Source: Gammaproteobacteria bacterium (GTDB taxonomy: Bacteria > Pseudomonadota > Gammaproteobacteria > SZUA-229). Taken from it: a stretch of 64,000 nucleotides of DNA. Every line of letters begins with the position of its first letter. Position 1 is the stretch's first letter. The DNA is taken from NCBI GenBank assembly GCA_026195895.1, contig JAPHRO010000052.1, positions 1-64,000 of the forward strand, read 5' to 3'. The position numbers and the translations under genes were made by a program. Below are positions 1-64,000 of this stretch, one piece after another. A model generated the notes under the pieces. That model made no database searches, was not told the origin of the DNA, and saw only the letters and a program-made list of their open reading frames with translations.

Positions 1-504
1 ACCAGTAATACCGAATTGAGAAAAATCATGATTGCTGTTGATTTACTGGCAGATGACCAGGAAAAATCAGCGCTCGCCGACAAAGTGCTGCAATGGGGCA
101 AACACACTGCCGACCTGGTAGAAGCCGAGCTTCACGTGGTTCATGTATGGGATCTGTATGGAGAAACGACGTTACGAGGTAGATCAGTCTCAGCTTACAC
201 AGTCGACAAGCTGGTTGATATGGAGCAACGAAAACATCGGCAGTGGCTGCATGAGGCCCTTGCAAGAAATGGCCTGAAACAGGAAATGGTGCAGATACAT
301 TTTCATACCGGTGTGGCAAAAAAACTGATACCTGAGATAGCGAATTCTGTGGCAACGGATTTGCTGGTCATGGGAACGGTGGGGCGAACCGGGATCCCTG
401 GGTTCTTTATGGGAAATACCGCCGATTCGGTTCTGCGCCAGGTGAACTGTTCTGTTCTGGCGATCAAGCCTGAGGGATTTATGACACCTGTTCAACTGGA
501 TTAG
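1..504 (+). CDS. Universal stress protein (UspA family), probably the C-terminal half of a tandem-USP protein cut by the window start
   Basis: Frame is open from base 1 (TSNTELRKIMIAVDLL...); C-terminal MGTVGRTGIPGFFMGNTADSVL nucleotide-binding motif; matches the second domain of the tandem USPs at 6352-7323 and 35253-36248. Confidence 0.85.
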   Translation, partial: TSNTELRKIMIAVDLLADDQEKSALADKVLQWGKHTADLVEAELHVVHVWDLYGETTLRGRSVSAYTVDKLVDMEQRKHRQWLHEALARNGLKQEMVQIHFHTGVAKKLIPEIANSVATDLLVMGTVGRTGIPGFFMGNTADSVLRQVNCSVLAIKPEGFMTPVQLD

Positions 505-629
505 TCATTCGATTCCGGGTGCTCAGTCGCTGTGCGTGTGCGTTAGATGATCGGCAGTGGCAACTGAAAATCATTGACAACTAAAGGCAACTTATGGGCG
601 ATCCCTTTAATTTGAGAACCTGAAAAACA

Positions 630-3134
630 ATGAATAAACAGACCTATCCGGTTACCGGCATGAGCTGCCAGGGCTGTCGCAAGCATGTGACAGAAGCGTT
701 GACAGCGGTTGATGGTGTTAGTGATGCTGTGGTTGATCTAGAGCAGAAAACAGCTGATATCACCTGGCAGGATAAAGCTGATTTTGAGGCACTGCAAGCA
801 GCGCTCAGCGGCAGTCTGTATCAGATTTATCGGCCCGATGAAACACCACCAGAACCGAAGAAGACACCTAATCCGGCAAACGGAACCGGTGTGTATTACT
901 GCCCCATGCACTGTGAAGGGGATAAAACCTACCCGGGACCGGCCGATTGCCCGGTTTGTGGCATGGATTTGGTGGAACAGCAATCGCTGCAGTTTGGTGA
1001 AACTGAGCAATACACCTGCCCGATGCACCCGGACGTCATTAAGGATGAACCCGGCGATTGCCCGATATGCGGCATGGATCTGGTGCCAAAAGCTGCGGAT
1101 GCAAGCGCTGAAGAAAAAAGCTACAGGCGCCTGTTGAACAAACTCTGGTGGTCGCTGGTATTTACTGTTCCGATTTTTATCATCGCCATGGGCGATATGA
1201 TTCCGGGCAACCCCGTCAATCAGGCATTCAGCGCAACGGCGTTAAACTGGACCCAGTTCGTGTTGTCCCTGCCGGTGGTGTTCTGGACCACCTGGATGTT
1301 TTTTGAACGTGCTTATAAAAGTATAAAAACCTGGAACCTCAACATGTTCACCCTGATCGGTATCGGTGCAGGGGTGGCGTGGTTGTTTAGTTTCTTTGCC
1401 TTGCTGTTTCCCGATGTCCTGCCGCCACAGTTCAAAACAGACAGTGGAGCCGTGCATGTATATTTTGAAGCGGCCACCGTTATTCTAACCCTGGTTCTGC
1501 TGGGTCAGGTGCTGGAAGCTCGTGCTCACAGTAAAACCAGTGACGCGGTAAAAGAACTGTTAAAACTGGCGCCCAATAAAGCCACGCTGGTTGATGCCGA
1601 TGGCGGGGAACATGAAATCAGTATTAATGACATCAGGCAGGGGAATGTGTTGCGCATTAAACCCGGTGGCAAAATTCCGGTGGACGGTGTCATTCAACAG
1701 GGTGAGTCATCCATAGATGAATCGGCCATTACCGGTGAACCCATCCCGGTGGATAAAACCACAGGCGACAAGGTCACCTCCGGCACCATCAATGGCAATC
1801 AATCCTTTACCATGCTGGCTGAAAAAGTCGGCGCGGAGACCTTGTTAGCGCAGATTATCACCATGGTCAATGAAGCCAGTCGCAGCCAGGCACCGGTACA
1901 GAAACTGGCCGATAAAATCTCCGGCTACTTTGTACCCGCAGTGGTGCTGATTTCGATCATCACCTTTATTGTGTGGGCATTATTCGGCCCCGAACCTGCC
2001 TATGTCTATGCCATGGTCAATGCCGTTGCGGTGCTGATTATAGCCTGCCCCTGTGCCCTGGGTCTGGCGACCCCGATGTCGGTTATGGTGGGTGTTGGCA
2101 AAGGGGCAAAAAATGGTGTGTTAATTAAAAATGCCCAGGCTTTAGAGCTAATGAGTCAGGTGGATACCCTCATTGTTGATAAAACCGGCACCTTAACCGA
2201 AGGAAAACCCACGGTTGAAACCATTGAGAGCGTATCCGATCAATTCTCTGCTGATGAAATCACTGCTCTGGTGGCGTCGTTAAACCAGCAAAGTGAACAT
2301 CCTCTGGCCACAGCGACGGTGACCTATGCCAGACAAAAAGACATTGAATTATCAGCAGCCGATAGCTTCGATTCGGTGACCGGCCAGGGCGTGGTTGGCA
2401 AGCTTAAGCAACAGGCTCTGGCTCTGGGCAATGATAAATTGATGGCCAGGGTAGAAGCTGTGTTAGCTGAAAAAGTTATCGACCAGGCCAGAGCCTACCA
2501 GCAACAGGGTAAAACCGTGTCTTACCTGGCGGTGAACAATCAGGTGGCTGGTTTTGTGGTGATTGGTGATCGCATTAAAGACACTGCGGCTGAAGCGGTG
2601 AAAATCCTGCAGGATGACGGTGTGAACGTGGTTATGCTTACCGGTGATAATGAGGCCACTGCGCGTACAGTAGCCACAGCTCTGAATTTGTCCGCTTTTA
2701 AAGCCGCCATGCTACCCCAGGATAAAATGCAATTTGTAGAACAGCTACAGCAACAGGGTCATTGCGTGGCGATGGCCGGTGATGGCATTAACGATGCCCC
2801 GGCTCTGGCCAAAAGTGATGTCGGTATCGCCATGGGTACCGGCACCGATGTTGCTATTGAAAGTGCCGAGATCACCCTGGTGAAAGGTGATTTAAAAGGC
2901 ATTGTCAAAGCCCGCCTGCTAAGCGAGGCGGTAATGCGGAATATTAAACAAAATCTGTTTTTCGCATTGGTCTATAACAGTGTCGGTGTGCCAGTGGCTG
3001 CCGGGATTCTATTCCCGTTCTTTGGCCTGCTACTGTCACCCATGATTGCCGCCGCTGCCATGAGTTTAAGTTCGGTGTCTGTTATTACTAATGCCCTGCG
3101 CTTAAAGTCCGTGTCATTAAACACCCGATACTAA
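630..3134 (+). CDS. copA: Copper-translocating P-type ATPase
   Basis: HMA motif MSCQGC, two CPMHx(n)CPxCGMDL heavy-metal-binding segments, CPC in ACPCALGLATP, DKTGTLTEG phosphorylation site, GDGINDAPAL hinge. Confidence 0.95.
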   Translation: MNKQTYPVTGMSCQGCRKHVTEALTAVDGVSDAVVDLEQKTADITWQDKADFEALQAALSGSLYQIYRPDETPPEPKKTPNPANGTGVYYCPMHCEGDKTYPGPADCPVCGMDLVEQQSLQFGETEQYTCPMHPDVIKDEPGDCPICGMDLVPKAADASAEEKSYRRLLNKLWWSLVFTVPIFIIAMGDMIPGNPVNQAFSATALNWTQFVLSLPVVFWTTWMFFERAYKSIKTWNLNMFTLIGIGAGVAWLFSFFALLFPDVLPPQFKTDSGAVHVYFEAATVILTLVLLGQVLEARAHSKTSDAVKELLKLAPNKATLVDADGGEHEISINDIRQGNVLRIKPGGKIPVDGVIQQGESSIDESAITGEPIPVDKTTGDKVTSGTINGNQSFTMLAEKVGAETLLAQIITMVNEASRSQAPVQKLADKISGYFVPAVVLISIITFIVWALFGPEPAYVYAMVNAVAVLIIACPCALGLATPMSVMVGVGKGAKNGVLIKNAQALELMSQVDTLIVDKTGTLTEGKPTVETIESVSDQFSADEITALVASLNQQSEHPLATATVTYARQKDIELSAADSFDSVTGQGVVGKLKQQALALGNDKLMARVEAVLAEKVIDQARAYQQQGKTVSYLAVNNQVAGFVVIGDRIKDTAAEAVKILQDDGVNVVMLTGDNEATARTVATALNLSAFKAAMLPQDKMQFVEQLQQQGHCVAMAGDGINDAPALAKSDVGIAMGTGTDVAIESAEITLVKGDLKGIVKARLLSEAVMRNIKQNLFFALVYNSVGVPVAAGILFPFFGLLLSPMIAAAAMSLSSVSVITNALRLKSVSLNTRY

Positions 3135-3325
3135 AGGGGCGCTGTGAACCTTCCTGTTTCAAATCAATGATCGGTAAGATGTGTTGTACTCGGGTGAATA
3201 TTTACGCAGCTGCTTAATCAATCAGACTAGCAGTTATGTGGGTGTCAGCAACCCCTTTTTAATGATCGAGTTCGGTGACCACGTCGGCGATCAGTCCTGA
3301 TGGATGGACAGCTACACAGAATTAT

Positions 3326-4336
3326 TTACAGGCTTTTTTGTTTCCAGAGGGCTCCGTTTTTTGTTGTCAATTTTTCCAGTGTTCCATTGTTAGAAAGTTC
3401 ATTCAGTAAATTTTCACTTTCGTTTTTTTGGGTTCCCGAAAGTTCAGAAAACTCTTTTGCTGTGAGTGAATGATATTTTGAGAAGAGTGCTTCCCAATTT
3501 TTACTGTATTCACTTTTCGTCACATCAGGATTAAGTTTTAGAATGGCTGTTTCGTAAAAAGCATATGGTTTTGCGCCGTGAACTATTTCTTTATTGCCTG
3601 AATTATCTATAAAGAACAGGGTTGGAAATCCGCTTACGCCCAGTTCTTTTGCCAATTTCAAATCTTCATTAAACAATATTTTTGCTTTATCCTCATAATC
3701 TGTTTTGAACTGCTCAATATTCAATCCTGCTTTTTTAGCAGCAAGCTCTAAATGCTCCCACTTTGTAATATTTTTCTTTTGTAGAAAAACCATTTCTCTG
3801 ATTTCCCGAAGAAATAGCATGGCTTTTTCATTGTCCTGCATTTGAGCGGCTTTAAATGCTATGGATGGGGGATAGGAAGAGTTTAGCGGGTCTTCCAGCC
3901 AGATATCACCATCTATGGGCATATCGTAATGCATGCTCACTTCATCCCAATGGAGAGCTACATCAGATGGCTTGCTGATACCGCCACTATTATAGTTCCA
4001 GTCAGGAAGCAGGCCACCCATTCGGTACACAATATCGATATGTTTGCCATATTCCAGTTTCAGTTTTCTCAGTTGCGGTTCTATGCCCCAACAGGACGAA
4101 CATATAGGATCGGTGAAGTAAACAACGCTTATTTGCTTTTCATTTGAGCAAACAGTATTCAGGTTTGAATCGTTTGCTTCATTGCCCGGAATTTCACACA
4201 TTCCTGTTTCTGGGTCGCATAAAAGCGGATTGTTTTCTGATGTTTCGTCAGGCATATTTTCTGTTCTTGGTTGTCCCTGACAAGCAATAAAACCTGACAG
4301 GAGAAGTAATAAAAGTAGAGGAAGAATATAAGCCAT
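3326..4336 (-). CDS. DsbA-family (SpxH/YjbH-like) thioredoxin-fold lipoprotein
   Basis: DPICSSCWGIEPQLRKLK CxxC active site; GFPTLFFID cis-Pro region; N-terminal hydrophobic signal with lipobox-like GFIAC. Confidence 0.75.
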   Translation of the reverse strand: MAYILPLLLLLLLSGFIACQGQPRTENMPDETSENNPLLCDPETGMCEIPGNEANDSNLNTVCSNEKQISVVYFTDPICSSCWGIEPQLRKLKLEYGKHIDIVYRMGGLLPDWNYNSGGISKPSDVALHWDEVSMHYDMPIDGDIWLEDPLNSSYPPSIAFKAAQMQDNEKAMLFLREIREMVFLQKKNITKWEHLELAAKKAGLNIEQFKTDYEDKAKILFNEDLKLAKELGVSGFPTLFFIDNSGNKEIVHGAKPYAFYETAILKLNPDVTKSEYSKNWEALFSKYHSLTAKEFSELSGTQKNESENLLNELSNNGTLEKLTTKNGALWKQKSL

Positions 4337-4547
4337 CTTCGCTGAAGTCCACAGCTATTGCACAACCAGTCACTTGTCTTTTCACCCTGATCGCTGCGAA
4401 TTTTTGCTGATCCCTTGTTACCGTTTACGGCCATTGAAATGGAGGGTGAATGGTGATTGAATGATGAACGATCACGCTCCGTGATCACGACTTCCTTGAC
4501 CAGAGCGGCGGCATGGGTGGCAGTTATCACAGCGGAACAAAATCATA

Positions 4548-6272
4548 ATGGAACACCTGGCACAAATTCTTCTTCTTCTGGCTGTTGCCATCGCCATCGT
4601 GGTGACGTTCCAGCGCCTGCATATTCCAACCAGCCTGGGTTATTTGCTGGTGGGCGTGGTGCTTGGCCCTTATACCATGGGGCCGGTGGTCTCCATGCCC
4701 GAGTTGCATGCACTGGCAGAGTTCGGCGTTGTCTTTCTGTTATTTACCATTGGACTCAACTACTCCATCCCTGAGTTAAATGCACTGCGCAATCAGATTC
4801 TTGGTCTGGGCACCGGGCAGGTCGCGCTCACAACGCTTGTGGTCGGCATCGTGGTGTGGCTGGCGGGGCTACCGGTGGCGGCGGCGTTTGTGTTCGGGGC
4901 GGTTTTCGCGCAGTCGTCCACAACCATCATAGCCAGTCTGTTAACCGAGCAGGGCGAAGAAAACAGCCGACATGGTCGGCTCGGGCTGGCCATGTCGGTT
5001 TTTCAGGATGTCACGGCAGTGCCGTTTCTGGTAATTATTCCGGTGCTGGGTATGTCGGTGGCGGCGGATGTGTTGACGGCTACGCTCGCATGGGCCCTGG
5101 CGAAAGCCGTTTTTGCTTTTGTGCTGGTATTTTTCGCAGGGCGCTGGTTGCTCGGTCCATTATTTCATCTGGTTTCCAGGCGCAGATCGCTGGAGACATT
5201 CACCCTGGCGATTCTGCTGGTGGCGTTGTTTTCTGCCTGGACCACCCATAGCCTGGGCCTGTCGTTGGCGTTTGGCGGTTTTCTCGCCGGCATGATGCTG
5301 GGGGAGACCGAGTTCCGCCATCAGGTTGAGTCCAGTGTAAGCCCTTTTCGCGATGTCTTGCTGGGGCTGTTCTTTATAGGTATCGGCATGCGTTTCGACC
5401 CGGCCTCGATTCTTCCCATCTGGGAGTGGGCTGTGCTGGGGGCGTTACTCATACTGGTTAGTAAAATCCTCATAGTGGCGCTGATGGTGCACCGGGTCAC
5501 AGCCGATAAGCAGGTGGCATGGCGTACCGGCCTGATGCTGAGTGTGGGGGGTGAGTTCGGGCTGGCCCTTATTGCCATCGCGCTTGATTCCCGGGTGCTG
5601 GACATACAGCTCGGCCAGGTCGCAATAACCTCTGTACTACTGTCCATGGTCGCGGGCGCCGTGCTGATTCGCTTCAACGGTCCCATCGTGAAGCGTCTGG
5701 TGAAACAAAGCGAAGCCGAGGCTCAATCCTCTGACGGATTGAAGGACAGCCCTGAACAACAGGTGGTGATCGCCGGCTATGGACGCGTGGGCCATACCAT
5801 AGCGGTGCTGTTGCACTCACGCGGGATTCCCTTCGTCGCTGTTGATACCGATCCCCGGCGGGTGGCTCAGGGGCGCGTGGACGGGCATCAGGTATTTTTC
5901 GGCGACATCACGGATCCGGGGTTGCTGGCCGCGATTCATGTGGAACGGGCATCCCTGCTGGTAATCGCGGTTGACAGCGCCGAGATCGCATTGAGTACGC
6001 TCTCGTATCTGCGTAGAGCCTGCCCACAGGTGCCGGTGATTGCACGTGCACGGGATCTCGAGTCCAGCACGCGTCTGCTTGATGCCGGTGCGCTGCACGC
6101 ATACCCGGAAGCGATCGAGTCCAGCCTGCGTCTTGGCGCCAGTGCCTTGCAGATGCTTAACGTACCTGCTGATGAAATTGATCAGATGGTTCAGGGTGTG
6201 AGAGACTGGGGCTACGGCCCGGTTCTGGAAAAGGATACGAATGAATCCCAGGCAATGAACCCCAGGCAATAA
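4548..6272 (+). CDS. CPA2-family cation:proton antiporter with C-terminal TrkA-N/RCK domain (YbaL/KefB-like)
   Basis: Multiple TM segments, GFLAGMMLGETEFRHQVE, Rossmann motif VVIAGYGRVGHTIA. Confidence 0.9.
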   Translation: MEHLAQILLLLAVAIAIVVTFQRLHIPTSLGYLLVGVVLGPYTMGPVVSMPELHALAEFGVVFLLFTIGLNYSIPELNALRNQILGLGTGQVALTTLVVGIVVWLAGLPVAAAFVFGAVFAQSSTTIIASLLTEQGEENSRHGRLGLAMSVFQDVTAVPFLVIIPVLGMSVAADVLTATLAWALAKAVFAFVLVFFAGRWLLGPLFHLVSRRRSLETFTLAILLVALFSAWTTHSLGLSLAFGGFLAGMMLGETEFRHQVESSVSPFRDVLLGLFFIGIGMRFDPASILPIWEWAVLGALLILVSKILIVALMVHRVTADKQVAWRTGLMLSVGGEFGLALIAIALDSRVLDIQLGQVAITSVLLSMVAGAVLIRFNGPIVKRLVKQSEAEAQSSDGLKDSPEQQVVIAGYGRVGHTIAVLLHSRGIPFVAVDTDPRRVAQGRVDGHQVFFGDITDPGLLAAIHVERASLLVIAVDSAEIALSTLSYLRRACPQVPVIARARDLESSTRLLDAGALHAYPEAIESSLRLGASALQMLNVPADEIDQMVQGVRDWGYGPVLEKDTNESQAMNPRQ

Positions 6273-6351
6273 ATCACAGGCATGCAGTGTTGGCCGGGCT
6301 GAATGCATGGCAGGATGTAATACTGGCTCTCCAGTAAGGGTGATAATCAGA

Positions 6352-7323
6352 ATGAATTTACTCAGCAACATTCTTTACCTGTCCGAAGCGGGGCCCGACC
6401 AGGCATCGTCGCTCGAGCGGGCCGTCACGATGGCGGAAAACAATCAGGCGAAGCTGACGGTGATCGATGTCGTTCCGGTGATCACGGCGGGAATCGGTAT
6501 TCCCCCCGGCGGGCCCATATCGGAACAACTGCAAACGACCGTGGTGGATAGTCGCCTTAAAGAGCTGAACACTCTGATCGAGCCCTATCGAAAACGGCTC
6601 AGTATCCAGACGGATGTGTTGGTGGGCAAGCGTTTCATTCAAGTTATTCGGGCTATTCTGCGAAACAAATACGACCTGCTGATCAAGCCGGTTGAAAATC
6701 CTGGTTTTATAGAGCGCCTGTTCGGCAGTGATGATATGCAACTGTTGCGTAACTGTCCCTGTCCGCTATGGCTGACGCGGGCAGGGGAGAAGTCGAAATA
6801 CGAGAACATACTCGCTGCGGTCGATTTTGAGCTGGATATTCCAGATACCGTGGACCGGGATCTCAACTGGAAGATTCTGGACCAGTCCAGCTCTCTGGCC
6901 TTATCCGACCATGCCGCAATGCATCTGGTGCACGTATGGGATGCCCCGGGCGAACTACCAATCCGCTTGTGGAGCGACAACCCGGAGCAGACCAGCATGG
7001 CTTATCTGAAAGGTATTCGTGCCAGACACGAGGCGGCCCTGGCGGATCTGCGCACGCAGTTCAAGGCCCGGATCGGCGAGAAAGCCTATGATTACCTGGC
7101 TCCCAGGTCTCATCTACATCAGGGCGCGGCCGCAACGGTCATACCGGAACTAGCGAAGCAGATCCATGCCGACCTGGTGGTCATGGGAACGGTCGCCCGA
7201 ACGGGTATTGCCGGATGGCTTATTGGTAATACCGCGGAGGCGATCCTGGAGCAGCTGCAATGTTCCGTGCTGGCGGTCAAGCCGCCTGGATTCGTCTCTC
7301 CGGTCACCTTGCCCGAAGCATAG
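6352..7323 (+). CDS. Tandem-domain universal stress protein
   Basis: Two USP domains; MGTVARTGIAGWLIGNTAEAIL; start chosen at MNLLSNILYL rather than the ORF-track start at 6307. Confidence 0.88.
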   Translation: MNLLSNILYLSEAGPDQASSLERAVTMAENNQAKLTVIDVVPVITAGIGIPPGGPISEQLQTTVVDSRLKELNTLIEPYRKRLSIQTDVLVGKRFIQVIRAILRNKYDLLIKPVENPGFIERLFGSDDMQLLRNCPCPLWLTRAGEKSKYENILAAVDFELDIPDTVDRDLNWKILDQSSSLALSDHAAMHLVHVWDAPGELPIRLWSDNPEQTSMAYLKGIRARHEAALADLRTQFKARIGEKAYDYLAPRSHLHQGAAATVIPELAKQIHADLVVMGTVARTGIAGWLIGNTAEAILEQLQCSVLAVKPPGFVSPVTLPEA

Positions 7324-7405
7324 GCGGTGGCAACTGGGTCGGGCCCGAGCATCACCTTGATTTCATTCATTGATAGAAGCCATTCCGAAAACCAGGCAGC
7401 AGATG

Positions 7406-7531
7406 ATGAAGACGTACAAAGTCGGATACCAGATCGGCAGCATCGGGAAGGACTCCATCAGCCGCAAGCTGGCCAATGCGGTGGTCAGGATCACAGGGGA
7501 CGTTCTCGGCTTTCTTTCGGGCGATTGTTGA
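7406..7531 (+). pseudogene. N-terminal stub of an NADPH-dependent FMN reductase (ChrR-like)
   Basis: Reads MKTYKVGYQIGSIGKDSISRKLANAVVRITGDVLGFLSGDC*; the first ~30 aa resemble the FMN reductase N-terminus, the rest of the domain is absent. Confidence 0.6.
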
Positions 7532-7575
7532 CTTACTTCTCGCTAGGGCAATAAAGTTGATGAGCCGGTTGCTGT

Positions 7576-7671
7576 TCATCCTTTCAGATCCTGATGTGTT
7601 TTCGCGGCATTCGCCAACGCATACTGCATGACCTCCGGGCCACCCGATTTGTGAATCTGGATCGCTTTCAT
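7576..7671 (-). pseudogene. N-terminal stub of a quinone oxidoreductase (MDR/zinc-less)
   Basis: Reads MKAIQIHKSGGPEVMQYALANAAKTHQDLKG*; N-terminus typical of quinone oxidoreductases; ATG overlaps the TGA of the DUF1275 gene (ATGA). Confidence 0.6.
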
Positions 7672-8369
7672 TTGCACTTCTCATTTTTGCGCCGTTGAAC
7701 GAGAACCGAACCGCATTGGCTTTTTTGATAGAGACGGTAGCTCAATGCCAGTATTAAACAAATAAAAGCGGGAACCAACAGCGCTTTAAATACAATGATA
7801 TCAAACAAAAAAACGCCAAATATGCCGCCTGAAATAAAGCCTGCGATGATCAGCAGAAACAGAACAGCTTTTCGTTTATCAAACGCCTTCCCCCTTAGCA
7901 CTGAGCCAGTCATAATCCCCAAATCAGTAAATATGCCGGTTAAATGGGTTGTGCGTATAATGGCGCCACTGTAAGTCGTGGCCAATGCATTTTGAATACC
8001 GCAGGCTGCCGATGCCGCGAAGTGGCCATAATAAGATCCTTTGGACAACAGAAAAAAAGCAACAAAGATTAGCAGAGCCTCAATCACTAGTGCGGTGTCG
8101 TAATGTCGACCGAGTTTTAATGCCCTTCCGGGCAGTAAAAAGCCGGATATTGAGGCCCCAATAAAAAATGCCGCTAAAATACCCATTAAGTGGAAGATAT
8201 TTTGTAAAGAGTTGTTAAATATCGTGGCGCCTAACAACGTCGCAGTGCCAGACACATGCGATATCGCCTGATACTCAAAACCCAATAGCCCAATCGCATT
8301 GATACATCCGGCAACGAAGGCCAGGATAAATGCGCCGTATTCAATCCATTGGGGTAATTTAGATATCAA
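7668..8369 (-). CDS. DUF1275 (YoaK-like) membrane protein
   Basis: FVAGCINAIGLLGFEYQAISHVSGTATLLG and TTHLTGIFTDLGIMTG motifs; six hydrophobic segments. Confidence 0.85.
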   Translation of the reverse strand: MISKLPQWIEYGAFILAFVAGCINAIGLLGFEYQAISHVSGTATLLGATIFNNSLQNIFHLMGILAAFFIGASISGFLLPGRALKLGRHYDTALVIEALLIFVAFFLLSKGSYYGHFAASAACGIQNALATTYSGAIIRTTHLTGIFTDLGIMTGSVLRGKAFDKRKAVLFLLIIAGFISGGIFGVFLFDIIVFKALLVPAFICLILALSYRLYQKSQCGSVLVQRRKNEKCK

Positions 8370-9021
8370 TGTATGGCCTCAAGTGGTTTGTCTCGTCTCT
8401 ATCCGTGCTGATATGGACAACTTATATGAATATGTGGGATTCATTGCTGTCCCACAAATTTCACTGAAAATCTGAATTGTGGTTGTAGCGTTCTGCCCAC
8501 TAACTCGGGCGGGTCGCCTGGAAATAAACCCGTAAATCGAACTGCCGGATATAGTGTATCTTAAGCATGGCTCATAACCATGGCCACATATCGGGCAACT
8601 GGGTGGTTCGATTGATTGACTCTTTTGCCAGGCTGCCCACGAAGTATCCGACAGTGAAATTCGACATATAATCCTCCAGGGTTTTTCAGAGTTGGGAGAT
8701 TTCCAAAGAGGTAGCAGATTGTCCCCAGTCGTCCTCAGTCAGGAGAGTATCACACGCCATCCGCATAGCGCCTGGGTGAGGCTTCGCCCCAAGCCGGTTC
8801 GAACCATAGATCAACTTCCAGGGCATGCTTCGCGTACCGGAACGTTAAGTCGCAACAACAAACGATCTCTATGCAGGCCAGCGCAAAGAGAAGTTGATAA
8901 ATGTCTTGTAGTATGAGATTTTGGGTTGACTGGGCCAAACGCCACACTGCTTGCGAAGGTCTGATCTGATGCGGCTGATGACGTGAGAGCCAGAATTGAA
9001 GTCAAGATGGAGAGGACTACC

Positions 9022-9738
9022 ATGATTCGACTAGATGGACGCACGGCTCTTATCGCAGGCGGCACTGGCGGGATAGGCGCTGCAATCGCGGACCTGTTTA
9101 CTGAGGCAGGCGCAAATGTGGTGGTGGCCGGCCGACGATCCGTTGCAGGCCGTCACCGCAGCGTCTCGTTTGATGTTAGCGATGACAACTCAGTGGCAGG
9201 CGGAGTCGCTGAAGCTCGCCAGCTGCTGGGTGGCCGGATCGATATTCTGGTCAACAGTGCTGGCATCCTGAGTGAAGCATCGGTCGCCGAGATGACGCCG
9301 GAGATGTGGAATCAGACATTGGCGGTGGATTTAACTGGTGTGTTTTACGTCTGCCGCCATGTCGTTGCAGGAATGATTGAGCAGCGCTGGGGGAGAATCA
9401 TCAACATTGCTTCGCAACTGGGCATCAAAGGCGCGCCCTCGATGTCGCACTACGTCGCGGCAAAGGCCGGTGTGATCGGCTTCACCAAATCGCTCGCGCT
9501 TGAGGTCGCCGAACACAATGTCCTCGTCAACGCGATCGCGCCGGGCCCGGTCGAGACAGCGATGGTGGCCGGCGTCACTGAAGAATGGAAGCAGGCCAAG
9601 AGGCGCGAACTCCCGCTCGGCCGGTTTGGCGTGGTGGAAGAAGTCGCGCCGAGCGCGCTGCTGCTGGCGAGTGAGCCCGGCGGTAATCTTTTCGTGGGCC
9701 AGACCCTCGGCCCGAACAGCGGCGATGTCATGCCGTGA
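9022..9738 (+). CDS. SDR-family NAD(P)-dependent oxidoreductase
   Basis: ALIAGGTGGIGAAIA nucleotide-binding motif, NSAG, YVAAK catalytic motif. Confidence 0.92.
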   Translation: MIRLDGRTALIAGGTGGIGAAIADLFTEAGANVVVAGRRSVAGRHRSVSFDVSDDNSVAGGVAEARQLLGGRIDILVNSAGILSEASVAEMTPEMWNQTLAVDLTGVFYVCRHVVAGMIEQRWGRIINIASQLGIKGAPSMSHYVAAKAGVIGFTKSLALEVAEHNVLVNAIAPGPVETAMVAGVTEEWKQAKRRELPLGRFGVVEEVAPSALLLASEPGGNLFVGQTLGPNSGDVMP

Positions 9739-9835
9739 GACGCCAGCGTTCCGCTGACCACCACAGACGTTGAAGTAATGCGCCCTTGCTCCAACAGGGC
9801 TACAGGCAGAACAAATCGCAGCGAGGGAGAACCAG

Positions 9836-11041
9836 ATGTCCACCATTTCCACACCCGATGAAAAACAGACCTTTTCATGGTTTGTCCTGGGCCTGATGGC
9901 CAGTGTCACTTTTGTGGGTATCCTGTCCGAGCTGGTGCCTTCGGGCATTTTGCCGCAGATGACCGAGGGGCTGGGGGTTGAGGAAAGCGATGTCGGTTTT
10001 CTGGTCGGCGTTTATGCACTGGCTTCCGCTATTGGCGCCATCCCGATGGTCAGTGCCACCCTGGCATTCAATCGCAAGACGCTGCTCATAGTCCTCCTGA
10101 TCGGCTTCGCTGCCTCCAATATTGTCGTCGGCCTCTCGTCATCCTATGAAGTTATCATGGCCGCCCGTGTCGTCGGTGGTATTTGCGCGGGCGTGATGTG
10201 GCCCATGATCGCGGCCTACGGCACGCGGCTGGTGCCCGAAAATATGCACGGCAAGGCGATCACGGTCATCATGTCGGGCAACACCCTGGGCATCAGCATC
10301 GGCCTGCCGGTAATGACGACAATCGGGCTTACTTTCGGCTGGCGCAGTGTTTTTCTGGTTCTGAGCGCGATTGTCCTGGTCATTGCCGTGCTGTCGTATT
10401 TCTATTTGCCTGCAGTGAAAGGTGAGAAACTCAGCAGGAAGAATTCGCCCCTGACGATTCTGAAAATGCCCTCAATGCTGATCGTTTTGCTGCTGACTTT
10501 TCTGTCGGTCGCGGCCCACTACGGCATTTACACCTACATTACCTTACTGGTAGAACTGATCGACTTCGTGGGCGGCATCGGCCTGGCGCTGCTGATCTTC
10601 GGCATTGGCTCGGTGATTTCAGTGGTTGCGTCTGCGAAATACATCGACGCATACTTGCGCCCCCTGATCGTACTCATGCTCGGCGTAGGCGCTATTTCCA
10701 TGGCCATGTTCCTCACTTTCAAAGGCACCACTGTCGTCTCGCATGTGGCGTTTTTTCTCTGGGGCCTGGCCTTTGGTCCGCTGGTGACCATGTACCAGAC
10801 CGCAGTGACCAGGCAGGTTGACAAAGCCAGAGATATCGCGACTTCAGTACAGTCCAGCGTCTTCAATTTTTCGATCATGATCGCCACCTGGGTCGGCGGA
10901 CTATTGCTGATTAATTTCCCGACAGCCGGTATCGAGCTCATCGTCGTCATGTCGCTGGTCTGCTTTATTGTGGCTATCATCATTGCATTCCTCTCCAAAC
11001 GCACCCTGCGCTCTTCCACAGATGCGTCCACCAACCCATGA
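9836..11041 (+). CDS. MFS transporter (DHA1/AraJ-like)
   Basis: 12-TM-like hydrophobicity; ARVVGGICAGVMWPMIAAY and GKAITVIMSGNTLGISIGLPVMT motifs. Confidence 0.88.
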   Translation: MSTISTPDEKQTFSWFVLGLMASVTFVGILSELVPSGILPQMTEGLGVEESDVGFLVGVYALASAIGAIPMVSATLAFNRKTLLIVLLIGFAASNIVVGLSSSYEVIMAARVVGGICAGVMWPMIAAYGTRLVPENMHGKAITVIMSGNTLGISIGLPVMTTIGLTFGWRSVFLVLSAIVLVIAVLSYFYLPAVKGEKLSRKNSPLTILKMPSMLIVLLLTFLSVAAHYGIYTYITLLVELIDFVGGIGLALLIFGIGSVISVVASAKYIDAYLRPLIVLMLGVGAISMAMFLTFKGTTVVSHVAFFLWGLAFGPLVTMYQTAVTRQVDKARDIATSVQSSVFNFSIMIATWVGGLLLINFPTAGIELIVVMSLVCFIVAIIIAFLSKRTLRSSTDASTNP

Positions 11042-11052
11042 AGGAGAACACC

Positions 11053-12315
11053 ATGAAAAAGTTCACCAATGCGCTGATCTACCGGCAGCACGATGCAGCC
11101 AGCGAGATCCTGGTCGACGATAAAGGCGTCATCAAACAGATCGGCAAGGATCTGCCCGGGGCAGACGAGAAAATCGACCTACAGGGTCGTCTGGTGGTTC
11201 CGCCCTACGTGGATGCCCACCTGCACCTGGATTACGTCTACACGGGCCGCAGCGAGGGCGCCACGAATACCAGCGGTACGCTGTTCGAAGGTATCGCCCG
11301 CTGGCACGATGTGAAGAAAACTCAGACACTTGAGGACGCCAGGGAGCGTGCGCTGAAGGGCATCGAGGAAGAGGTTTCCAGAGGCGTCCAGTTCATCCGC
11401 ACCCACATTGATGTGGATGATCCCACACTGACCGGGCTGAAAGCGATGCTGGAAATCCGCGAACAGCTCAAGGACAACGTCACCATTCAGATCGTCGCCT
11501 TCCCGCAGGAAGGCATGTACGCCTACAAAGGGGGTGATGAGATGATCGAGGAGGCGCTGAAGATGGGCGCGGACTGTGTCGGCAGCATCCCTCATTTCGA
11601 ATGGGCGCGCGAGATCGGCGAGAAGTCCATCCACCGCACCGTTGAACTGGCCGTGAAGTACGACAAACTGATCGACGTGCATTGCGACGAGACCGACGAC
11701 GTGATGAGCCGCTTCGTCGAACTGCTCAACGCCCTGGTGATGGCCGAAGGCATCGGCACCCGCACCGCCGCCAGCCACACCTGCTCGTTTGGCTCGGCGG
11801 ACAATGCCTACGCCTTCCGCATGATGGGTTTGTTTAAGAAGTCGGGGCTGAACTTCATCTCACTGCCAACCGAGAATGCCTATTTGCAGGGTCGGCAGGA
11901 CACCTATCCCAAGCGCCGTGGCCTGACCCGGGTGAAGGAGTTCTGGGAGAGCGATATCAATGTGTGCTTCGGCCAGGACTCGATCAACGACCCCTGGTAT
12001 CCGGCCGGCAACGGCAACCTGATGAACATTCTGGATAACGGCATTCACCTGGCGCAGACCATGTCGTTCGACGAGCTGGACCGGTGCCTGGACCTGATCA
12101 CCTACAACGGTGCCAGGACTTTGAACGTGGAGGATCAGTACGGTATCGAAGCGGGCAAGCCGGCCAATTTCCTGGTGCTGGACGCCCGTTCGCCTTTCGA
12201 AGCCGTGCGTCAGCGCGCCGATGTGCTGGCATCGATCCGTCACGGCGAATACCTGTTCAAGCGCCCCGACCCGAGCTACGATGTCGCGCTCGATGTGTTC
12301 AGGAAGACGAAGTGA
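11053..12315 (+). CDS. Amidohydrolase of the cytosine deaminase (CodA) family
   Basis: VDAHLHLD, FPQEG, DVHCDETDD, ASHTCS, LQGRQDTYPKRRGLTRVKE, CFGQDSINDPWYPAGNGN; strong CodA-like core. Confidence 0.88.
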   Translation: MKKFTNALIYRQHDAASEILVDDKGVIKQIGKDLPGADEKIDLQGRLVVPPYVDAHLHLDYVYTGRSEGATNTSGTLFEGIARWHDVKKTQTLEDARERALKGIEEEVSRGVQFIRTHIDVDDPTLTGLKAMLEIREQLKDNVTIQIVAFPQEGMYAYKGGDEMIEEALKMGADCVGSIPHFEWAREIGEKSIHRTVELAVKYDKLIDVHCDETDDVMSRFVELLNALVMAEGIGTRTAASHTCSFGSADNAYAFRMMGLFKKSGLNFISLPTENAYLQGRQDTYPKRRGLTRVKEFWESDINVCFGQDSINDPWYPAGNGNLMNILDNGIHLAQTMSFDELDRCLDLITYNGARTLNVEDQYGIEAGKPANFLVLDARSPFEAVRQRADVLASIRHGEYLFKRPDPSYDVALDVFRKTK

Positions 12316-12370
12316 AAAGGGCTTAACTCATCGGGATATTGCCCAATTAATTCTTCACAAGGTTCGACCT

Positions 12371-13486
12371 ATGACATCTTTTTACATACCCGCCATGCTC
12401 ACGTTCGCAGTAATGTTTCTAACGTCTGCCGCGAACGTTTCTGCGCAAGCCCAGTTCCCGCCGCCGGCGGTCGTAGTAGCTGAGGTTTCGGCACAACCCG
12501 TCACCGATCTGAGCCGCTTCAGCGGAACCGTTGAAGCGATCCAGGAAGTTGATATCGTCGCGCGTGTGCAGGGCTTCATTGACGAGATTGCGTTCAGGGC
12601 AGGCGATCGGGTTGCTGAGGGTGATGTGCTGTTCAGAATTGAGCCCGCGCCGTATGCGGCTGCGGTCGCAGGCGCGAAGGCGCAGCTGGCGCAGGCCAAA
12701 GCCCAGCTTCTGAACGCCGACCAGGAGCTGGCTCGCCAGCAGACCTTGCGCAAAAGCAGTGTTGCCTCGCAGGCTGCCCTGGAAGCTGCGGTCGCGGCAC
12801 AGGCAGTGGCCAGGGCTGGCGTGGAGATCGCCAGGGCCAATCTCAAGCAGGCACAGATCGAGCTCGGTTATGTCGAGATTGTAGCGCCTTTCGCAGGTGA
12901 AACAGGGCGTGAACTTTTTTCGCGGGGCGCGCTGGTTGGGCCGACCTCGGGCCCGCTGGCCCGACTGGTCAATACCGATCCGGTGCGGATCGTATTCTCG
13001 ATTTCCGACCGTGTCCTGCTCGATATCCGTCGCAAGAACGCGGGTATCAAGCCACCGGACGTGGCCTTCCGGCTGGAGCTCGCCAATGGCCAAAGCTACT
13101 ACGAACCTGCGCGCATCGAATTCATCGCCAACGAGGCGGATCCGGTCACTGCCACCGTCCCGGTGCGGCTGATTGTTGAGAATCCCGAGCGTTTGCTGAT
13201 CCCCGGCCAGTTCGTCGAGGTTGTCGTCGGGCTGGCTGACCCGCCGGTTCTCCCCATCGTGCCGCAAACGGCGGTGCTGCAGGACCGCGATGGCCGCTAT
13301 GTCTATGTCCTCAGCGAGAACAACACCGTGGCGCAGCGCCGGATCGAGGTCGACTCGCTGGTGCAGGGCGGTTGGGCTGTCACGGGCGGTCTGCAGGCGG
13401 GTGAGGTTGTCGTCGTTCAGGGGCTCCAGCGTCTTGTCGACGGCGTAACCGTCACGCCGAGCACCGCTGTGCGGAAGGGTGACTGA
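12371..13486 (+). CDS. RND efflux periplasmic adaptor subunit (MFP)
   Basis: VVVAEVSAQPVTDLSRFSGTVEAIQEVDIVARVQGFI..; lipoyl/alpha-hairpin architecture; start chosen at MTSFYIPAM. Confidence 0.92.
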   Translation: MTSFYIPAMLTFAVMFLTSAANVSAQAQFPPPAVVVAEVSAQPVTDLSRFSGTVEAIQEVDIVARVQGFIDEIAFRAGDRVAEGDVLFRIEPAPYAAAVAGAKAQLAQAKAQLLNADQELARQQTLRKSSVASQAALEAAVAAQAVARAGVEIARANLKQAQIELGYVEIVAPFAGETGRELFSRGALVGPTSGPLARLVNTDPVRIVFSISDRVLLDIRRKNAGIKPPDVAFRLELANGQSYYEPARIEFIANEADPVTATVPVRLIVENPERLLIPGQFVEVVVGLADPPVLPIVPQTAVLQDRDGRYVYVLSENNTVAQRRIEVDSLVQGGWAVTGGLQAGEVVVVQGLQRLVDGVTVTPSTAVRKGD

Positions 13487-16400
13487 TGTCGCGCTTTTTT
13501 ATCGATCGGGTCCGTTTCGCCATCGTCATTTCCCTGTTGATCTCGATCGTTGGCGCAATCGCACTGCAGCTCCTGCCGATCCAGCAATATCCGAACATCA
13601 CACCACCGACGATAAGCGTCAGGGCCGCCTATCCTGGCGCCGATGCGACCACTATCGCCGAGGTGGTGGCCTCACCGATCGAAGCGGCGGTAAACAGCGT
13701 CGACGATATGCTCTACATGACGTCGACGAGCTCCAATGCCGGGTTTTATTCGCTGACCATTACCTTCGCAGTCGGTACTGATCCTGACCTCGCGCAGGTG
13801 GATGTCCAGAATGCCCTGCAAACTGCTATGTCGCAGCTGCCAACCCAGGTGCAGCAGCAGGGGGTCACGGTTGGCGCGCGCTCGCCCGATTTTCTGCTCG
13901 CCATTGCCCTGGTCGCACCCGACGGTAGCATGAGCGATCTCGAGATCGCGAACTACGCTGCCACCCGGCTGATTGACCCGCTGGTGCGCCTGGACGGCGT
14001 GGGCGAGGCGTCGTCCATCGGCACCTCGGAATACGCTATGCGAATCTGGCTCGAACAGCCGCGGATGGAGAAGCTCGGCATCACGCCCACGGACGTGTCA
14101 AATGCGGTTCGGCGGCAAAACGTCCAGGCCTCGCTCGGCACGGTAGGTGCACCTCCCTCCACCGGGGATGTCGCCTTACAGTACACCATCATCGGAGAGG
14201 GTCGGCTATCGACTCAGACAGCCTTTGAGAATATCGTGATACGCGAGGGCGCCGACGGTGCGATTATTCGCCTCTCGGATATCGCCCGGATCGAACTCGG
14301 CGCACAAAGCTACGACGCCACCGCGCGGGTCGGCACGCTTGAAGCTACCATGATCCAGATTAACCAGGCACCCGGTGGCAACGCACTGGCGACACGCGAC
14401 GCAGTCTTAGCGACACTGGATGGCCTGGCTGAGCGTTTTCCCGAAGGACTGGAATATCGAGTCATTTATGACGCGACAAAGTTCGTTAGCTCCAGCATCT
14501 CACTGATCGTGAAAATTCTGGTCGAGGCGTTCATCATTGTGATGCTGGTGGTGTTCCTGTTCCTTCGAGACTGGCGTGCAACTATTGTCACGGCGGTTGC
14601 GATCCCGGTATCGCTTCTGGGCGCGCTGGCGGTTTTGCTGGTGCTGGGCTATTCGATCAATATCATCTCCCTGCTTGCCCTGGTGCTGGCTATTGGTCTG
14701 GTGGTCGACGACGCGATCCTGGTGGTTGAGAATGTCCAGCGCGTGATGGAGGATGAACCGGCGTTGAACATCCGCGACGCCGCAAAGCGCGCGATGGAAC
14801 AGATTACGGCACCGATTATCTCGACCACCCTGGTGCTGCTGGCGGTGGTGACGCCTACCGCCTTTCTGCCTGGCATCAACGGTCAGCTTTACCGCGAGTT
14901 TGCGGTCACCGTGGGGTCGGCACTTGTGGTTTCGTCCATCGTGGCACTGACGCTGAGCCCGGCGCTGGCTGCGGTGCTGATGCGCAAACCTGATACCGGC
15001 GCGCGGCGTGGGTTCTTACACTATGTCGGCCAGGTGATCGAAGCGACGCGCGACGCCTATAGTCGGCGCGTCAGTGAGATTATCAAGGTCTGGCCAGTGC
15101 CACTGGCCGTACTCGCCGCCTGTTTCAGCGGTGCCTTCTGGCTGTTTAGCGCAATGCCGGGCACGTTCCTGCCGGACGAGGATCAGGGCGCGCTCTTCGT
15201 CAACGTGCAACTGCCCGACGCGGCCTCACTGTCACGGACCGAAGAAATACTCGCCCGGATCACCGCGACACTTGACGCAACCGACGGCGTAGACCAGACA
15301 ATCTCGGTTGCCGGCTTCTCGATCCTGCAGGGCACGCTGGTGCCCAATGGCGGCATGGTGGTCGTTGCGCTCGACCCCTGGGAAGAGCGGACCTCGCCCG
15401 AGTTGCGGGTCGGCGCCCTGGTCGGTCAGCTGAACAGGCAATTCTCGACCATTCCCGGCGCGATCATCGGCGTCTTCGCACCGCCGGCAATTCCAGGTGT
15501 CGGCGCCGTCGGTGGACTCGACATGCGGCTGCAGGCGCTTGAGGGACAATCTCCGCAGGAGATGGCCTCGGCGCTGGCCGCGCTCATCGGCGCTGCCAAT
15601 CAGGATCCCGCGATCGCCAGGCTGAACTCGACCTACTCGGCCTCCGTGCCACAACTCTATGTTGAGGTGGACCGGCTCCGCGCCGAACGTCTGGGGCTTA
15701 GCATCAGCGATATCTACGACACGATTGGTGCCCATTTCAGCGCCCGCTACATCAATGATTTCAACTTCGGTGGGCGAGTGTTCCAGGTTCGGATGTCCGC
15801 CGACGCACCCTATCGCGCCACGGCCAGTGACATTCTGGCCCTCAGCGTGCGCAACAAACTGGGCCGTATGGTCCCGATCGAGAACGTGATCACCCTACGG
15901 GACGATCTGGGCCCTTACATCGTCCAGCGTTATAACCTCTACCAGGCGGCTCAGGTCAACGGCCAGGTCGCCCCCGGATTCAGTACCGGGGGCGCGATGG
16001 ATGCGATCCAGCGCATCGCCCTGGAAACGCTGCCGGACGGCTACGACGTCGCCTGGTCCGGTCTGACCTTGCAGGAGTCGCAGACCAGCGGCAGTGAAGT
16101 GGTGATTTTCAGCATGTCCCTTCTCTTCGCGTACCTCTTCCTCGTCGCGCTCTACGAGAGCTGGATGTTGCCGGTGGCAATCATCCTGTCCCTCGGGACG
16201 GCGGCGTTTGGCGCGCTGCTCGCGGTGTTCCTGCTGGGTATGCCAACAAGCCTGTATGTCCAGATCGGTCTTGTGCTGTTGATAGGTCTTGCGGCAAAAA
16301 ATGCGATCCTGGTGGTGGAATTCGCCCGGGAGCGCTCGGAAGAAGGCCAGTCACCGCGCGAGGCGGCTGCGAACGGGGCCAGGGCGCGGTTCCGTGCCGT

Positions 16401-16605
16401 TCTGATGACCGCGCTCTCGTTCATCTCCGGCGTCTTGCCACTGACCCTTTCCACCGGGGCAGGGGCCGGTGCGCAGAATGCCATCGGCGTGACCGTCGTC
16501 GGTGGCATGATCGGTGCGACGCTGATCGGCCTTTTTATCATCCCCGCGCTCTACTATGCCATTCAGTCGATGCGGGAATGGTTTCACGGCAGACGCGGCA
16601 GCTAG
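13486..16605 (+). CDS. RND efflux transporter permease (HAE1/AcrB-like)
   Basis: ~1039 aa; LLPIQQYPNITPPTISVRAAYPGAD; GLVVDDAILVVENVQRV; TGATG-type stop/start overlap with the adaptor. Confidence 0.95.
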   Translation: MSRFFIDRVRFAIVISLLISIVGAIALQLLPIQQYPNITPPTISVRAAYPGADATTIAEVVASPIEAAVNSVDDMLYMTSTSSNAGFYSLTITFAVGTDPDLAQVDVQNALQTAMSQLPTQVQQQGVTVGARSPDFLLAIALVAPDGSMSDLEIANYAATRLIDPLVRLDGVGEASSIGTSEYAMRIWLEQPRMEKLGITPTDVSNAVRRQNVQASLGTVGAPPSTGDVALQYTIIGEGRLSTQTAFENIVIREGADGAIIRLSDIARIELGAQSYDATARVGTLEATMIQINQAPGGNALATRDAVLATLDGLAERFPEGLEYRVIYDATKFVSSSISLIVKILVEAFIIVMLVVFLFLRDWRATIVTAVAIPVSLLGALAVLLVLGYSINIISLLALVLAIGLVVDDAILVVENVQRVMEDEPALNIRDAAKRAMEQITAPIISTTLVLLAVVTPTAFLPGINGQLYREFAVTVGSALVVSSIVALTLSPALAAVLMRKPDTGARRGFLHYVGQVIEATRDAYSRRVSEIIKVWPVPLAVLAACFSGAFWLFSAMPGTFLPDEDQGALFVNVQLPDAASLSRTEEILARITATLDATDGVDQTISVAGFSILQGTLVPNGGMVVVALDPWEERTSPELRVGALVGQLNRQFSTIPGAIIGVFAPPAIPGVGAVGGLDMRLQALEGQSPQEMASALAALIGAANQDPAIARLNSTYSASVPQLYVEVDRLRAERLGLSISDIYDTIGAHFSARYINDFNFGGRVFQVRMSADAPYRATASDILALSVRNKLGRMVPIENVITLRDDLGPYIVQRYNLYQAAQVNGQVAPGFSTGGAMDAIQRIALETLPDGYDVAWSGLTLQESQTSGSEVVIFSMSLLFAYLFLVALYESWMLPVAIILSLGTAAFGALLAVFLLGMPTSLYVQIGLVLLIGLAAKNAILVVEFARERSEEGQSPREAAANGARARFRAVLMTALSFISGVLPLTLSTGAGAGAQNAIGVTVVGGMIGATLIGLFIIPALYYAIQSMREWFHGRRGS

Positions 16606-16721
16606 GCGAACCAGGTGGACTCCATGTTTTTCACAGCCATATCATGGTTCTGGCACATGCGGATATCTCGGTATGATCTTTGCCGTGAATCCAGCCTGGC
16701 CCCTCTGAAAAAGGGCACGAT

Positions 16722-18248
16722 ATGATAGGGCTTATGGAAGTCCTGGCGGTTCTGTTAACCGTGACCGCATGCGCAATCGTTCTGGCGCGGATCGTTTTCT
16801 CCCTCCCGCTCGTCGAGGGTCGGGTTGACGATGCCGCACTGTCACCTCCGGAAGACGGACCGCTGGCCGATCGGGCTGCGTGGAACCGCCCCGGCCTGAC
16901 CGGTGTCACCCCCCTTGGAAGTGGCGCAGACGCTTTCGCCGCACGTATCCTGCTGGCGGATACCGCCGTCTCCTCCATCGACGCGCAATACTACATCTGG
17001 CATGGCGACCTGACAGGCTCACTCCTGCTCGATGCCCTGCGCCGCGCGGCGGATCGTGGCGTACGTGTGCGGCTGCTGCTGGATGATCACGGTACCTCCG
17101 GTCTCGATGCGGAAATCGCACAGCTCGATGCGCACGAGAACGCTGAGGTTCGGCTCTACAATCCGTTCAACCTGCGCCGCTTGAAGATGCTCAGCTACGG
17201 CTTTGACTTCTTCCGGCTCAACCGTCGGATGCATAACAAGTCTTTCACCGCCGACGGACTCGCCACGATTGTCGGCGGGCGTAATATCGGTGACGAGTAC
17301 TTTGGAATCGGCCCTACACCGCTGTTCGTCGATCTTGACGTGCTGGCCGTAAGCGAGATCGTGCCCGAGGTGGCTGCCGACTTCGACCGCTACTGGGCCA
17401 GTCCCTCGGTCCATCCAGCCGGCGCTATCGTGAAGGCGACAGGCGGCGATCCAATTTCCGACCGGTTGATGTGCTGGCATGATGATCCCCGGTTCTATGA
17501 ATACAAGGCGATCCTGGAGGCTTCGGACATCATCGCGCCGCTGTGCAGGGGCACCCTTGATCTGGAATGGACCACCGCAGTGCTGGTCAGTGATGACCCG
17601 GTAAAAGGACAGGGGGCTGTTCCACGTGAGGATCTTCTGACCGGCCAGTTGACCCGCGCGGTCGGCACCATCGAGAGGCGCTTTGACGGCGTTACACCTT
17701 ATTTCGTTCCCGGCAGGGCGGGCGTCGAAGCCTTCGCCACGCTGGAAGACCGGGGCGTGGAAGTCCGCATGCTGACCAACTCACTGGAGGCTACGGACGT
17801 CCTGCCGGTTCATTCGGGTTATGCCAGGCGGCGAGAAGCGATGCTCGCATCCGGCGTCGCCCTGTATGAACTTCGCCGTGCGGCCACGCCGGACACGCCC
17901 GATGACATGGGCATCTTCGGCTCTTCGGGGGCAAGCCTGCACGCCAAGACCTTCGCCGTCGATGGCGAGCGCATATTCATCGGCTCGTTCAACTTCGACC
18001 CACGCTCGATGCAGCTCAACACCGAGATGGGCCTGCTGATCGACAGCGAGGCCCTCGCGAACGGGCTGCATGCGGCCTTTGATGACGCATTTTGTGGTCT
18101 CGCCTGGCGGGTCGAGGCGCGGGATGGCGAGCTTGTATGGGTCGATCCAGCGGCTGGCACGGTCACCACGGAGGAGCCGGGGTCGAGCGCGTTCCGAAAC
18201 ATCGCATTGAAAGTGGTCGGGTGGCTGCCGGTAGAGTGGCTTCTCTAG
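16722..18248 (+). CDS. Phospholipase D family protein (cardiolipin synthase-like)
   Basis: Two HKD motifs: HNKSFTADG and HAKTFAVDG..GSFNFDPRS. Confidence 0.9.
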   Translation: MIGLMEVLAVLLTVTACAIVLARIVFSLPLVEGRVDDAALSPPEDGPLADRAAWNRPGLTGVTPLGSGADAFAARILLADTAVSSIDAQYYIWHGDLTGSLLLDALRRAADRGVRVRLLLDDHGTSGLDAEIAQLDAHENAEVRLYNPFNLRRLKMLSYGFDFFRLNRRMHNKSFTADGLATIVGGRNIGDEYFGIGPTPLFVDLDVLAVSEIVPEVAADFDRYWASPSVHPAGAIVKATGGDPISDRLMCWHDDPRFYEYKAILEASDIIAPLCRGTLDLEWTTAVLVSDDPVKGQGAVPREDLLTGQLTRAVGTIERRFDGVTPYFVPGRAGVEAFATLEDRGVEVRMLTNSLEATDVLPVHSGYARRREAMLASGVALYELRRAATPDTPDDMGIFGSSGASLHAKTFAVDGERIFIGSFNFDPRSMQLNTEMGLLIDSEALANGLHAAFDDAFCGLAWRVEARDGELVWVDPAAGTVTTEEPGSSAFRNIALKVVGWLPVEWLL

Positions 18249-18542
18249 CCCGCATATAGCACCAGTCGGCCCGGACTGGAAGATCTACCAATGGAACCGA
18301 TGCGCGGGTATCTTGCTAAACACTGTGATCGGTCAGGGTGATCGGGCTGGGATGGAATATCCGGTCCCAGGCTGACATTCCAGAGGTGACCTTTTTGAGG
18401 TAACGACCACGAGTCGCGATCCTGCCGATGTTCTTGCCAATCGGCATATCGCTCGTCGTTTCCAGTCAAGGCCATTCGGGTTTTTACCCCTGGCAGTCCT
18501 GCTTTGAATTCAAGTCAGATAAACGCTGATTCGGTACTGACC

Positions 18543-19598
18543 TCAACTGTTATCAACAATAATCTTTAGCGCTTTTTCTTTACTGGCATTACCGAACACC
18601 TCATAGGCCTGCATAAAATCGCTAAATGGGAAGCGATGCGTAATCAGCTCTGCCGGTTTTAATTTACCCGACTCGAGAGTTTTCATCAGCATTGGCGTGG
18701 TATTGGTATTCACCAGACCGGTGGTTAAGGTGATGTTCTTAATCCACAGCTCCTGTAGCTGTAAATCCACGCTGGTACCGTGTACGCCCACGTTAGCAAT
18801 ATGTCCGCCGGGCCGTACTGAGTTTTGACAGATATCGAAGGTTTCCGGGATACCCACGGCCTCAATCACGACATCAACACCGTCTTTGGTCATTGCCATT
18901 AACTCGGCAGCGGCATCACTGTTGGCGCTGTTAATCACATCCGTTGCGCCGAATGTTTTCGCCATGGCCAGGCGCGAATCATCCACGTCCACCATCACCA
19001 GTCGGGCAGGGGAGTAGAACTGCGCCGTTAATAACGCCGCCATGCCAATGGGGCCTGAGCCGATGATTGCTACGGTATCGCCCGGCTTAACGGCGCCGTA
19101 CAGCACGCCGATTTCAAAACCCGTCGGCAAAATATCACTGAGCATCACCAGCGCTTCTTCATCCGCGCCTTCAGGCACATGATACAGACTGTTATCAGCA
19201 TGTGGGATGCGTACATATTCCGCCTGGGTACCATCAATCAGGTGGCCCAGAATCCAGCCGCCATCCTCACAATGTGCAAACATCTGCTGTTTACAATAAT
19301 CACATTTACCGCAGGAGGTAACGCAGGAAATCAGCACGCGGTCGCCTTTGTTAAAGCGACTCACTGCGCTACCGACTTCTGCAACAATACCGACCCCCTC
19401 GTGACCTAAAATACGCCCCGAGGTTACTGCCGGGACATCACCTTTAAGAATATGCAGGTCCGTTCCACAAATCGTGGTTTTAACGATTTTTACAATCGCA
19501 TCAGTTGGCTGCAAAACTTTTGGCGTGTCCACACTTTCCAATGATTTAACACCTGGTCCACCGTAAACAACCGCTTGCATTTGCTCTGGCATAGTCAT
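18543..19598 (-). CDS. Zinc-dependent alcohol dehydrogenase (MDR)
   Basis: GHEGVGIV catalytic region, CGKCDYCKQQMFAHC structural zinc motif, GSGPIGMAALL. Confidence 0.93.
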   Translation of the reverse strand: MTMPEQMQAVVYGGPGVKSLESVDTPKVLQPTDAIVKIVKTTICGTDLHILKGDVPAVTSGRILGHEGVGIVAEVGSAVSRFNKGDRVLISCVTSCGKCDYCKQQMFAHCEDGGWILGHLIDGTQAEYVRIPHADNSLYHVPEGADEEALVMLSDILPTGFEIGVLYGAVKPGDTVAIIGSGPIGMAALLTAQFYSPARLVMVDVDDSRLAMAKTFGATDVINSANSDAAAELMAMTKDGVDVVIEAVGIPETFDICQNSVRPGGHIANVGVHGTSVDLQLQELWIKNITLTTGLVNTNTTPMLMKTLESGKLKPAELITHRFPFSDFMQAYEVFGNASKEKALKIIVDNS

Positions 19599-19895
19599 GT
19601 TGTATCTCCTTGTTGTAGGTGTTGAAAAATAACTGTCTCTATAGTGTGCGATACGTCTTTAAAAGACAATGACCTTCTTCAAGCGCTCAGCAAGCACCCG
19701 TTGAGAATTGTTAGTTGATGATTGAAACATGCATGCAACTATCTCCACACTTTTCGTGCTCAGGCTAAAAAACATTTACCGCTTATATCGGTCTCACAAG
19801 TTAATGACATGTCAACTCGGGGTTTTTCTATAGCCTCAACGACCGCCATAACCGGCCAGAAAACCACCTTGGGTTTGCAGGCCCAGCCCACGAAA

Positions 19896-20201
19896 TTAGA
19901 CGACAGGAGCTTTATTGATAGTAGATAAAGGAATATTCACATCGAAGATCTGTCCTCGAACCTCCTTAACTCCCATTTCTTTCAAGCGAGCTGAATGCAT
20001 TTTTAAGTACGAATTAGCAGATGCCTCATCTTCAAACAGGTAAATACCTCCGCCTAATTGATCTTTTTGATTTTCCGTCCAGATTTTCCAGATGAAACCC
20101 GGCTCATTGTTAATTGACTCAGCTAATCCTGTCAGTTTGTCTGCCATTTCCTCACCAAATGGACCTGCGAAATCAAAATCTACCTGTAATAATTTACTCA
20201 C
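19896..20201 (-). CDS. YdhR-like putative monooxygenase
   Basis: [50 protein letters not shown]. Confidence 0.85.
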
Positions 20202-20247
20202 GATCGTTCACTCCTTATTTTCTTCGAAACAAACATAGACACCCATA

Positions 20248-20274
20248 GGAACCTCTGAAAAAGTCAGAGGTTCC
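20248..20274. terminator. Perfect 11-bp stem, 5-nt loop hairpin between convergently unlinked genes
   Basis: GGAACCTCTGA-AAAAG-TCAGAGGTTCC; no clear U-tract, so termination is only one reading. Confidence 0.45.
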
Positions 20275-20446
20275 ATAGATTAAAAGCATAAGGGTTTAAC
20301 CAGTCTCGGTACCAGCAACTCACTTTAAGGACCAGCTTGATGGGTAACACCGCTTGCTGGCAGATGCTTTCTGACAAGTAAACCTGACCCCATCAACAGG
20401 CAGCTCGTTTTGTGATGATTTAAGCCGGCGCAAACACCCGGCCCAT

Positions 20447-23400
20447 TCATTGTTCCTCCTTGGCAAGATCCACCTGGGTCCAGCCCCAATCATCAAACAA
20501 CACGTAAACGGCGGGGATAATGACCAGCACCAGCACGGTGGTGGTGAGCAAACCAAATACCACCGAAATCACCAGCGGTTTGATCGAAGCCGACTGGACA
20601 CTGGTTTCTGCCAGTAGTGGCAGCAACCCGGCGATAGTGGTGGTGGAGGTAATAACTATGGCGCGCAGGCGGTCGCGGCTGGCCTGTCCCGCCGCGATGA
20701 CCGCGCTCAGGCCTTTGCTGCGGTGTTCCTTGATGAACTGGATCAGCAGGATGGCGTCATTTACCACGATACCCGCCAGTGACGCAGCGCCAATCAACGA
20801 GGGCATGGAAATATACCAGCCCAGCAGCACATGCCCCCACAGCGCACCGACAAAGGCCAGTGGAATGGCCAGCATGACGATAAAAGGTTCGGCATAGCTG
20901 CGAAACTGGAAAGACAAAATAATATAAATGCCCAGCATACCGATTAGCAGGCCGCGCACTATCGAGCCGCCGGTTTCGGCCGAACGCGCCACCTGGCCCT
21001 CAAAACTGACCGCGATTTCCGGATGGCGCTGCTGGAACCCGGCAAGCCAGTCGGTGCGCATAGCGCTGACAACGGCCTGCGCGCTGGCCTGCCGTGTATC
21101 CACATTGGCCTGCACAGTGACCGTGCGCCTGCCGTCCAGACGAGTGATCATCGCCCAGTCGCGCCGATCCTGTGTTTGGACCACAACATCCAGCAGCACC
21201 TGCTGTCCGTCGGGTAAGGTAATGGTCTGGTCGGCAAGATCGTCCAGGCTGGATCTGTCGCGCTCATCCTGGCGCACCATGATTTCCACATCGCGCCGGC
21301 CGATGCGCTGCGTATCGGCAATATCCCCGAGGAAGGCCGCACGCAGCTGGGACGCCACCATTTCCGCGGTTAATCCCAGCGCGAATGCGCCATCCTTGAG
21401 GGTAAAAGTACGCTGCGGTTTGCCGGGGCGCAGGTCATCGATAATGTTATAGACTGCGTCATACCCCGCCAGATGCTCGGCCACGTCCAGCGCTGCTGCC
21501 TTGAGATCATCCAGCTCCGCCCCCTGCAGGCGCACTTCGACGGGGATGCCAGCGGGCCCAAAACCCGGCTCCTGAATGATCAGGCTCGCCAGCCCCGGAA
21601 TATCGCCAATCTGCTTGCGCCAGGCTGCGGTCAGTTCGTCCAGCGTGATGCTGCGCCGTTCAGCACTCAATAGATCCACCATCACCGTGGCCACATGGGC
21701 ACCGGCCTCCTGGGCGCTGGGATTGTAATTGAAACGCACCTGAATCGCTGTAACCAGCGGGGCGCCATCAGGCTGCTGCGGCGTGAGCTTCTCATCGAGC
21801 TGTCGCATGGCCTCGACAACCTGCTCGGCGACACGTTCCGTGCGCGCCAGCGGCGTACCCTGTGGTAGCAGCAGCCGCGCCTCCAGTGTGTCGCCATCCA
21901 GATCTGGCATCGCTTCCGTGCTGATATGGCCACCGGCAAGAAAGCCCAGGGTGCCGAGCAACACCAGCAGCACCCCGCCCAGCATCGCATGCCGCCACTG
22001 CACAGACTTATCCGCCAGCCAGCCAACGCGTTCACGGAATAAATCGAAACGTCGGTCAAAGGCCTGCCGAAAACGCGACTGCTCAGCAGCCTGCATCGAC
22101 GGTACGCTACCCCTGAGATGATGTGGCAGAACCCAGAATGCCTCGATCAGACTGGCGAACAATGCCGCGATCAGTACCACCGGCAACACTTCCAGTACGG
22201 CGCCCAGTTCGCCGGCCAGAAACGACAGCGGAGCGAACACCCACACCGTGGTGAGAAAAGAGGACATGACACCGGGCAGTACCTGCAGGGTGCCATCCAC
22301 CACGGCTTTCAGCGGGGAGGCACCCTGTTGTGCCTGCACCGCGATGTTGTCAACAATGACCACGGCGTCATCCATGACGATACCGATGGCCATCAACAGC
22401 GCCACCAGCGTGATCATATTTAGCGACAGTCCACTCAGGCTCATGACAAAAAACGCGCCCATAAAGGCCACCGGCAGGCCGAGCACCGCCCACAACGCCA
22501 GCCGTGGCCGGAAAAATATTCCCATCACCACTATCAGCAGGGCCAGCCCCGCCAGGCCGTTGCCCACCAGCATCTCCAGCCGATCGCGCACAATGCTGGT
22601 CATATTCTGCGTCAGCGTCAGTTGTATGCGTCCATCGAGGCCAAGGCGCTCGGCAGCCACCAGTGCTGTCAGTTCATCCAGTACTTCCAGCGCATCGTCG
22701 CGCAAGGTCTTGCTGACCTCCAGCACCAGCGCCCGTTGAGCGTTGAAAAATACCTGCGCCTCGGGTTGTTCTCCCACTTCCCGCAGGCTTGCAATCGCGC
22801 CCAAGGTAAGCTCACCGCCGGCCGCACCCGACACTACGACCAGATCCGCCAGCTGTCTCAGGCTGCGACGCTGGTCAGTAAACCGCAGCAACACATCGCG
22901 ATCCGGGGTCTCCAGTATACCCAGCGGCACATCGATACTCTGTTGCCGCAGCCGCAGCGCCAGGTCTCTGGCCGAGAGTCCATACTGGGCCAGTGCAGCC
23001 CGCGGCACCTCAACCTGCCACTGGCGCTGCGACAGCCCGCGCAGCGTGACCTTGGCCACGCCTGGCAAGGTCATAATGCGCTCTTCCAGCAACAGCGCGT
23101 AGTCTTCGAGCTGGTTCACGGACATGTCACCAGTGACCGCTACCGCGGCCACCAGGTCGCTTCGGTGCAGTTCCCGCACCACAGGCGACTCGGCTCGCGT
23201 CGGTAAGTCGGTAAGGGCGTTGACCTCGGTATCTATATCACTCAAAAAGCGGATGGCGTCGCCACCCGACAGCATCGTCGCTGTAGCACGAGCCAGATTG
23301 TCCTGGGCCACACACACCAGCTCGTCGAGATAGTCTACGCCCTTGATCGCATCGTGCAGGCGGCGGCACACGGCATCTTCCACATCGGCGGCGCTGGCAC

Positions 23401-23551
23401 CGCGATAGATCACCTCGATGCTGACCTCGACGGGACGGTAATCCGGAAAAGTCTCGCGCTTCAGGCCCGGTGCGGTGAACAGGCCGACGGCCAGCAGCAA
23501 GATCAGCAACAGGTTAGCTGCCGTGGGATGGCCGGCAAACCAGCGAATCAC
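20447..23551 (-). CDS. RND efflux transporter permease
   Basis: ~1034 aa; ETFPDYRPVEVSIEVIYRGASAADVEDAV; AIGIVMDDAVVIVDNIAVQ; GIVVNDAILLIQFI. Confidence 0.93.
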   Translation of the reverse strand: MIRWFAGHPTAANLLLILLLAVGLFTAPGLKRETFPDYRPVEVSIEVIYRGASAADVEDAVCRRLHDAIKGVDYLDELVCVAQDNLARATATMLSGGDAIRFLSDIDTEVNALTDLPTRAESPVVRELHRSDLVAAVAVTGDMSVNQLEDYALLLEERIMTLPGVAKVTLRGLSQRQWQVEVPRAALAQYGLSARDLALRLRQQSIDVPLGILETPDRDVLLRFTDQRRSLRQLADLVVVSGAAGGELTLGAIASLREVGEQPEAQVFFNAQRALVLEVSKTLRDDALEVLDELTALVAAERLGLDGRIQLTLTQNMTSIVRDRLEMLVGNGLAGLALLIVVMGIFFRPRLALWAVLGLPVAFMGAFFVMSLSGLSLNMITLVALLMAIGIVMDDAVVIVDNIAVQAQQGASPLKAVVDGTLQVLPGVMSSFLTTVWVFAPLSFLAGELGAVLEVLPVVLIAALFASLIEAFWVLPHHLRGSVPSMQAAEQSRFRQAFDRRFDLFRERVGWLADKSVQWRHAMLGGVLLVLLGTLGFLAGGHISTEAMPDLDGDTLEARLLLPQGTPLARTERVAEQVVEAMRQLDEKLTPQQPDGAPLVTAIQVRFNYNPSAQEAGAHVATVMVDLLSAERRSITLDELTAAWRKQIGDIPGLASLIIQEPGFGPAGIPVEVRLQGAELDDLKAAALDVAEHLAGYDAVYNIIDDLRPGKPQRTFTLKDGAFALGLTAEMVASQLRAAFLGDIADTQRIGRRDVEIMVRQDERDRSSLDDLADQTITLPDGQQVLLDVVVQTQDRRDWAMITRLDGRRTVTVQANVDTRQASAQAVVSAMRTDWLAGFQQRHPEIAVSFEGQVARSAETGGSIVRGLLIGMLGIYIILSFQFRSYAEPFIVMLAIPLAFVGALWGHVLLGWYISMPSLIGAASLAGIVVNDAILLIQFIKEHRSKGLSAVIAAGQASRDRLRAIVITSTTTIAGLLPLLAETSVQSASIKPLVISVVFGLLTTTVLVLVIIPAVYVLFDDWGWTQVDLAKEEQ

Positions 23552-24927
23552 AGCGCCTGACCTTGCGTCAGACCCAGCGCTAACTGCGGCAGGCGTTCCT
23601 CCAGCACCAGGTCCCGGTGCGGAGTGACCGCCATGCCCGCCACTGCAGGCATCGGATCATCGACGATCAACATATCACCGGCCACCAGCCCGGCTGCGAT
23701 CACCGCCAGGTTCTGCTGTTCAAAGGCGACCGTGACCGCGCGCCGCTGCAGACGATTATCAGCGCCCAGCAGGTAGACTTCGCCCTGGTGCACGGCCGCT
23801 GCCGGCACCACCAGTAGGGGTCGCAGACTGTCCGTTGCAAAGCTCACCTGCACATACATATCGCGCTGTAGCGCCGGCCGCTCGGGCGAACGTGCAAGGT
23901 CGTAGGGGTCGTCGACCGTGACCACCACCCGCGCGCTACGCGTTTGTGGATCGAGGCCGCTGGCTATCCTGCTGACCCGTGCCGACCAGCGCACTTCCGG
24001 GAAGCCGGCCAGTGTCACCTCGCTGCGAATGGCCGAAAAATCCAGCCGCTGGGCGAGATCCAGCGCCGTCTTTTGCGGTGAAACAGGTATCGATACAGCC
24101 GCCATCAGGCGTCGCAACATAGGCAGGGGCACCTGCGCCTCGATTTCAGCCTGTTCAATGCTGTCGGCCAGAAACAGCTGCTGACCGGCGCTGACGTACT
24201 GGTGTTCTTCCACCGCCACATTCCTGACCCGCAGGTCATAGGGTGCAATGAAACGGGTATCTTCCAGGTCCTCGCGCGCCTGTTCCAGTTGAGTAGTGGC
24301 GCGTTGTGTTTGCCCCTCCAGATACTGCTGTTTCGAGGGCAGCAGGGCTAACTGATTATCCAGCGACTGCACCAGCTGGCGCTGCGCCAGTGTTGCGCGG
24401 CGCTGCTCATCAAGCCGGGATCGTGACACCGCATCGGTATCGGCCAGTCGTTCAATGCGGCTGAGCTCACGTTGGGACAACTGCAGCCGCTCATTTTCAA
24501 GCTGCAACAACTGTCGGGTATTCTGCGTTTCCATTGCCAGCTGCTCCCGCTCGGCTGTCAACGATGCGAGTTCGGCAGCGGCAGCGGCGATCGCCAGCTG
24601 GTAACGACTCGGATCCAGTGACAACAGTAGCGTGCCCGCCGGCAGTAGCGTACCGCTGTTCAGCTGCGGGTGGCGCTGCGCCACGCGTCCGGCCACGTTG
24701 GCTACTGCCTGCCAGGATTGTGCCGGGCGAGTAATACCGAAGCCCTTTGCGGTCAACACAAATGGCATGGATTGTACTTCAATGACTCTTAGATCCAGGG
24801 GGGCGGAACCCACCTCACTGCGTGCCGGTCCCTCGCGGTTATAAATTAACAGCGCAAGCAGGACAAGCCCAGCCAGTAAACCAGCGAGAGCGAGACCTTT
24901 TCGATTACCAAACTGCCATAAGGCCAT
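23548..24927 (-). CDS. RND efflux periplasmic adaptor subunit
   Basis: MFP architecture; ARPAQSWQAVANVAGRVAQRHPQL; 4-nt overlap with the permease; start chosen at MALWQFGNRKG. Confidence 0.88.
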   Translation of the reverse strand: MALWQFGNRKGLALAGLLAGLVLLALLIYNREGPARSEVGSAPLDLRVIEVQSMPFVLTAKGFGITRPAQSWQAVANVAGRVAQRHPQLNSGTLLPAGTLLLSLDPSRYQLAIAAAAAELASLTAEREQLAMETQNTRQLLQLENERLQLSQRELSRIERLADTDAVSRSRLDEQRRATLAQRQLVQSLDNQLALLPSKQQYLEGQTQRATTQLEQAREDLEDTRFIAPYDLRVRNVAVEEHQYVSAGQQLFLADSIEQAEIEAQVPLPMLRRLMAAVSIPVSPQKTALDLAQRLDFSAIRSEVTLAGFPEVRWSARVSRIASGLDPQTRSARVVVTVDDPYDLARSPERPALQRDMYVQVSFATDSLRPLLVVPAAAVHQGEVYLLGADNRLQRRAVTVAFEQQNLAVIAAGLVAGDMLIVDDPMPAVAGMAVTPHRDLVLEERLPQLALGLTQGQAL

Positions 24928-25176
24928 CACGCACCTCCCACGGCCAGAACTAAATATGCGCGGTCTGCCCATCGTTGCGACTGGATCGAGACCAGGTGGA
25001 TTCCAGTACACGGCACCTGTTGCCGGACTTCCAGCTTAAGCTTTTTGATATACGTATTCCAGGTTTTACGTTTTGCTACCATTGCGACACGCCTCTGAGT
25101 GACTAAAGTCGCTGATTAAAAGTGTTCGTTAAACTGGGGGATGTTCATTTTCGATCCAGACTATATCAATGATATA

Positions 25177-25201
25177 AAGGGGATGATTCACTCATCCCCT
25201 T
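25177..25201 (-). terminator. Hairpin terminator candidate downstream of the cytochrome b gene
   Basis: AAGGGGATGA-TTCAC-TCATCCCCTT; lies just past the 3' end of the minus-strand cytochrome gene. Confidence 0.55.
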
Positions 25202-25228
25202 CCTGACAGCCAGTTTTCAATCGTGCAG

Positions 25229-25966
25229 TTACTCGGGCATATCTACCGGGGGTTTAGTTAACGCTTTGTCACCAGTGATCATGGCGGAAATGAACCCGGA
25301 GCGTTCCCTGAGTTCCGCAATCACCACGCCTGCCACATGCAGCACCACGGCACCGAGCAGCACAAAGAAAACCTGTACGTGCAGTGAGATAAAGGGCTTG
25401 CGGAAAGCGCGCATTTCATCCCACGCAAGTGCATCGACCATCGACTTGTTGCCAGCGACAAGGCTTGCCGGATCGACCCCGGCCGGTGCTACCCACTGTG
25501 CGATCCAGTTACCCAGCGGCGGGTAATAGAGGTCGGTGCCAGCAAGTACCAGCCCGGTGATCGCCTGCGTGATCAGCAGCAGGAACAATAGCAGTACCAT
25601 CAGCCGACCCAGTGGATTGTGCCCCAGATATTGACGAGGTTCACCGCCGCGCAGGCTACGCAGGTAGGCACCAAGCTCGGTCAGATAGTTGCGACTGAAC
25701 GGCAGAATGGCGCGCCAGCGCGCAAAGTAGCTGCCGCTGAACCCCTGCACAATACGCCAGCCCAGATTTAGCGCAAAGATGTAACCGGACCAGACATGCA
25801 GTTCCTTCAGCAGAATCTTGGCATCGCCTGCGATACCCAGGGTCTTGCCATTGTAGATCACCAGACCGGTACCTAGCAGCGCCAGCACCGACAGTACATT
25901 GATCCAGTGGAACCAGCGTACACTGCGGTCCCACACCCGATACACTTCCAGCTCGACATGTTGCAT
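25229..25966 (-). CDS. Cytochrome b561/Ni-Fe hydrogenase-type cytochrome b
   Basis: WDRSVRWFHWINVLSVLALLGTGL; HVWSGYIFALNLGWRI; SLHVQVFFVLLGAVVLHV (heme-ligand histidines). Confidence 0.88.
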   Translation of the reverse strand: MQHVELEVYRVWDRSVRWFHWINVLSVLALLGTGLVIYNGKTLGIAGDAKILLKELHVWSGYIFALNLGWRIVQGFSGSYFARWRAILPFSRNYLTELGAYLRSLRGGEPRQYLGHNPLGRLMVLLLFLLLITQAITGLVLAGTDLYYPPLGNWIAQWVAPAGVDPASLVAGNKSMVDALAWDEMRAFRKPFISLHVQVFFVLLGAVVLHVAGVVIAELRERSGFISAMITGDKALTKPPVDMPE

Positions 25967-26015
25967 AATTTTCTCCTGTCTATCTTAAATGAATGAGCGC
26001 ATTGCATCGCGCTAC

Positions 26016-27335
26016 TTAACGTATCTCGAACGCTTCCTGGTGAAAACGCAGCCTGCCTGGCCATAGCTGGTGCAGACCGTTGTACAGGGCCCTGGCAAGG
26101 CCGACCGGTCCGCAGAACCATATTTCAGCCGACTTCGTGTCATCCTGCCCGGCTACCAGGGCCTCGGCGGTGAGCGCGCCGCTCGCCATGTCGTGCAGAT
26201 GCAAGCGGACTTCCGGTAATGCATCGACCAGCTGTTGCAGCCGTGGCACGAACGGGTCAACTTCGCGGTCGCGGATGCAGTAGTGAAGATCTGCCGAGAT
26301 GGCATCTGCTTGTCCGTCCTGCAGCGACTCCAGCCAGGCGAGGAATGGCGTAATGCCGATACCACCGGCAATCCAGATCTGCCGCGCACGCCGGTTGGCA
26401 CGGCTGAACTCGAATCGGCCGTAGGGCCCCTCGACCTGAACCGGACTACCTGTGGTTATCTGCCGAGGCAGTCTACGGGTGTAATCGCCGAGCGCCTTGA
26501 TTGCAAAGGTAACGGTGTTGTCGCCATGATCAGCACTGGCAATGGTGAAGGGGTGGTGTCCCTCGCTATCATCGAAAGTGACAAAAGCAAACTGACCGGG
26601 GCGATGGCCGCGCCACTGTTTATCCAGACGGCAACTGACTTCAATGATATCGGGTGTTGGCCTGTGCACCGAAACCACGCTGCCGCTCACCTGTCGCCCA
26701 CGCCCGATGCGTCCCGTCAGCGACAGCACGCTGGCCACACTCCCGGCTGCGAACAATATCGCCATCAGCAAGCCGATGGGCTGGCTCCAGTAACCCGCCG
26801 GTGCAAGCACTATCGAATGAAACACGAGCAGCAGATAGAGCACCGGCATCGCCCGATGCAGCGGCCGCCACAGGCGGTAGGAAAAGCGCTTCCACAGGGT
26901 CAGTGCCAGCAGCGCCATGAGCGCGTACAGGGCCCACTCACCCAGGGCCTCGCCAAGGTCACGAAACGGTTCGGCGAAGGCTGAAAGTTCATCCGCCTTG
27001 GTGCGGCTGCCGTTCCCTGCCAGTGCCTTGAACAGGTCATCCGACATCTCCAGCAGCCAGTGCAATACGGCAAACCCGACCGCCAGAATACCGCTCCATT
27101 TGTGCAGTCTGTAGATACGGTCCATGCCGCCAATCGGTCGTTCCAGCCAGGCGGGGCGGGTGGCCAGCACCATCGCCAGCGACATCAGGGAGATCGCCAG
27201 CAGGCCACTAAGGAAAAGACTCTCCAGGTAAATAGCCCAGGCTAGCGAACCGGCGGAGACGTGTTCAGGCGAGAGCACTTCCCAGCCCCAGGCGAGGGCT
27301 ACCATGACAATAAAACCGGTGAGTATAGTTTTCAT
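26016..27335 (-). CDS. Ferric reductase-like transmembrane protein with FAD/NAD(P)H-binding reductase domain
   Basis: HKWSGILAVGFAVLHW TM region; HHPFTIAS, GPYGRFEF, IWIAGGIGITPFLAWL. Confidence 0.9.
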   Translation of the reverse strand: MKTILTGFIVMVALAWGWEVLSPEHVSAGSLAWAIYLESLFLSGLLAISLMSLAMVLATRPAWLERPIGGMDRIYRLHKWSGILAVGFAVLHWLLEMSDDLFKALAGNGSRTKADELSAFAEPFRDLGEALGEWALYALMALLALTLWKRFSYRLWRPLHRAMPVLYLLLVFHSIVLAPAGYWSQPIGLLMAILFAAGSVASVLSLTGRIGRGRQVSGSVVSVHRPTPDIIEVSCRLDKQWRGHRPGQFAFVTFDDSEGHHPFTIASADHGDNTVTFAIKALGDYTRRLPRQITTGSPVQVEGPYGRFEFSRANRRARQIWIAGGIGITPFLAWLESLQDGQADAISADLHYCIRDREVDPFVPRLQQLVDALPEVRLHLHDMASGALTAEALVAGQDDTKSAEIWFCGPVGLARALYNGLHQLWPGRLRFHQEAFEIR

Positions 27336-27458
27336 AATATGTCTCTCAGTTATCGAGGATGCGTGCTTCGGCAACGACTATAGCCAGCTGACCCTGCCGC
27401 CCCTTCAGGAGGCGGGCAGGGGTATTGCTTGCCGCTGTTCACCATAGCGCCTGTCCGA

Positions 27459-27758
27459 CTAGTCATCCTTTACCCGAGATTTGAGTATCTCGCCGGTCAC
27501 CGCATCAACATAAAGTTCGACCCTGTCTCCGTTGGCGTTTCTGGCTTCAACTTCATAACCCCTGTCTTCGCGTTCGATTTCATTGATGTCGCCGTAACCG
27601 GCGGCGATGACCCTGTTATAGATCGCAGGAATCTTCAGCCAGGTTTCAGTCTGCATGCTTGCCCTGATAGCGCTATCTGTGGAAGATACCGCGTAGGCGG
27701 CACCGCCAAAGCTGGCGACGGACAGGGCAATGGCTAAAATAGTGTGTGAGGTTTTCAT
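27459..27758 (-). CDS. PepSY domain-containing secreted protein
   Basis: Signal peptide MKTSHTILAIALSVASFGGAAYA; C-terminal RVELYVDAVTGEILKSRVKDD. Confidence 0.82.
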   Translation of the reverse strand: MKTSHTILAIALSVASFGGAAYAVSSTDSAIRASMQTETWLKIPAIYNRVIAAGYGDINEIEREDRGYEVEARNANGDRVELYVDAVTGEILKSRVKDD

Positions 27759-27851
27759 AATGTGTATCTCCAGTTGAGTTATAAGGATGGTCAAAGCAAC
27801 CACCGTGAACACAGTTTGCAACAACCCGGCTGAACTAATCCTGAAGGCGTT

Positions 27852-27893
27852 GTTCATCTACCGTTCAGAAACGAGGGGGTATACTGTGGTTCA
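27852..27893 (+). promoter_or_regulatory. Candidate OmpR/PhoB-type response-regulator site between divergent PepSY genes
   Basis: GTTCA at 27852 and 27863 (11-bp period), third copy at 27889; inverse copies TGAAC at 27806 and 27831. Confidence 0.4.
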
Positions 27894-27962
27894 CATACCG
27901 CTGCGCCGGAAGCATTTGCCCAGTGATAAACCCCATGGATAAATTTATTGGAGACAACCGTT

Positions 27963-28313
27963 ATGAGAGCAAACCTTCGAGCGCTCCTGCTGCTGACTGC
28001 AGCACTCCTGTCACTGGCGTTGTCGCCACCCTTACTGGCTGATGACAGCGATCATGATCGCGCCCGACAGGCGCTGGAGGCGGGCGAGATACTGCCGCTG
28101 CGCACTATCCTCAGGCAACTGGAGCGTGATTATCCGGGCCAGATCGTCGAGGTGGAGCTGGAGCACGATGACGACATGTGGGTCTATGAGATTGAGCTGC
28201 TACGCAGCGGGGGATCCCTGATCAAGATGAAAGTCGACGCCAGCGACGGTACCCTGATCGGCATCAAGGGACGCGATATCGCACCTGGTCCGCTGCCGAA
28301 AGCGAAACCCTGA
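27963..28313 (+). CDS. PepSY domain-containing secreted protein
   Basis: Signal peptide; QLERDYPGQIVEVELEHDDDMWVYEIELL..KMKVDASDGTLIGIKGRD. Confidence 0.85.
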   Translation: MRANLRALLLLTAALLSLALSPPLLADDSDHDRARQALEAGEILPLRTILRQLERDYPGQIVEVELEHDDDMWVYEIELLRSGGSLIKMKVDASDGTLIGIKGRDIAPGPLPKAKP

Positions 28314-28975
28314 TGCGGGTTCTGCTTGTTGAAGATGACCCCATCCTCGCCGGCCAGCTGGCAGAGGAGTTTTCGCTTGCCGGCTACGTGGTCGAGTCGG
28401 CACACAATGGTGTCGACGGCCATCACCTGGGCGCGGTCGAAGCTTTTGATGCCGTGGTGCTCGATCTTGGCCTGCCGCAGATGGATGGCATCAGCGTGCT
28501 GAAAAAGTGGCGCGCTGCCGGCCGCAGCATGCCGGTGCTGATCCTCACCGCACGCGATGCCTGGCACGAAAAAGTCGACGGTATCGATGCCGGCGCGGAC
28601 GATTACCTGGCCAAACCGTTTCACATGGAAGAGTTGCTGGCACGGGTACGCGCATTGATTCGCCGCGCAGCGGGTCATGCCAGCGCCGAAATTAGCTGTG
28701 GCCCGGTGGTGCTGGACACGCGCAGTGGCAGGGTAAGCCTGGACGGCCGCTCACTGACCCTGACCAGCCACGAACTGCGCGTGCTTAGCTACCTGATGCA
28801 CCACAAGGGTGAGGTTGTCTCCCGTACCGATCTTATTGATCATATCTACGCTCAGGAATTCGACCGCGACTCCAATACCATCGAAGTTTTTATCGGCCGC
28901 CTGCGTAAGAAGCTGCCGCCCGAACTGATCAAGACAGCCCGCGGACTGGGCTATCGGCTGGTGTGTCCCGAATGA
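28313..28975 (+). CDS. OmpR/PhoP-family response regulator
   Basis: MRVLLVEDDPILAGQL; VVLDLGLPQMDG; winged-helix LTSHELRVLSYLMHH..VEVFIGRLRKKL. Confidence 0.96.
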   Translation: MRVLLVEDDPILAGQLAEEFSLAGYVVESAHNGVDGHHLGAVEAFDAVVLDLGLPQMDGISVLKKWRAAGRSMPVLILTARDAWHEKVDGIDAGADDYLAKPFHMEELLARVRALIRRAAGHASAEISCGPVVLDTRSGRVSLDGRSLTLTSHELRVLSYLMHHKGEVVSRTDLIDHIYAQEFDRDSNTIEVFIGRLRKKLPPELIKTARGLGYRLVCPE

Positions 28976-30357
28976 ATTTTTTTTCTCTTGCAGGGCGCTC
29001 CTTGCGAGTCCGCCTGCTGGCGGGGACGCTGGTCTGGGTGGTGGCAACTATCATCGTTGCAAGCTGGAGCCTGTCCGGTCTGTTCCAACAGCATGTGACG
29101 GAGCAGTTCAGGGCCGGACTGGATCTTCATCTCGAACAGCTCACCACCAACCTTGCCATTGACCCAGCTGGGGCAGTCGCACTGACGACGCCGTTGAGTG
29201 ACCCGAGGCTGAGCCGTCCCTATGCCGGGCTGTACTGGCAAATCGATCGGCTGGCCAGTGCGCAGGCGACAGCAGCACGCGGTATGCTGCGTTCGCGCTC
29301 ACTGTGGGACAGTGAGCTTGAAGTCCCGGCAGACACGCCCGCCGATGGCAAAATTCACCAGCACCAGGTGGCGGGCCCTGACGGCTCACTCGTGGTGATG
29401 GTCGAGCGAGTGGTGTATCCAGCCGAACAACCGCAGCAGCCGTTGCGACTGATCGTGGCGGCAGATGCGAGCCTGGTCACCGAACCGGTTGAACGATTCA
29501 ACGGCCTGCTGATCCGGTCGCTGGGTATACTGGCGTTCGGGCTAATTGTCGCGATAATAGCGCAGGTACTAATCGGCCTGCATCCACTCGGCCAACTGCG
29601 CAGGGCGCTAACCTACGTCAGGGAAGGGCGCTCACAACGCATTGACGGCGACTTTCCGCTGGAGATCCAGCCACTGGTCGATGACTTCAATGGGGTGCTG
29701 ACGCACAACGCTCGTATTGTCAGCCACGCCAGAACCCAGGCTGGAAATCTGGCGCACGCACTCAAGACCCCGTTAACGATCCTCGGTAACGCCGCTGCAC
29801 GTCCCGATTCTCAGTTGCCGCAACTGGTGACCGAGCAGGTTGCCATGGCGCGCCGCCAGATCGACTACCACCTGGCACGGGCACGCGCGGCGGCGGCGGC
29901 CAGCGTCCCCGGCGTGCGCAGTGATGTTATGCCTCTACTGGAGTCACTGGTTCGCGTGATGGAGCGTTTGTACCACGACAAAAAGGTGACCGCCACCATT
30001 GGCAATGGCGCCACGGCGACGGCGATATTTCGCGGCGAAAAACAGGATCTGCAGGAGATGCTGGGTAACCTGCTGGACAATGCCTGGAAGTGGGCGGCGA
30101 GCCGCGTCGATATTTCATTCCAGTCCGATGACGACCGGCTCACCCTGTTGATTGACGACGATGGTCCGGGGCTTGCGCCGGAGCAGCGCCAGACCGTACT
30201 GGCTCGAGGCGTGAGGGTGGATGAGCAGGTTCCCGGCACAGGTCTGGGGCTGGCCATCGTAAGCGATCTGGCACAGCTTTACGACGGTTCGGTCACACTC
30301 GAGGTATCACCGCTGGGCGGATTGCGAGTACGGCTCGAATTACCGGCTGCGCCATGA
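28972..30357 (+). CDS. Sensor histidine kinase (PhoQ/QseC-like)
   Basis: H-box NLAHALKTPLTIL; N-box LLDNAWKWA; G-box DDDGPGL and GTGLGLAIV; ATGA overlap with the regulator. Confidence 0.95.
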   Translation: MNFFSLAGRSLRVRLLAGTLVWVVATIIVASWSLSGLFQQHVTEQFRAGLDLHLEQLTTNLAIDPAGAVALTTPLSDPRLSRPYAGLYWQIDRLASAQATAARGMLRSRSLWDSELEVPADTPADGKIHQHQVAGPDGSLVVMVERVVYPAEQPQQPLRLIVAADASLVTEPVERFNGLLIRSLGILAFGLIVAIIAQVLIGLHPLGQLRRALTYVREGRSQRIDGDFPLEIQPLVDDFNGVLTHNARIVSHARTQAGNLAHALKTPLTILGNAAARPDSQLPQLVTEQVAMARRQIDYHLARARAAAAASVPGVRSDVMPLLESLVRVMERLYHDKKVTATIGNGATATAIFRGEKQDLQEMLGNLLDNAWKWAASRVDISFQSDDDRLTLLIDDDGPGLAPEQRQTVLARGVRVDEQVPGTGLGLAIVSDLAQLYDGSVTLEVSPLGGLRVRLELPAAP

Positions 30358-30422
30358 TCGCGAACCGGCTGGAGACGATTACGCGGTTTTATCAAGAGTC
30401 ATTCTCGGGTTAAATAAATACC

Positions 30423-31049
30423 TTAACCCACCTCGTACATTGTCAGAAAAGCATTAACAACCCAATTGACATGGTGTTCGATACTCTGCATAGCACGCTG
30501 GCAAGGTTCACCATACATCAGGCGTACGATATTTAGCCCCATCAGCATACCCAGCAGTAACTCGGCACTTCTTTCTGGCTCAGTGAGTTTGAGCAATCCA
30601 CGTTGCTGGGCATTATCCATCCAGCTCGCCAGTTTGTTCAGAGTGCACTGGGGGCCACTGCGATAAATATTTTTCATCACATCACCTGATAGATCGGGGT
30701 TGCTGCTAAGAGCGCGCATAAAGTTCTGATATTCCTGGCTCAGCAGGAAAGTTAACAGACTTACCCCGAAGTCAGTCAGGGCACCGTGGATACTCACACA
30801 ATTAGCAGGTTCGATAGATAGACTTTCAACCATGCGGTTAGCTTGTTGACGGATGACCGCATCAATCAGCGCCTCCCTGTTGGCATAACGGGAATAGATT
30901 GTTACCTTGGATACCTTTGCCAGACGAGCAACTGCTTCTACGGAAAAACCCGCCGGACCTTTACTGAACAGGAGCTCATGTGCCGCGGCAAAAATGTCTT
31001 TGTCCTTGTTATGATCAAGCGGTCTTCCTGCGCGTTCGTGGACTGCCAT
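30423..31049 (-). CDS. TetR/AcrR-family transcriptional regulator
   Basis: N-terminal HTH FSVEAVARLAKVSKVTIYSRYANREALIDAVI; divergent from RND operon. Confidence 0.92.
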   Translation of the reverse strand: MAVHERAGRPLDHNKDKDIFAAAHELLFSKGPAGFSVEAVARLAKVSKVTIYSRYANREALIDAVIRQQANRMVESLSIEPANCVSIHGALTDFGVSLLTFLLSQEYQNFMRALSSNPDLSGDVMKNIYRSGPQCTLNKLASWMDNAQQRGLLKLTEPERSAELLLGMLMGLNIVRLMYGEPCQRAMQSIEHHVNWVVNAFLTMYEVG

Positions 31050-31065
31050 TTTTTTTTCAACCAGA

Positions 31066-31089
31066 TTAGTGTACGATCGCGTTCAATAA
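31066..31089. promoter_or_regulatory. Candidate TetR operator, 24-bp imperfect palindrome
   Basis: TTAgTGtACGat/cgCGTtCAaTAA, 9 of 12 paired positions, in the tetR/RND divergent intergenic region. Confidence 0.6.
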
Positions 31090-31118
31090 TACTATATTCA
31101 CTCAAAAAATACATTTCC

Positions 31119-32168
31119 ATGTCAAACAAACTCATACTTTCACTGCTGATGACTCTGGTGCTTGGCAGTTGTTCCGAAAACAATACTGACGCCGATGTGC
31201 AAAAACAGCCACCTCTGGTCAGAACCACCGACATACAGACTGACGGCACTGCACTGCACAGGCTTAGCGGTACAATCCGGCCGCGCTACGAAACACCGAT
31301 TGCGTTTCAGGTCGAGGGTCGTATTCTCAGTCGTCACATTGACGCCGGACAGCGTGTGATGGCCGAGCAACTGCTGTTTAGCCTGGATCCCCGTGATCTA
31401 AATGAGGCTGTCAATGTTGCCAGGGCGCAACTGGCTACAGCTGAAGCCGCACTGGCAACAGCACGAAGTGAATATAAGCGACAAAAAAAACTGCTGGAAA
31501 AAAAATTGATAAGCGAGTTCGAAGTTGAGCGTTTTGAGTTAGCTGAACGTGCAGCTGCCAGTCAATACAATGCAGCACAGGCCGGTTTACAACAGGCCCG
31601 TATTAGCCGTTCATATGCCGAGTTACAGGCTAAACATTCTGGCATACTGATCGAAGTGAGTGGCGAACCCGGTCAGGTCGTCAGTGTTGGTCAAACAGTG
31701 GCTGTACTGGCGCAGGATGACAAACGGGATGTGGAAGTATTTTTACCTGAGAGTCGTCATCCGCCTCGTTCTGGTGTGGCTAAACTAAACGACGGAAGCA
31801 GTGTCGATCTTGAGCTGCGTGAAATCGCCGGGGCCGCTGATCAGATGAGCCGTACCTGGCGTGCCCGCTACCGCATCACCAGCATTAAGGACGACCTACC
31901 ACTGGGTAGCATCGTACAGGTTCAGCTATCGAGCGAGGATACTGAACAAGGTACCCTGGTTATCCCGCTGGGCGCACTGGATGAACGCGGCTCTGGCCCA
32001 CGTGTCTGGCGCGTAGTCGATGGTCATGCACAACCCGTCTCTGTACAGATTATCGGGCTCGGTGCTGAGCAGGCACATATCAGGGCTGAGCTGCCGCCGG
32101 ATACACAGATCATTGCACTGGGTACGCATCTACTTGTTCCGGGTATGGCGGTAAGGACACAGCATTAA
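31119..32168 (+). CDS. RND efflux periplasmic adaptor lipoprotein
   Basis: Lipobox LVLGSC; RLSGTIRPRYETPIAFQVEGRILSRHIDAGQRV; start chosen at MSNKLILS. Confidence 0.92.
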   Translation: MSNKLILSLLMTLVLGSCSENNTDADVQKQPPLVRTTDIQTDGTALHRLSGTIRPRYETPIAFQVEGRILSRHIDAGQRVMAEQLLFSLDPRDLNEAVNVARAQLATAEAALATARSEYKRQKKLLEKKLISEFEVERFELAERAAASQYNAAQAGLQQARISRSYAELQAKHSGILIEVSGEPGQVVSVGQTVAVLAQDDKRDVEVFLPESRHPPRSGVAKLNDGSSVDLELREIAGAADQMSRTWRARYRITSIKDDLPLGSIVQVQLSSEDTEQGTLVIPLGALDERGSGPRVWRVVDGHAQPVSVQIIGLGAEQAHIRAELPPDTQIIALGTHLLVPGMAVRTQH

Positions 32169-35100
32169 TGAGCTTCCCTAATCTTTCTGCCATCGCTGTA
32201 GGTGAACGGGCGGTCACACTGTTTTTTATTCTGCTGTCAATGGCGGCAGGCATGTACGCTTTTTCATCTCTCGGGCGGGCAGAGGATCCCGCCTTTACCG
32301 TCAGGGTGATGGTAGTATCGGCAATATGGCCCGGCGCAACCACGGAAGAACTGCAGCACCAGGTGGTGGACCGACTCGAAAAACGTATCCAGGAAGTTGA
32401 ATACCTGTATCGCATTGAAACCACTGTCCGCCCCGGACGTGCTGATCTGCAGATCGAATTTGAGGATTACACCCCCGGTGACAAGATCCCCGATCTGCTC
32501 TATCAGGTACGCAAGCGCATGCAGGATGAAGCACCACGTCTACCCAGGGGCGTCATAGGCCCTATCGTCAACGATGATTTTTCCGATGTGTATTTCTCAC
32601 TCATTGCGGTTACCGCACCCGGGCTGCCGATGCGTGAGCTAACGCGAGAAACAGAAGCTATCCGCGACCGCTTGCAGCAGCTTGAAGGTGTGCACAAAGC
32701 ACTGATTCTGGGGGAACGCAGCGAGCGTGTTTTTATTGAGTTTGATGTGGCCCGACTGACCAACCTGGGTATTAGCCCGCAGGTAATCTTTGATGCCATA
32801 GAAGACAACAACCAGCTGATACCCGCAGGTTTCATCGACCTGGCGGGTCCCCGGGTTTATCTGCGTGTGGATGCAGACTTATCCGACCCGAATCAGCTCG
32901 CCGCTGTGCCCATCCGTGTGGGGGATCGTCTGCTGCAGTTATCTGATCTGGCGACGATCCGCCGCGGTTATGAAGACCCTCCGAGTTATATGATACGAGC
33001 CTACGGCCAGGACGCAGTACTGCTCGGCGTGGTCATGCGAAAAGGTGAAAATGGCCTCACTTTCGGTGAGCGACTGGGCGCTTTTATCAGCAGTGAGCAA
33101 GAACGCATGCCCCTGGGTATGAATTTATCACCCCTGACCAATCAGACCGATGCCATCACAGCCGCGGTGAATCTTTTTCAGGTAAAGTTTCTGGTCGCCG
33201 TGGCCGTGGTTGTGTTGGTGAGCATTCTTGCCATAGGACTGAGGGCCGGTCTGATTGTAGGCATCGCGATACCGCTCACGTTGGGGCTGACCCTGCTATT
33301 AATGAAAATAACCGGGGTAAACCTGGATCGCATCACGCTGGGGGCACTGATTATTGCGCTGGGTTTACTGGTAGACGACGCCATCATTGCCATCGAAATG
33401 ATGATCGTCAAGATGGAAGAAGGCTGGGATCGTGCACGCGCCGCCAGCCACGCCTGGAATGTCACCGCCGCGCCGATGTTGTTCGGTACACTGGTTACGG
33501 TAGCGGGTTTTGTGCCTATTGGTTTCGCACAGTCAGGTGTAGGTGAATACGCAGGCAACATTTTCTGGGTACTTGCCTATGCTTTGATCACTTCCTGGCT
33601 GGTGGCGGTGGTTTTCACGCCTTACCTTGGGGTGAAGTTGCTGCCTGATTTCAAAGCTCATACACTTGCCCATGATCATGCAGCCACTTCAACGAATAGC
33701 CTGTACCAGACACCTGCCTATCAGAAATTACGTTCCCTTATCACCGCCTGCGTACGCTACCGTAAAACAGTGGTCATCGCCACTGTAGGCCTGCTCGTGC
33801 TTGCCATCGTCGGCATGGCGACGCTGGTACAGAAACAGTTTTTCCCCAGTTCCGACCGCCCCGAGGTATTGATCGACATTTATCTTCCTCAGGGCAGTGC
33901 GATTGCCACAACCGATGCCACAACCCGAAAAATTGAAAATATTCTGACTGAAATGCCAGAGGTAAAAACTCTGTCGTCCTACATAGGCGCAGGCGCGCCG
34001 CGCTTTTTTATCTCCGCCAACCCGGAACAGCCTGACCCGGCCTTTGCCAAGATCATTGCCATCGGCAAGAATGAAGAGGCGCGTAACAGGATCATGGCCG
34101 AATTACAGCGCCACATCGATAATGGCGAATTTCCGGAAGCCCGGGTGCGGGTAACACGGCTGCTTTTTGGCCCGCCCGTCATCTGGCCGGTAAGCTTTCG
34201 GGTTATCGGCGCCGACCCGGTAAAATTACGCCAGATCGCACATCAGGTGCGCACCACCATGGCGGCCAACCCGAACACCATCGACGCGCATCTGGAGTGG
34301 GACGAACGCGCCCCGGTGCTGCAGCTATCGATGGATAGCGAACGCCTGCGACTGATGGGGCTCACCCCACGCGACGTTGCACAACAGCTACAGTTTCAGC
34401 TTGACGGTGTGCCTGTCACCGAAGTGCGGCAGGATATCCGTACTGTCGAAGTCCGTGCCCGTGGCCTGCGTGCGACCAGTCCCTCACCGGAAAATATCGA
34501 AATCAAGACACAGGACGGACATATTATTCCTCTCGCCCAACTGGGCAGCCTGGAAGTGAGCCATGAAGAACCGGTAATCAAGCGCTACAATCGCGAACGC
34601 TCCCTCGCGGTAAATGCCGACGTACAGGACGCACAGGCGCCGGATGTGACCATGGCTATCTGGAAACAACTGGCGTCGTTACGTGAACAGTTGCCCAACG
34701 ACTATCGTATTGACATCGGTGGTTCAGTCGAGCAATCAGGCAAAGCCGATGCGTCTATTCAGAAGCTGCAGCCATTGATGATAGCGCTCATGCTTATTTT
34801 TATCATGTTGCAGATGCGCTCCTTCTCCGGAACCTTCATGGTCGTGGCGACGGCTCCGCTGGGGCTTATTGGTGCGGTTATCGCACTGCTGCTATTCAAT
34901 CAGCCTTTCGGCTTCGTCGCCTTGCTGGGCCTTATCGGACTGGCGGGTATTTTGATGCGCAACACCATGATTCTCACCCAGCAGGTACAGGATAATTTTG
35001 ATGAAGGAATGGAAGCCTGGCCTGCAGTAGTTGAAGCGGCCGTACGCCGAGCGCGACCGGTAATACTCACTGCGCTGGCCGCCGTGTTCGCTTTTGTACC

Positions 35101-35233
35101 ACTAACCCATGACAGTTTCTGGGGGCCGTTAGCTTATGTGCTCATTGGCGGTGTCGCGGTGGGCACGGTAATCACCCTGTTGTTCGTGCCAGCACTTTAT
35201 GCACTCTGGTTCAAGTTAGGCACGGCGGATTAA
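32168..35233 (+). CDS. RND efflux transporter permease
   Basis: ~1021 aa; LGRAEDPAFTVRVMVVSAIWPGATTEEL; ALGLLVDDAIIAIEMM; TAATG overlap with the adaptor. Confidence 0.94.
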   Translation: MSFPNLSAIAVGERAVTLFFILLSMAAGMYAFSSLGRAEDPAFTVRVMVVSAIWPGATTEELQHQVVDRLEKRIQEVEYLYRIETTVRPGRADLQIEFEDYTPGDKIPDLLYQVRKRMQDEAPRLPRGVIGPIVNDDFSDVYFSLIAVTAPGLPMRELTRETEAIRDRLQQLEGVHKALILGERSERVFIEFDVARLTNLGISPQVIFDAIEDNNQLIPAGFIDLAGPRVYLRVDADLSDPNQLAAVPIRVGDRLLQLSDLATIRRGYEDPPSYMIRAYGQDAVLLGVVMRKGENGLTFGERLGAFISSEQERMPLGMNLSPLTNQTDAITAAVNLFQVKFLVAVAVVVLVSILAIGLRAGLIVGIAIPLTLGLTLLLMKITGVNLDRITLGALIIALGLLVDDAIIAIEMMIVKMEEGWDRARAASHAWNVTAAPMLFGTLVTVAGFVPIGFAQSGVGEYAGNIFWVLAYALITSWLVAVVFTPYLGVKLLPDFKAHTLAHDHAATSTNSLYQTPAYQKLRSLITACVRYRKTVVIATVGLLVLAIVGMATLVQKQFFPSSDRPEVLIDIYLPQGSAIATTDATTRKIENILTEMPEVKTLSSYIGAGAPRFFISANPEQPDPAFAKIIAIGKNEEARNRIMAELQRHIDNGEFPEARVRVTRLLFGPPVIWPVSFRVIGADPVKLRQIAHQVRTTMAANPNTIDAHLEWDERAPVLQLSMDSERLRLMGLTPRDVAQQLQFQLDGVPVTEVRQDIRTVEVRARGLRATSPSPENIEIKTQDGHIIPLAQLGSLEVSHEEPVIKRYNRERSLAVNADVQDAQAPDVTMAIWKQLASLREQLPNDYRIDIGGSVEQSGKADASIQKLQPLMIALMLIFIMLQMRSFSGTFMVVATAPLGLIGAVIALLLFNQPFGFVALLGLIGLAGILMRNTMILTQQVQDNFDEGMEAWPAVVEAAVRRARPVILTALAAVFAFVPLTHDSFWGPLAYVLIGGVAVGTVITLLFVPALYALWFKLGTAD

Positions 35234-35252
35234 TGACTCAGTGCATGCTTAT

Positions 35253-36248
35253 TTATTGCATAGCTGCACTTTCCTCCACTGTAACAGGCGTTTTGAAGCC
35301 GGGCGGTTTGATGGCGAGCACTGAACAATCGATCTGATTCAGGATTGTCTCAGCCGTGTTGCCCATGATGAATCCCGGGACGCCGGTGCGAGCCACCGTC
35401 CCCATAACGATAACATCAGCCGCAAGTTGTTTAGCCAGTGCGGGGATCTCCTTACGGGCCCAGCCTTTTACCAGATGTGTTCTGGGGTTGATATATTCCG
35501 CAGCATCTTTGTCTAAGGTGTCAGTGATCCCGCGCATGAGCCCATTCAGGCGGGTCTCGTGCCGGCGCCTTACCTGTTCCACGTAGGCGACAATTTCTGC
35601 TTCCGGCGCACGCATAAAGGCGCCGCCCATAGTGCTTTCGCCGATCGCATGCCAGACATGTACGACGTGCAGCTCGGCAAAGTCGGATAGTGCCAGCGAA
35701 GTAGACATTTTAAGAATTTGCTGATTGAGTGCTTGCCGTGATTTCATTTCCGCCGGCGGATACGCATCGTCGACATCGACTGCTGCCAGGATGCGCCGAC
35801 AGGGCTTTTCCGTCTGTGGTTTTACCAGCCAGACCGGACACGGGCACTCGCGCAACAGATTCATGTCATCACTGCCGAACAACCGGTCCAGCCATGCCAG
35901 CTTCTCGGGAACCTTGATTACCAGATCGTGCCCGTCGCTCAGCACCTGACGGATAACTTCCAGAAAACGGATGCCGTGGCGCACTTCTGTTTTAATCGGG
36001 ATCTGCTGGCGATAAGGATCGATCAACGTTTCCAGTTCCTGCGCGTGGCTGGCTTCGATTGCGGACTGAAGATCGGCGGAAATGGGCCCTCCGACGGGCA
36101 TACCGATACCGGCAGTCATACGATCAACCACGTCGACAACGGTCAGGCTCGCCTGGTTATTCTCGGCCAGTGTGACAGCGCGTTCCACGGCAGCCATACA
36201 GTCATCTCTAATGTCCACTACGCAAAGAATAGATTTGAAATTCGTCAT
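35253..36248 (-). CDS. Tandem-domain universal stress protein
   Basis: Paralog of 6352-7323; MGTVARTGVPGFIMGNTAETIL. Confidence 0.9.
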   Translation of the reverse strand: MTNFKSILCVVDIRDDCMAAVERAVTLAENNQASLTVVDVVDRMTAGIGMPVGGPISADLQSAIEASHAQELETLIDPYRQQIPIKTEVRHGIRFLEVIRQVLSDGHDLVIKVPEKLAWLDRLFGSDDMNLLRECPCPVWLVKPQTEKPCRRILAAVDVDDAYPPAEMKSRQALNQQILKMSTSLALSDFAELHVVHVWHAIGESTMGGAFMRAPEAEIVAYVEQVRRRHETRLNGLMRGITDTLDKDAAEYINPRTHLVKGWARKEIPALAKQLAADVIVMGTVARTGVPGFIMGNTAETILNQIDCSVLAIKPPGFKTPVTVEESAAMQ

Positions 36249-36594
36249 TTCACTGCTCCTACGATCAGCTTTTGTAAACGGGAATCACCTTCACCTGATA
36301 TTCGGTCTTTTCGGAACCGAATGCAATCTAACACTGCGCAGTCCCTGTGCGAAAATTGTATTATCTGCTCAAATCAAAGCGAGCAGCGCCAGACATGTAA
36401 GACAGAAATTTTAAATTTCTATATGCAAAATATTTGAACAACTGAAAACGCTCGTAAAAAAACGATTGATATTTATAATCGATGAAGACCGCACTGAGTT
36501 TATACATGAAAACACTGGATAAAGTGCACAAAAAAACCAGTTACGAACTGCAACTGGCTTAAGTGAAACCGTCAACTTATTTCAGGACGAGTCA

Positions 36595-37098
36595 ATGAAT
36601 TATGACGATGTAGATTTGAACGCTCAGGCCAGACAACTGGGGCAGTTTCTAGTTGAGAAAAAGTTAAAAATGGCCACTGCTGAATCCTGTACAGGTGGCT
36701 GGGTATCTAAATCAATAACCGACCTTGATGGCAGCTCCAACTGGTTTGAATGCGGTCTGGTGACATACAGCAATCAGGCAAAACAGGACTTTCTTGGTGT
36801 TAGCGCGCAAACGCTTCTCGATCATGGCGCTGTCAGCCAACCGGTGGTTAAAGAAATGGCTCTTGGATTACTGGATCGATGCAATGCTGATATCGGTGTT
36901 TCGATTAGTGGTGTCGCCGGACCCGGTGGCGGTAGTGACGACAAACCAGTTGGCACTGTCTGGATCGCCTGGGCCAAACCCGGCGAAGTGATTGAAGCCG
37001 TAAAATTCAAATTTGATGGTGATAGAGAGGCGGTACGCAGGCAGGCAGTATCTGAAGCCTTGTTGGGAGTGCAACGATTACTGGAACAGACCTGTTAG
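36595..37098 (+). CDS. pncC: CinA-family nicotinamide-nucleotide amidohydrolase
   Basis: KMATAESCTGGWVSKSITDLDGSSNWFECGLVTYSNQAK; SGVAGPGGGSDDKPVGTVW. Confidence 0.93.
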   Translation: MNYDDVDLNAQARQLGQFLVEKKLKMATAESCTGGWVSKSITDLDGSSNWFECGLVTYSNQAKQDFLGVSAQTLLDHGAVSQPVVKEMALGLLDRCNADIGVSISGVAGPGGGSDDKPVGTVWIAWAKPGEVIEAVKFKFDGDREAVRRQAVSEALLGVQRLLEQTC

Positions 37099-37179
37099 AT
37101 GGGTTCATATTGATCGTCGGATTATGAAAACTGGTGCTGAGTAGTTTGTGTAGACAAAATAAAATACTGGTTAAAACAC

Positions 37180-37728
37180 ATGAGTGACGGCAACAATCAT
37201 CGATTATTTTTCGCCCTGTGGCCCGACGGTATTACACGTCAAAAAATCGTGGAGGAATTTAATCAATCAGCGCAGGCTGAGACACCGGGTCGATTAATGA
37301 AAGCAGGCAACATACACATGACACTGCATTTTATTGGGAACGTATCGCAACAATTACTGAAATGTATGGATGATGCGGCAAAAAATGTATCGGCTAAAAA
37401 ATTTCATTTGCAAATAAATCATTATGGATATTTTTACCAGCCGAAAGTGCTCTGGATGGGGGTGGAGAAAATACCGGAAGCCTTAAAACATCTGCATGAC
37501 AAGCTGGAAATTGCATTAAGGCAATGCGGATATAAAGCTGATAGAAGAATTTTTTCTCCGCATATCACCTTAAAACGAAAAGCGCTGAATCCTGGCCCAC
37601 TTGAAACCTTTCCCGCCATTGACTGGTCTGTTGACAGCTTTGCACTGGTCGAGTCAATACCAGTTGTGGATGGCGTTAAATACGAAGTGATACGATCTTA
37701 TGATCTTGTTGAACCGAAAAACGTATAA
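37180..37728 (+). CDS. thpR: RNA 2',3'-cyclic phosphodiesterase (2H family)
   Basis: Two H-x-T motifs: HMTLHFIGN and HITLKR. Confidence 0.9.
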   Translation: MSDGNNHRLFFALWPDGITRQKIVEEFNQSAQAETPGRLMKAGNIHMTLHFIGNVSQQLLKCMDDAAKNVSAKKFHLQINHYGYFYQPKVLWMGVEKIPEALKHLHDKLEIALRQCGYKADRRIFSPHITLKRKALNPGPLETFPAIDWSVDSFALVESIPVVDGVKYEVIRSYDLVEPKNV

Positions 37729-37748
37729 GCCTCTGGCGCTTACAGCAA

Positions 37749-38630
37749 CTAGAGAAATGCCCAACCGGCAAACGGCTCTATTTCATCGCGATTTACCACT
37801 ATCAGTTGATAAGCATTAGGGTTTAAAGAATGATCTGTTGTTGTGTCTACTGACATCTGCTGTAATAAATAACCCACCATTGCCCGCCTGACCTGTATTT
37901 CAATCAGATCACCCACCATATCGTAGTCATAACTCAATGCTAAACGTTGCTTTACTGTGAGTCCGGGGTGGGGCCTTAACTGGATACTGATGATTTCCAT
38001 CCAGTCATCATCGTAATTCGGACTGGACTCTGCCTTAGTCGGCAATAGCTCTCCCTCAACCACTCGAGACAGAACAAAATCGCGAAAATCGTAGGTATCG
38101 TGACTGTAGGCACGAATATGCCAGCGTAACCCGTTATTGACTATGGCATGGGGTTCGATGATGCGACTGCTACCGCTTTGCCGATCTGACAGGGAGTGAT
38201 AGTTAACTCGCAATTGTCGATGCGCTTTGATAGCGCGGATTATCTGGGCAAGCACTGACTGGGCAGGTAAACGACTGGGCAGGGGGAGCTTATCCGTAGC
38301 AATGCCATATACCTGCTTGTCCTCGGATGGGTTTTTAACACTGATCAGGTTATTCGCGATCATGGGTAAAACGGTCGCTGGACTGAGATCGGCAAACATT
38401 TCGGTAAAATTAGCTTCCGGAATAAAACCGAAAACACCCGGGTCGTAAACCAGATTGCCAGGCGCCAGATCATTGTAGAGCTTGAGATCCTTGGTCGCGG
38501 CTGGATCTGAAATGCCAAAGGTTCTGGCCAGGCCACTGCGGCTGATCGAGCCGGTGTAGTAAGCCATGATTTCAATGAATTCCAATCGCTGACGTGTTGC
38601 CCATTTTATGTCGATAGATAATTTTGCCAT
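37749..38630 (-). CDS. WYL-domain transcriptional regulator, BrxR/CapW-like (wHTH-WYL-WCX)
   Basis: N-terminal RQRLEFIEIMAYYTGSISRSGLARTFGISDPAATKDLKLYNDLAPGNLVYD; WYL-domain RQLRVNYHSLSD..RIIEPHAIVNNGLRWHIRAYSHDTYDFRDFVLSRV. Confidence 0.85.
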   Translation of the reverse strand: MAKLSIDIKWATRQRLEFIEIMAYYTGSISRSGLARTFGISDPAATKDLKLYNDLAPGNLVYDPGVFGFIPEANFTEMFADLSPATVLPMIANNLISVKNPSEDKQVYGIATDKLPLPSRLPAQSVLAQIIRAIKAHRQLRVNYHSLSDRQSGSSRIIEPHAIVNNGLRWHIRAYSHDTYDFRDFVLSRVVEGELLPTKAESSPNYDDDWMEIISIQLRPHPGLTVKQRLALSYDYDMVGDLIEIQVRRAMVGYLLQQMSVDTTTDHSLNPNAYQLIVVNRDEIEPFAGWAFL

Positions 38631-38683
38631 CGTATTTGCTGCTAATCCGTAATTTTGACATGAGCATAGCATATTCATATCAG

Positions 38684-38716
38684 CTATATAAAATATAGTA
38701 GGTGATATAATATATC
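38684..38716. promoter_or_regulatory. Tandem AT-rich palindromes in the WYL-regulator/recA intergenic region
   Basis: CTATAT-AAA-ATATAG (38684-38698) and GATATA-A-TATATC (38704-38716). Confidence 0.4.
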
Positions 38717-38828
38717 GACATGATAAATAATATTGACATATGAAATTATATGCACTAATCTATTTTCAAACACAGCCAGTAAACATTCATTACGGCAATT
38801 ACCAACATAGATACAGCAGGGGATAACA

Positions 38829-39899
38829 ATGGACGAAAACAAGAAAAAAGCACTTAGCGCGGCTCTGGGCCAGATAGAAAAACAATTTGGTAAAGGTTCC
38901 GTCATGCGCATGGGCGATGCCGGTGCCGCCAACGATATCCAGGTAGTATCTACCGGTTCCATCGGTCTGGACGTAGCTTTAGGCATAGGCGGCTTACCTC
39001 GCGGCCGTGTTGTCGAGATCTACGGCCCTGAATCCTCGGGCAAAACAACACTCACCTTGCATGCCGTAGCTGAAATGCAGAAAGCGGGCGGCACCGCGGC
39101 GTTTGTTGATGCGGAGCATGCTCTGGATCCGCTTTATGCTGAGAAGCTGGGTGTGGATGTCGATGAATTGCTGGTTTCTCAGCCCGACACCGGCGAGCAG
39201 GCACTGGAAATCACCGACATGCTGGTCCGTTCTGGCGCAGTTGATATAGTGGTGGTTGACTCCGTGGCCGCACTGACGCCAAAGGCAGAAATCGAAGGTG
39301 ATATGGGTGATTCTCACATGGGCCTGCAGGCGCGCCTGATGTCACAGGCCTTGCGTAAACTTACAGCCAATATCAAACGTTCCAATACCCTGGTTATTTT
39401 CATCAATCAGATCCGTATGAAAATAGGCGTTATGTTTGGTAATCCTGAGACCACTACCGGCGGTAACGCACTGAAATTCTATTCTTCAGTACGCCTGGAT
39501 ATACGCCGCACAGGCGCCATCAAGAGAGGCGATGAAATTATCGGCAACGAGACCAAGGTTAAAGTCGTCAAAAATAAAGTGGCGCCACCGTTCAAAACCG
39601 TTAACTTCGAAATTCTTTACGGTGAAGGTATTTCCCATCACGGTGAAATCATCGACATGGGTGTAGCACACAACATCATCGAAAAAGCCGGCGCCTGGTA
39701 TTCATACAAGGGTGAAAAAATTGGCCAGGGCAAAGATAAGGTACGCACTTATCTGAAGGAAAATCCTGAAATCGCTGACGAAATCGAAACCCAGATAAGA
39801 GATATCCTGTTACCTGCAAAGACTTCAACTAAAGAAAAGACAGCAGAAGCTGAAGGTCTGGATATGAATCAGGACTTCGCTGAACTGATAGAGTCCTAA
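38829..39899 (+). CDS. recA: Recombinase RecA
   Basis: [13 protein letters not shown] Walker [43 protein letters not shown]. Confidence 0.99.
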
Positions 39900-39912
39900 A
39901 TTACCAGACCAT

Positions 39913-39952
39913 AGCCACGGTCAGTAATCGCTGATCGTGGCTTTATTTATTT
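39913..39952 (+). terminator. Rho-independent terminator of recA
   Basis: AGCCACGGTCAG-TAATCG-CTGATCGTGGCT (one G.U) followed by TTATTTATTT. Confidence 0.8.
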
Positions 39953-39973
39953 CCAGGCAGAGAAAACATTCAG

Positions 39974-40417
39974 GTGAGTCGATCAATTTCAGAAACTGCT
40001 GTAGCTATGCTGGCCAGGCGAGAACATTCTGTGTTCGAGGTAAAACGCAAACTCAGACAAAAAAACTTCGAAGATGCCGAAATTGATTCGATCATCGAAC
40101 AATTACAGGCAAATAATTTACTGTCAGAAGAGCGTTTTACCGAAAGTTATATTAATATGCGCAAGCGCAGGGGGTATGGGCCGTTACGCATCGCTCAGGA
40201 ACTCAAGGAGCGGGGCATTGAAACTGATCTGTATGAGCCGTTTCTGGATAGAACTAATCAGGAATGGCACAACATCATGCAGCAGCAGTATCTAAAAAAA
40301 TACGGCGATCAACCCGCCGCCGAATATGCAGAAAAAGCCAGGCGAGCGAAGCATTTACAAAGTCGTGGATTTCCACTGGACTGGGTATTCAGACTAAACG
40401 AACTGGATATATCCTAA
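39974..40417 (+). CDS. recX: Regulatory protein RecX
   Basis: MLARREHSVFEVKRKLRQKNF; RGYGPLRIAQELKERGI; position just downstream of recA. Confidence 0.93.
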   Translation: MSRSISETAVAMLARREHSVFEVKRKLRQKNFEDAEIDSIIEQLQANNLLSEERFTESYINMRKRRGYGPLRIAQELKERGIETDLYEPFLDRTNQEWHNIMQQQYLKKYGDQPAAEYAEKARRAKHLQSRGFPLDWVFRLNELDIS

Positions 40418-40473
40418 GAACATTATTACTAATTATTACAATTAGTTAACTAACATTATTAATGTAATATAGC

Positions 40474-43074
40474 ATGATAACGACAGCCGAAATTAGACAG
40501 AAATTTCTTGATTATTTTCACAGCAAGGGCCATGAAGTCGTAGCTTCCAGCTCACTGGTGCCTGGCAATGACCCAACCCTGCTGTTTACCAACGCCGGCA
40601 TGGTTCAGTTCAAAGATGTTTTTCTGGGCCAGGACAAACGCAGTTACACCACCGCGACCAGCTCGCAGCGCTGTGTGCGTGCCGGTGGCAAACACAATGA
40701 TCTGGAAAATGTGGGCTACACAGCACGTCATCATACCTTTTTTGAGATGCTGGGTAATTTTAGTTTCGGTGATTATTTCAAGCGCGAAGCTATCAATTAT
40801 GCCTGGGAATTTTTGACCACAGAGCTGGGCCTGCCCGAAGGAAAACTCTGGATTACCGTTTACGAGGAAGATGACGAAGCCGCGGATATCTGGCTGAAAG
40901 AAATCGGTGTGTCAGCCGAGCGATTCGGCCGTATAGGTGCGAAAGACAATTTCTGGTCCATGGGCGATACCGGCCCCTGCGGTCCCTGTACTGAAATATT
41001 TTATGATCATGGCGAAGACATACCCGGCGGCCCACCAGGATCACCCGATGAAGATGGCGATCGCTATATCGAAATCTGGAACCTGGTATTCATGCAGTAC
41101 AACCGGGACAAAACTGGCAAGCTGAATCCGTTACCCAGGCCGTCCGTCGATACCGGCATGGGGCTGGAGCGTCTGGCGGCTATTCTACAAAATGGCCACA
41201 GTAACTATGATATCGACCTGTTCCAGAAGCTGATCAAAGCAACGGCCAAATTAACCAATAGCAGTGATTTAGACCACAGCTCGCTTAAAGTGATTGCCGA
41301 TCATATCCGCTCCTGCGCCTTTTTAGTGGTTGACGGTGTGATGCCATCCAATGAGGGCCGAGGCTATGTGCTGCGGCGTATTATTCGCCGGGCTTTGCGT
41401 CATGGTCATAAACTGGGCCAGCATGGTCTGTTTTTCTATCAACTGGTAGCAACATTAGTCGCAGAAATGGGCGACGCATATCCTGAATTAAGCGCAGCCC
41501 AGAAAAACGTTGAAAAGGTTTTAAAACTCGAAGAAGAACGATTTGCCGAAACCCTGGATCACGGCATGAAAATACTGGAGGAAAGTATCAGCGAGCTATC
41601 TGGCACACAGATTCCTGGTGACGTGGTATTCAGGCTATATGATACCTATGGATTCCCCATCGATTTAACCGCCGATATAGCGCGTGAGCGTAAGCTGACC
41701 ATTGATCAGGCCGGCTACGACCGTGAAATGCAAGCCCAGAAAGAACGTGCGCGTTCCTCCAGTAAATTTGGGCTAGATTACAACGAGGCCATCAGTACCG
41801 ATGCCATCACCAGCTTTACCGGCTATGACCATTTGCAGGATGAATCGACTGTAATTTCAATATTCAAAGATGGTCAGGCGGTCGACAGTATCGCAGCCGG
41901 CGATGAAGCCGTAGTTATTCTTGAAAGCACGCCTTTCTATGCCGAATCTGGCGGCCAGGTCGGGGATACCGGTCTGTTATCGAATGATGACACTCAATTT
42001 GAAGTCATGGATACCCAGAAGCAGGGACAGGCTTTTATTCATATCGGCAGCCTGTCTAAAGGCAGCCTGAAAACCGGCGACAAATTACAGGCTATCATTG
42101 ATGCAGATCGGCGCAGTGCAACCATTCGCAACCATTCAGCCACCCACCTGATGCACGCTGCGTTACGCGAAATATTAGGTGAGCATGTGCAGCAGAAAGG
42201 CTCGTTGGTTAACAATGAACGCCTGCGTTTCGATTTCTCTCACGTGGAAACAGTAAAACCTGAAGAATTACGACGCATTGAACAGTTAGTAAACGCCCAG
42301 ATTCGGCGCAATCTTGATACCAGTGCTGAAGAAATGGCTATCACAGCAGCAAAAGAGAAGGGGGCAATGGCGCTATTCGGGGAAAAATATGGCGACGAAG
42401 TACGCGTAGTTTCTATGGGTGATTTTTCTATCGAACTATGTGGCGGTGTGCATGTTAACCGTACCGGCGACATTGGCTATTTCAAAATCACCTCAGAAAG
42501 CGGTATCGCATCAGGTGTGCGTCGAATAGAGGCCGTTACCGGCGTAGCTGCAGTTGAATGGGCAGAGCAACAGGATAAACAAATCAATAACTTATCATCT
42601 ATTCTTAAAGCCAATCGTGATGAACTGGAATCAAAGGCACAGCAGCTACTGGACAGGTTAAAAGCGCAGGACAGGGAATTGTCACAACTCAAATCCAGGC
42701 TGGCAACCCAGACCGGACGCGATATCACCGCCGATGCAGTAGAGATTGCAGGTATTAAAGTGCTGGCAGTAAAACTGGATGGTGTTGATAGCAAAGCCAT
42801 GCGTGACACCATGGATCAGTTAAAAAATAAACTCGGTTCCGCCGCTATCGTGCTGGCAACTACTGAGGGCAACAAAGTCAGTTTATGTGCCGGTGTGACC
42901 AAAGACCAGACAGCGCGGCTGAAAGCCGGGGATCTGGTCAATATGGTTGCATCCCAGGTAGGTGGCAAAGGTGGTGGTCGACCCGATATGGCCATGGCCG
43001 GTGGCAGCCAGCCAGACAACATAGACAAAGCACTGGCCAGTGTTCCAAACTGGATAAATGCTCAACTCGGCTAG
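40474..43074 (+). CDS. alaS: Alanine--tRNA ligase
   Basis: [59 protein letters not shown]-terminal [12 protein letters not shown]. Confidence 0.99.
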
Positions 43075-43182
43075 TGCTGAGGCTCGCATTGCGCCGGGGC
43101 TTATGACATAATCTCGCGCAACCGAACCCGCGTCAAAATCCATGATGCGGGTTTTTAAATTCAACACTTTTTTCTTACTATT

Positions 43183-44424
43183 ATGGCTCTAATTGTCCAA
43201 AAATATGGTGGCACCTCTGTCGGCTCTGTCGAGCGTATTCAGGCAGTTGCTGATCGCATCATAAAAAATCGTGAAAACGGCCACCAGATCGTAGTGGTTG
43301 TTTCTGCCATGAGTGGCGAAACCAATAAATTGATCGGGCTGGCCAATGAAATCAACGAACGCCCTGCAGCGCGTGAAATGGATGTACTGGTTTCCACTGG
43401 CGAGCAGGTTACCATTGCCCTGTTGAGCATGGCATTGCACGCTAAAGGCATCCCGGCCAAATCCTATACCGGCACACAAATCAAAATGCTCACTGACAAT
43501 GCCCATGGTAAAGCGCGCATTATGGATATCCAGTGCAGCAACATGCAAAAAGACCTGGAAGAGGGCAATGTAATCGTGGTTGCGGGTTTTCAGGGAGTCG
43601 ACGAATGCGGCAATATCACCACCCTCGGTCGAGGTGGCTCCGATACCACAGCCGTCGCCATGGCAGCAGCTTTAAAAGCTGATGAATGCCAGATTTATAC
43701 CGATGTAGATGGCGTGTATACCACGGACCCACGCATCGAACCCAAAGCCCGCCGACTGGAACGCATTACGTTTGAAGAAATGCTCGAAATGGCCAGTCTG
43801 GGCTCTAAAGTATTGCAAATTCGTTCGGTCGAATTTGCCGGTAAATATAACGTTCCCCTACGCGTACTTTCGTCATTTGAAGAAAGTGAGGGGGCAGGTA
43901 CTTTAATAACAACTGAGGAAAACGAAATGGAACAGGCTGTGATCTCCGGAATCGCATTCAATAAAGACGAAGCACAGTTAACCATTTCAGGTGTACCCGA
44001 TAAACCAGGTGTCGCATCTGATATTTTAGGATCTGTAACGGAAGCCAATATTGAAGTCGACATGATCGTACAGAACGTCGGTGAAGATGGCACTACTGAC
44101 TTTACCTTTACGGTACATCGCAATGATTACGATACGGCTCTCGAGTTATTAACCAGAACTGGAGAAACCCTGGGAGCTAAAAATGTCCGCGGCGATAACA
44201 GTATTGTAAAAATATCTCTGGTGGGTGTAGGCATGCGTTCTCACGCTGGTATTGCAAGCACCATGTTTGCCGCACTGGCAAAAGAGGGCATCAATATTTT
44301 GATGATCTCTACCTCAGAAATTAAAATTTCGGTCGTGGTAGCCGAAAAATATCTGGAACTGGGCGTGCGTACTTTACACAGTGCATTTGGCCTGGAAAAT
44401 GATGGCAATCTCGTCAATTTATAG
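43183..44424 (+). CDS. lysC: Aspartate kinase
   Basis: MALIVQKYGGTSVGSVERI; GRGGSDTTAVAMAAAL; C-terminal ACT domains. Confidence 0.98.
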   Translation: MALIVQKYGGTSVGSVERIQAVADRIIKNRENGHQIVVVVSAMSGETNKLIGLANEINERPAAREMDVLVSTGEQVTIALLSMALHAKGIPAKSYTGTQIKMLTDNAHGKARIMDIQCSNMQKDLEEGNVIVVAGFQGVDECGNITTLGRGGSDTTAVAMAAALKADECQIYTDVDGVYTTDPRIEPKARRLERITFEEMLEMASLGSKVLQIRSVEFAGKYNVPLRVLSSFEESEGAGTLITTEENEMEQAVISGIAFNKDEAQLTISGVPDKPGVASDILGSVTEANIEVDMIVQNVGEDGTTDFTFTVHRNDYDTALELLTRTGETLGAKNVRGDNSIVKISLVGVGMRSHAGIASTMFAALAKEGINILMISTSEIKISVVVAEKYLELGVRTLHSAFGLENDGNLVNL

Positions 44425-44550
44425 ACCAGATAACCGATATTCATCCTGCTGTATGACTTTATTACAAGTATGTTATAAACTAGCCGTACGGTGAAAAGAG
44501 GTTACAAGGACTCTAGAAGCCTATGGTGATTGAATAAAGGAGCAGGAAGT

Positions 44551-44742
44551 ATGTTAATTCTAACTCGCCGGGTAGGCGAAACCTTGATGATTGGTGACGA
44601 AGTTACTGTTACGGTTCTGGGTGTCAAAGGCAACCAGGTTCGCATTGGTATCAATGCACCAAAAGAAGTCTCTGTGCACCGTGAAGAAATTTACGACCGC
44701 ATAAAACGTGAGCAGGAATCTCAGACGGGCACTGATGCCTGA
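44551..44742 (+). CDS. csrA: Carbon storage regulator CsrA
   Basis: [48 protein letters not shown]; start at the CsrA-typical MLILTRR. Confidence 0.98.
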
Positions 44743-44810
44743 ACTGTAGATTAAAATCCTTTTTCAGGCTTTACGAAAAGCCAGATCAAAGGTATCCTAC
44801 GCACCTCAGA

Positions 44811-44837
44811 AAGCGCCGCCTAAACGCGGCGTTTTCT
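44811..44837 (+). terminator. Terminator candidate downstream of csrA
   Basis: CGCCGC-CTAAA-CGCGGCG stem followed by TTTTCTTT. Confidence 0.6.
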
Positions 44838-44839
44838 TT

Positions 44840-44929
44840 GGAGAAATGGCCGAGTGGCTGAAGGCGCACCCCTGCTAAGGGTGTATAGGGGAAACTCTAT
44901 CGAGGGTTCGAATCCCTCTTTCTCCGCCA
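44840..44929 (+). tRNA. tRNA-Ser(GCT)
   Basis: Acceptor GGAGAAA/TTTCTCC, anticodon loop CTGCTAA, long variable arm, GGTTCGAATCC T-arm, encoded GCCA. Confidence 0.96.
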
Positions 44930-44935
44930 TAAACT

Positions 44936-44964
44936 AAAAGCCACCCAAATTGGGTGGCTTTTTT
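44936..44964 (+). terminator. Rho-independent terminator after tRNA-Ser
   Basis: AAAAGCCACCCAA-ATTGGGTGGCTTTTTT. Confidence 0.85.
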
Positions 44965-45100
44965 ACTTTCGGTAATAATCAACCCACATGATGTCTTCTA
45001 ACTGATATTAATAAAATTCTTCTAATATCTTGAAATTTCCCTGTATTACACGTTGACGAAAGCCGTCAAATTCCCCATAATTCACGCCCTCAACAGATAT

Positions 45101-45177
45101 GCGCCTGTAGCTCAGCTGGATAGAGTACCTGGCTACGAACCAGGCGGTCGCACGTTCGAATCGTGCCAGGCGCGCCA
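45101..45177 (+). tRNA. tRNA-Arg(ACG)
   Basis: Acceptor GCGCCTG/CAGGCGC, anticodon loop CTACGAA, GTTCGAATC T-arm, encoded CCA. Confidence 0.96.
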
Positions 45178-45184
45178 TATACAT

Positions 45185-45215
45185 AGAGCCTCACTCATAC
45201 GAGTGAGGCTCTTTG
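45185..45215 (+). terminator. Rho-independent terminator after tRNA-Arg
   Basis: AGAGCCTCACTC-ATAC-GAGTGAGGCTCTTT. Confidence 0.85.
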
Positions 45216-45427
45216 GTTTTGCGACTTAAAGAATAAATTAAAAAACATCTTACTAGACGCAAAAATATTTTATAATCCCCTGAATTGCCCTCAAATAAAC
45301 ACTATAACTACAAGGGCGCGGATTATTTGCTAGCCAACGTCACTCGCATACTTAATTAATATCGAGATGAGACATATTGGAAATTGGACAAACTATTTGT
45401 TGAATTAGATGGATTACTAAAACCAAA

Positions 45428-46822
45428 ATGTTAAGGATTTTTAATCACTACATAACGACATCATTTGTCTGGCTTGTTTTAATCGAGACATTGATCTTAT
45501 TTTTCTCGGTGTATCTAGCTCGAGAAATTCGTTTTTTTGGCGAGGATCCAGAATTAAAGTTATTACTTGAACCTTTTCTCATTAAGGCATTTGTTTATAC
45601 CGTAATAATGGGGCTGTCGATGACAGCGGTAGGACTGCATACCCGTAGCGTTGTGGAGAATTTTGCTGCACTATTGACTCGTACCTTTCTGGCCTTCTTT
45701 CTTGGCTTCCTCGCCAGCACACTAATATTCTATATTTATCCAAGTTTGTTCCTGGGACGAGGTGTTTTTGCTATAACCTTAGCCGTTTCATTCTTTGGTA
45801 TTGCTATTTGCAGAATTATCTTCGATAGAATTGATGATGGGACCCTGTTCAAAAAGAAAATAGTTGTGCTTGGAACAGGCAAACAAGCAGAAATCATAAA
45901 CCAGCTTAAATCTGAAGCTATAAAAAGAGGCCAGGAAATAATTGGTTACGTTTCTATTGACCAGAACCCACCACTAATAAACAAGTCAGAAATTCTGCAC
46001 ATCAAAAATTCCTTATTGGAACTGGTTCAGGATTACGATATCGACGAAATAGTTCTGGCCATGGATGATCGACGTCAGGGCTTTCCCATTTCGGGCCTGC
46101 TTGAATGTAAAATGAAGGGAGTGATGGTGCATGACATTATTCATTTTCTAGAACGCGTAACTGGACATATTGAGCTTGAAGCACTTCGACCCAGTGTCAT
46201 GATATTTTCATCAGGTTTTTCAAATGCAGTTGCCCCTAATGGGGCAAAAAGAGTATTTGATATACTGGTTAGCTTATTGATTTTAATAATTGCTAGCCCA
46301 GTTATAGTATTCACAGCCACGGCAATTTGGCTAAGTAGTTTTGGGCGTGATCCTATATTTTATCGACAGGTTAGAATTGGCTTGTGTAATGCACCATTTA
46401 AAGTTCTTAAATTTAGAAGCATGAAAACTGATGCAGAAAAGAATGGTGCGCAATTCGCCCAAAAAAATGACTCCAGGGTAACCTTTATTGGTGCTTTCAT
46501 ACGTAAAACACGTATAGATGAGCTGCCGCAGCTATTTAATGTACTGAAAGGGGAAATGAGTTTCGTAGGCCCACGCCCTGAACGCCCGGAGTTTGTATTG
46601 GGTTTTGAACAAACTATTCCACATTATGAACTTCGCCATACGGTTAAGCCAGGAATAACAGGCTGGGCTCAAATTTGTTATCCCTATGGTGAAACTGCGG
46701 GTGATACAAAAAACAAATTACAATACGATTTATACTATATAAAAAATTATAGCCTTTTCTTAGATCTGACAATCATTTTTCAAACCATACAAGTGGTCCT
46801 GTTCGGACAAGGCGCAAGATGA
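45428..46822 (+). CDS. Sugar transferase, XrtA/PEP-CTERM-associated type (TIGR03013-like)
   Basis: Long TM N-terminus, KKKIVVLGTGKQAEII, C-terminal KRVFDILVSLLILII..LKFRSMKTDAEKNGAQFA..FVGPRPERPEFV. Confidence 0.88.
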   Translation: MLRIFNHYITTSFVWLVLIETLILFFSVYLAREIRFFGEDPELKLLLEPFLIKAFVYTVIMGLSMTAVGLHTRSVVENFAALLTRTFLAFFLGFLASTLIFYIYPSLFLGRGVFAITLAVSFFGIAICRIIFDRIDDGTLFKKKIVVLGTGKQAEIINQLKSEAIKRGQEIIGYVSIDQNPPLINKSEILHIKNSLLELVQDYDIDEIVLAMDDRRQGFPISGLLECKMKGVMVHDIIHFLERVTGHIELEALRPSVMIFSSGFSNAVAPNGAKRVFDILVSLLILIIASPVIVFTATAIWLSSFGRDPIFYRQVRIGLCNAPFKVLKFRSMKTDAEKNGAQFAQKNDSRVTFIGAFIRKTRIDELPQLFNVLKGEMSFVGPRPERPEFVLGFEQTIPHYELRHTVKPGITGWAQICYPYGETAGDTKNKLQYDLYYIKNYSLFLDLTIIFQTIQVVLFGQGAR

Positions 46823-46826
46823 TTTC

Positions 46827-47672
46827 CTAGCTGGATTTGATTGTATTAGCTAGAAATTCTAAAAAATCATTAGCAACTTTTTTTCTTCCTATTTCGTTTA
46901 AATGGCCACCATCGTTGGTATAACTTCCAATTAAGTTATAAAACTTACTTTTATGATTTTTATATTGAAAACTTTCTTTTTTTCCATCTGGGTAAGTCGA
47001 TTCGCTAGCAGCCAGATCAAATATTGGTGAATTTTTATATTTTTCCAAAAGGCGATTATTGAATTCATTTCGTTTAATGTTTGCCAATTTGCTCATATTT
47101 TCCTTACCAAGCACACTTCCAACCAGCTCATGAATCCAAACAACTATTCCATTTTCCGAATGGCGCAAAGGGACAGTAACATGAATAAATGTGATTTCAG
47201 GGTTGGCGTTTATTAATCTATCCATTATTTGTGTATATTTGGTAAATAAGTTATCTATATCGGTATCATTATTAATGTCTATGTAACAAAATTTGAGCAG
47301 GGCATAATCAATTTTCCCTTTAAGCTCATTATTAATGATGTTTTCATAATCTATGCATTTTGATAAGGGTTTAGTATTTTCCCCAACGCCTGAATGTAGG
47401 AAGAAACTTTCAGGTAGTGATTCAGCTGTTTCTTTGTTGATGAGTGTTAATTGGCTTTTGCTGCCTGAGGTCATTAATTCTTCTATTCCTTGTATGATAT
47501 TTTGACCCACAGACATATGACCAAAATAAATTCTTTTGGGCTGAATTATTTCTATATACGGTTCAACGTTGTATGTTGTGTTCATATGGGAAGTCGACTT
47601 GGTTTGATCGCAGCCTAATAGTATCATTGCGAATCCTGATGTAACACAATTTAAGATAAATCGAAGTTTCAT
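46827..47672 (-). CDS. SGNH/GDSL-hydrolase-like lipoprotein
   Basis: Lipobox ILLGC; GHMSVGQNIIQGI and C-terminal NDGGHLNEIGRKKVANDFLEFL. Confidence 0.55.
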   Translation of the reverse strand: MKLRFILNCVTSGFAMILLGCDQTKSTSHMNTTYNVEPYIEIIQPKRIYFGHMSVGQNIIQGIEELMTSGSKSQLTLINKETAESLPESFFLHSGVGENTKPLSKCIDYENIINNELKGKIDYALLKFCYIDINNDTDIDNLFTKYTQIMDRLINANPEITFIHVTVPLRHSENGIVVWIHELVGSVLGKENMSKLANIKRNEFNNRLLEKYKNSPIFDLAASESTYPDGKKESFQYKNHKSKFYNLIGSYTNDGGHLNEIGRKKVANDFLEFLANTIKSS

Positions 47673-48027
47673 ATATCTTCCTTTGCTACCTAGTGTCTGG
47701 GTAGCCATATTGCGAGTTGTTCGCATACTTTAAAATCCTGATAATTGCTGGTGACCACCTACCTGAATATGCGTAACTCCAAGGTGTAATCCTTTTAAAA
47801 CATGTGGCAATCAGTAACCACAATAGTGCTGCAAATCGGGACATGATTTCAAGCATTCCAGAGCTAAATTGATTGCCTCATTGAACTATATTCTCTATGT
47901 TAGTACAATTCTAAGGTGTAACAGCGCGTGGGCATAAGGATGAACCTCAGGAAATGTGTCGCTTACGGCTAAAAAGAACAAAAGCTATTATAACCGTAAC
48001 TATTCATCATAATGTTTTAAATTTCAT

Positions 48028-49167
48028 ATGATTACCATATTTTGGGCAAGTCTTGCTGGCATATTTTATGCTTACTTTGGGTATCCCTTGTTGCTGCTAA
48101 TTCTCGGCAGGTTGAAGCGATTGCTGTTTCCAGATAAAGAATTACTATTTGATGAAAGCGATGCACCTTCGGTAACAATAATAATTCCGGCACATAATGA
48201 AGCTTCTATTATAGAGGGTAAATTGAAAAACACCCTTGATCTTTATTACCCCGGAAATATGAAGATATTAATAGTTTCTGATGGTTCAACAGACACGACG
48301 ATAGAAATAGTCGAGAAATATATATCAGATGCACGTATTAAGCTTTTAAAATTGCCCGAAAGAAGAGGGAAAGCTCAAGCTTTAAATACCGCACTAGATC
48401 AGGTTGATGATGAAATAGTTGTCTTCACAGACGCATCAATCATGCTTGATGAGCTGGCGCTTTGGAAAATCATTCAACCTTTTGCTGATAGTAATATTGG
48501 ATGTGTTTCTGGGGAAGATATTATCGAAGGCGGTAGTGGTGAAGGTCTTTACGGTAAATATGAATTGTTTTTACGAAATCAGGAATCTCATTTGGGATCT
48601 ATCGTTGGTGCTAGTGGATCATTCTATGCACAAAAAACTTCCTTGATATCTCCATTTCAAGAAGGTTTAGCTCCCGATTTCTTATCCGTTATGAATACGG
48701 TTGAAAAAGGATATCGAGTTATATCATATCCCCCCGCCTTTGGGTTTATGACAGCAGTCAAATCTACCAAAAGCGAATTTAACCGGAAAGTTAGAACTTT
48801 GATTAGAGGGATGACTGCTTTATTTATAAAAGCAAATATGCTGAATCCTTTCAAATTCCCATTGTTTTCACTATTTTTATGGTCGCACAAATTAATGCGC
48901 TGGTTTGTACCGTTTATGTTAATCATACTTCTGATAAGCAGCTATTCTCTGTCTAGCTCCTATTTTTTTGGCGCGATGTTTGTGCTACAGGTCATTTTTT
49001 ACTTTATTGCTTTATTGGGCCTTATCGGTGTAAATGCTGTAACAGATAGCTTACCTGGAAAATTTTCTAGTTATTTTGTTAGCGTCAATGTGGCTATATT
49101 AGTCGCATGGATACGATATATAATGGGCGTCCGTCAAGAAATATGGTCTCCTTCTGATAGAAGTTAA
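48028..49167 (+). CDS. Family 2 glycosyltransferase
   Basis: VTIIIPAHNEASIIEGKLKNTLDLYYP; DGSTDTT; FTDAS. Confidence 0.92.
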   Translation: MITIFWASLAGIFYAYFGYPLLLLILGRLKRLLFPDKELLFDESDAPSVTIIIPAHNEASIIEGKLKNTLDLYYPGNMKILIVSDGSTDTTIEIVEKYISDARIKLLKLPERRGKAQALNTALDQVDDEIVVFTDASIMLDELALWKIIQPFADSNIGCVSGEDIIEGGSGEGLYGKYELFLRNQESHLGSIVGASGSFYAQKTSLISPFQEGLAPDFLSVMNTVEKGYRVISYPPAFGFMTAVKSTKSEFNRKVRTLIRGMTALFIKANMLNPFKFPLFSLFLWSHKLMRWFVPFMLIILLISSYSLSSSYFFGAMFVLQVIFYFIALLGLIGVNAVTDSLPGKFSSYFVSVNVAILVAWIRYIMGVRQEIWSPSDRS

Positions 49168-49169
49168 AT

Positions 49170-49985
49170 ATGATTAAAGAAACTCCAGTATTTTTTAAAT
49201 CAGATGGACTAAATATATTTGGTGTCGTTCATGATTCAAGTACCGTAACTCACAATAAAGCAATGGTATTTTGCCATTCATTCGCAGAAGAAAAGTTGTG
49301 GTCTCATAGAGTTCTTGTAAGTTACGCTCGCCTGTTAGCAAAGATGGGCTATCTGTGTATCAGATTTGATTATAGAGGGTACGGAGATAGCCAAGGTGAG
49401 TTTTCAGACTGTACGATCGAATCTTATGCTGATGACATAAAAAATGCCGTCATATATATAAAAACAACATTTCCTAAAATTCAGGAAATAGGTTTAATAG
49501 GTCACCGGTTAGGTGCTTCTATCGTGCTTGATCGTTATGATTATATATCTGCCAATGGACCCATAATACTCTGGGATCCAATAATAGATGGAAACCGATA
49601 TATACAAGAATTCCTTCGGTCTCACCTTACTACACAACTTGCAGTTTATGGTGAAATCAGGGAAACACGAGAAAAGTTAATTGAATCAATGGAATCCGGT
49701 AAATTAGTGAATGTAGAAGGATATGATCTGAATTATTCTCAGTACGATTCAATTTCTAAAATAATGTTAAATAAACAGCATTATGATAGCGGAGCATCAA
49801 TTTTAATCGTCCAAATAAATAGAAATCTAAAAATTAAAAAAGACGTTGAAGATTTGGCTTATAGAGCAAATAGTGAACTGAAATGTGTTGTAGAAGACCC
49901 ATTCTGGCGAGAAATTAAAAAATTTTACTACGAGGCTCCAGAGCTATATAAAGCCACAACAGATTGGTTGAAAGAATTGCAATGA
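49170..49985 (+). CDS. Alpha/beta hydrolase (exosortase-A-system-associated hydrolase 2-like)
   Basis: KAMVFCHSFAEEKLWSHRVLVSYARLLAKMGYLCIRFDYRGYGDSQGEF; GHRLGAS nucleophile-elbow-like motif. Confidence 0.72.
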   Translation: MIKETPVFFKSDGLNIFGVVHDSSTVTHNKAMVFCHSFAEEKLWSHRVLVSYARLLAKMGYLCIRFDYRGYGDSQGEFSDCTIESYADDIKNAVIYIKTTFPKIQEIGLIGHRLGASIVLDRYDYISANGPIILWDPIIDGNRYIQEFLRSHLTTQLAVYGEIRETREKLIESMESGKLVNVEGYDLNYSQYDSISKIMLNKQHYDSGASILIVQINRNLKIKKDVEDLAYRANSELKCVVEDPFWREIKKFYYEAPELYKATTDWLKELQ

Positions 49986-50944
49986 TAGACATCTCCCCAG
50001 TATGTTTTACTAATAAAAATGGCTTTCAATTAATCGGCATGCTCGAAAAGCCTGAGTCAGAGATAGATCGTTCAATGGGTATAATTTTACTATCTCCGGG
50101 TATAAAAATGAGAGTAGCCCCTCATCGTTTATACAATAAAATGAGTAGTCATTTTGTCAAGCAGGGATTTACAGTATTGCGCTTTGATTTTTACGGCCTT
50201 GGCGATGCTGAAGGGGAGATTAAAGAAATGTTGCTCGCTGACCTATACGGCAGTATTCAGTTAGGCCGGTATGTGGATGATACAAAATGTGCTATAGATT
50301 GGATGTCAAAAGAATGTGGAATTGACAAAATAATTCTAGCTGGGTTATGTGGTGGTGCTATCACCGGTCTTCTAACCGCACAATCAGAACCGAGAGTCAA
50401 AGGATTATTGGCATTAGGAATCCCGGTAATATTGGATAGTTCTGATATTGACCCATCAAAATATCTAACTGATGGACAAATTGATCGTCTTCATAGCGGA
50501 TACATACGAAGGCTACTATCTGTACATTCATGGTTCCGCTTATTGACTTTTCAAAGCGATTATAGAGTTATCTGGAAAATAATTATAAAAAATTTTTCGA
50601 AGTATTTTAATACTCCTGAAAAACCAGAAATATCCAGCATCAAATCTAGTGAGACCAAGCCCCCCCCCGATAATATTAATCCTCTCTTTGCACCAGCATT
50701 TATTAAAATACTAGAAAAAGGCAAAAGGGTGATTTTAATATTTAGTGGATCTGATCGATTAAAATGGGAATATGATGAAAAATTCAAAAGTTTGTACCAG
50801 GATGAACTAAACGAGTATAAGAATCAGATTGAAGAAGTAACAATAGAAAAAGCAAATCACATCGTTTCATTACCTGAGTGGCAGGAAGTTATGTTTTCTG
50901 CTTCCGATTCCTGGTTCCAGAAGAATTTTAATGAAAACAGATAA
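49982..50944 (+). CDS. Alpha/beta hydrolase (exosortase-A-system-associated hydrolase 1-like)
   Basis: GIILLSPGIKMRVAPHRLYNKMSSHFVKQGFTVLRFDFYGLGDAEGEI; LAGLCGGAITG; ATGA overlap with upstream gene. Confidence 0.72.
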   Translation: MIDISPVCFTNKNGFQLIGMLEKPESEIDRSMGIILLSPGIKMRVAPHRLYNKMSSHFVKQGFTVLRFDFYGLGDAEGEIKEMLLADLYGSIQLGRYVDDTKCAIDWMSKECGIDKIILAGLCGGAITGLLTAQSEPRVKGLLALGIPVILDSSDIDPSKYLTDGQIDRLHSGYIRRLLSVHSWFRLLTFQSDYRVIWKIIIKNFSKYFNTPEKPEISSIKSSETKPPPDNINPLFAPAFIKILEKGKRVILIFSGSDRLKWEYDEKFKSLYQDELNEYKNQIEEVTIEKANHIVSLPEWQEVMFSASDSWFQKNFNENR

Positions 50945-51009
50945 TTGTAAATTCAATAACCTAAGAATGGTAATTATCTGAAAATGAACTCTTTCAAATT
51001 GCAAATTTC

Positions 51010-52269
51010 ATGACACTAGCATTTTACTTGTTTTTGTTTATCGTTGCGGCAGAATATGTTGGGCTTGGTAATTTTGTTCCCATCTACAATGCTTTACCTA
51101 TTCCGTTATTGATATCTTTTGTGATCTCTTTGCGTTTAATATCAATATATTCTTTCAAGCCCGTGCTGGAGTTTGATGTCGCCAAGTATTACATCGTCTT
51201 TGTATTTTTAACGGCCTTTGCAATGGTCCATGGCTTAATACAGAGTTATGCAATCGCTCCGTTAAAGACACAAATAGGCTATTTTATGTTTATAGTAATA
51301 GCCTTCTACTTAATAGAAAACAAAAAGAATATTTTTGCGTTTGCATGGATGCTTGTAGGGGTTCACGTTTTCCTTGTTTTGTTAAACTTTAATAAACTTG
51401 GGCACGAGAGATTAGGATCATTTAAAGGTAGTTTTTTTCTGGGGGATGGAAATGATTTCGCCTGGTCACTTAATATGACCTTACCAATAGCCTTTTTTTT
51501 ATTTTTTAGTACTAAGAAATTTATTTTCAAAATGATTGCGCTGGGTGGCGCGGCTTTCTTACTGCTGGGCATAGTGGGCACTCAATCAAGAGGGGCGTCT
51601 TTAGCGTTATTGGCAGGATTTATTTATTATTTTTTGTATGTATCAAATAAAAAATTCACAGCTTTAGTTATTATTTGTATGGTCGGAATGGCTGTGGTAT
51701 TTGTAGCTCCTTCTAACTATTTTGCAAGGATGGAAACTATATCCAATTATGAAGAGGACACTTCTGCGATGGGGCGTATTAAGGCGTGGAAAACAGCTAC
51801 AGAAATGGCAGTTGACCACCCCTTATTAGGTGTAGGGGCAGGAAGTTTTAATTCGGCATATGGACGGCTTTACCGAAAACCAACCGATCCAGTTAGATGG
51901 ATTTCTACGCATAGTGTGTACTTTAAGGTCCTGGCAGAATATGGATTCCCTGGGGTATTGATATATTTATTGATTATTATAAGTTGTTTAAAAACCAACA
52001 ATGCGACGGTAAGGCTAATTGAGCGTAGCAGAAATAATACGGTGATAAGCGTATTATGGCCAAAATTCCTTAACTGGAGTATCGTCAGCTGGGCTGTAGG
52101 AGCGATGTTTTTGACTGGCATTGACTATCCACATCTGTTTCTATTGGTCGGTCTAACAATGAGCGCGAATAGAATAGTGAAAAATACTGTTATTGATGAT
52201 GACGAACCTAAAATTATAAAGCCATGGGATAAAGATGTTTCGAAAGTTAAAAATGATGTATTCAGTTGA
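51010..52269 (+). CDS. O-antigen ligase/polymerase family membrane protein
   Basis: Polytopic; GTQSRGASLALLAG; HPLLGVGAGSF; THSVYFKVLAEYGFPGVLIYL. Confidence 0.88.
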   Translation: MTLAFYLFLFIVAAEYVGLGNFVPIYNALPIPLLISFVISLRLISIYSFKPVLEFDVAKYYIVFVFLTAFAMVHGLIQSYAIAPLKTQIGYFMFIVIAFYLIENKKNIFAFAWMLVGVHVFLVLLNFNKLGHERLGSFKGSFFLGDGNDFAWSLNMTLPIAFFLFFSTKKFIFKMIALGGAAFLLLGIVGTQSRGASLALLAGFIYYFLYVSNKKFTALVIICMVGMAVVFVAPSNYFARMETISNYEEDTSAMGRIKAWKTATEMAVDHPLLGVGAGSFNSAYGRLYRKPTDPVRWISTHSVYFKVLAEYGFPGVLIYLLIIISCLKTNNATVRLIERSRNNTVISVLWPKFLNWSIVSWAVGAMFLTGIDYPHLFLLVGLTMSANRIVKNTVIDDDEPKIIKPWDKDVSKVKNDVFS

Positions 52270-52284
52270 TATGGAATTCGTACT

Positions 52285-53412
52285 ATGACAGAAAATATCA
52301 AAGTTCTGCAGGTTATTCATGGTATGCACTATGGCGGGGCGGAGAACGTCGTCAGCAACATTTTAACCCAATCTAATCCTGATCGATATGATATATCTGT
52401 GTGTTGTATTAATTTCGTTGGCGCTTTAGGTGAGGAACTGGTAAAGCAGGGCTATGATGTTCTTGGACTAGAACGAAAAGCTGGCGTATTTAAAACTTTA
52501 TCTATCATCAAGAAGATTATTAAGAATAATAAACCTGATATCATTCATACTCATGGTATACCCGCCTTTCTAGTTATTGCGGTTCTTAAAATATTTAATA
52601 GGAAGCTAAAGTGGATTCATACTTATCATTATGGAAATTACCCTCACATTAGCAAGAAATATTTATACGCACAAAAGGCATTGTCTCGATTAGCAAATAA
52701 ACTGGTAGCCGTATCAATTAGCCAAAAAAATGCTGTTATAAAACACCTCTATGTTAAAGAAGATAAAATCTGCGTTATATTTAATGGAGTAGCCAATAAT
52801 CCATTTTTGGATAATCAAGATACCAGAAACGCTTACCGGAAAGAATTTGGTTACGAAGACAGTGATATTGTAGTCGCATGTATTGTTGTACTAACGCGTC
52901 AAAAAGGTGTTGAGTATTTGTTACAGAGTGTCGAAGCAGTTAAGCAAGAAAACGACAGGGTTAAATTTTTAATAGTAGGTGGAGGAACTTTAGAAGAACA
53001 GCTAAAGGTGCAAGCTAATAAGCTGAAATCGTCAGATTCTGTCAAGTTTGTTGGCTGGAGAAAAGACATCAAAGAAATTATGACGGCAATAGATGTTTTT
53101 GTGCTTCCGTCACTTTGGGAAGGGTTACCTATGGTTATGCTAGAAGCAATGGCATCTAAACTACCTGTTGTTGTAACAGATATAGCCGACAATGCTATCG
53201 TTTTAAATGAAGGGGCGGCAGGACTGATCGTAAGACCGGGAGACTCAATCCAGTTAAGTCAGGCAATTACTAAAATTGTCAATGATGATAAATTTGCTAA
53301 ACAGTTAGGGCAAAAAGCGTTTGATAGATACTTGGAGCAGTATACAGTGGATAAAATGGTTTCGAATTATGAGAATCTATATACCGAAACTGTGCTTAAT
53401 AAATCCTCGTAA
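52285..53412 (+). CDS. Family 4 glycosyltransferase
   Basis: VIHGMHYGGAENVV; LPSLWEGLPMVMLEAMASKLPVVVTD. Confidence 0.94.
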   Translation: MTENIKVLQVIHGMHYGGAENVVSNILTQSNPDRYDISVCCINFVGALGEELVKQGYDVLGLERKAGVFKTLSIIKKIIKNNKPDIIHTHGIPAFLVIAVLKIFNRKLKWIHTYHYGNYPHISKKYLYAQKALSRLANKLVAVSISQKNAVIKHLYVKEDKICVIFNGVANNPFLDNQDTRNAYRKEFGYEDSDIVVACIVVLTRQKGVEYLLQSVEAVKQENDRVKFLIVGGGTLEEQLKVQANKLKSSDSVKFVGWRKDIKEIMTAIDVFVLPSLWEGLPMVMLEAMASKLPVVVTDIADNAIVLNEGAAGLIVRPGDSIQLSQAITKIVNDDKFAKQLGQKAFDRYLEQYTVDKMVSNYENLYTETVLNKSS

Positions 53413-53434
53413 TGTTAAATAATGAACATTCAAT

Positions 53435-53998
53435 ATGATTAAATCTTTTGATGATTTACAGCAATATTTAGAAGCCGATAGAATTTCACTGCAAAGAGAA
53501 AAGACTATACGAGCATTACTTTTTGACGATATATGGAAATTTCAGAGATTATTAAGAAAGTATGAATATATAGTTAACTGTAAACGAAATATCATGTGGA
53601 GAGTTATAGTAAGGATTCGACTACGTATTCTTGAGTCTAAATTAGGGTATACAATCCCACCAAATGTATTTGGGCCAGGTCTGGCTATAGCACATCGTGG
53701 AACAATAGTTGTTAACCCAGAGGTAAAAGTTGGCGCAAACTGCAGATTACACGTATGTGTAAATATCGGGACCCAGGCAGGAACAACTGCTGAAGTTCCA
53801 GAAATAGGTAATAATTGCTATATTGGACCGGGAGCGAAATTATTTGGAAAAATAATACTAGGGGACAATATTGTTATAGGTGCGAACGCGGTTGTTAACA
53901 AAAGTTTTAATGCGGGTATTACTATTGGTGGTGTTCCTGCCAAGATTATATCTCAAAAGAGTAGTGATGGATTGTTAATAAAAGGTTACAAAGGTTGA
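53435..53998 (+). CDS. Serine acetyltransferase-like hexapeptide-repeat acyltransferase
   Basis: GPGLAIAHRGTIVVNPEVKVGANCRLHVCVNIGTQ; IGNNCYIGPGAKLFGKIILGDNIVIGANAVVNKSF. Confidence 0.88.
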   Translation: MIKSFDDLQQYLEADRISLQREKTIRALLFDDIWKFQRLLRKYEYIVNCKRNIMWRVIVRIRLRILESKLGYTIPPNVFGPGLAIAHRGTIVVNPEVKVGANCRLHVCVNIGTQAGTTAEVPEIGNNCYIGPGAKLFGKIILGDNIVIGANAVVNKSFNAGITIGGVPAKIISQKSSDGLLIKGYKG

Positions 53999-54007
53999 GG
54001 TGATGTC

Positions 54008-54760
54008 ATGAAATACATAAATCTTATTCGTAATATAAATTATAATAAAAATATTACGAGACTGCTTGTGATGTGTTCTATGGTTTTATATATGAATTGT
54101 GCTTTAGCAGATAATCATGAAAAAGAATCTATAGACGAAGATAAGATAATTATAATTGGCGCATCTTATGCAAAAGGCTGGCTTATAAATAGACTATCTT
54201 GTTTAAAAGTAGTAAATAAAGGTATTGATGGTAATCAGTCATTTGAAATAGAACAAAGATTTTATGAGGATGCCATAAAGCCACAGCCCAAAGCTATTGT
54301 TATTTGGGGTTTCATAAACGATCTACATGCCAATTCTAAAGAAAATATTACCCAAACAGTAGGTGATATAAAGAGGCGTATAGTGAGTATGGTCGATACT
54401 ACTAAAGCGAATAATATCGTACCTGTATTAGTAACAGAAGTCACAATTGCTGAGTCAAAGAGTTTAAAATGGAGAATTATGTCATGGATAGGAAAATTAC
54501 GCGGTAAAGAAAGCTACCAACATTATATTAATAGTAATGTTCAAAAAATAAACAAATGGATCCGAGAATATGCAACCCAGAATAATATTCTTGTAGTCGA
54601 TTTGGAGAAGTTATTATCGAATTCTGAAGGTAGCAGGAAAGACGGGTACTATGAAGCTGATGGGAGCCACATCTCAGAAAGTGCATATCAAGCTATTGAT
54701 CGATTTGCACAGCAATTTCTGAACAAGGAACTTGTATCTAAATACGGAATGTGTATTTAA
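54008..54760 (+). CDS. Secreted SGNH/GDSL hydrolase
   Basis: Signal peptide; IIIIGASYAKGWL (block I), GIDGNQS, IVIWGFINDL, DGSHISESAYQAI (block V). Confidence 0.8.
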   Translation: MKYINLIRNINYNKNITRLLVMCSMVLYMNCALADNHEKESIDEDKIIIIGASYAKGWLINRLSCLKVVNKGIDGNQSFEIEQRFYEDAIKPQPKAIVIWGFINDLHANSKENITQTVGDIKRRIVSMVDTTKANNIVPVLVTEVTIAESKSLKWRIMSWIGKLRGKESYQHYINSNVQKINKWIREYATQNNILVVDLEKLLSNSEGSRKDGYYEADGSHISESAYQAIDRFAQQFLNKELVSKYGMCI

Positions 54761-54856
54761 TTTTTCTTAAGATAGTGATTATGAGACTCCCTTCACAATG
54801 ACATTTAGAATTCTCATATATCGTTAGTTGCAACCATCTACCTGGCTCTGAACGCT

Positions 54857-55660
54857 ATGAAACATAAAAATATTTTATCGTCTTTACTACTAGCCCTGTC
54901 TGTCACCGGCATATGTAATGCTGCCGAACGCCTTCCATTTAGCAGTTCCTTTGAAGGTGGCAATTTTTCAGAATGGAGTGGTGGGCCAGATAGTAGTTTG
55001 ATTGTTACCAATGAAGATGCGTCTTCAGGTTCATTTTCGGCTCGTGCCCAAATGGTCAATGGTCAAGCTACTGACAACTATAAAGATTATTATTTTGGTG
55101 ATCACCTGGTAGTGGGAGGAGAACCCGCTGACGATGAATTATGGTTAGAATTTGATAGCAAATTTGATACCAATTTCATGTTTGGGCAAAATGAAGATAT
55201 TCACAAAATCGCTATCCTCAATTTCGAAGATGAAAATGGCCGCAGAAGGTATCAGTTAGTAATAAATATACTTTTGCCAGGTGAAACATATTTCATTGAA
55301 AATTTATCATGGAACGCAGATAGAAGCTTTAATAAAACAGTTGATGCTTATAGCCAGAATACCGGAAGCCCGACCCAGCTAAACAGGGGACAATGGGAAA
55401 ATATAAGAATGTTTGTTAAGTTGAATACACCTGGCCAACACAATGGCGTTATTCGTTTTTGGTTAAATGATAGCCTGATAATTGAGGTAACGGACGCATA
55501 TATGAGGGAAGCGACAAATTATAATCCTAATAAACTTATACTTTCCAATTATGTAACTGATACCGATGTTATTGGGTATCAGCGTTGGGATAATTTTTAT
55601 TTAGGTGAGCAAGCACCAGCTGAAATCGTAAGACCCATGCCTCCTATTTTGCATGATTAG
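54857..55660 (+). CDS. Secreted jellyroll protein, polysaccharide-lyase/LamG-like
   Basis: Signal peptide MKHKNILSSLLLALSVTGICNA; LPFSSSFEGGNFSEWSG; NRGQWENIRMFVKLNTPGQHNGVIRFWLND. Confidence 0.6.
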   Translation: MKHKNILSSLLLALSVTGICNAAERLPFSSSFEGGNFSEWSGGPDSSLIVTNEDASSGSFSARAQMVNGQATDNYKDYYFGDHLVVGGEPADDELWLEFDSKFDTNFMFGQNEDIHKIAILNFEDENGRRRYQLVINILLPGETYFIENLSWNADRSFNKTVDAYSQNTGSPTQLNRGQWENIRMFVKLNTPGQHNGVIRFWLNDSLIIEVTDAYMREATNYNPNKLILSNYVTDTDVIGYQRWDNFYLGEQAPAEIVRPMPPILHD

Positions 55661-56786
55661 TCTGATATTCTTGAATTACAGAATTATATAGTTTTTCTAT
55701 TTTCTTTACCCGGATAGAAAACTCGTAGTGTTCGATAACTTTTTCTTTGCCAGAATTCAAAAGTTTCTGAGCATCGGAGGGGTTATCTATAAGGTATTCT
55801 AATCCCGTTGCAATATCTTCAGGATTGCCCGAATTAATTAATATTCCTGTCTCATTATTTGAAATAATATCAGCAGTGCCTCCGACATCGGTAGCTAGTA
55901 CAGGCACCCCCATACACAGAGACTCAAGGACGACATTCGGAAATCCTTCTGTATATGATGTTAAAGCAAAAACATCTAAGTCTCGAAATACAGGGCGTAC
56001 ATCCTTTTCATGCCCTGTAAAAAATACTGAATTTTGAATGCCAAGTTCAGTGACCAGGTTTTCAACTCTTTTCCTATCTGGGCCATCACCGGTTAATACA
56101 AATGCAATATCATTTCGGCGATCAAGTATTTTTTTTGCTGCGATGATGAAATCTTTCTGACCTTTTTCTGGGCTGATTCTCCCAATATTGCCGATGATTT
56201 TATGATTTTCTAGTATATTAAATTTATTTCTGAGGTATCCTGGTTTGATCCCTGAACGATTATAGTTCTCAGCAACAATAGCGTTATATATAAGCGCTAG
56301 TTTTTTTACAGATACACCATGACGTAGTATTTCGGTATGTATTTTTGGAGAAACGGCGATAACTTTGTCGAAAAATCTAAATGATTGTTTTCCCGCCCAA
56401 ACATAGAATTTACTTTTTGGGGAATTTGCGATCCATCCATGAGCAGTAGTCATACAGGGGATGTTTATTTTGCGGGAAATTAAAGCTGTGAGGATGTCCG
56501 ATTTGTAGTCATGGGAATGAATAATATCAATATTATTTTGCTTTACTACACCTGTTATGGTTTTTAATATCGATGGCGACATCCTACCCCTTGCAACTAG
56601 TGGAATCACATTTACACCTCGTGATTCTAGTGTTTCTCGGTAATTATTAGTTTCGTCATGAGATTGTAAAAATAGCCCTACAGACAAATTGAATTTCGAT
56701 TTGTCGATTCTACAAGCAGTTTCAAGAATAGTTTTACCTGGCCCACAGACCTTATTCGTGTCCCTGAGATGAAGTACATTAATCAT
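55644..56786 (-). CDS. Family 4 glycosyltransferase
   Basis: IIGNIGRISPEKGQKDFIIAA; TSYTEGFPNVVLESLCMGVPVLATDVGG; overlaps the upstream gene tail-to-tail by 17 bp. Confidence 0.94.
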   Translation of the reverse strand: MINVLHLRDTNKVCGPGKTILETACRIDKSKFNLSVGLFLQSHDETNNYRETLESRGVNVIPLVARGRMSPSILKTITGVVKQNNIDIIHSHDYKSDILTALISRKINIPCMTTAHGWIANSPKSKFYVWAGKQSFRFFDKVIAVSPKIHTEILRHGVSVKKLALIYNAIVAENYNRSGIKPGYLRNKFNILENHKIIGNIGRISPEKGQKDFIIAAKKILDRRNDIAFVLTGDGPDRKRVENLVTELGIQNSVFFTGHEKDVRPVFRDLDVFALTSYTEGFPNVVLESLCMGVPVLATDVGGTADIISNNETGILINSGNPEDIATGLEYLIDNPSDAQKLLNSGKEKVIEHYEFSIRVKKIEKLYNSVIQEYQTNHAK

Positions 56787-56839
56787 ATGTGTAATAGGAT
56801 AGTTGCATAAATGTTATTAATATGAAAATAAATTAGTCT

Positions 56840-57946
56840 TTGATGGCTAATATTAATAGGATTATATCTTCAAATGTACCATTAGTGCTAAAATGTCGGC
56901 ATTCCACTAGAGAAAAATTGCATTATAGCTATGGGACCAACGATCTCAGTTATCTGGAAGACAGAAAAAAGGTTATTTTGATGGACAAGGCAGTTTGGGT
57001 TACCTGGGAGAATCAACGGCGAAACAAGTCCCTAAGTAAAAAGTTGGGAGTTACTTTATTCCAGTTAGAAATAAACAGCCATAGAATCCTGAGATATCCA
57101 ATTTTAATACTAAAAACACTGATGGTGCTCCTAAAGCACCGGCCCAGGATCCTTTTTGCTCAAAACCCCTCAATAATTCTTGCTCTTTTCATTGTCATAT
57201 ATGGACAAATATTTGGCAAAAGATCGGTTATAGATTGCCACAATGCTGGAGTGTATCCATTTGAAGGGAAGGTATTTTGGGCTACTCAAATTGCGCGATA
57301 TATTTTCAGAAACAGCCATTTGATAATTGTTACAAATGAGTCACTCAAAGCTTATGTCGAGTCGCATGGGGGCGAGGCATATATTTTACCGGATCCGTTT
57401 CCTTCTATTAAGGAAAATAAAGATGTACAGCTTGCAGGGGAGCTTAATTTTTTGCTGATTTGTACCTGGGCTGCAGACGAGCCCTATAAAGAGGTTTTCG
57501 AGGCGTTTTCTTCACTAAACAAAAATTGGGTTTTGTATGTAACGGGAAATAGTAAAGGCAAAGAAAAATATCTTTCACAGTCACTGCCGTCGAATGTAGT
57601 ACTCACGGGATATATACCCGATGAAGATTTTGATGATTTATTGAACTCCTGTGACTGTGTTATCGATTTAACGACTCGTGAAGATTGTCTCGTATGCGGT
57701 GCATATGAAGCGGTTGCTGTAGGAAAACCTGTTATTCTATCTGGGACAGATGCGCTAAAAGCATATTTTCTGGATGCTGCTATATATACAGAAAATAATG
57801 TTGAACAAATTGCTGTTGCTGTTAAACAGGTGGCTATGGATCTAAGCTCTGCTACTAAGCGGGTTATCGATTATCGAAAAACACAAGAAGAAAAATGGAA
57901 TATTATGCTAAATCGGCTGGTACAAAAAGTAACAGATCTTAAATAA
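56840..57946 (+). CDS. Glycosyltransferase (GT4-like)
   Basis: RSVIDCHNAGVYPFEG; LTTREDCLVCGAYEAVAVGKPVILSG. Confidence 0.82.
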   Translation: MMANINRIISSNVPLVLKCRHSTREKLHYSYGTNDLSYLEDRKKVILMDKAVWVTWENQRRNKSLSKKLGVTLFQLEINSHRILRYPILILKTLMVLLKHRPRILFAQNPSIILALFIVIYGQIFGKRSVIDCHNAGVYPFEGKVFWATQIARYIFRNSHLIIVTNESLKAYVESHGGEAYILPDPFPSIKENKDVQLAGELNFLLICTWAADEPYKEVFEAFSSLNKNWVLYVTGNSKGKEKYLSQSLPSNVVLTGYIPDEDFDDLLNSCDCVIDLTTREDCLVCGAYEAVAVGKPVILSGTDALKAYFLDAAIYTENNVEQIAVAVKQVAMDLSSATKRVIDYRKTQEEKWNIMLNRLVQKVTDLK

Positions 57947-58053
57947 TTGCATATTATTAATTGTAATTTAAAGTTACCTCTTTATATACGAACAACCTTG
58001 TTTATTTTAAATATAGTCAACAGTACTAATGACTTTGCTATCAGGCATAATTA

Positions 58054-59592
58054 ATGAATAAAATAAGAAATATTGCCAATGGTATTTTTTCTCATTGGGC
58101 CCTCGTGCTATATAACATGGTTGTTTCTTTTTTTCTTTCCCCTTTTATAGTTAATACCCTTGGTGATTTGTATTTTGGTTTGTGGGTGACTTTAATGCAA
58201 TTCACTAGTTACATGTATCTTCTTGACTTTGGCCTTAGAAATACAATCGTCCATCGAACGGCTCAGGCGGTAGGTGGAAGAAAAACCTCTACTCTTGTTC
58301 CTGCCATTAAAGCTTCTATGCGCCTTTCTACTGCAATAGCATTTCTTACTGTTATCGTAGCGATTATTCTTTCTTTTTTAGTGCCTCCATTATTAAATCT
58401 TGATCCATCAGCAGAAAGTGATGCACGGTGGGTTATATTGATTAGTGGCATTACAATATCTATTACTATATGGAATAACCCAAACGAAGGTGTCATACGT
58501 GGTTTTGGATTGTTCCTATTAGCCAATAGTTTTGGTTTTTTTACTCTTACCATTAGAACGGCACTTACTGTAACTTTACTACTTTTAGGGTATAAAATTA
58601 TATCTTTGGCTTTGGCACAGCTTTTTGTCAGTATCATACATGTCATATTCATTAAATATGTAGCGCAACACTATTTGAAAAAAAGAGGCTTCAGGAAGAG
58701 TAAGTTTCGACTATCCCTTTATAGATTTAAGGCGCTTGCAACAAGTGTGTGGAAATATAGCTGGTCCATACTTGTTGATAATATTTCTCAAAAGGTTATT
58801 TTTACTAGTGACACAATCATAATTAGTATGATTTTAAGTGTCCCACTAGTTACTTTTTATGCTATTGCTAATCAACTTATTGAATACTTAAGGCGATTAA
58901 TCGATTCTAGCATGGCTGTAATAATGCCGATTGCGAGTGAGATTACCGGCGCACATAGAGAAGGGGACCTTATATCCTTACTTATACAGAGTACCCGCTT
59001 TAGTGCCTGGTTCTCATTGCCAGTCCTGACGATGTATGTAGTTATGGGGGATACCTTTGTAGGCCTATGGATGGGGCCTAATTATGCTGAGCCAGTTAAG
59101 GAAATATTAACTATTCTAGCAATTACGCACATCATTGCTATACAGCACTATGGCATAATAATTGTTTTGAGGAGTCTTGAAAAACACAGGGTTGTAGCGC
59201 CTTTAAGGATAATTGAGGCAATTGTTAATGTAGTGCTAAGCGTTATACTAGCAAAAACAATGGGTTTAATAGGTGTAGCCTTTGGCACTGCAATATCACA
59301 TGTACTCGTAACCGCAATAATTTTACCTTATATTATTACAAAAGAACTAAAAATAAGTTACCTGGACTTTATCGTTCCATCTTACTTAAAGACTCTTATT
59401 ACCTGCGGTTTGATTGCTGCTATTGGGTATTGGATTGATATAGAATATCATCCAGCTAATATGGCAATGTTTTTTCTAAATATTTCTCTAATAATTCTCA
59501 TATACCTTGTGTTTTCCTATATTTTTGTATTAAATCAGACAGAAAGGGATCGTGTAAGTACAAGGATTAAAGCTAAATTGGCATCAATATGA
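58054..59592 (+). CDS. Polysaccharide flippase (Wzx/MATE-like)
   Basis: ~14 TM; NMVVSFFLSPFIVNTLGDLYFGLWVTLMQFTSYMYLLDFGLRNTI. Confidence 0.88.
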   Translation: MNKIRNIANGIFSHWALVLYNMVVSFFLSPFIVNTLGDLYFGLWVTLMQFTSYMYLLDFGLRNTIVHRTAQAVGGRKTSTLVPAIKASMRLSTAIAFLTVIVAIILSFLVPPLLNLDPSAESDARWVILISGITISITIWNNPNEGVIRGFGLFLLANSFGFFTLTIRTALTVTLLLLGYKIISLALAQLFVSIIHVIFIKYVAQHYLKKRGFRKSKFRLSLYRFKALATSVWKYSWSILVDNISQKVIFTSDTIIISMILSVPLVTFYAIANQLIEYLRRLIDSSMAVIMPIASEITGAHREGDLISLLIQSTRFSAWFSLPVLTMYVVMGDTFVGLWMGPNYAEPVKEILTILAITHIIAIQHYGIIIVLRSLEKHRVVAPLRIIEAIVNVVLSVILAKTMGLIGVAFGTAISHVLVTAIILPYIITKELKISYLDFIVPSYLKTLITCGLIAAIGYWIDIEYHPANMAMFFLNISLIILIYLVFSYIFVLNQTERDRVSTRIKAKLASI

Positions 59593-59613
59593 TATTTTTA
59601 ATGGTTACATAAC

Positions 59614-60858
59614 ATGGAAAGAAAAATAATAAAAATTGTTCTTAATGAAGAGTATCAGGGAATGACTTCTGGCTGGCCTACTCGTTATATTGGAATTATT
59701 CGTGAGCTAGTAAAATATAACTCCTTATATCTTTTTGCTCCTGGTAACACCGATACGCTAAAAAAAGTATTTCCAAACAGTTGGGTGTGTGAAAGCACAT
59801 CAAATCAATCACGCTTTACTAAAGGTGGTTTACTGGATTTTTTAGCGTCCCTTGTCAAACCAAATCCTGAAAAAATTAATCGGTCAGATTATGCTTATTT
59901 TGATGAGTTTAAAGAGCTACTAGAACATGACGACAATTCATATGATGTCAGTCTGTATTTCGCTATGTCTGGCTATATTATCTATGGCATGAAGGATCAA
60001 ACTAAAAATATAATTTGCGATTTTTGTGATTCTAGAAATAGGGCAACAAAGTCAAAACTTAAACATAAGTATTTAACTATAACAAAAAAAATTTCCTACT
60101 TACTGGACATTGCTTACATTAATAGTCTAAAACGAAAATTAATGTCCCCAAAAATATTAGGATTAGCAATAACAAGAGAAGATGTTGAAGAAATCGAGCG
60201 TTCCTTTAAGGGCAATATGCTGGTAATTTCGAATGGAATAGAACAGATCAATGATTTAACCGACGAATATTTAAAAGCGAGTTATCAGTCCAAACACTAT
60301 TTATTTATTGGTGGACTTAACTTCGAGCCAAATATTTATGCAGTTAAGGCATTAACGGAAAATATTTGGCCATCAGTAAATCAAGAAAATAAATCTCTGA
60401 TACTCAATATAGTTGGTAGAAACCCTGTTGAATCTGTTAGAACCTCCGTTGAAAATAGTCCAAATACAGTTCTGAATAGCAATGTAGAATCCACTACACC
60501 ATATTATGAAAGGGCAAAATTCTTCGTCGTACCAATTTACTTTGGTGCGGGGATGAAAAACAAAGTATTAGAGGCATTAGCAGCTGGCACTCCCGTTATC
60601 ATGACTACGGAGGCAGCAAAAGGCATTAAGTTTGAACACGGAAAACACGGTTTTATAGCTGATTCCGATGATGAATTCGTGAAACGTATCCATGAAATCG
60701 AAGAATCCATGGATCTCAACTCATATATAATGATGTCGGAATTTTGTGTTGAATTGGCTAAAGGCTACTCGTGGGAGCAAGCTTGCAGACCTTTGGTAAG
60801 ACACATAAGCAACATAAAATCATCATCAGATGGGGAAAAAATTAGTAAATCATTATAA
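59614..60858 (+). CDS. Family 4 glycosyltransferase
   Basis: YLFIGGLNFEPNIYAVKALTENIWP; VPIYFGAGMKNKVLEALAAGTPVIMTTEAAKGI. Confidence 0.92.
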   Translation: MERKIIKIVLNEEYQGMTSGWPTRYIGIIRELVKYNSLYLFAPGNTDTLKKVFPNSWVCESTSNQSRFTKGGLLDFLASLVKPNPEKINRSDYAYFDEFKELLEHDDNSYDVSLYFAMSGYIIYGMKDQTKNIICDFCDSRNRATKSKLKHKYLTITKKISYLLDIAYINSLKRKLMSPKILGLAITREDVEEIERSFKGNMLVISNGIEQINDLTDEYLKASYQSKHYLFIGGLNFEPNIYAVKALTENIWPSVNQENKSLILNIVGRNPVESVRTSVENSPNTVLNSNVESTTPYYERAKFFVVPIYFGAGMKNKVLEALAAGTPVIMTTEAAKGIKFEHGKHGFIADSDDEFVKRIHEIEESMDLNSYIMMSEFCVELAKGYSWEQACRPLVRHISNIKSSSDGEKISKSL

Positions 60859-61045
60859 ATCAATAAGATACCGCACTCTCAAGATATATTATCAAAATCT
60901 GGTAAATCACCCGTTTGAGGGGGTTTTCAATATGTCGACTACATCAATAAATATACTGAAGTTAGCAAATATAATAATGTTTAAATGACTAATGCAATTA
61001 ATCCCGTATTTTCGTATCGGTATTTCATATCCGGAGAGTAGTCAC

Positions 61046-61921
61046 ATGAGTAAATTTTTTACGATGAATGAATTTATCAAACTATGCCTACGAGTTTGTG
61101 TTTCTTCATTTTTGGTCTTATTTGCGGTATCTGTTACGGCTGGACGTATTGTTAACAGTCTGCCTCATGAGGAAAAATTCGACGCAGATAATTACAGCGA
61201 TATTGTCTGGGCAGAAGGCTTCAAAGGCGCAACACATACCTGGGTCCCCAATGGCGGCTGGAACGGTAACGGTGCGGCTAAATTCACCCCTCCTGTGTCA
61301 GACCAAGGGTATTCGGGGCTAGGACAGTTTAATAATCTTAACGGTACTACTGGTGTTAATCAGTTAAACGTTCGTTTCCTTATATATCATGGAGATACCT
61401 GGCAGGAAGGAGCTTCTAACAGCAAAGTACTGATAGTAAACCGTTTTTTCGATGATGGCAGCCAGGGTGACAGACCAATGATCATTTCTCATCAGTATAA
61501 CACCATTGGTGACTGGGTAAGTTACGGAGCTTGTGATGGCACTGTGTGTAACTATCAGGGGGGCGGTTGGTGGCCTGATGGTACAGATGAGTTTAGATTA
61601 GGGAACGACCCGCTTCATCGAGAAGAAGAATGGATCAGTGTTGAGCTGGAGTCAAATGCTGCTACAGGACTAATTAATCTCTATATATACACTCAGGATG
61701 GTGAGCTAAGCGGACTCTACACACAACAGACTATGGCCAGGCCCGGTGGTCTGTTCAAATATTTGGATATACTGGGTGGGTATATGGATCCCGCAACATC
61801 TGCAGCAGATGCGAATACCTATTTCATGATTGATGAACTAAAAATTGATAGTCAGTATATTGGTCCACCACCAGGTTTTACCGTGGTTTCCAAAGCACCT
61901 ACAAGCCTGATTGCTCAATAA
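61046..61921 (+). CDS. Secreted jellyroll-like protein of unknown function, possibly polysaccharide-binding/lyase
   Basis: N-terminal signal segment; LPHEEKFDADNYSDIVW; EEEWISVELESNAATGLINLYIYTQDGELSGLY; same overall layout as 54857-55660. Confidence 0.5.
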   Translation: MSKFFTMNEFIKLCLRVCVSSFLVLFAVSVTAGRIVNSLPHEEKFDADNYSDIVWAEGFKGATHTWVPNGGWNGNGAAKFTPPVSDQGYSGLGQFNNLNGTTGVNQLNVRFLIYHGDTWQEGASNSKVLIVNRFFDDGSQGDRPMIISHQYNTIGDWVSYGACDGTVCNYQGGGWWPDGTDEFRLGNDPLHREEEWISVELESNAATGLINLYIYTQDGELSGLYTQQTMARPGGLFKYLDILGGYMDPATSAADANTYFMIDELKIDSQYIGPPPGFTVVSKAPTSLIAQ

Positions 61922-61980
61922 TGAATCTGATTTACGCCAAAAGCGTAAATAGTCACAGTGATAGAACCATAGCGTCAATA

Positions 61981-62022
61981 TATGTCCACTCCAATTAAAA
62001 ATTCATATTAGGAGTGGACATA
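61981..62022. repeat. 12-bp perfect inverted repeat, 18-nt loop
   Basis: TATGTCCACTCC ... GGAGTGGACATA. Confidence 0.7.
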
Positions 62023-62162
62023 ACAATGTCTAATTCCTCGACACATATATTTGTATATTATATGGCAGTAGATAAAGCGAAAAGGCTATTTAAATAAATA
62101 GTTGTTAAATTAGACATAGTTAGCCTAATTTCTAGAGGCAAATATAAGACGATACAACTCAA

Positions 62163-62906
62163 ATGATACTAGAAAACCTATTTCGCTTTCTGATCCTGCC
62201 TTCAAATCTTATTATTATTTTCCTGCTAGCAGGAATATGCCTTGCATCGACTCAGCGATTCAAAAAATTCTCAAAAGCTTCATACTTGGTCACCCTTTTC
62301 CTTTTTCTTGTAATTGGGTCTGGCCCTGTATCGTCTTATTTGATGAAGGAATTAGAGTATCAATATCCAAAATTAGGCCTAGAGATAGATCGCCAAGATA
62401 TTAACGATATAGTGATACTTGCAGGCTATGCGGAACGAAAAGATGAGCTACCTGACAGTGCCAAAATAAACCAAGCTTCCAGTTTTCGAATAATAGAAGC
62501 AGCAGGAATATTTCATGCGTTGCCAGAGAGTCGACAAATCTGGATATCGGGTAGCGGAGATGTGCCAGAGCTGATGAAAACAGTTCTGGTAAATATCGGA
62601 ATACCTGAGGAGAATATATTTACCGAGAAGGGTTCGGCGGATACCTTGATAAGTGCTAAAAATATGTCGACACATCTGCAACAAAAGCCTTTTTTCCTGG
62701 TTACCTCGGCAGGGCACATGCCTCGAGCCGTAGATGCTTTTAAAAAATACCAACTTAACCCGATACCAGCTCCTACTCATTTCCTGAGCAGGAGAAATAT
62801 TCTAGAAACAGTCTATTGGCCCACTCCCGAGCATTTAATGCTAGTGGATAAAGCGATTTATGAGTATTTTGCGACTCTGAAGGATTTGATATATCCAGAA
62901 GGATAA
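62163..62906 (+). CDS. YdcF/ElyC-family protein (DUF218)
   Basis: Two N-terminal TM helices; DIVILAGYAERKDELP; GSADTLISAKNM; PFFLVTSAGHMPRAVDAFKKY. Confidence 0.9.
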   Translation: MILENLFRFLILPSNLIIIFLLAGICLASTQRFKKFSKASYLVTLFLFLVIGSGPVSSYLMKELEYQYPKLGLEIDRQDINDIVILAGYAERKDELPDSAKINQASSFRIIEAAGIFHALPESRQIWISGSGDVPELMKTVLVNIGIPEENIFTEKGSADTLISAKNMSTHLQQKPFFLVTSAGHMPRAVDAFKKYQLNPIPAPTHFLSRRNILETVYWPTPEHLMLVDKAIYEYFATLKDLIYPEG

Positions 62907-63285
62907 TTTTCCCAATAATTGTCAGGATTATTTATAGATCCAGTTAGATCGGTAAGTTTAAGCATATTTGGTCAACAAGGAAGGTAGTTATTTCCAGGAT
63001 CCGCGCATGGGTTACAACAATCCCTGGAAATAACATGTCTTTATAACCCGAATGAATGGTTTTTATCATACCAGAATGCTTTAAAATCTGTTTGAACAAC
63101 GATGACACATGCTTGTTTAGTGTCGGATATTTTTACAGTTTGATTTCGAAACCGTATTACTATACTTATAAGTAATTGATTACAGTATAAATTGGTGATA
63201 TGGAATAACACTTGCTTAAGGGAATATGTATTCTAAATATTATGAATGCATACCAAATGAAGATAAGTCTGGGATAATACTAAAA

Positions 63286-64000
63286 ATGCATAAAAAAAAT
63301 AAAGTCGGGGAATTGAAACCTCTAGGCCTGCTAAGTACTTTTGTTTTCGTTTCTCTACTGATTCCATTTCAAGCACATTCTTCCGACTGGGTCTGCACCG
63401 GTACCAATAGCTGGAGTGACGCACATTGTTGGCTTCCAAATTCTGTACCCGGCAGTGGTGACTCGGCGAATATACTCTCCAGTGGTAGCCAGAATTTGAC
63501 CGTAAATTATACAAATGTGATTAATCCAACTGCAACACTCTCAGATATTTTCATTAACAACACTGGAACCGGCTCAGTAGTCCTTAATCGTTCAAGTAAC
63601 TTATCACTAAATGCAGGCCTAATGGTATTAGGTACCGATGGGAATGTAATTGTAAATCATGGTGTAGGCGACTCCATATTTGATTATGTGCTGATGGCAG
63701 ATCAGACCTCTTCATATTCCGAATACAATCTTAGCGGTACGGGAACCGTGACTGCAAATGTAGGCATCTGGCTAGGTGAAAATGGACACGGGGTAGTCAA
63801 CCAGTCAGGTGGCCAGTTAACAACCGATGAGCTTACCCTGGGAAGTAGCAGCAATGGATATGGAGAATATAATTTATCTGATGGTGTGTTGACCACTGTT
63901 AACGAATATGTCGGTTTTTTTGGTAATGCCAATTTCAATCAGACAGGAGGGCTTCACGTCGTCAATGATTTGCATGTTGGCCGTAAAACAGGCTCGGGAG
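63286..64000 (+). CDS. Partial secreted protein with ~47-aa beta-strand repeats (PEP-CTERM/autotransporter-adhesin style), runs off window
   Basis: Manually read open frame, absent from ORF track: MHKKNKVGELKPLGLLSTFVFVSLLIPFQAHSSDWVCTGTNSWSD...; repeats YSEYNLSGTGTVTANVGIWLGENGHGVVNQSGGQLTTDELTLG and YGEYNLSDGVLTTVNEYVGFFGNANFNQTGGLHVVNDLHVG. Confidence 0.8.
   Translation, partial: MHKKNKVGELKPLGLLSTFVFVSLLIPFQAHSSDWVCTGTNSWSDAHCWLPNSVPGSGDSANILSSGSQNLTVNYTNVINPTATLSDIFINNTGTGSVVLNRSSNLSLNAGLMVLGTDGNVIVNHGVGDSIFDYVLMADQTSSYSEYNLSGTGTVTANVGIWLGENGHGVVNQSGGQLTTDELTLGSSSNGYGEYNLSDGVLTTVNEYVGFFGNANFNQTGGLHVVNDLHVGRKTGSG

Follow-up and report, generated by a model that had tools for sequence, protein, structure and literature searches.

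We consider it probable that recA in the 64,000-nucleotide stretch analyzed here (the window, from a 3.3-Mb, 99% complete assembly of a relative of gammaproteobacterial MAGs) is under LexA-independent control of a dedicated repressor of the BrxR/CapW type, which would act as a homodimer on an operator array, regulate its own gene, and be released by single-stranded DNA (ssDNA). In the textbook SOS response, LexA control of recA is central; here, recA appears opposite a dedicated WYL gene, without a LexA site and with predicted sites over its promoter, an arrangement that seems to recur in many environmental proteobacteria. The argument draws on what can be read from the sequences: the family of the protein, conservation of its pocket and DNA-reading helix, synteny, a candidate array and its overlap with the recA promoter, the co-occurrence of array and gene, and the absence of LexA motifs. 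The preliminary description of this DNA had correctly placed a WYL gene on the minus strand, divergent from recA on the plus strand, and the locus reads as follows.

36595..37728, plus strand: cinA and thpR, the usual neighbors of the WYL gene on its side away from recA
37749..38630, minus strand: recA-linked WYL regulator, 293 aa, with wHTH, WYL (with RWH motif), and WCX
38829..39899, plus strand: recA, 356 aa, the inferred target (TIGR02012, E 2e-174)
39974..40417, plus strand: recX, next after recA and often kept in synteny

The genes alaS and lysC lie further downstream of recA and recX in the window. The open reading frame of the WYL gene could begin at 38678, and we took the ATG at 38630 as the likely start because ortholog similarity begins there.

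The protein is a full-length wHTH-WYL-WCX regulator of the BrxR/CapW family, which bears out the layout that had been recognized beforehand. In phmmer searches against the PDB, the best solved relative was the CapW of S. maltophilia (E 1e-40, full length), BrxR matched at E 1e-37, also over its full length, and the family ranged from E 1e-40 to 1e-34; the other best solved relatives were P. aeruginosa CapW, the ssDNA-bound R. leguminosarum CapW 9c5g, and two BrxR. PF13280 is present, and PADLOC and NCBIfam returned no specific name. With the AlphaFold model (mean pLDDT 85), fold matches 1 to 15 were all BrxR/CapW chains (E 1e-24, TM about 0.55), followed by DriD and PafBC; the rmsd to these chains was about 15 Å, which we attribute to domain orientation. 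Residues Y145, S147, R169, W170, H171, R183, D184, and R189 (S. maltophilia CapW numbers), proposed to bind the ligand in CapW (PMC9122588), are found in 94/94 unique recA-linked orthologs, and a histidine replaces the WYL tyrosine in the ligand pocket of all 94, with conserved Y, S, R, R, R. The DNA-reading helix is likewise invariant, with S42/A45/T47 in each of the 94; the S42, Q45, and S47 of CapW and Acinetobacter BrxR, a combination that most solved BrxR/CapW share, were found in none of them, and this S-Q-S helix does not define the whole BrxR/CapW family, BrxR 7qfz having A, V, and T. The recA-linked WYL proteins form one clade with moderate support (SH-aLRT 87) and belong to a slowly evolving chromosomal branch of their own within the family. 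Of note, a second WYL protein of the host genome is encoded near a gene resembling a Cas3-type HD domain (translation inspected by eye) and is perhaps a CRISPR-associated regulator.

A survey of ortholog neighborhoods, suggested in the preliminary description, recovered the divergent arrangement almost everywhere. A scan of GTDB contigs gave 80 orthologs with 56 to 70% identity, from Thiobacillus, Hydrogenophilales, Ectothiorhodospiraceae, Thiotrichaceae, Chromatiales, and Legionellales records; recA is divergent from the WYL gene and adjoins it in 79 of them, and the exception (L054) lies on a contig that stops 92 bp away, before any recA. The gene is carried by 23 of 370 genomes evenly sampled from the host's class (all at E 1e-109 or below, followed by matches no stronger than E 1e-49), and all 23 carriers, which span 13 families, have it divergent from recA. 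A phylum sample of 398 genomes yielded three matches at E 1e-60, all from the same class as the host. Pairwise distances between WYL proteins of 27 loci track those of recA (r 0.76) and alaS (r 0.69), which suggests mostly vertical descent. A mobile origin was considered and rejected, as no close ortholog was found in viral contigs, phages, or plasmids: the best of 687 plasmid records with WYL relatives reached 36% identity, none exceeded 60%, and phages gave three weak relatives. The recA-linked branch thus behaves like part of the chromosomal core genome. No BREX, CBASS, or other defence genes were found beside the WYL gene in the window or its orthologs, where the neighbors are cinA, thpR, recA, recX, alaS, and lysC.

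The region between the two genes was compared in a gap-free alignment of 82 unique WYL-recA intergenic regions. Conserved blocks (AATAnAAAnTATTA, GTAnATTnTAT, TAGGTGATAAAAAnTATTGACAT, and AAATGTATnnCCTAnAnT) emerged, with TA-N5-TA boxes repeated every 17 to 18 bp. Self-similarity has its maximum at lag 18 (0.48 versus about 0.32 at other lags), and the window's own sequence reaches 0.54 at this lag (shuffle p 0.014). The AT-rich dyad array has fixed G/C positions and extends into the spacer of the recA promoter. Its elements in the window are listed below; those with no strand are so marked.

38684..38698, no strand: array box 1, palindrome CTATATAAAATATAG (82-region alignment)
38687..38761, plus strand: whole predicted operator array and recA core promoter (match to model R1, E 8e-11)
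38704..38716, no strand: array box 2, palindrome GATATAATATATC with TA-N5-TA core (82-region alignment)
38705..38733, no strand: predicted 29-bp operator dyad centered on 38719, imperfect in the window, ending at the -35
38722..38735, no strand: array box 3 (TGATAAATAATATT), which reaches into the -35 of recA (82-region alignment)
38733..38738, plus strand: recA -35, TTGACA, essentially invariant in the 82 regions
38739..38755, no strand: array box 4, a half box within the 17-bp spacer and up to the -10 (alignment)
38756..38761, plus strand: recA -10, TAATCT (TAnAnT in the family), N17 after the -35

The R1 match is the sole significant one in the host genome. Two tandem palindromes had been described earlier; both are present, and they turn out to belong to a longer array, as its boxes 1 and 2. 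The promoter-like pair proposed at 38655-38683 must be abandoned, as it is not at the conserved position, which for the recA promoter is 38733-38761. In close relatives, and strictly in those only, the central dyad is perfect (ATACTTTTTATCA-ACA-TGATAAAAAGTAT). Boxes 3 and 4 cover the recA -35 and spacer in silico, and such an overlap of dyads with the target promoter is a mark of the BrxR/CapW family. In Thiobacillus, box 1 also overlaps a predicted TTGTAT-N16-TATAAT promoter of the WYL gene, with the box at the -35; no clear counterpart of this promoter was seen in the window. Scored with a profile built without any member of the host's own family, and with the -35 hexamer disregarded, the window's region stood 9 SD above dinucleotide shuffles. 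A column-permutation dyad test was weak, with centre 42 within the background and centre 24.5 about 2.5 SD over the mean and under the maximum, and the case for the array therefore rests on conservation, period, and co-occurrence with the gene; periodicity and conservation are likewise what suggests the multi-box reading.

Our current working hypothesis, in which binding, repression, ssDNA release, and cooperativity are inferred, is that homodimers of the WYL regulator occupy the 18-bp-period dyads, probably cooperatively, on and between the two divergent promoters, that of the WYL gene and that of recA. Occupancy would keep the sigma-70 recA promoter, which is near consensus, at low activity and would also restrain production of the regulator itself. 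Upon damage or stalled replication, exposed ssDNA would enter the WYL pocket and move the wHTH domains out of register, the operators would be vacated, and recA would be expressed independently of LexA cleavage and of the RecA co-protease. A near-consensus promoter with predicted operators over its -35 favors repression. The counterpoint is that the distant WYL proteins known to act at recA are activators (PMC11804915): in mycobacteria, PafBC works at the recA promoter, and DriD reportedly regulates recA in Caulobacter. The regulator might thus resemble them, with an ssDNA-bound protein upstream of the promoter recruiting RNA polymerase, and boxes 1 and 2 do lie upstream of the recA -35. We regard this as unlikely: boxes 3 and 4 occupy the -35 and the spacer, the nearest relatives, CapW and BrxR, are repressors, and PafBC matches the WYL domain only (E 2.5e-5). 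With an invariant TTGACA, a spacer of 17 bp, and a good -10, the recA promoter should need no activator. Neither close homology of the PafBC/DriD type nor an activator-dependent promoter was found at this locus, DriD being matched by fold only and the recA promoter being near consensus.

If repression is the right reading, the releasing signal is likely ssDNA, by analogy with CapW and BrxR, repressors that let go upon ssDNA binding (PMC13373217, PMC9122588); this property would be carried over from relatives at 29 to 33% identity. For WYL domains, binding of RNA and of other ligands has been reported as well (PMC9122588), and the repressor might respond to another nucleic acid or to a small molecule. 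There is little to recommend such a signal, given that the pocket has the residues of CapW, among them those of the homolog whose structure contains ssDNA, and that for recA the natural cue is ssDNA.

Array and gene go together. At E 0.001, model R1 matches 23 of the 370 class genomes, exactly the carriers and with one site each, and none of the 347 non-carriers. The sensitivity of R1 is partly built in because the model was trained on carrier loci; the zero in non-carriers is not. In the host's own family (54 genomes), all nine carriers match at about E 1e-10, and the 45 non-carriers gave no match at a comparable score and none better than E 0.001. Within each of the mixed families (f1, f33, f39, f58, f103, f108, and f109), the array goes with the WYL gene. 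These counts bear on another reading of the AT-rich block, as a UP element or a site for nucleoid proteins at a strong recA promoter, with the WYL protein controlling only itself. RNA polymerase alpha subunits often contact AT-rich sequence upstream of the -35. However, the block occurs without the WYL gene in none of the 347 class genomes and, at a comparable score, in none of the 45 own-family non-carriers, and it has fixed G/C positions, an 18-bp period, and a reach into the promoter spacer, all of which makes this reading very improbable.

A 31-bp single-dyad model (R2) was run over 27 carriers, and the recA site was the best match in nearly all carrier genomes with a score. Matches at E 0.0033 or better were recA sites only (19 genomes). 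A wider regulon was rejected, the non-recA matches in the 27 carriers being scattered and near chance (E 0.018 or weaker). Since R2 gave recA sites alone, the predicted repressor looks dedicated to recA and its own gene.

The absence of CTGT-N8-ACAG from the divergent region, noted beforehand, was confirmed: no exact copy occurs between the WYL gene and recA in the window, and the closest match is CTATTTTCAAACACAG, with 1 mismatch, about 69 bp before the recA start. Such 1-mismatch matches occur at about chance frequency, and neither exact CTGT-N8-ACAG nor the alpha-like GTTC-N7-GTTC was found in 94 carrier recA promoters; both motifs were rejected as absent or at chance level. A genome search for LexA and its motif, also suggested earlier, did find a LexA-like protein, whose cleavage and catalytic residues are intact on inspection. 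It is diverged (TIGR00498 E 1.5e-49, versus about 1e-56 to 1e-87 for the canonical type), and the promoter of its own gene carries GAAT-N7-GAAT in the host and GAAC-N7-GAAC in relatives. The GAAC-N7-GAAC sites resemble the alphaproteobacterial LexA motif. Both forms are absent from the host's recA region. That a lineage-specific LexA of this kind controls recA, with the WYL gene as a bystander, is hardly credible, for besides these absences three of the 23 carriers have a canonical LexA (G085, G110, and G228) and still no LexA box at recA, and a bystander would not remain next to recA in 13 families.

Other arrangements exist among relatives. Non-carrier relatives have a LexA box in three of the promoters read and often a different extended -10 promoter, such as TCTGTGTGATAATC, instead. 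In the host's own family, non-carrier recA promoters share TCTGTGTGATAATC, often carry an upstream GGnCTATCTG, and have no LexA box; the TCTGTGTGATAATC promoters are perhaps a third, constitutive type of recA promoter. In place of the WYL-recA pair, one relative (G027) has a LexA-like gene immediately upstream of recA and codirectional with it.

The earlier idea that a defence-type WYL regulator controls recA instead of or beside LexA thus has good comparative support, with one change. Synteny in at least 13 families, co-occurrence of gene and array in 370 genomes, and the lack of an exact LexA motif in 94 promoters argue for WYL control; the change is that the protein is placed in its own recA-linked branch and not as a defence regulator. 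The literature searched, with most subscription papers outside the search, describes no WYL gene dedicated to recA. We give roughly even odds to a broader proposal, that in a large set of proteobacteria recA is fully off LexA and its expression is set by a dedicated ssDNA-sensing WYL repressor from an old core-genome branch of the family that also serves BREX and CBASS, with LexA, where present, running the rest of SOS. If true, recA induction would be uncoupled from RecA activity, with ssDNA itself as the trigger, inducible recA without a LexA box would be explained, and the antiphage regulators BrxR and CapW would be tied to a housekeeping DNA-repair ancestor or descendant. Direct testing is possible because cultured carriers exist (Thiobacillus denitrificans and T. 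thioparus).

Compared with known systems, the predicted circuit shares with LexA and SOS a repression of recA expected to lift on damage, with autoregulation; it differs in that recA has no LexA box and the sensor would be responding to ssDNA, not to the RecA filament. PafBC of mycobacteria is also an ssDNA-responsive WYL protein at a recA promoter, but it is a heterodimeric activator with sigma adaptation, and its sequence similarity is confined to the WYL domain. Caulobacter DriD resembles the proposed regulator as an ssDNA-sensing WYL protein in a LexA-independent damage response with reported recA regulation, whereas it is an activator and a distant homolog (Foldseek E about 1e-9, 14% identity) and is not known as a dedicated neighbor of recA. 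BrxR has the same family and fold and an AT-rich inverted-repeat operator, ATACCGTAAAAATAATTTACTGTAT in Acinetobacter (PMC9122589); operator sequence and period differ from those predicted here, and the recA locus has no defence genes. CapW shares the architecture, the fold, the WYL pocket with RWH, and dyad operators, here predicted, over the promoter of the neighboring target. Unlike CapW, with its S-Q-S helix and its defence operon, the regulator described here has an S-A-T helix, is chromosomal and slowly evolving, and would act through a multi-box array on recA.
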